From a virus, in the IMG/VR virus record IMGVR_UViG_3300030329_001058, positions 1-21,008 of that record: DNA of 21,008 bases; one strand, 5' to 3'. Positions 1-21,008 of the stretch are shown in pieces. The notes below the pieces were generated by a model. It was not told the origin of the DNA, did not search any database, and saw only the letters and a program-made list of their open reading frames with translations. Each line of letters starts with the position of its first letter. Position 1 is the first letter of the stretch. The position numbers and the translations under genes are program-made.

Positions 1-432
1 CAAGGAAAAATCCGAAAGCAAAGACAAGAGTTAATTTATGCACAGCAGGAAAGGCAGAGAAAGATAATAGAAATATCTTCACTAGCAGTAGTAGCATTAG
101 TAGCAGCAGCCCTGATGATCTGGATTGCTTCTGCAGTAGCAAGTAAGGTAAAAGCAGACGAACTCTGTGACAGCTTCAAGAGAGGGTATATGATCTGTGT
201 GAACGAAGGGTACGATATGGCTCGTGCACAGACATTCGAAGGAAACCTTCCTAGGAAGGAGAGATTTATTAATTGTAGGTTTGTAGGACATAAACCTATT
301 TTAGATAGAGAAGATAAGGTAGTAGGCATGACGTGTAAATATAAATATCCAAACGAGGACAGCTTTATGTTTGTAACACCCGGCCCTAGATACCAATGTC
401 CTATGAATTTAACCTGTACGATAACTAATTAA
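1..432 (+). CDS. Cysteine-rich single-pass membrane protein, 5'-truncated
   Basis: The reading frame is open from the first base, so the real start lies outside the window; the ATG at 115 falls inside the membrane segment and is not a credible start. Of the 143 visible residues, about 1-21 are basic and polar (QGKIRKQ...), about 22-46 form one hydrophobic alanine/valine-rich helix, and the rest is a soluble domain with six cysteines (visible residues 56, 66, 92, 112, 133 and 139). The basic side before the helix predicts an N-in topology with the cysteine domain in the periplasm, where up to three disulfides could form. I do not recognise the family. A lysis accessory or a surface-exclusion protein are guesses only. 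It is followed 17 bases later by the next gene, so it is probably in the same late transcript. Confidence 0.7.
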   Translation, partial: QGKIRKQRQELIYAQQERQRKIIEISSLAVVALVAAALMIWIASAVASKVKADELCDSFKRGYMICVNEGYDMARAQTFEGNLPRKERFINCRFVGHKPILDREDKVVGMTCKYKYPNEDSFMFVTPGPRYQCPMNLTCTITN

Positions 433-449
433 TAAAGAAAGGAAAGAAG

Positions 450-788
450 ATGTCAAAAAAAACAGCAGCTGAAAAAATGGCAATGACAGAAGCTATGTTA
501 GATTTTGATTCTATGGCTAAAGATATTGTTAATGCTAAAACTCAAAATAAAAAATTTAAAGCTATGGACAGATTATATAAAAGATTGCAAAGTCAAGGTA
601 AACTTAGAGATATGATAATAGAAAAAGCTACAAAAAAAGCTAAAAAAGCTAAAAAACCTAAACCTATGACTCCACCAATTCAACCAACTCGACAAACTCC
701 ACCAACTGGGTATAAGAAAAAAACAGGCGGTAAAGTAAAGAAAATGATGGGCGGAGGAAAAGTCCATATGAAAAAGAAGAAGAAATAA
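450..788 (+). CDS. Lysine-rich small protein of unknown function
   Basis: A protein of 112 residues preceded by a purine-rich ribosome site (AAAGGAAAG, about 4 bases before ATG). Residues 1-65 look helical and basic. Residues 60-72 are a lysine/alanine run, 72-90 are proline/threonine-rich, and the tail is a glycine/lysine repeat (TGGKVKKMMGGGKV) ending in five lysines. Short basic proteins with GGK repeats are common in marine phage late regions, but I know no function for them; nucleic-acid or DNA-packaging association is a guess from charge. It is A-rich (15 G+C in the 60 bases 541-600). Its TAA stop at 786-788 is directly followed, in the same frame, by the TTG that opens the next gene, so the two could be translationally coupled or joined by readthrough. 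Confidence 0.75.
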   Translation: MSKKTAAEKMAMTEAMLDFDSMAKDIVNAKTQNKKFKAMDRLYKRLQSQGKLRDMIIEKATKKAKKAKKPKPMTPPIQPTRQTPPTGYKKKTGGKVKKMMGGGKVHMKKKKK

Positions 789-1016
789 TTGAAAAGAACA
801 ACATCTACTATCCCATTTGGGTATGAACTATCAGAGGATAAAAAAGAATATATTCCTATAGAGAAGGAATTAGAATTGTTAGAAAAGGCGTTTACTTTCG
901 CAACTAACTGTGGGCCTGCAAAAGCAGCACGATGGCTGTCCACAGCATCGGGTAGGAGAATATCCAACCCCGGTTTGACAAAACGAATGAAAATAGGTGT
1001 ACATTTAGATAGATGA
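789..1016 (+). CDS. Small HTH-like protein, candidate small terminase subunit
   Basis: A protein of 75 residues. The only usable start is TTG at 789, immediately after the in-frame stop of the previous gene; no ATG is available upstream of the conserved-looking part. The body (PFGYELSEDKKEYIPI, a helix to about residue 41, then AKAARWLSTASGRRISNPGL at 44-63) has the look of a compact helix-turn-helix. Its end overlaps the large terminase start as ATGA (1013-1016), the usual position for a small terminase subunit, which would recognise the packaging site and regulate the large subunit. The same pattern (PxGY, then helices) also resembles the helical domain of serine recombinases, but no catalytic domain is present. 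Position is the stronger argument; the functional call is an inference. At 75 residues it is short for a small terminase. Confidence 0.5.
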   Translation: MKRTTSTIPFGYELSEDKKEYIPIEKELELLEKAFTFATNCGPAKAARWLSTASGRRISNPGLTKRMKIGVHLDR

Positions 1017-2701
1017 CTGAAGAAATAGAAAAACCTAGAAGAGGAAGGCCTCCAAAGAAAGAAGGAGAGCCTAAAACGAGCTATAACTGGTCTATGAAGA
1101 TGAAAGCTAGACTTGCAACTCAAAGACAGCTTTCAGAAAAACGTAGAAAAGCGGAGAAATTGACTAAACAGGCTAAGAATGCCAGAAGAAAAGTAAAAGA
1201 AGCTCAAGAATCTGCCCAGAAAATAGACAATGCTCTAAAGGGAAAACAGAAGTCCGTTAGTGTAATTACCAACGAGGACTTGAAGAAGGTGCCTCTAGCT
1301 GTACGAGAGCATTTACAGCATCATGATGTAGTGTTCAGGCCTAATGAAGGCCCTCAAACTACATTCCTAGAGTCACCCGAAAGAGATGTTTTGTACGGAG
1401 GAGCAGCAGGAGGTGGGAAATCCTATGCATTATTAGCAGATGTTCTGAGAGATGCATCAAATCCCAACCATAGAGGCTTGCTGTTAAGAAGAACACTAGC
1501 TGAATTGACCGAATTGATAGACAAAAGTAAGCAACTCTATCCAAAAGCCTTTCCCGGAGCTGTGTTTAAAGAAGCAAAAGCTACTTGGCACTTTCCATCA
1601 GGGGCTAGAGTATGGTTTTCATACGTAGATGATGACCGAGACGTTACCAGATATCAAGGACAAGCGTTCAATTGGATAGGAATAGATGAAATTACACAGT
1701 ATCCCACGCCTTACGTGTGGAATTACTTACGTTCTCGACTGAGAACTACTGATAAAGATTTAGGAATGTACATGAGATGTACAGCAAACCCGGGAGGAGT
1801 AGGTGGTTGGTGGGTAAAAAAGATGTACATCGACCCAAATCCACCAGATGACCCATTTTGGGCGAAGGATTTTGACACGGGTAAGGTTTTAAAGTACCCA
1901 ACTAACCATCCAAGGGCCGATCAGCCGTTATTTTTACGCAAATTCGTGCCTGCGAGGTTGACAGACAACCCATATCTGTTTGAAGATGGTCAATATGAGG
2001 CGATGTTGATGTCTCTGCCTGAAATAGAGAGAAAAAGGCTGTTAGAAGGGGATTGGGACGTGGCAGATGGCTCTGCTTTTACTGAATTTAGCCGTGAAAC
2101 CCATGTTGTAGAGCCTTTTGAAGTGCCATTAGGCTGGACAAGGATACGATCAGGCGATTATGGGTATTCTTCACCTTCTTGTATTCTCTGGGGAGCTATA
2201 GACTGGGATAATAACATATGGATTTATAGAGAACTCTATGTAAAAGGGTTCACAGGTGAAAGATTAGCAGATATGATACTACAATTAGAAAAAGAAGACC
2301 CTCAGATGCAGTTGACTACTTTAGACTCGTCCTGCTGGAACAAAACTGGATTAGGGCCTTCCATAGCAGAAACAATGATAAGGAGAGGAGTCAGGTGGAT
2401 ACCTGCAGACAGGAACAGAATTGCAGGGAAGATAGAAGTACACAGAAGATTAGCCTGTGATGACCTTGGTAATCCTAGGGTTCGCTTTTTTTCTACGTGC
2501 AACAATACAATCAGGACTTTACCTACATTACCCATATCTAAGACTAATCCTGAAGATGTGGATACGAAAGCTGAAGACCATGCTTACGATGCGTTGAGGT
2601 ATATGGTAATGAGTAGGACTTTAATGAATGTTCATTCTCCGCATAGGATGATGAAGCAGACACAGCAATATGAACCACAAGATCAGGTATTTGGGTATTA
2701 A
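1013..2701 (+). CDS. terL: Terminase large subunit (packaging ATPase/nuclease)
   Basis: The motor that pumps DNA into the prohead and cuts concatemers. Of 562 residues, the ATPase domain carries Walker A GGAAGGGKS (129-137), Walker B WIGIDEIT (221-228, D225 and E226) and the coupling motif TANP (257-260). The RNase-H-like nuclease follows with acidic residues at D382 (RSGDYG), D437 (TLDSS) and D522/D526 (DHAYDALRY), the expected order for the family. Unusual is the first ~115 residues: a lysine/arginine/alanine-rich, probably coiled-coil extension with an AT-hook-like RRGRPPKK at 9-16. The ATG overlaps the upstream stop as ATGA, implying coupled translation. The gene is GC-richer than its downstream neighbour (25 G+C in 1741-1800, 27 in 2401-2460). 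Confidence 0.95.
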   Translation: MTEEIEKPRRGRPPKKEGEPKTSYNWSMKMKARLATQRQLSEKRRKAEKLTKQAKNARRKVKEAQESAQKIDNALKGKQKSVSVITNEDLKKVPLAVREHLQHHDVVFRPNEGPQTTFLESPERDVLYGGAAGGGKSYALLADVLRDASNPNHRGLLLRRTLAELTELIDKSKQLYPKAFPGAVFKEAKATWHFPSGARVWFSYVDDDRDVTRYQGQAFNWIGIDEITQYPTPYVWNYLRSRLRTTDKDLGMYMRCTANPGGVGGWWVKKMYIDPNPPDDPFWAKDFDTGKVLKYPTNHPRADQPLFLRKFVPARLTDNPYLFEDGQYEAMLMSLPEIERKRLLEGDWDVADGSAFTEFSRETHVVEPFEVPLGWTRIRSGDYGYSSPSCILWGAIDWDNNIWIYRELYVKGFTGERLADMILQLEKEDPQMQLTTLDSSCWNKTGLGPSIAETMIRRGVRWIPADRNRIAGKIEVHRRLACDDLGNPRVRFFSTCNNTIRTLPTLPISKTNPEDVDTKAEDHAYDALRYMVMSRTLMNVHSPHRMMKQTQQYEPQDQVFGY

Positions 2702-2704
2702 AAG

Positions 2705-4711
2705 ATGGTAAAAGAAGCACCAGTTATTATATTACAATTTATGGAAAAATTATTTCCAGATGGTAACATACCATCGGAAAATGATATTCTTGATAAGATA
2801 AGAAAAGGTAACTACACTGTTAGGGACTCTCTTATTTATAAATTATATCAAGAAGGTGTGCAATTTGGATACGGTGACAAATTTACTGATCCAGATGCTG
2901 TAAAAGTGTTAGAAACAAAGTTTGGAACAGGCTCGGGAGGCCCACAAGTTTTTGAAATAGCAACAACATTAGAAAGAGCAGATGCTTTAGATAAACCATA
3001 CTTTGAATTTTTTGGTGTAAGTCCTGCAGAATCTGAAGCAAAAACAGGAACTAAAGGTATTAGAAAAACTCATCAAAACTTAGATAATATTACAGCACTT
3101 GCATATTCTGAAGCTGGCAAGAAAATGCCTAGAAGCCCAATTACCACAGGTTACAAAGAAAAGGCTAAAACTAAAAAAATAAAAACAAAAGCAGAAATGG
3201 GTAGATACCCTCCAATTAAAACCATTTGGGAATCTGTTACTAAGGCTGCTAGTAAAATGCCTAAGAACATTTCTACTGCTTTTATATTTCACAATACAAA
3301 CCCAATGAGAATTGAAGATTTATTAGGTTTTACGGTAGATCCTGAAGTTTCTCAAAGGGGAACAAAAGGTGTTTCTAGACCTCTATTACAAAAACTACCA
3401 ACCGGAGAGTTTGAACTTACTCTACCTGCAAACCCAGTCGGTAGAGAGAAAAAATATTTTAACTCTTTTATATTAAATGAATTACAAACAAATATGGTAG
3501 AATCTTTGTACGAAGATGCTATGAAAGAGTACCAAGAAAAAATGAATTACCTATCTAAAAAAGGTAATACCATAGAATCCTATAATGCAGAATATAAAAA
3601 TAAAATAAAATATCCAAACGGACAGATATTTGGTAATATAAGTAAAAAAGCATATAACGATGCTGTTGTAAACAATTTAGGCCCGATACTTAATAAATAT
3701 TCTAGTGTTGTAACCGGTGTAAACGGTGCGGCAATAGTAAGAAAAATACAATCAGACACACTTATTAAATTATATGGTAAAGAAGCAGCTCAATTGTTTT
3801 TAGGTCATAAGTTAGCTTCAAAAGATGTAATAGACAAACACTACAGGTCTCAAGGATTGGTTAGAGACCCTCTAGCAACAAAACATGCAGCAAATGATGT
3901 TATTAACATGTATACTAGTAAGTATACAAACACAATAGGTCAACTTTTAAACTTAAAAGATGGTTTTAAAATTTTATCTCTATCTAATGCTAATATATCT
4001 AATAATAAAATAAATTTAGACATTAATCCTGAAAAAAATCAATCAACAGGGAAAATTATTAAAAAAACTGAAGAAGAAATTAGATTAGATCAAAAAGAAA
4101 GAGAAGCACAGACAAAAAAAAATATTGCTCAACTAAAAAAAGAAACAGTTGAAACAGGTCTAGATACCACAGCAAAAGAAAAACTGTTAATACAACAACA
4201 AGAAGATTTAAAACAAACAAAACAACAAATATTAGAACAGACTCCTGCTAAAGTTGATGACGCAAAAGTAGACAGTAAGATGAGAAAAAAATTAGACGAT
4301 ATTGAAAAGGCTGGAGGTTCATGGAAAGACCTTTTTAAAAAAGGTGGAGGCAAACTTGGACTAATAACTGGTATTGGAACTGGTATTGGAACAGGAGTAG
4401 GTTTAACAATGTTTTCAAAAGATGCTAGAGCAGGAGATGTTATAAGTGCTATTGCCCCTATAGGAATGGAGCCTAGTTACATAGGAGGAAGAGGTCAAGG
4501 ACTTAAATACCCCGGAACTGACAATATATTAACGGGTGAAGAAGAGCAACTACTACGAGAAAGAAATCCAGAATTGTACGAACAAATGGAGCTTGCTTTT
4601 AAAAGAGACCAAGCATACGAACAAGAACAAGAAAAGATAAAAAAAGAGTTTAAGAAAGAAGAACAGGCAAAGGAAATGAATAGATTATTTTCTGAACCAT
4701 TAATGCCGTAA
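2705..4711 (+). CDS. Large protein with diverged tyrosine-recombinase-like domain
   Basis: A protein of 668 residues between terminase and portal, starting 3 bases after the terL stop with a weak ribosome site. Residues ~170-385 can be laid on a tyrosine recombinase catalytic domain: the box I-like segment NPMRIEDLLGF (199-209) gives Arg202; a beta-rich stretch around 225-252 has candidate lysines (K230, K250); VRKIQ gives Arg346; LFLGH gives His368; KHYR gives Tyr380. The Arg346-His368 distance of 22 equals that of lambda Int (R311-H333). The His normally three before the second Arg is Ala343, and about 45 extra residues separate the two arginines. After the domain come a Gln/Lys/Glu coiled coil (450-515), a GIGTG-repeat hydrophobic stretch (551-570) and a charged helical tail (610-660). 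It is A-rich (14 G+C in 3541-3600). The recombinase call is a motif-level inference; activity is uncertain. It could instead be a structural or ejected virion protein that kept the fold. Confidence 0.6.
   Translation: MVKEAPVIILQFMEKLFPDGNIPSENDILDKIRKGNYTVRDSLIYKLYQEGVQFGYGDKFTDPDAVKVLETKFGTGSGGPQVFEIATTLERADALDKPYFEFFGVSPAESEAKTGTKGIRKTHQNLDNITALAYSEAGKKMPRSPITTGYKEKAKTKKIKTKAEMGRYPPIKTIWESVTKAASKMPKNISTAFIFHNTNPMRIEDLLGFTVDPEVSQRGTKGVSRPLLQKLPTGEFELTLPANPVGREKKYFNSFILNELQTNMVESLYEDAMKEYQEKMNYLSKKGNTIESYNAEYKNKIKYPNGQIFGNISKKAYNDAVVNNLGPILNKYSSVVTGVNGAAIVRKIQSDTLIKLYGKEAAQLFLGHKLASKDVIDKHYRSQGLVRDPLATKHAANDVINMYTSKYTNTIGQLLNLKDGFKILSLSNANISNNKINLDINPEKNQSTGKIIKKTEEEIRLDQKEREAQTKKNIAQLKKETVETGLDTTAKEKLLIQQQEDLKQTKQQILEQTPAKVDDAKVDSKMRKKLDDIEKAGGSWKDLFKKGGGKLGLITGIGTGIGTGVGLTMFSKDARAGDVISAIAPIGMEPSYIGGRGQGLKYPGTDNILTGEEEQLLRERNPELYEQMELAFKRDQAYEQEQEKIKKEFKKEEQAKEMNRLFSEPLMP
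4367..4390 (+). repeat. 12-base tandem duplication inside the recombinase-like gene
   Basis: The unit actggtattgga occurs twice in perfect tandem (4367-4378 and 4379-4390), followed by a degenerate partial copy. It encodes the GIGTG repeats in the hydrophobic glycine-rich segment, suggesting the segment grew by slippage. Confidence 0.85.
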
Positions 4712-4742
4712 TTAATTTTAACAACCAAAAAAGGAGGTAAAC

Positions 4743-4976
4743 ATGCCATACGGTAATCCAAAAGCATATAAATCAGACTACATCATGGGCCAGATGAAGA
4801 AGCAAGGCGAAATGAGTGAAGTTGGTGAAAAGCTATACAGAGAAAAACTGGATCCGAAAGTAATGGGCGAGAACAGCGGAGCATTTAAGCAGACTGAAGA
4901 TTCTAAATCTGCTTCTGGTAGTGCTCATATGAAGCAAGCCGGTTACATCATGGGTCAATCAAAAAGAGTAAAATAA
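4743..4976 (+). CDS. Small hypothetical protein with duplicated YIMGQ motif
   Basis: A hydrophilic protein of 77 residues with a very strong ribosome site (AAGGAGGT at 4731-4738), suggesting high expression. The motif YIMGQ occurs near both ends (residues 13-17 in SDYIMGQMKK and 68-72 in AGYIMGQSKR), so the protein has a near-palindromic layout with a charged middle. No membrane segment or known domain is visible. It ends 13 bases before the portal ATG. A head or portal accessory role is suggested only by place and expression signal; I do not recognise the family. Confidence 0.8.
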   Translation: MPYGNPKAYKSDYIMGQMKKQGEMSEVGEKLYREKLDPKVMGENSGAFKQTEDSKSASGSAHMKQAGYIMGQSKRVK

Positions 4977-4989
4977 GTTAGGATAAAAA

Positions 4990-7110
4990 ATGAGTGATCC
5001 TCAAGACGTATCAGAAGACATGTCTCTTGAAGATGCACCCGGACTAGTAGGGTACATCAAAGAGAAACAACGAGAAGCTGAAGACGGTAGGCAAGTACAT
5101 GAAGAACGATGGTTAAAAGCTTATAAAAACTTTCGAGGTATTTATGATAGTACTACGCAATATACTACAAAAGAAAAATCAAAAGTATTTATAAAAATAA
5201 CCAAGACAAAAGTACTTGCTGCCTACGGGCAGATTGTAGATATCTTATTTGCTAATAAGAAATTTCCAATTACTGTGGAGCCTACACCTGTGCCTGAAGG
5301 AATAGCAGAATTTGCACATATGGTAACTCCTCTTGATCAAGCTGTTCCTACTGATCCTTATGGTTTTAAAGGAGACGGAAGAGAATTACCTCCCGGTGGT
5401 TTAGAAGCTAATGCAAATAATTTAGACTACCTAGGAGGTTTATCATCAAAATTTGAAGGTGCACCTATTGCTGAAGGTAAAGCTAGGATGGGTGAACCAC
5501 AAATATCTCCTGCACAGGAAACAGCTTTGAGGATGGAAAAAGTAATACACGATCAATTGATGGGTTCAAATGCTATTTCTACACTTAGAAATGCCATATT
5601 TGAATCTGCTCTATTAGGTACAGGAATTATAAAAGGCCCATTTACACATACAAAAACTGTACATAAATGGGAGAGTGTAGAAGGAGAAGGTAAAACATAC
5701 ACACCTTATTTTAAAGACGTGCCTAAAATAGAATCTGTATCATGTTGGGATCTCTATCCTGATCCTCTAGCAACAAATGTAGATGACTGTGATTATATAA
5801 TTCAAAGACACAAGATGAATAGAGCACAGCTTAGAAATTTAATGGACATGCCAATGTTCAATCCTGATGCTATTCGAGAAGTTTTAGAAGGTGGCGGTAA
5901 CTACCAAGATAAGTATTATGAGAGTGTAATACGAGATGAAGAACAAGTACAAACAGGGTCTGCTGATAGATACGAAGTTTTAGAATACTGGGGTTGCATG
6001 GATTCTACTTTTTTAGAACAAGTTGGTGTAAACACTTCTGAAGTAGATGATTTAGGACAAGTACAGGCAAATATTTGGATATGTGGAGGACAGGTTTTAC
6101 GAGCAGTAATAAATCCTTTTGTACCTATGCGTATGCCTTATCAAATATTTCCTTATGAAATAAGCCCTTATCAAATATGGGGCATTGGAATACCAGAAAA
6201 TATGGAAGATGCACAGATGTTAATGAATGGACATGTGCGTATGGCAATTGATAATTTATCTCTGGCAGGTAATATGGTTTTTGATGTTGATGAAACATCA
6301 TTAGTTCCCGGACAGAATTATGATATATTTCCGGGTAAGATATTCAGAAGACAGTCTGGCGTTACAGGAACTGCAGTGAACGGGATTAAATTTCCTAACA
6401 CTGCAGGAGAAAACATACAGATGTATGATAAAGCTAGACAGTTGGCTGATGAAGAAACTGGGATTCCCAGTATTATGCACGGACAGACAGGCGTTACTGG
6501 CACGGGCAGAACAGCAGCTGGCCTATCAATGTTGTTAGGATCAGCTGGCCTATCAATAAAGACTGTTATTAAGAATTTAGATGACTATCTTTTGAAACCA
6601 TTGGGTGAAGCACTATTTCAATGGAACATGCAGTTTAATAATGAACAACCTGATATTGTAGGAGATTTAGAAATAAAACCAAAAGGTGTATCTTCTGTAA
6701 TGCAGAAAGAAGTTCGTTCTCAAAGATTAACTGCTCTATTGCAAACAGTGGCTAATCCTATGTTAGCTCCTTTTATTAAGATTCCTAATCTTATAAAAGA
6801 ATTAGCAATTTCACAAGATATTGATCCAGACAGTCTGGTAAATGATATTAACCAAGCTCAAATATACGCAGAAATGCTGAAAGGAATAATGCAAAATGTC
6901 CAACCAGAACAACAACCAGAATCAGGAAGTCCTCAAACAATTAGCCCCGGTGGTCAACAACCCACAGGTATGGGAGCCCCTCAACAAACTGCTGCAGGGC
7001 CTTCACCTACAGACATTACAGGGACTGGTAACGGCACAATCGGAACTGGAGGTGTACCGACTGCAGGGGAGAGCCAGTTTGCTGGCAATGCTCCTCAACT
7101 TGAAGACTAA
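4990..7110 (+). CDS. Portal protein (P22-like)
   Basis: The dodecameric DNA channel at the unique head vertex, partner of terminase, scaffold and connector proteins. It has 706 residues, near the size of P22 portal (725). Recognisable parts are the N-terminal helical region with ERWLKAYKNFRG (39-50), the KTKVLAAYGQIVDILF helix (72-87), the mixed clip/wing region (175-380), the PENMEDAQMLMNG segment (402-414) and the long crown/stem helices near GRTAAGLSMLLGSAGLSIKTV (506-526) and DDYLLKPLGEALFQWN (531-546). The last ~70 residues (636-706) are a Gln/Pro/Gly/Thr-rich, probably disordered tail, and exactly this tail is overprinted by another gene. Ribosome site AGGA at 4980-4983. Confidence 0.85.
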   Translation: MSDPQDVSEDMSLEDAPGLVGYIKEKQREAEDGRQVHEERWLKAYKNFRGIYDSTTQYTTKEKSKVFIKITKTKVLAAYGQIVDILFANKKFPITVEPTPVPEGIAEFAHMVTPLDQAVPTDPYGFKGDGRELPPGGLEANANNLDYLGGLSSKFEGAPIAEGKARMGEPQISPAQETALRMEKVIHDQLMGSNAISTLRNAIFESALLGTGIIKGPFTHTKTVHKWESVEGEGKTYTPYFKDVPKIESVSCWDLYPDPLATNVDDCDYIIQRHKMNRAQLRNLMDMPMFNPDAIREVLEGGGNYQDKYYESVIRDEEQVQTGSADRYEVLEYWGCMDSTFLEQVGVNTSEVDDLGQVQANIWICGGQVLRAVINPFVPMRMPYQIFPYEISPYQIWGIGIPENMEDAQMLMNGHVRMAIDNLSLAGNMVFDVDETSLVPGQNYDIFPGKIFRRQSGVTGTAVNGIKFPNTAGENIQMYDKARQLADEETGIPSIMHGQTGVTGTGRTAAGLSMLLGSAGLSIKTVIKNLDDYLLKPLGEALFQWNMQFNNEQPDIVGDLEIKPKGVSSVMQKEVRSQRLTALLQTVANPMLAPFIKIPNLIKELAISQDIDPDSLVNDINQAQIYAEMLKGIMQNVQPEQQPESGSPQTISPGGQQPTGMGAPQQTAAGPSPTDITGTGNGTIGTGGVPTAGESQFAGNAPQLED
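6515..6557 (+). repeat. 16-base direct repeat, 27-base period, in portal gene
   Basis: The 16 bases cagctggcctatcaat occur at 6515-6530 and again at 6542-6557. They encode AGLS twice in the conserved-looking portal helix, nine codons apart. It may be a small in-frame duplication or simply convergent codon choice for a repeated peptide. Confidence 0.8.
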
Positions 7111-7147
7111 TTTTGATCAAATGAAAAAGGAAGATAAGAAAAAATAA
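6896..7147 (+). CDS. Overprinted small helical protein in the portal tail
   Basis: A protein of 83 residues starting at ATG 6896 with ribosome site AAGGA at 6881-6885. It overlaps the portal gene by 215 bases in the +2 frame and ends as taATG with the next gene (A at 7147 shared). After a Gln/Asn-rich start, residues 11-67 look like a folded helical hairpin: VLKQLAPVVNN, VWEPLNKLLQGLH (25-37), then LQGLVTAQ and RLQGRASLLAMLL (55-67), with a charged KKEDKKK end. The VWEP-L... RLQG pattern recalls small proteins coded after portal genes in other podoviruses, whose role I do not know. Here the portal frame is low complexity while this frame looks structured, which argues that it is a true gene and not a shadow. 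Confidence 0.7.
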   Translation: MSNQNNNQNQEVLKQLAPVVNNPQVWEPLNKLLQGLHLQTLQGLVTAQSELEVYRLQGRASLLAMLLNLKTNFDQMKKEDKKK

Positions 7148-8568
7148 TGGCAACGGTAGATCAAATTCTTAATTTAAATTTTGACCAACAGTATGGGCTT
7201 AACAAAGGTTTGCCTACTGAAGAAATTGCTATTTCTGAAAGAGGTTTTAAAGAACTACCTGTTAAAATTAAATTAGCTGAAAAAAGATCAGATCAAGAAG
7301 AATCAGATGTTGATGAGAAAAAGGTAGATGATGCTACAAAAGCCTATAAAGCATTAGTAGGAGAAACTAAAATAGGAGATATACAGCCTGTTAATTTAGG
7401 AGTATCAAGATTACCTAACATAGAAGGACTGCCTCAAATGGCTTCTATAGATCCTAATGCCAAGTTAGATTTTAGTGCTGCGGATGTAGTTATACCTAAA
7501 CAAAAAGATCCTACTTTTATGGAAGCTAATGAGATAGAATTTGAACCTATGCAAGATTTAGCAGTTCAAAGTTCTGCAGGAATAAAAGCAGCAGAGTTTG
7601 TTTCTAGTGATACTGGTCAGGATGTCATATCTACAGGTATGGATTTTTTAGGTATAAGTAACAAGCCTGTAAAAGAAATAGGAAGTTATCAACTTCCCGG
7701 TTATCAGTCAGCTGCACAAGGTTCTCAAGCTATGAAATTAGCTGATATGAGAGGTAGTTCTAGTTATTATCAAACCTCAGGAGCACCAACTCTTACAGGT
7801 CAGTTAGCTGGAGTAGGTAGTGCTGCTTTAGGTGCTTATTCTGCATATGATGCTTTAAAAGGAGGTATAGACAGCCCACAAGAAGGATTACAATTTGTTG
7901 GAGGTACTTTAGGAACTCTTGCAGGATTACAAACAGCAGGCATCATGGCAGGTTCACAATTTGCCACTATGATGGCAGGGCCTGTGGGATGGGCCATAGC
8001 AGGTGCTAGTTTTTTGGCAGCATCAGGTATTCTTGGAGGTAAAGGTAATAGTAAACCTCCTATGGGTGGTGTAGAATTTAGATTGGTTGATGATGCAGGT
8101 AAACAATATGCCTATCCACAAGAAAATAAAAATTTAAAAATAAAAGCTGTAAACGCCCATAGTTACAATGGTTTTAATTCAGGTGCTATGCTAAACCAAG
8201 CAAACAAAAACGTAGATTACATGTATGCATTTGCAGATCATTTTGGTTTGAAAGTAAATGAAAAAGCATGGTCACAGGCAGCGTTTGGAGGAGATGGTGT
8301 AGATAAATACATGCCTAGAGGAGGACAAGCTCCATATAGAAGTGTATTAGAAAGAATAGACTCTGCAGGAGATGGTTCTGTAAGTCCAAGTGAGTGGTTA
8401 CGACATGCCATGGAATATGAAGGGCCAAATGGAGAGAGAATAGTAGAAGGTGATATTTACAAAGGAACTAAAATAGGCCCCGATGGAATGCCAATGAAAG
8501 TAGGATATAAAACACAAGAAGCATTTCAACAGGCAGTGGCTAATTTTAATCAACAATTTTACGCATAG
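7147..8568 (+). CDS. Putative virion protein with hydrophobic core and EF-hand-like loop
   Basis: A protein of 473 residues, starting one base inside the previous stop. Residues 1-200 are acidic and polar. Residues ~215-298 are an unusually Gly/Ala-rich hydrophobic stretch (LAGVGSAALGAYS, FVGGTLGTLAGL, MAGPVGWAIAGASFLAASGILGG) that could insert in membranes. Residues 300-473 look globular and contain DSAGDGSVSPSE at 405-416, which fits the EF-hand loop (D at 1, D at 5, G at 6, hydrophobic at 8, E at 12) except for Ala at position 3. The place after the portal and the amphipathic glycine-rich middle suggest an internal head or DNA-ejection protein, as in P22-like phages, but no sequence family is recognised. 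Confidence is high for the gene and low for the function. Confidence 0.75.
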   Translation: MATVDQILNLNFDQQYGLNKGLPTEEIAISERGFKELPVKIKLAEKRSDQEESDVDEKKVDDATKAYKALVGETKIGDIQPVNLGVSRLPNIEGLPQMASIDPNAKLDFSAADVVIPKQKDPTFMEANEIEFEPMQDLAVQSSAGIKAAEFVSSDTGQDVISTGMDFLGISNKPVKEIGSYQLPGYQSAAQGSQAMKLADMRGSSSYYQTSGAPTLTGQLAGVGSAALGAYSAYDALKGGIDSPQEGLQFVGGTLGTLAGLQTAGIMAGSQFATMMAGPVGWAIAGASFLAASGILGGKGNSKPPMGGVEFRLVDDAGKQYAYPQENKNLKIKAVNAHSYNGFNSGAMLNQANKNVDYMYAFADHFGLKVNEKAWSQAAFGGDGVDKYMPRGGQAPYRSVLERIDSAGDGSVSPSEWLRHAMEYEGPNGERIVEGDIYKGTKIGPDGMPMKVGYKTQEAFQQAVANFNQQFYA

Positions 8569-8579
8569 AAGGAGAAAGA

Positions 8580-8945
8580 ATGTTACAATTTTTAAGCCCG
8601 ATAGCAAACATAGCAGGAACATGGTTGAAGGGTAGACAAAAGAAAGCTGAAATTAAACAAAAGTTAGCAGTAGCAAAGATAGAAGCACAAGTAAAAAGAG
8701 TGCAAAGCGATGCAAATTGGGAAGAAAAAGCAATGGATGCTTCTGCAGATAGCTGGAAAGACGAGCTCTGGACAATTTGCTTTATCTCCATCATAGTAGC
8801 GTGCTTCATTCCTGCTTGCCAACCATATTTATCTGATGGGTTTAGATTCTTAAGAGAAGATTGCCCTGATTGGTTAAGTTGGGGTATCCTTGCAAGTATC
8901 GGTGCTAGTTTCGGTTTGAAATCAATAGGACAGTTTAAAAAATGA
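8580..8945 (+). CDS. Holin, GTA/3TM-like family
   Basis: A protein of 121 residues with a strong ribosome site (GAAGGAGA just before ATG). A hydrophobic/amphipathic N-terminus (LQFLSPIANIAGTWLKG) is followed by a charged helix (18-57), the motif SWKDELWT (58-65), membrane helix 63-79, a short loop with GFRFL and PDWLSW, then membrane helix 98-115 with GASFGLKSIG. This order (Gly/Arg amphipath, charged coiled helix, WKDE, helix, PDW, helix) matches the holin family known from gene transfer agents and many podoviruses. It would form the inner-membrane lesion that lets the adjacent lysozyme out. The stop overlaps the lysozyme ATG as ATGA (8942-8945). Confidence 0.8.
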   Translation: MLQFLSPIANIAGTWLKGRQKKAEIKQKLAVAKIEAQVKRVQSDANWEEKAMDASADSWKDELWTICFISIIVACFIPACQPYLSDGFRFLREDCPDWLSWGILASIGASFGLKSIGQFKK

Positions 8946-9415
8946 TAAATGAAGAGACAAGAGAAAAACTATTAGAAAAATTAATATTGCATGAAGGCAT
9001 GCGATTGAAAGTGTACGATGATGCAAATGGGAATGAAGTGAGGGCTGGAGATACTCTCATAGGACATCCTACTATTGGTGTAGGTAGAAATATCGCAGGA
9101 GATGGTCTTGGCATTACAGAAAAAGAAGCAAAAATGTTGCTGTCTAATGATGTAGACAGAGTATTAAAAGAAATAGACCATTGGAGTTTTATAAAAGAAT
9201 TAAGCGAAGTTAGAAAAACTGTAATTATAGATATGGTATTTAATATGGGTGTATCTAGGTTCAATCAAAATCAATGGCCTAATTTCTTTCGAGCTGTAAC
9301 AGAAGGAGATTTTAAAAGGGCTAAAAAAGAAATGCTGGATAGCAAATGGGCTGGTCAGGTAAAAACAAGAGCAAATATTTTAGCAAATATGATGGAAAGT
9401 GATGAATGGCTATAG
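8942..9415 (+). CDS. Endolysin, T4-type lysozyme (GH24)
   Basis: Hydrolyses the N-acetylmuramic acid to N-acetylglucosamine bond of peptidoglycan. It has 157 residues, close to T4 lysozyme (164). The catalytic triad can be placed: Glu18 in HEGMRLKVYDD, Asp27 nine residues later as in T4 (E11 and D20), and Thr44 in TIGVGRN, with about 11 extra residues between Asp and Thr. Further family motifs are ITEKEAKMLLSNDVD and the core helix DMVFNMG. No signal peptide or membrane anchor is seen, so export depends on the upstream holin. It overlaps the holin by 4 bases and the downstream gene by 10. Confidence 0.93.
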   Translation: MINEETREKLLEKLILHEGMRLKVYDDANGNEVRAGDTLIGHPTIGVGRNIAGDGLGITEKEAKMLLSNDVDRVLKEIDHWSFIKELSEVRKTVIIDMVFNMGVSRFNQNQWPNFFRAVTEGDFKRAKKEMLDSKWAGQVKTRANILANMMESDEWL

Positions 9416-11160
9416 ATAATCAACAGATGATAAATGGCGTACAGCAACCGGAACAATCTGTGCCTATGGGAGAAGAACAGGACAGACCTATACCAATAGG
9501 AGAGATGGATTTTCAATTCTTAACAGAAAACGATCCTGCAGTAGAACCACAGAATGCAGCTCTTAATATGAAAGAAAATTTAACACCAGAGGAACAACAA
9601 GAAATAGCAGGATTAGTTCCTTACGTAGAAAGATTTTTTGTGCTTAATTATAAAGCAGAAACTGGAGAATATCCACCCGAACCCGTCATGGAACCTGAAG
9701 GTGGTGGAGGTATAACTATAGATGAATATAGAAGTATGAGTGATGAAGAAAGACTTGCTAACTCTACAGAAGGACAAGAGGTATCTTTAAATTTAAAACC
9801 AAAATCTTCGTTTGATAGAAGTCCTAGCCAGCTGCCACAAGCACTTCCTGTCGGAGCACCAAAGATGGAACAACCTGTACAGCAACCGATGGAACAGCCA
9901 GCAATGCAAGCAAACATAGGAGGAAAGATTCCACCGGCTAAAGTTCAAACAGACAAGGCAGCCCCTAAAGATAAGGAAGCTGTACCTGCAGGCCCAGTAG
10001 GCGAAATAAATGTAGAAGGAAAAGATAGATCAGGCGTAGCTGATGATATACAAACTAAAAGTGACGGTTTTGTATTGAGTAAAGGTGCAGTAATTGCAAA
10101 TGGCAAGATGTACATTAGAGATGTCATACAAGATGCTATTGATAATTTAAATAAAAAAGGTGTACGGGTAGATATAGATAAGATACCGGAAAAAGCAGAA
10201 GATATATTAATATCAAACGGTGAGATTGTAATACCTGATATTATAGCACAGGAGATAGGATATAAAAGACTTGAAAAGATGAATAATAGAGGTAAGGAAC
10301 TTACAGAAAAATTAATAGCAGAACACGAGCAACAACAAGGACAGCAACAGCAAGCACAGTTAGTACCGGGTTTTCAAGATGGAGGAGATGCTGCTCTTAC
10401 TGAAGAACAAATAAAAAATAGAGATCATATTTTAAAAGATTTGGGAGAAAGAAGAGATACAGAAGAACAAGCAAGTGCTATGAACATGGAAAATCAAATG
10501 AAGCATGCTTTACCTGAAACTAAAATAGAAAAACCAAAAATAGATAATGTTGAAACAGCTAGAATTGATACTACACCAGAAACTATTTCAGTGGAGCCTG
10601 TTCCTTTTTCAAAAGTAGATTTTGAATTATTTAAAATAGGATATAAAGGACATAATCCAACTGTAAAAACAATAAGAGATGTAAAATGGGAAGCAAATGT
10701 TTTAAATCAATTTGATACAATTAAACCAACAGCACAAGTAACAAATGCTATAAACTCTGTTCTTCCAGCTTTTAAAGAACTAGAGAGACATAATTTATAC
10801 AATAGAGATTTTTTTGAAAAACTAGCAATAGTTGAAAGTAATTCTGGAGATCCTAAACAAATGATTTCTGACACTGACGACTACGGTGTTTTTCAAATTA
10901 ACATAGATGCAATAGGTAAAACTTTTAATGATGAAAGTTCATTTAATAATTCTTTTAAAAAATACTACAGCGATAGAGCAGCACAAGTTACAGGATATTC
11001 TGCGGATAAATTAAAAGAATTGTATAATGCAGACATAGAGAAATTTAAGGATTTATTAATTAAAGATCCTAAACTGAATTTAGCGTTAGCAATAGCCGGA
11101 TCAATCATGCCTAATTTAGATTCACAGGCAAATATGAAAATGGCTAAGAAAAACGACTAA
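9406..11160 (+). CDS. Long virion-type protein with C-terminal transglycosylase-like domain
   Basis: A protein of 584 residues overlapping the lysozyme by 10 bases. Residues 1-200 are Gln/Pro/Glu-rich and disordered. Residues 208-298 contain two related halves, SGVADDI...SDGFVLSKGAVI (209-230) and AEDILISNGEIVIPDIIAQEIG (264-285) followed by KRLEKMNNRG, resembling the 'LSxGExVIP...lG...kLe.m' motif found in many podovirus structural proteins. Residues 300-400 are Gln-rich linker. Residues ~455-570 fit a lytic transglycosylase (SLT) fold: FFEKLAIVESNSG with candidate catalytic Glu477, then DDYGVFQINIDAIG (491-504), and a late helical segment LALAIAG. It probably opens cell wall locally during entry, or joins the lysis set next to it. 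The enzyme call rests on short motifs. Confidence 0.65.
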   Translation: MAIDNQQMINGVQQPEQSVPMGEEQDRPIPIGEMDFQFLTENDPAVEPQNAALNMKENLTPEEQQEIAGLVPYVERFFVLNYKAETGEYPPEPVMEPEGGGGITIDEYRSMSDEERLANSTEGQEVSLNLKPKSSFDRSPSQLPQALPVGAPKMEQPVQQPMEQPAMQANIGGKIPPAKVQTDKAAPKDKEAVPAGPVGEINVEGKDRSGVADDIQTKSDGFVLSKGAVIANGKMYIRDVIQDAIDNLNKKGVRVDIDKIPEKAEDILISNGEIVIPDIIAQEIGYKRLEKMNNRGKELTEKLIAEHEQQQGQQQQAQLVPGFQDGGDAALTEEQIKNRDHILKDLGERRDTEEQASAMNMENQMKHALPETKIEKPKIDNVETARIDTTPETISVEPVPFSKVDFELFKIGYKGHNPTVKTIRDVKWEANVLNQFDTIKPTAQVTNAINSVLPAFKELERHNLYNRDFFEKLAIVESNSGDPKQMISDTDDYGVFQINIDAIGKTFNDESSFNNSFKKYYSDRAAQVTGYSADKLKELYNADIEKFKDLLIKDPKLNLALAIAGSIMPNLDSQANMKMAKKND

Positions 11161-11165
11161 AAAAC

Positions 11166-11197
11166 ACCCAGCCACCCGAATTGCCTCGGCACTGGGT
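11166..11197 (+). promoter_or_regulatory. Structured leader element, copy A
   Basis: First of two related hairpins in the 93-base gap before the scaffold gene. An outer helix of 6 pairs (ACCCAG 11166-11171 with CTGGGT 11192-11197) surrounds an asymmetric internal loop (CCAC at 11172-11175 opposite CA at 11190-11191) and an inner helix CCGA/TCGG (11176-11179 with 11186-11189) with a 6-base loop. There is no clear U-run, so it is not a classical terminator. It may act on RNA processing, stability or protein binding in the capsid transcript. Confidence 0.6.
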
Positions 11198-11212
11198 TTC
11201 TACAACCAAAAG

Positions 11213-11240
11213 CAGCCACCCTCAATTATGAGGCACTGAG
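11213..11240 (+). promoter_or_regulatory. Structured leader element, copy B
   Basis: Second copy, exactly 44 bases after copy A in the same register. It keeps CAG (11213-11215) and CTG (11236-11238), the CCAC/CA internal loop (11216-11219 opposite 11234-11235) and an inner helix, here CCTCA/TGAGG (11220-11224 with 11229-11233) around an ATTA loop. Two inner pairs differ from copy A by double changes that keep pairing (G-C to T-A, A-T to C-G). It ends directly at the scaffold ribosome site AAAGGA (11241-11246), so it is well placed to influence scaffold translation. Confidence 0.6.
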
Positions 11241-11253
11241 AAAGGAAAATAAA

Positions 11254-12171
11254 ATGGCAAAAAAAGGAAAGACTAATACACGCAATAAAGCATCGGTACT
11301 TGAAAGCGATCCTCGTGTAAATATGTACGAGGGGAAAGATAGAGTACTAAAAACTGAAGATGACGAAATTGAAGAAACTGAGGACACTAACATCGAGGCC
11401 ACGATGGAAGCCACTCCTGAAGTAGAAGGTTTTATGGATTCTTCCAAGCCAGCTCCAAAAGAGCCGGAAGGAGTTCAAGGAGACCCCGAAACTGAAATTA
11501 GGTATAAGAAAAGATACGATGACCTTAAAAAATATTACGATCAGAAGCTGTCCGAATGGAAGCAGGAAAAGGAAACTCTAGAAGCACAGAAGAAAGCTAT
11601 AGAGGAGCCTCAACCTAAATATGCTCCACCAAAGACACCTGAAGAACTTGATAGATTTAAAGAGCAATATCCAGACGTATACCAAGTTGTAGAAACTATA
11701 TCTCACAATATGGCTTCTAAACAAGTAGAGGATCTTCAAGCTGAAATAGGTAGATTAACTGAAAAAGAAAAGAAGACTAAAGTTCAGTCAGCCTACAGAC
11801 AGCTTCTGAACAATCATCCGGATTTTGAAGAGATAAAGACTTCTCAAGAGTTTTTAGATTGGCTTGAACAACAGCCCAAAAGCATTTCTGAAGGTATTAC
11901 CAAGAACAATACCGATCCTGTTTGGGCAAGTAGGACTGTTGATTTATATAAAGCGGATATTGGTATAAATAGGAAGCAGACCTCTAACAGGTCTAAAGAC
12001 GCTGCGAAAGCTGTAACTAAGTCTGCCGCAAGGGACATTAACACTACAGGCAAGAGTGGTAGGACATGGAAGATGTCTGAAATTCAAAAACTCAAACCTT
12101 GGGAGTTTGAGAAGTATGAAGCCGAGATTGATCAGGCTGCAAAGTCTGGTCGTATTGATAACGATAGCTAA
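11254..12171 (+). CDS. Capsid scaffolding protein
   Basis: Scaffolds guide coat assembly inside the prohead and then leave or are degraded. The 305-residue protein has the expected build: acidic disordered N-terminus (33-60, many Glu/Asp), coiled-coil helices (80-118 and 145-180), a conserved-looking block NHPDFEEIKTSQEFLDWLEQ (187-206), and a basic C-terminal part with KMSEIQKLKPWEFEKYEAEI (273-292) that would contact the coat. The position directly before the major capsid gene supports the call. Ribosome site AAAGGA at 11241-11246, just downstream of the structured leader. The capsid protein gene follows after 15 bases. Confidence 0.8.
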   Translation: MAKKGKTNTRNKASVLESDPRVNMYEGKDRVLKTEDDEIEETEDTNIEATMEATPEVEGFMDSSKPAPKEPEGVQGDPETEIRYKKRYDDLKKYYDQKLSEWKQEKETLEAQKKAIEEPQPKYAPPKTPEELDRFKEQYPDVYQVVETISHNMASKQVEDLQAEIGRLTEKEKKTKVQSAYRQLLNNHPDFEEIKTSQEFLDWLEQQPKSISEGITKNNTDPVWASRTVDLYKADIGINRKQTSNRSKDAAKAVTKSAARDINTTGKSGRTWKMSEIQKLKPWEFEKYEAEIDQAAKSGRIDNDS

Positions 12172-12186
12172 TATTAAGGAGGAATT

Positions 12187-13158
12187 ATGGCTACAATGGC
12201 AAGAGCTGGAGGCTACAATAACCTTGCAAAAGGAAATTGGGCACCAGCTATATACAGTCAAAAAGTTCTCAAATATTTCCGTAGGGCATCGGTTGTAGAA
12301 GCAATTACAAATACTGATTATTCCGGGGAAATCGAGAATTTTGGCGATACTGTCAACATAATCAAAGAACCAACAATTACTGTTGCTTCTTATGGTCGTG
12401 GTACGACAGTAAATACGCAAGAGCTTACTGATGATCAAATCCAGATGACGGTAGATCAAGGTAACTATTTTGCATTTAAGGTTGATGATATCGAAGAGAG
12501 ACAGTCTCATGTAAACTGGGAAGCTCTTTCTACATCAGCTGGTGCATATGCACTAAAAAAGAACTACGATTACAATGTTCTTAAAGCGATTGCTGATAAT
12601 GCAGCTACCGATAGTAATTTAGGTACTGCAGGATCTGCGGTTTCTATCAATGTAGTCAATGAAGCGTTGAATATGCTAAGTACAGCACAACAAATTCTTG
12701 ATGAAAATGATGTACCTGAAGAAAATCGCTGGTGTGTGGCACCTCCACAATTCTGGACACAAATAAGATTGGCAAAAACTGACGCAGCTGGAACACCTGC
12801 AATATTGGATGCAGCAGCTACAGGTAATCAATCTGCTTTGATGAACGGAAGAATAACTGACAGAAAAATACATGGTTTTGATTTATTTCAATCCAATACT
12901 ATGGTCGTAGGTTCAGCAGGATCAGCGGGAGCTGCAACTTTTGGGCCTTCATCAACTTCTGGTGAAATGTACGTTCTGTTTGGTCATATGTCTGCTGTAG
13001 CAACAGCATCTAGTATCGCCAAAACAGAAGTAATTCGTGATCCAGATAGTTTTGCAGACATAGTACGTGGACTTCATGTATTTGGTCGTAAAGTATTGCG
13101 TGGATCTGGTTCAGGCTATAAAGGCGTGTTCGCAGGTGTCGCAGATTTTAACTCATAA
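12187..13158 (+). CDS. Major capsid protein (HK97 fold)
   Basis: The shell subunit, 323 residues, with a consensus-strength ribosome site AAGGAGG (12176-12182), fitting the most abundant virion protein. Features of the podovirus HK97-fold coat group: N-terminal arm WAPAIYSQKVLKYFRRASVV (18-37), E-loop/P-domain segment GDTVNIIKEPTITVASYGRG (53-72) with NTQELTDDQIQMTVDQ, VDDIEERQSHV (99-109), the long spine helix around AYALKKNYDYNVLKAIAD (120-137), and the C-terminal DIVRGLHVFGRKVL strand. No protease gene or cleavable N-terminal domain is visible here, so assembly probably relies on the separate scaffold. Confidence 0.92.
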   Translation: MATMARAGGYNNLAKGNWAPAIYSQKVLKYFRRASVVEAITNTDYSGEIENFGDTVNIIKEPTITVASYGRGTTVNTQELTDDQIQMTVDQGNYFAFKVDDIEERQSHVNWEALSTSAGAYALKKNYDYNVLKAIADNAATDSNLGTAGSAVSINVVNEALNMLSTAQQILDENDVPEENRWCVAPPQFWTQIRLAKTDAAGTPAILDAAATGNQSALMNGRITDRKIHGFDLFQSNTMVVGSAGSAGAATFGPSSTSGEMYVLFGHMSAVATASSIAKTEVIRDPDSFADIVRGLHVFGRKVLRGSGSGYKGVFAGVADFNS

Positions 13159-13173
13159 TTGGAGGAATGAAAA

Positions 13174-13650
13174 ATGGCTACTTGGACAATTACAGGTGGT
13201 GGGTCGACTGGTCATAACTCCAGTTCACCTACCGTTAAAGTTTACAGTGAAATTGTTGACTTTAGCGAATTTACAACAGCAGCAACTGACGTTGTAGAAG
13301 TAATAGAATTGCCTGCTAACTCATTAGTTCTATATGCAGGTATGGATGTCTTAACTGCAGATAGTTCTGGCAATTCTAATCAATTATCTCTTGGAGATGG
13401 AGCTGATGTAGACAGATATGTTTCTGCATCTACTCCTACTGCAGGGATGGAAGTAACTAGAGCTAGAGCAGGTGATTCCAGTCTTGGAACAACATCTGTT
13501 GGCTATGGTTATTATGCAGCAGCTGACACTATTGATATAGTATCTTCAGCTGGTGTAACAACTACAGCTAAAGTAAGAGTATTCGCAATCGTAGCAGATT
13601 GTGATGGACATGGCGACAATGAAAGTCAAAATGTAACTTTTGCTTCTTAA
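13174..13650 (+). CDS. Putative head decoration protein
   Basis: A protein of 158 residues with ribosome site TGGAGGA before the ATG, directly after the coat gene and before a terminator. It is Gly/Ser/Thr/Ala-rich and predicted all beta, with few charges, one cysteine, and a repeated pattern of short strands: VVEVIELPANSLVLYAGMDVL, YGYYAAADTIDIVSS, TAKVRVFAIVADCDG. Small beta-rich proteins encoded right after the capsid gene in marine podoviruses are usually capsid decoration or stabilising proteins. The assignment is by position and composition, not by a catalytic motif. Confidence 0.6.
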   Translation: MATWTITGGGSTGHNSSSPTVKVYSEIVDFSEFTTAATDVVEVIELPANSLVLYAGMDVLTADSSGNSNQLSLGDGADVDRYVSASTPTAGMEVTRARAGDSSLGTTSVGYGYYAAADTIDIVSSAGVTTTAKVRVFAIVADCDGHGDNESQNVTFAS

Positions 13651-13662
13651 CATGCTACTTGG

Positions 13663-13690
13663 TAGAGGGGTTTCGGCTCCTCTGCCTTTT
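13663..13690 (+). terminator. Intrinsic terminator after the capsid gene block
   Basis: A GC-rich stem AGAGGGG (13664-13670) pairs with CTCCTCT (13677-13683), seven pairs with one G-U, across a TTTCGG loop and is followed by GCC and a run of four T (13687-13690). It lies 13 bases after the decoration gene stop and before the next gene. It likely trims or partly ends the capsid transcript, which would let coat genes be expressed more than the tail genes. Confidence 0.75.
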
Positions 13691-13704
13691 AATTAGAGGT
13701 TTAT

Positions 13705-13926
13705 ATGACAACAATACATAAAATTAATTCCCCAGCGTGGAAAAAATTAATAGTAACAAAAAGAGAAGAAAAAAATAATCCTGCTACGATTAAAAATAAA
13801 AACCCAATAGAACATGAATTAGATGATAAAATAGAATTACGAATTAAAACTATAGAACAAAGTGTAAATTTAATATTAAAGAAATTAGATAGAATAGAAA
13901 AATCAAATAATACGGAAATAGCATAA
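13705..13926 (+). CDS. Small basic A-rich protein with C-terminal coiled coil
   Basis: A protein of 73 residues starting 14 bases after the terminator with ribosome site AGAGG. The first half is basic and polar (SPAWKKLIVTKREEKNNP), and residues ~38-68 form an amphipathic helix with heptad-like hydrophobics (IELRIKTIEQSVNLILKKLDRIEK). It is the most A-rich coding stretch I counted (11 G+C in the 60 bases 13741-13800), unlike the flanking capsid genes. No family is recognised. It ends one base before the connector ATG, so it is coupled to the tail genes. Confidence 0.65.
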   Translation: MTTIHKINSPAWKKLIVTKREEKNNPATIKNKNPIEHELDDKIELRIKTIEQSVNLILKKLDRIEKSNNTEIA

Positions 13927-13927
13927 G

Positions 13928-15037
13928 ATGGCAACTACTTACTTAACATTAGTTAATAATGTACTAAACGAAATGAATGAGGCTGAATTGACTTCTAGTA
14001 CTTTTTCAAGTAGCAGAGGAATACAGACAGCTATTAAAAAGTTTGTATTAAAAGCTATGCACGAGGTGTATAATTCAATATCTGAAATACCAGATTTATA
14101 TAAATCTACTTTTCAAGTTACGAATGCAGGACAGCGTACTTACAGCCTGCCTTCTTCAGCGTCTCCTCAAAGTGGAGATTTAGCGTATAGAAAAATAGAT
14201 TGGGATTCCTTTCGCTTGGTACCAAAAGAATTAATTACTAATGGAGAGTTTACTTCTGACATATCTAGCTGGACAACTATAGCTGGAGAAGGTAGTGCTG
14301 CATATAATTCAGGAGGAAATGGTAGATTACGTTTGAATGATTATGCTGCATATCAATCATTTTCTACTGTGAAAGATACTACATACAGAATACAGGTACG
14401 AGTTTTTGATTCTGAAAGTGTAGGACAGGCTTTGAAAGTACAAGTAGGTACTTCTGCTGAAGATACTACAAATTTAAATACAACATTAACTGTTGAAGAT
14501 TTTGGTGCTGGTAATGTGTTAGATACAACTTTTACAGCAACGGCACAGACAACTTTTGTAACTGTGAATAACACAAGTACAGCAACCAATTTAGATGTAG
14601 ATTACATACGAGTTTCTGAAGATATAGGCGTTAATAAGTTAGAATATATGACTTACGATGATTGGAGTAAACGCTTTCTTGAAAGAGATTTAGCAAATGA
14701 TGATTCTGTTCTCGGTAAACCTACTCATGTTTATCCTACACAGGATAAAAAATTAGGTTTATCACCTGTGCCTGATAAAAGTAATTACAGCATTCAATAT
14801 GAATACTGGAAAGTCCATACGGATTTATCTGCACACGGTGATACTATGGATTTAGACGACAGATTTAAAGACGTAATTATAACAAGAGCTAAATATTACG
14901 CACATATACTTAGATCAGATGCTCAAGCTGCTCAGATGGCTCATGCTGAATATCAACATCAGTTACAGCAGATGAGGTCTGAATATATTAATACAAAATC
15001 TTATATGACAGATACAAGGATTCATGTAAATGCCTGA
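13928..15037 (+). CDS. Head-tail connector (adaptor) with inserted carbohydrate-binding-like domain
   Basis: A protein of 369 residues. The outer parts, 1-100 (LVNNVLNEMNEAEL, AIKKFVLKAMHEVYNSI, WDSFRLVPKE) and 235-369 (EYMTYDDWSKRF, GKPTHVYPTQDKKLGLSPVP, YSIQYEYWK, DDRFKDVIITRAKYYAHILR), fit the helical connector/adaptor proteins of short-tailed phages that sit under the portal (P22 gp4 or T7 gp11 type). Between them, about residues 101-231 form a beta-rich domain opening ELITNGEFTSDISSWT and including NGRLRLN, YQSFSTVKDTTYRIQVRVF and DVDYIRVSED, the style of CBM4/9 or discoidin-like sugar-binding modules. The two host parts look continuous if the insert is removed. The connector call is by order and motif; exact subtype uncertain. 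Confidence 0.65.
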   Translation: MATTYLTLVNNVLNEMNEAELTSSTFSSSRGIQTAIKKFVLKAMHEVYNSISEIPDLYKSTFQVTNAGQRTYSLPSSASPQSGDLAYRKIDWDSFRLVPKELITNGEFTSDISSWTTIAGEGSAAYNSGGNGRLRLNDYAAYQSFSTVKDTTYRIQVRVFDSESVGQALKVQVGTSAEDTTNLNTTLTVEDFGAGNVLDTTFTATAQTTFVTVNNTSTATNLDVDYIRVSEDIGVNKLEYMTYDDWSKRFLERDLANDDSVLGKPTHVYPTQDKKLGLSPVPDKSNYSIQYEYWKVHTDLSAHGDTMDLDDRFKDVIITRAKYYAHILRSDAQAAQMAHAEYQHQLQQMRSEYINTKSYMTDTRIHVNA

Positions 15038-16574
15038 TACCAGTGCTATATCACCATTTAAAGCAAGCTGTTCTGGAGGTTTGACACTTAACAAAGATGT
15101 GTTTGCCATGCACCCCGGAGAAGCATTACAGCTTTCTAATTTTGAACCTGATATAACTGGTGGGTATAGAAGATTAAACGGTACTACTAAATTTAATTCA
15201 AACATCGTACCTCAAGTATCTGAAGCAACAGAAAGAGTTATGTTCTGTGCTATTTTTAATGATATAGTAGTAGCAGGACGAGGTGGGACTGTCTATACAG
15301 GAACTACAAGTGGTAGTTGGACAAGTAGAGCTACAAGTAAGGGAACTACATACACCTATGATTTTGATAAGTTTAACTATGCCGGCACTGACAAAATAAT
15401 TATAGCTACTGGAGCTGCGGCTGCATTTACTTTAGATACAAGTTACACTGAAGATATAATTAATGCTACTGGTGGAGGAACAGCACCTACTAATCCTAGG
15501 TTTGTAAAATCCTTTGCTAACCATATGTTCTACGCAGGTATGAGTAACAGCAAAGCTGAAGTTATATTCAGTGCACCTTTTGCTGAAGATGATTTTACTT
15601 CTGGTAACGGAGCAGGTTCTTTTAAAATAGGTACAGAAGTTACAGGAATGAAAGTATTCCGTGATGAATTATTTATCTTTGGAGAATCCAGTATTTATAA
15701 ACTTGCAGGAACAAGTTCTAGTAATTTTGCACTTGCCGAGGTGGCGAAGAATGTTGGTACACTTGCACATCATTCCATTCAGGAAATCGGTGGAGATATT
15801 ATTTTCTTAGCTGCGGATGGTATTCGTACAATTGCTGGTACAGCAAGAATTGGTGACGTGGAATTGGGTACTGTTTCTAAACAAGTACAAGACAGAATTA
15901 ATGAGATTAAATATGATAATGTAACTGCTACAGTTATAAGAAATAAATCACAGTATAGGTTATTTTATCCAGTAACAGGAGGTTTAGAAGCAAGTCAAAA
16001 AGGATTGATTGCTGTAATTAAAGTAAATCCTAATACTAATCAAATGGGTTATGAATATTCTGATATTAAAGGATTGAAAGCAGCTTGTTGTGATTCAGAA
16101 TTAATAAGTAATGTAGAGACTACAATTAGCGGTGGGTATGATGGATATATCTACAAACAGGATTCAGGAAATGTTTGGACTAGAGCTGGTGGTACTACAA
16201 ATATAGATGCTACGTATCGTTCACCAGATATAACAATGGGAGATCCGGGCATTAGAAAAACAATGCAGAGAGTAAACTTAAACTGGAAACCGGAAGGAGC
16301 TGTAAGTGCCAGTTTATTTGTACGATACAATTACGATGATGTTAATACTCCACAACCAAATGTATTTACATTGAGTACTTCTGGAAGTGGTGCGGCATAT
16401 GGTGTTGGTGTATTTGGTACGGCAGCATACGGACAAGGTGACTTACCTATAACAAGGCAGACAGTAGAAGGATCAGGTTTTGCTGTAGCTGTTAAAATTA
16501 CAGATACAAGCAGTAATATTCCTTTTTCAATAAAAGGATTTCAATTAGAATTTACACCGGGAGGAAGGGCATAA
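15030..16574 (+). CDS. Tail tube/stabilisation protein
   Basis: A protein of 514 residues whose ATG lies inside the connector gene (8-base overlap), so expression is coupled. It opens with GGLTLNKDVFAMHPGEALQLSNFEPDITGGYRR-like sequence (first ~48 residues), typical of podovirus tail nozzle or stabilisation proteins (P22 gp10 / T7 gp12 type), and continues as successive beta blades: IFNDIVVAGRGG, IIIATGAAAAF, NHMFYAGM, VFRDELFIFGESSIYKL, GGDIIFLAADGIRTI, then a beta-sandwich C-terminus ending SIKGFQLEFTPGG. The blade pattern and its place directly after the connector support a tail nozzle role. No enzymatic motif is seen. Confidence 0.65.
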   Translation: MPDTSAISPFKASCSGGLTLNKDVFAMHPGEALQLSNFEPDITGGYRRLNGTTKFNSNIVPQVSEATERVMFCAIFNDIVVAGRGGTVYTGTTSGSWTSRATSKGTTYTYDFDKFNYAGTDKIIIATGAAAAFTLDTSYTEDIINATGGGTAPTNPRFVKSFANHMFYAGMSNSKAEVIFSAPFAEDDFTSGNGAGSFKIGTEVTGMKVFRDELFIFGESSIYKLAGTSSSNFALAEVAKNVGTLAHHSIQEIGGDIIFLAADGIRTIAGTARIGDVELGTVSKQVQDRINEIKYDNVTATVIRNKSQYRLFYPVTGGLEASQKGLIAVIKVNPNTNQMGYEYSDIKGLKAACCDSELISNVETTISGGYDGYIYKQDSGNVWTRAGGTTNIDATYRSPDITMGDPGIRKTMQRVNLNWKPEGAVSASLFVRYNYDDVNTPQPNVFTLSTSGSGAAYGVGVFGTAAYGQGDLPITRQTVEGSGFAVAVKITDTSSNIPFSIKGFQLEFTPGGRA

Positions 16575-16575
16575 G

Positions 16576-19440
16576 ATGGCAACTTATACAAGACAGAGTT
16601 CATCAGGAATTGTTGACGGAGGAGTGATTGAGGCTTCTGATTTAAATAATGAATTTAATCAGTTAGCATCTGCTTTTCTTCAACCTACATTTGGAGTAGG
16701 AACAGCAGGTACTGATATCGTAATGACATTTGACGGAGAGACAAATGATGGTGTTATTACGTGGATGGAAGATGAAGATTTATTTAAATTTTCTGACGCA
16801 ATAAATGTTGGTGTTGATGGCACTGGACATGATGTAAAGTTTTTTGGAGATACTTCTGGAAGGTATTGGTTATGGGATCAATCAGCAGATGGAGTTGTAC
16901 AGATTGGAACATTAACCGTAGGAGTTGATGATGCAGGACACGATGTAAAGTTTTTTGGAGATACAGCAAGTGCTTATATGTTGTGGGATGCTTCAACAGA
17001 TGATCTAGTTTTAGCAGGTGCAGCAGGTATTGATCTTGCTGGTGATATAGATGTTGACGGTACAGCTAATTTAGATAATACAGATATAGACGGTACACTT
17101 GCTGTTGATGGTACAACTATTTCATTAGATGCAACAACATCATTAAACATAGATAATTCTAATACCTCAAATGGTATTACTATAGGTACTGCAACATCTG
17201 GTGTACCTATTTCAATCGGACATTCTACTTCTGAAGTAACTATTAATGATAATCTTACTGTTACAGGAACTTTAACTTTAGGCTCAGGTGCAGAACTAGC
17301 AGAAGCCGAATTAGAAATGCTAGACGGAATTACTGCAGGTACAGTTGCTGCAAGTAAAGCTGTTGTTGTTGATGCAAATAAAGATGCAGCTAGTTTTAGA
17401 AATGTAACTCTAACAGGTGAATTAGATGCTGCAACTTTAGACATATCTGGAGATGCTGATATAGATGGCACATTAGAAGCAGATGCTATAACTGTGGATG
17501 GCACAGCTTTAGCTACATATATTAGAGATACAGTTGGAACTAATATGCTTTCTAGTAATACTGAAAGTGGTATTACAGTTACTTATGACACAACAAATGA
17601 TAATATTGATTTTGCGATTGATGCAGCACAAACTGGTATTACTTCTCTATTAGCAACAGATATTAAAATTGGTGAAGACGACCAGACAAAAATAGATTTT
17701 GAAACAGCTGATGAAATACATTTTTATGCAAATAATGTTGAGCAGGTTTATCTTGGTGATAATATATTTGGCCCACAATCAGACAGTGATGTTGATTTAG
17801 GTTCTTCAAGTGTAAGATGGAAAGATGCTTATATTGATACAGTTACAACAACAGGTAATGTTACTGTAGGAGGAGATTTAACAGTTACCGGTGATGACAT
17901 TACTATGGGTACCAATACAAGCGGTGCTGCTTTAATTGCTGACGGAACAAACTTTAATCCTGTTGTAATTTCTGGAGATATTTCAATTGGTACTGATGGT
18001 GTAGCTGCTATTGGTTCTGGGGTTATTGTAGCTGCAGATATTGCTTCTAGTGCAATAGAAACTGCAAAAATAAATGCTGATGCAGTAACAGGTGCTAAAA
18101 TAGCAGATGATGCTATTGATTCAGAACACTATGCGGATGGCTCTATTGATACAGCACATATTGCTGATGACCAAGTTACATTGGCTAAAATGGCAGGACT
18201 TGCAAGAGGAAAGATTATCTACGGAGATGCAAGCGGTAATCCAGCTGCTCTTGCTGTAGGTTCAAACGGGCAGGTATTAAAATCTGATGGGACAGATATA
18301 TCTTGGGGTTCTGCAGCGGGAACAGCAGCTGATGATATAGGTACAGGAGACGGTGCTGTAACTATTGCAACATCTTCTGGTAATATAACTATAGATGCAC
18401 AGGCTGGTGATAGTGATATTATCTTCAAAGGAACTGACAATACTTCTGATATTACAGCATTGACACTTGATATGTCTGATGCTGGTAAAGCTATATTTAA
18501 TGCAGGTATTTCTATAGCTGATGGTGGTAATATAGGATCAGCTTCTGATGCAGATGCCATAGCAATCGCTTCAGACGGTGTAGTAACCATGAACCAAATA
18601 CCAGTGTTCAGTGCCGGTATTAACGTATCTGGTGGTACAATTGCTGGTACACTTGCTACTGCTGCACAGGCAAACATTACAAGTTTAGGCACGCTTACAG
18701 CGTTGACTGTAGATGATGTAGCTATCGATGGTAAAGTAATGACCATGACAGGCTCAACAGATGACACTGCTGTATTTACTGTGGCTACAAATGGTGCGTT
18801 AACTATAGAAACAACAGACACTGCTGCTGCAGCTGCGAACATACAGATAACAGCAGATGGTACTGCTGAACTTGCTGGTACTACTGTAACATTAGATTCT
18901 GGAGCAGATATAGTGCTTGACGCTGCAGGTAACAACGTGACATTTAAATCTGCTGGTACATCAATATTAGATTTTAGTAACAGCTCAAGCGATGCTGTAA
19001 TTACTTCTAGTGTGCAAGATAAGGATATCATATTTAAAGGAGATGACGGTGGTAGTGCTGTAACTCCTCTGACTATGGACATGTCTGCAGCTGGTAAGTT
19101 GCTGTTAGGTGCCGGTGCTGTAGGTAGCACGTTGACAGACACATCCAATTCTGGTAGTATCACATTAGATTTTGATACCTATCAAAACTTTGTACTTACA
19201 GCAACAGGAAATATAACATTAGCTAATCCGTCTACGGAATCAGTAGGACAATCAGGAATTATTGTACTCATTCAAGACGGTACTGGAAGTAGAACATTAT
19301 CATTAGGAACAGATTATGAAACCGCTGGCGGATCAGGTCTTACAATTTCAACAGCTGCGAGTGCCGTTGATGTTATACCATATTTTGTTAAGGCATCCGG
19401 GTCAATTCAATTGGGAGCACCACAACTTGCATTTGCTTAG
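16576..19440 (+). CDS. Repetitive tail fibre protein
   Basis: A protein of 954 residues, with ribosome site GGGAGGAAGGG lying in the end of the previous gene. The first ~60 residues (TYTRQSSSGIVDGGVIEASDLNNEFNQL) look like a virion attachment end. The body is Ala/Gly/Asp/Thr/Ser-rich with short beta repeats such as D-I-D-G-T and T-I-A-x-G, including two 37-residue copies with HDVKFFGDT (residues 78-151) and a later pair MSDAGKAIFNAG / MSAAGKLLLGAG. The end (QSGIIVLIQDGTGSRTLSLG ... VDVIPYFVKASGSIQLG) is a module shared by marine phage fibres. A receptor-binding or fibre-shaft function is inferred from this build; the tip specificity cannot be read. Confidence 0.75.
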   Translation: MATYTRQSSSGIVDGGVIEASDLNNEFNQLASAFLQPTFGVGTAGTDIVMTFDGETNDGVITWMEDEDLFKFSDAINVGVDGTGHDVKFFGDTSGRYWLWDQSADGVVQIGTLTVGVDDAGHDVKFFGDTASAYMLWDASTDDLVLAGAAGIDLAGDIDVDGTANLDNTDIDGTLAVDGTTISLDATTSLNIDNSNTSNGITIGTATSGVPISIGHSTSEVTINDNLTVTGTLTLGSGAELAEAELEMLDGITAGTVAASKAVVVDANKDAASFRNVTLTGELDAATLDISGDADIDGTLEADAITVDGTALATYIRDTVGTNMLSSNTESGITVTYDTTNDNIDFAIDAAQTGITSLLATDIKIGEDDQTKIDFETADEIHFYANNVEQVYLGDNIFGPQSDSDVDLGSSSVRWKDAYIDTVTTTGNVTVGGDLTVTGDDITMGTNTSGAALIADGTNFNPVVISGDISIGTDGVAAIGSGVIVAADIASSAIETAKINADAVTGAKIADDAIDSEHYADGSIDTAHIADDQVTLAKMAGLARGKIIYGDASGNPAALAVGSNGQVLKSDGTDISWGSAAGTAADDIGTGDGAVTIATSSGNITIDAQAGDSDIIFKGTDNTSDITALTLDMSDAGKAIFNAGISIADGGNIGSASDADAIAIASDGVVTMNQIPVFSAGINVSGGTIAGTLATAAQANITSLGTLTALTVDDVAIDGKVMTMTGSTDDTAVFTVATNGALTIETTDTAAAAANIQITADGTAELAGTTVTLDSGADIVLDAAGNNVTFKSAGTSILDFSNSSSDAVITSSVQDKDIIFKGDDGGSAVTPLTMDMSAAGKLLLGAGAVGSTLTDTSNSGSITLDFDTYQNFVLTATGNITLANPSTESVGQSGIIVLIQDGTGSRTLSLGTDYETAGGSGLTISTAASAVDVIPYFVKASGSIQLGAPQLAFA
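16807..17028 (+). repeat. Two tandem 111-base repeats in the fibre gene
   Basis: Unit one, 16807-16917, and unit two, 16918-17028, each encode 37 residues starting VGVD and containing GHDVKFFGDT and LWD. The bases gatgtaaagttttttggaga are identical in both. Protein identity falls off toward the end of each unit. Confidence 0.85.
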
Positions 19441-19448
19441 GAATATAT

Positions 19449-20207
19449 ATGTTTAAGGGTGAATTTTTTCATACTACCTCTGCTGCTGCTGGATTTTATA
19501 GTCATCAGATAGAACAATCAGCTAGATTTGATAGAGCTAGTGGTTCTTATATGCAAAGGACTATAGGAACACCAAGTAATGTAGACAAAGGAACTTTTAG
19601 TTTATGGTTTAAAAAAACACTAAATGGTGCATATGTGCAACTATTTCATACGATTGAGTCATCTCAAGGAATTAATGTGATATTTTATGATACTGATAAG
19701 TTATACTCAGATGTAGCTGCTGGAAGTGATGCTGGAAATTCAGATGCTGTATTTAGGGATACTACTGCTTGGGGACATTTAGTGTTTAGAGTAGATACCA
19801 CAGAAAGTTCTAATAATGACAGAGTGCGAGTATATTTAAATGGCTCACAGTTAGATGGTTTTACTGGTTCAATATCACAAAATACAGATTATAAACTTAA
19901 CAAAAGTGGAAATGTACTTTATCTTGGACATAATACTGGTGCTACTTATAATTATGATGGTTATTTAGCAGAAGTAATTTTTACTGATGGACAATCATAT
20001 GCACCTTCACAGTTTGGTGAAACTAAAAATGGTGTGTGGATACCAAAAGACCCAAGTGGTACAACATTTGGTGATAATGGTTTTCATCTTAAATTTGAAG
20101 ATGCAAGTGATTTAGGTAATGATAGTTCAGGAAACAATAATGATTTTTCAGTAACAAACATGGGAACAGACCATCAAGTTTCTGATAGCCCCACATTTGG
20201 GAGTTAA
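19449..20207 (+). CDS. LamG-like (concanavalin-type) fibre protein
   Basis: A protein of 252 residues, 8 bases after the previous stop (ribosome site AGGA at the stop). The sequence has the laminin-G/pentraxin beta-sandwich pattern: SARFDRASGSYMQRT (24-38), GTFSLWFK (48-55), AWGHLVFRVD (107-116), RVRVYLNGSQLDGF (125-138) and LYLGHNTG...YDGYLAEVIFTDG (157-181). The tail HLKFEDASDLGNDSSGNNNDF (213-233) is common in marine phage fibres. Such domains bind surface polysaccharide or glycoprotein, so a host-recognition role is likely. In related phages, as I recall them, this module continues into an SPRY module in one chain; here the next gene carries it. Confidence 0.7.
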   Translation: MFKGEFFHTTSAAAGFYSHQIEQSARFDRASGSYMQRTIGTPSNVDKGTFSLWFKKTLNGAYVQLFHTIESSQGINVIFYDTDKLYSDVAAGSDAGNSDAVFRDTTAWGHLVFRVDTTESSNNDRVRVYLNGSQLDGFTGSISQNTDYKLNKSGNVLYLGHNTGATYNYDGYLAEVIFTDGQSYAPSQFGETKNGVWIPKDPSGTTFGDNGFHLKFEDASDLGNDSSGNNNDFSVTNMGTDHQVSDSPTFGS

Positions 20208-20212
20208 TTAAT

Positions 20213-21008
20213 ATGGCAAGTAGTGGAAATTTTGCAGTTTTAAATGAAATATATAGAGATGGTGGAGGAACTTCAGCAGGAACTGTAAGTCATGGAAATT
20301 TAAGAGGAGTTGTTAATTCTAATTCTGTTCAAAGCAGTATGGCTATGCCCTCTGGTAAATGGTATTTTGAAATGTATGGAGATGGAGGTAGTGGAGTAGC
20401 TCTTGGTATAGGAACAGCAGGACATAATTCATCAACAGAATTAGGATATAATAGCCCTGCTTCAGCATCAGGAACACAAGTAGTATATTTTAGAGGAGAT
20501 AATAATCCACCTCAAGTTTATGCAGGAGCAGTACATGATGGTTCTGGTCGTACTAATACAGAGTATAGTGGAACAGCAGGAACTTCTTCAACTATAGTAG
20601 GTATTGCTGTAGATATGGATAATGGTAAAGTATATTTTTCTGTTTCAGGAAGTTTTACAGATGTAAGAAGTGGGCAAGACCCTGCTAATGGAACTAATCC
20701 TATAGCTGCTGCTTCAGGAGGATTAGTATCTATAACTATGGATACAACAAAGACATGGTTTCCTATGATAGGAGGATGGGCAGCTGCTAATAGAACTTGT
20801 TATGTTAATTTTGGACAAGACTCTACATTTGGTGGAGATGTTTCAGCAGGTGGTAATGCAGATGCTAATGGCTTTGGTGATTTTAAATATGCACCACCAA
20901 CAGGATTTTTAGCTTTATGTTCAGCTAACTTACCCATATCAGATGACATAGACCCTGCAGAAACTGATGATGATTATCCTGCTAAACAATTTAATACAAT
21001 TCTTTATA
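20213..21008 (+). CDS. SPRY-like fibre protein, 3'-truncated by window end
   Basis: Open from ATG 20213 to the last base: 265 complete codons plus one extra base, no stop. A GGGAG ribosome site lies about 9 bases upstream. It begins SSGNFAVLNEIYRDGG. The middle looks like an SPRY/B30.2-type sandwich: MPSGKWYFEMYGDG, VALGIGTAG, GIAVDMDNGKVYFSVSG, WFPMIGGW, CYVNFGQDSTFGG, then FGDFKYAPPTGFLALCSANLP, a signature often followed in marine phages by a further fibre domain. The last residues (AKQFNTILY) fit the beginning of that domain. A receptor-binding role is inferred. Confidence 0.72.
   Translation, partial: MASSGNFAVLNEIYRDGGGTSAGTVSHGNLRGVVNSNSVQSSMAMPSGKWYFEMYGDGGSGVALGIGTAGHNSSTELGYNSPASASGTQVVYFRGDNNPPQVYAGAVHDGSGRTNTEYSGTAGTSSTIVGIAVDMDNGKVYFSVSGSFTDVRSGQDPANGTNPIAAASGGLVSITMDTTKTWFPMIGGWAAANRTCYVNFGQDSTFGGDVSAGGNADANGFGDFKYAPPTGFLALCSANLPISDDIDPAETDDDYPAKQFNTILY

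Follow-up and report, generated by a model that had tools for sequence, protein, structure and literature searches.

A tyrosine-recombinase-like protein encoded between terL and portal of HMO-2011-type marine podoviruses is exchanged in modules

The gene between terL and portal

The window, i.e. the whole stretch of 21,008 nucleotides that was analysed, is a 21-kb virus fragment carrying a late operon. It stems from an HMO-2011-type marine podovirus, and its TerL and portal proteins are about 50% identical to their counterparts in HMO-2011-type phages (SAR11, SAR116 and Roseobacter phages). The gene under study (2705..4711, plus strand) encodes a tyrosine-recombinase-like protein of 668 aa, as delimited by its ORF and by alignments of homologues. 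It starts 3 nt behind terL (1013..2701; phrog_979, 5.6e-61) and is followed after a gap of 31 nt by a conserved 77-aa ORF (4743..4976), which separates it from portal (4990..7110; phrog_332, 9.8e-76). Next to portal lies a gene for a 473-aa protein (7147..8568), the second hypervariable gene of the operon and a candidate ejection protein; all these genes are located on the plus strand. Further downstream we found, in this order, a 121-aa ORF, a lysozyme, proteins of 584 aa and 305 aa and the major capsid protein (12187-13158), with later structural genes beyond. With terL and portal as flanking genes, the location in a late structural operon between terminase and portal is as the original prediction had described it. 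The gene had also been described as AT-richer than terL, which holds for the whole gene (32.1% G+C vs 42.2%). However, the 14 G+C per 60 nt quoted for it is a local low, the mean being 19.3 per 60 nt in comparison to 25.5 for terL. Scans for terminators, promoters, Rfam families and tRNAs as well as a PADLOC scan revealed nothing tied to the recombinase-like gene.

Several small reading frames were noticed in the vicinity. The 77-aa protein has no family match; it carries a GYIMGQ-like motif near each end, and its gene contains a direct repeat (4779-4792 / 4944-4957). An 83-aa ORF in another frame (6896-7147) overlaps the 3’ end of portal by approximately 215 nt and has a counterpart at the same place in the related contig L002 (12190-12441), making a conserved overlapping gene possible. 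Upstream of terL a 75-aa ORF (789-1016), also present in L002 (6076-6303), gives a weak match to the integrase family phrog_95 (E 0.28); it presumably resembles the recombinase region of large serine recombinases (IPFGYELSED...ARWLS...). It is preceded by a small Lys-rich protein (450-788) without family match, the C-terminal end of which reads GGKVKKMMGGGKVHMKKKKK.

A wider view of the gene content comes from two related phages represented by long contigs of 48 and 55 kb. Each carries a family A DNA polymerase as well as a match to the DnaJ CxxCxGxG motif, and a DNA polymerase bearing this motif is a hallmark of HMO-2011 (PMC6918029). Both also encode endonuclease I and a class II ribonucleotide reductase. 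In cultured HMO-2011-type phages the recombinase-like gene is absent from the terL-portal locus, and the integrase of HMO-2011 is an ordinary one located elsewhere.

Fold and catalytic residues of the protein

On its own the window protein has no match in Pfam, PHROGs, PDB sequences (phmmer) or phage records, and its sequence retrieves two close relatives only. Because it is nearly invisible to sequence searches, we assembled the family through the neighboring terL, which yielded 80 loci. In 58 of them the gene for such a protein begins within a few nt of the terL stop codon, with an ORF of 70-80 aa and portal coming next. Most complete homologues comprise 540-745 aa, and most pairs are only 15-40% identical. 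When searched against the PDB, the family profile matched a XerC-like protein (4a8e, 3.1e-7) and lambda Int (5e-5). A match to the integrase family PF00589 had been suggested as a check of the recombinase assignment, and the outcome was divided: 13 of 49 homologues matched PF00589 (best 2.1e-6), but the window protein itself did not. The integrase family phrog_1 was likewise matched by 13/49 homologues, and phrog_3203 gave a weak match in relatives (E 0.009-0.017). Weak matches to FabG (via a GxGxG segment), phrog_1440 (E 0.006-0.02) and MtrG were discarded as low-complexity or unsupported.

The full protein as well as residues 1-396 were modelled by AlphaFold, and the models were compared to known structures using Foldseek, a check likewise named in advance. 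XerA, XerH, MRSA Int and lambda Int headed the matches, and among viral proteins mainly integrases came out on top, so that recombinases lead the lists and the model does not lack their fold. The best PDB matches reached probabilities of up to 1.00 at E-values of 0.004-0.02, none below 0.001, with modest TM-scores. Since these values are individually modest, the weight of the comparison lies in the unanimity of the top matches. The blocks between residues 171 and 330 were mostly modelled at a pLDDT of 76-94.

Four parts can be distinguished along the protein, all encoded on the plus strand. Residues 1-168 (2705..3208) form helices in the model (residues 5-138), and the linker at about 113-166 has a pLDDT <50; this helical part is probably DNA-binding, similar to a core-binding domain, and is followed by the low-confidence linker. 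The catalytic domain spans residues 169-390 (3209..3874). It contains the box I Arg R202 (3308..3310), the beta-hairpin Lys K249/K250, the box II Arg R346 (3740..3742), the box III His H368 (3806..3808) and Y380 (3842..3844) as the candidate nucleophile, with A343 at the position of the box II His. R202, A343, R346, the LGH with H368, and Y380 are all found where they had been placed from the outset, R346 and H368 lying 22 residues apart. Residues 391-540 (3875..4324) are predicted to form long helices (446-484, 489-511 and 519-535), probably a coiled coil. The C-terminal tail, residues 541-668 (4325..4708), includes a Gly-rich segment and is exchanged independently of the recombinase half. 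The GIGTG repeat reported for this segment is real and corresponds to a tandem 12-nt repeat (4366-4389), but the hydrophobicity of the Gly-rich segment is weak, with a hydropathy maximum of 1.42 over 17 residues.

We analyzed residue conservation in an alignment of 45 same-locus homologues trimmed after the catalytic domain, in which the mean column identity is 16%. Across these sequences no positions but M1, R202, R346 and Y380 are invariant, so the motif is no product of chance; in the 19 closest homologues H368 joins them. Position 368 is occupied by His in 27 and by Arg in 16 of the 45 sequences (His or Arg in 43/45), and about one third of the wider family shows Arg instead of the box III His. 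The conservation expected in homologues was therefore confirmed for R202, R346 and Y380, and for H368 among the closest members, some wider members carrying Arg. In a second alignment, homologues were clustered at 60% identity and realigned. Both Arg residues were present in all 47 clusters and the Tyr in 44; in the three exceptions a Trp is aligned at the Tyr column and a Tyr is located a few residues upstream. Lys occupies the hairpin position in 31/47 clusters, and does so without exception in a subset of 10 members. In place of the box II His the family mostly has Thr, Lys, Ser, Ala or Tyr, and His itself occurs in a single cluster (1/47). Short proteins from four loci (L047, L048, L051, L056) were aligned at first and then removed, as the motifs are absent from them.

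Taken by its features, the window protein has both box Arg residues, the Tyr at the nucleophile position, the box III His, the hairpin Lys and the catalytic fold. In these features it agrees with the tyrosine recombinase superfamily (PF00589), the exception being the box II His, which is no strict requirement. XerA, XerC-like proteins, XerH and lambda Int share the fold with it and carry R, Lys, R, H and Tyr in the same order and spacing. The window family differs from them in the replaced box II His, more than 250 additional C-terminal residues and the fixed location of its gene at the terL-portal locus. HMO-2011 and CRP-3 encode ordinary integrases (L088, 1180-2058, and L173, 448-1521, respectively) of the same superfamily and phage type, and in them the box II His is replaced as well, by Met and Arg, respectively; CRP-3 Int reads RxxR at box II. 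CRP-3 integrates into tRNA-Met (PMC6918029). Both integrases comprise 292-357 aa, are encoded upstream of replication genes and lack a long tail, whereas the window gene is long, hypervariable and part of the late operon. Archaeal integrases without box II His are also known, of the SSV1 type (R...KxxR...Y) and of the pNOB8 type (R...YxxR...Y) (PMC8371274); these share the missing His with the window family but are archaeal and have no virion-like tail.

We conclude that the protein very likely has the tyrosine-recombinase fold with conserved catalytic residues, and judging from these residues it is likely an active recombinase. It had been suggested that the fold might merely be reused for structure. 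The missing box II His and the long, structural-looking tail would suit a purely structural or DNA-binding head part that has lost catalysis. However, some active relatives also lack the box II His, so its absence does not imply catalytic loss, and two Arg and a Tyr that are invariant in 45 very divergent members are hard to explain without catalysis. As no residues of the whole protein are better conserved than the catalytic ones, we consider a structure-only role very improbable.

Locus and exchange of the gene

An independent scan with one conserved recombinase motif, which made no use of terL, identified 68 further loci. Wherever the flank was present on the contig, terL immediately preceded the gene (62/62) and portal lay downstream of it (59/59). 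The gene is therefore locked to the terL-portal locus; since a single motif was used for the scan, other branches of the family could sit elsewhere. No relative was detected by TerL or by the recombinase among 84,980 genomes of bacteria and archaea, using scans on short patterns with limited sensitivity. A sister clade (L047, L049 and others) carries no recombinase-like protein at the locus, having either a short unrelated protein or nothing there, so the wider group does not depend on the recombinase-like protein. In six cases (L047, L048, L051, L055, L056, L057) this unrelated protein has 202-355 aa, with a short hydrophobic stretch as well as a GGKVK...RKP motif at its C-terminal end.

Although the location is fixed, the gene itself is replaced between nearly identical phages. 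Recombinase-like versions only 20-35% identical are found in phages whose TerL proteins are 97-100% and whose portal proteins are 70-97% identical. Examples are L008 and L024 (TerL 99%, portal 97%, recombinase-like protein 30%), L021 and L023 (100%, 91% and 30%) and L029 and L037 (99%, 89% and 35%). DNA identity ends sharply at the start of the gene and returns at or near its end, the right edge of the exchange varying between the stop codon and positions inside the tail. Similarity of the recombinase half hardly follows that of TerL (rank correlation 0.09, as compared to 0.77 for portal). The two halves also behave differently: between the window and L010 the core is 19% and the tail 77% identical, and between the window and L002 the values are 91% and 31%. 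The recombinase half and the C-terminal tail are thus exchanged separately, as modules. Within alleles the gene is under purifying selection, with dN/dS values of 0.10-0.51 in 15 of 16 pairs (in the remaining pair dS is 0.02). Purifying selection and exchange together indicate that the versions are functional and are swapped whole or in halves. The tail correlates weakly with portal (0.20 vs 0.09 for the core), and since this is not robust we do not take it as evidence for docking.

If the recombinase, as a self-mobile cassette, brought about its own exchange between terL and portal, one would expect the observed replacement of whole genes, a left edge falling sharply on the start of the gene, and the locus lock. 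Yet the right edge is variable, a repeat search revealed neither a convincing att-like site nor a common site at the exchange edges, and the post-portal gene undergoes exchange to the same extent with no recombinase of its own. Self-mobility is for this reason improbable in our view.

Homologues of the post-portal gene (7147-8568) are as variable as those of the recombinase-like gene. The protein in the window contains a long Gly/Ala-rich hydrophobic stretch and has no family match. One homologue bears an SLT transglycosylase domain; T7 gp16 likewise has a transglycosylase domain. With TerL controlled for, we found no significant covariation between the recombinase-like and the post-portal protein (partial rank correlation 0.06-0.09).

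Possible role in the virion

In P22-like phages the genes for ejection proteins count among the most mosaic and variable of the virion, and superinfection exclusion is directed against these proteins (PMC8954989, PMC10883804). The ejection proteins of podoviruses (T7 gp14-gp16; P22 gp7, gp16 and gp20) are large and very variable mosaic proteins with genes in the virion operon, and some contain enzyme domains, for example a transglycosylase (PMC8954989, PMC10883804). The window gene shares several of these traits, as it lies in the virion module near portal and is highly variable with exchange of modules. The equally variable post-portal gene fits the pattern of ejection proteins, too. There is also a difference: no recombinase domain is described for ejection proteins in these two papers. 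Arguments against packaging and ejection are the weak hydrophobicity of the Gly-rich segment, where ejection proteins would have a membrane-active or transmembrane one, and the lack of covariation with the post-portal protein; the overall reading is further weakened by the modest Foldseek scores and by the sister clade devoid of the protein. By analogy with the variable ejection proteins of podoviruses we favour an ejected virion protein with an active recombinase, and of the functions proposed initially, packaging and delivery fits best. Put together, a tyrosine recombinase whose active site (R...K...AxxR...H...Y) is conserved and which bears a coiled, Gly-rich tail would be made late, packaged and injected, for which this analogy suggests an even chance; packaging and injection of the protein as such may be about equally probable.

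The recombinase-like protein would be produced late together with TerL and portal, and its tail would dock it inside the head near portal. It would then be ejected with the DNA, similar to the internal proteins of podoviruses. In the new cell the recombinase might cut and rejoin DNA, be it the incoming phage genome, the host chromosome or the DNA of a competitor. The fast exchange of alleles could reflect pressure at entry, i.e. exclusion by the host or by rival phages, or a host-specific target site. The DNA-recognising half would accordingly be a swappable payload on a docking tail, and the virion-delivered, active recombinase an effector that acts, as infection begins, on the DNA of the host, of a rival phage or of the incoming genome. 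We assign a probability of roughly 0.4 to this reading.

A recombinase made late could also act unpackaged in the producing cell, for example by resolving concatemers or multimers before TerL cutting. The position directly after terL and the conserved active site would agree with such a function. Site-specific resolution in the producing cell should, however, favour a stable enzyme and site, whereas alleles are exchanged between near-identical genomes, and the repeat search did not reveal a conserved site-like repeat. Moreover, endonuclease I and a Holliday junction resolvase family are already present in the two long relatives, and the sister clade does without the recombinase-like protein. 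Resolution of genome multimers, another of the initial proposals, has found no positive support, and a role in the producing cell seems doubtful to us.

Integrase modules are often exchanged in general. A lysogeny integrase relocated into the late operon, with alleles differing as their attachment sites differ, might therefore show a similar pattern. Besides this protein no tyrosine recombinase was found in the long relatives, and CRP-3, a phage of the same type, does integrate. Nevertheless, the gaps on either side of the gene, 3 and 31 nt, are too small for an intergenic attP, and the two long relatives contain no repressor, excisionase or other lysogeny family among Pfam matches and the best 25 of 51 PHROGs families. 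No prophage with this TerL or recombinase was found in the 84,980 genomes, at the limited sensitivity of these scans, and the integrases of HMO-2011 and CRP-3 differ in position and lack the tail. The attP and the accompanying lysogeny genes that characterize a temperate integrase module were thus not seen beside the gene and among the listed families of the two long relatives. Given the lack of room for attP, of lysogeny Pfam families in the two long relatives and of any prophage in these scans of limited sensitivity, an ordinary lysogeny integrase is unlikely.

A search of the open-access literature brought up no description of a recombinase that is encoded between terL and portal or contained in virions, and the arrangement in marine phages appears to be undescribed. 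The locus lock, the exchange of cassettes and the exchangeable tail are new here. If the virion-delivered recombinase is indeed packaged, it would provide a new way to act on DNA in the earliest phase of infection, by means of a site-specific recombinase brought along by the virion. In that case HMO-2011-type phages of the subgroups IV-X, described without identifiable lysogeny genes (PMC9038755), may carry recombinases missed by current profiles. The locus furthermore represents a natural library of dozens of recombinases that share 15-40% identity and have kept their catalytic residues, in genomes that otherwise match. It could serve to study the drivers of exchange and to find new recombinase specificities.
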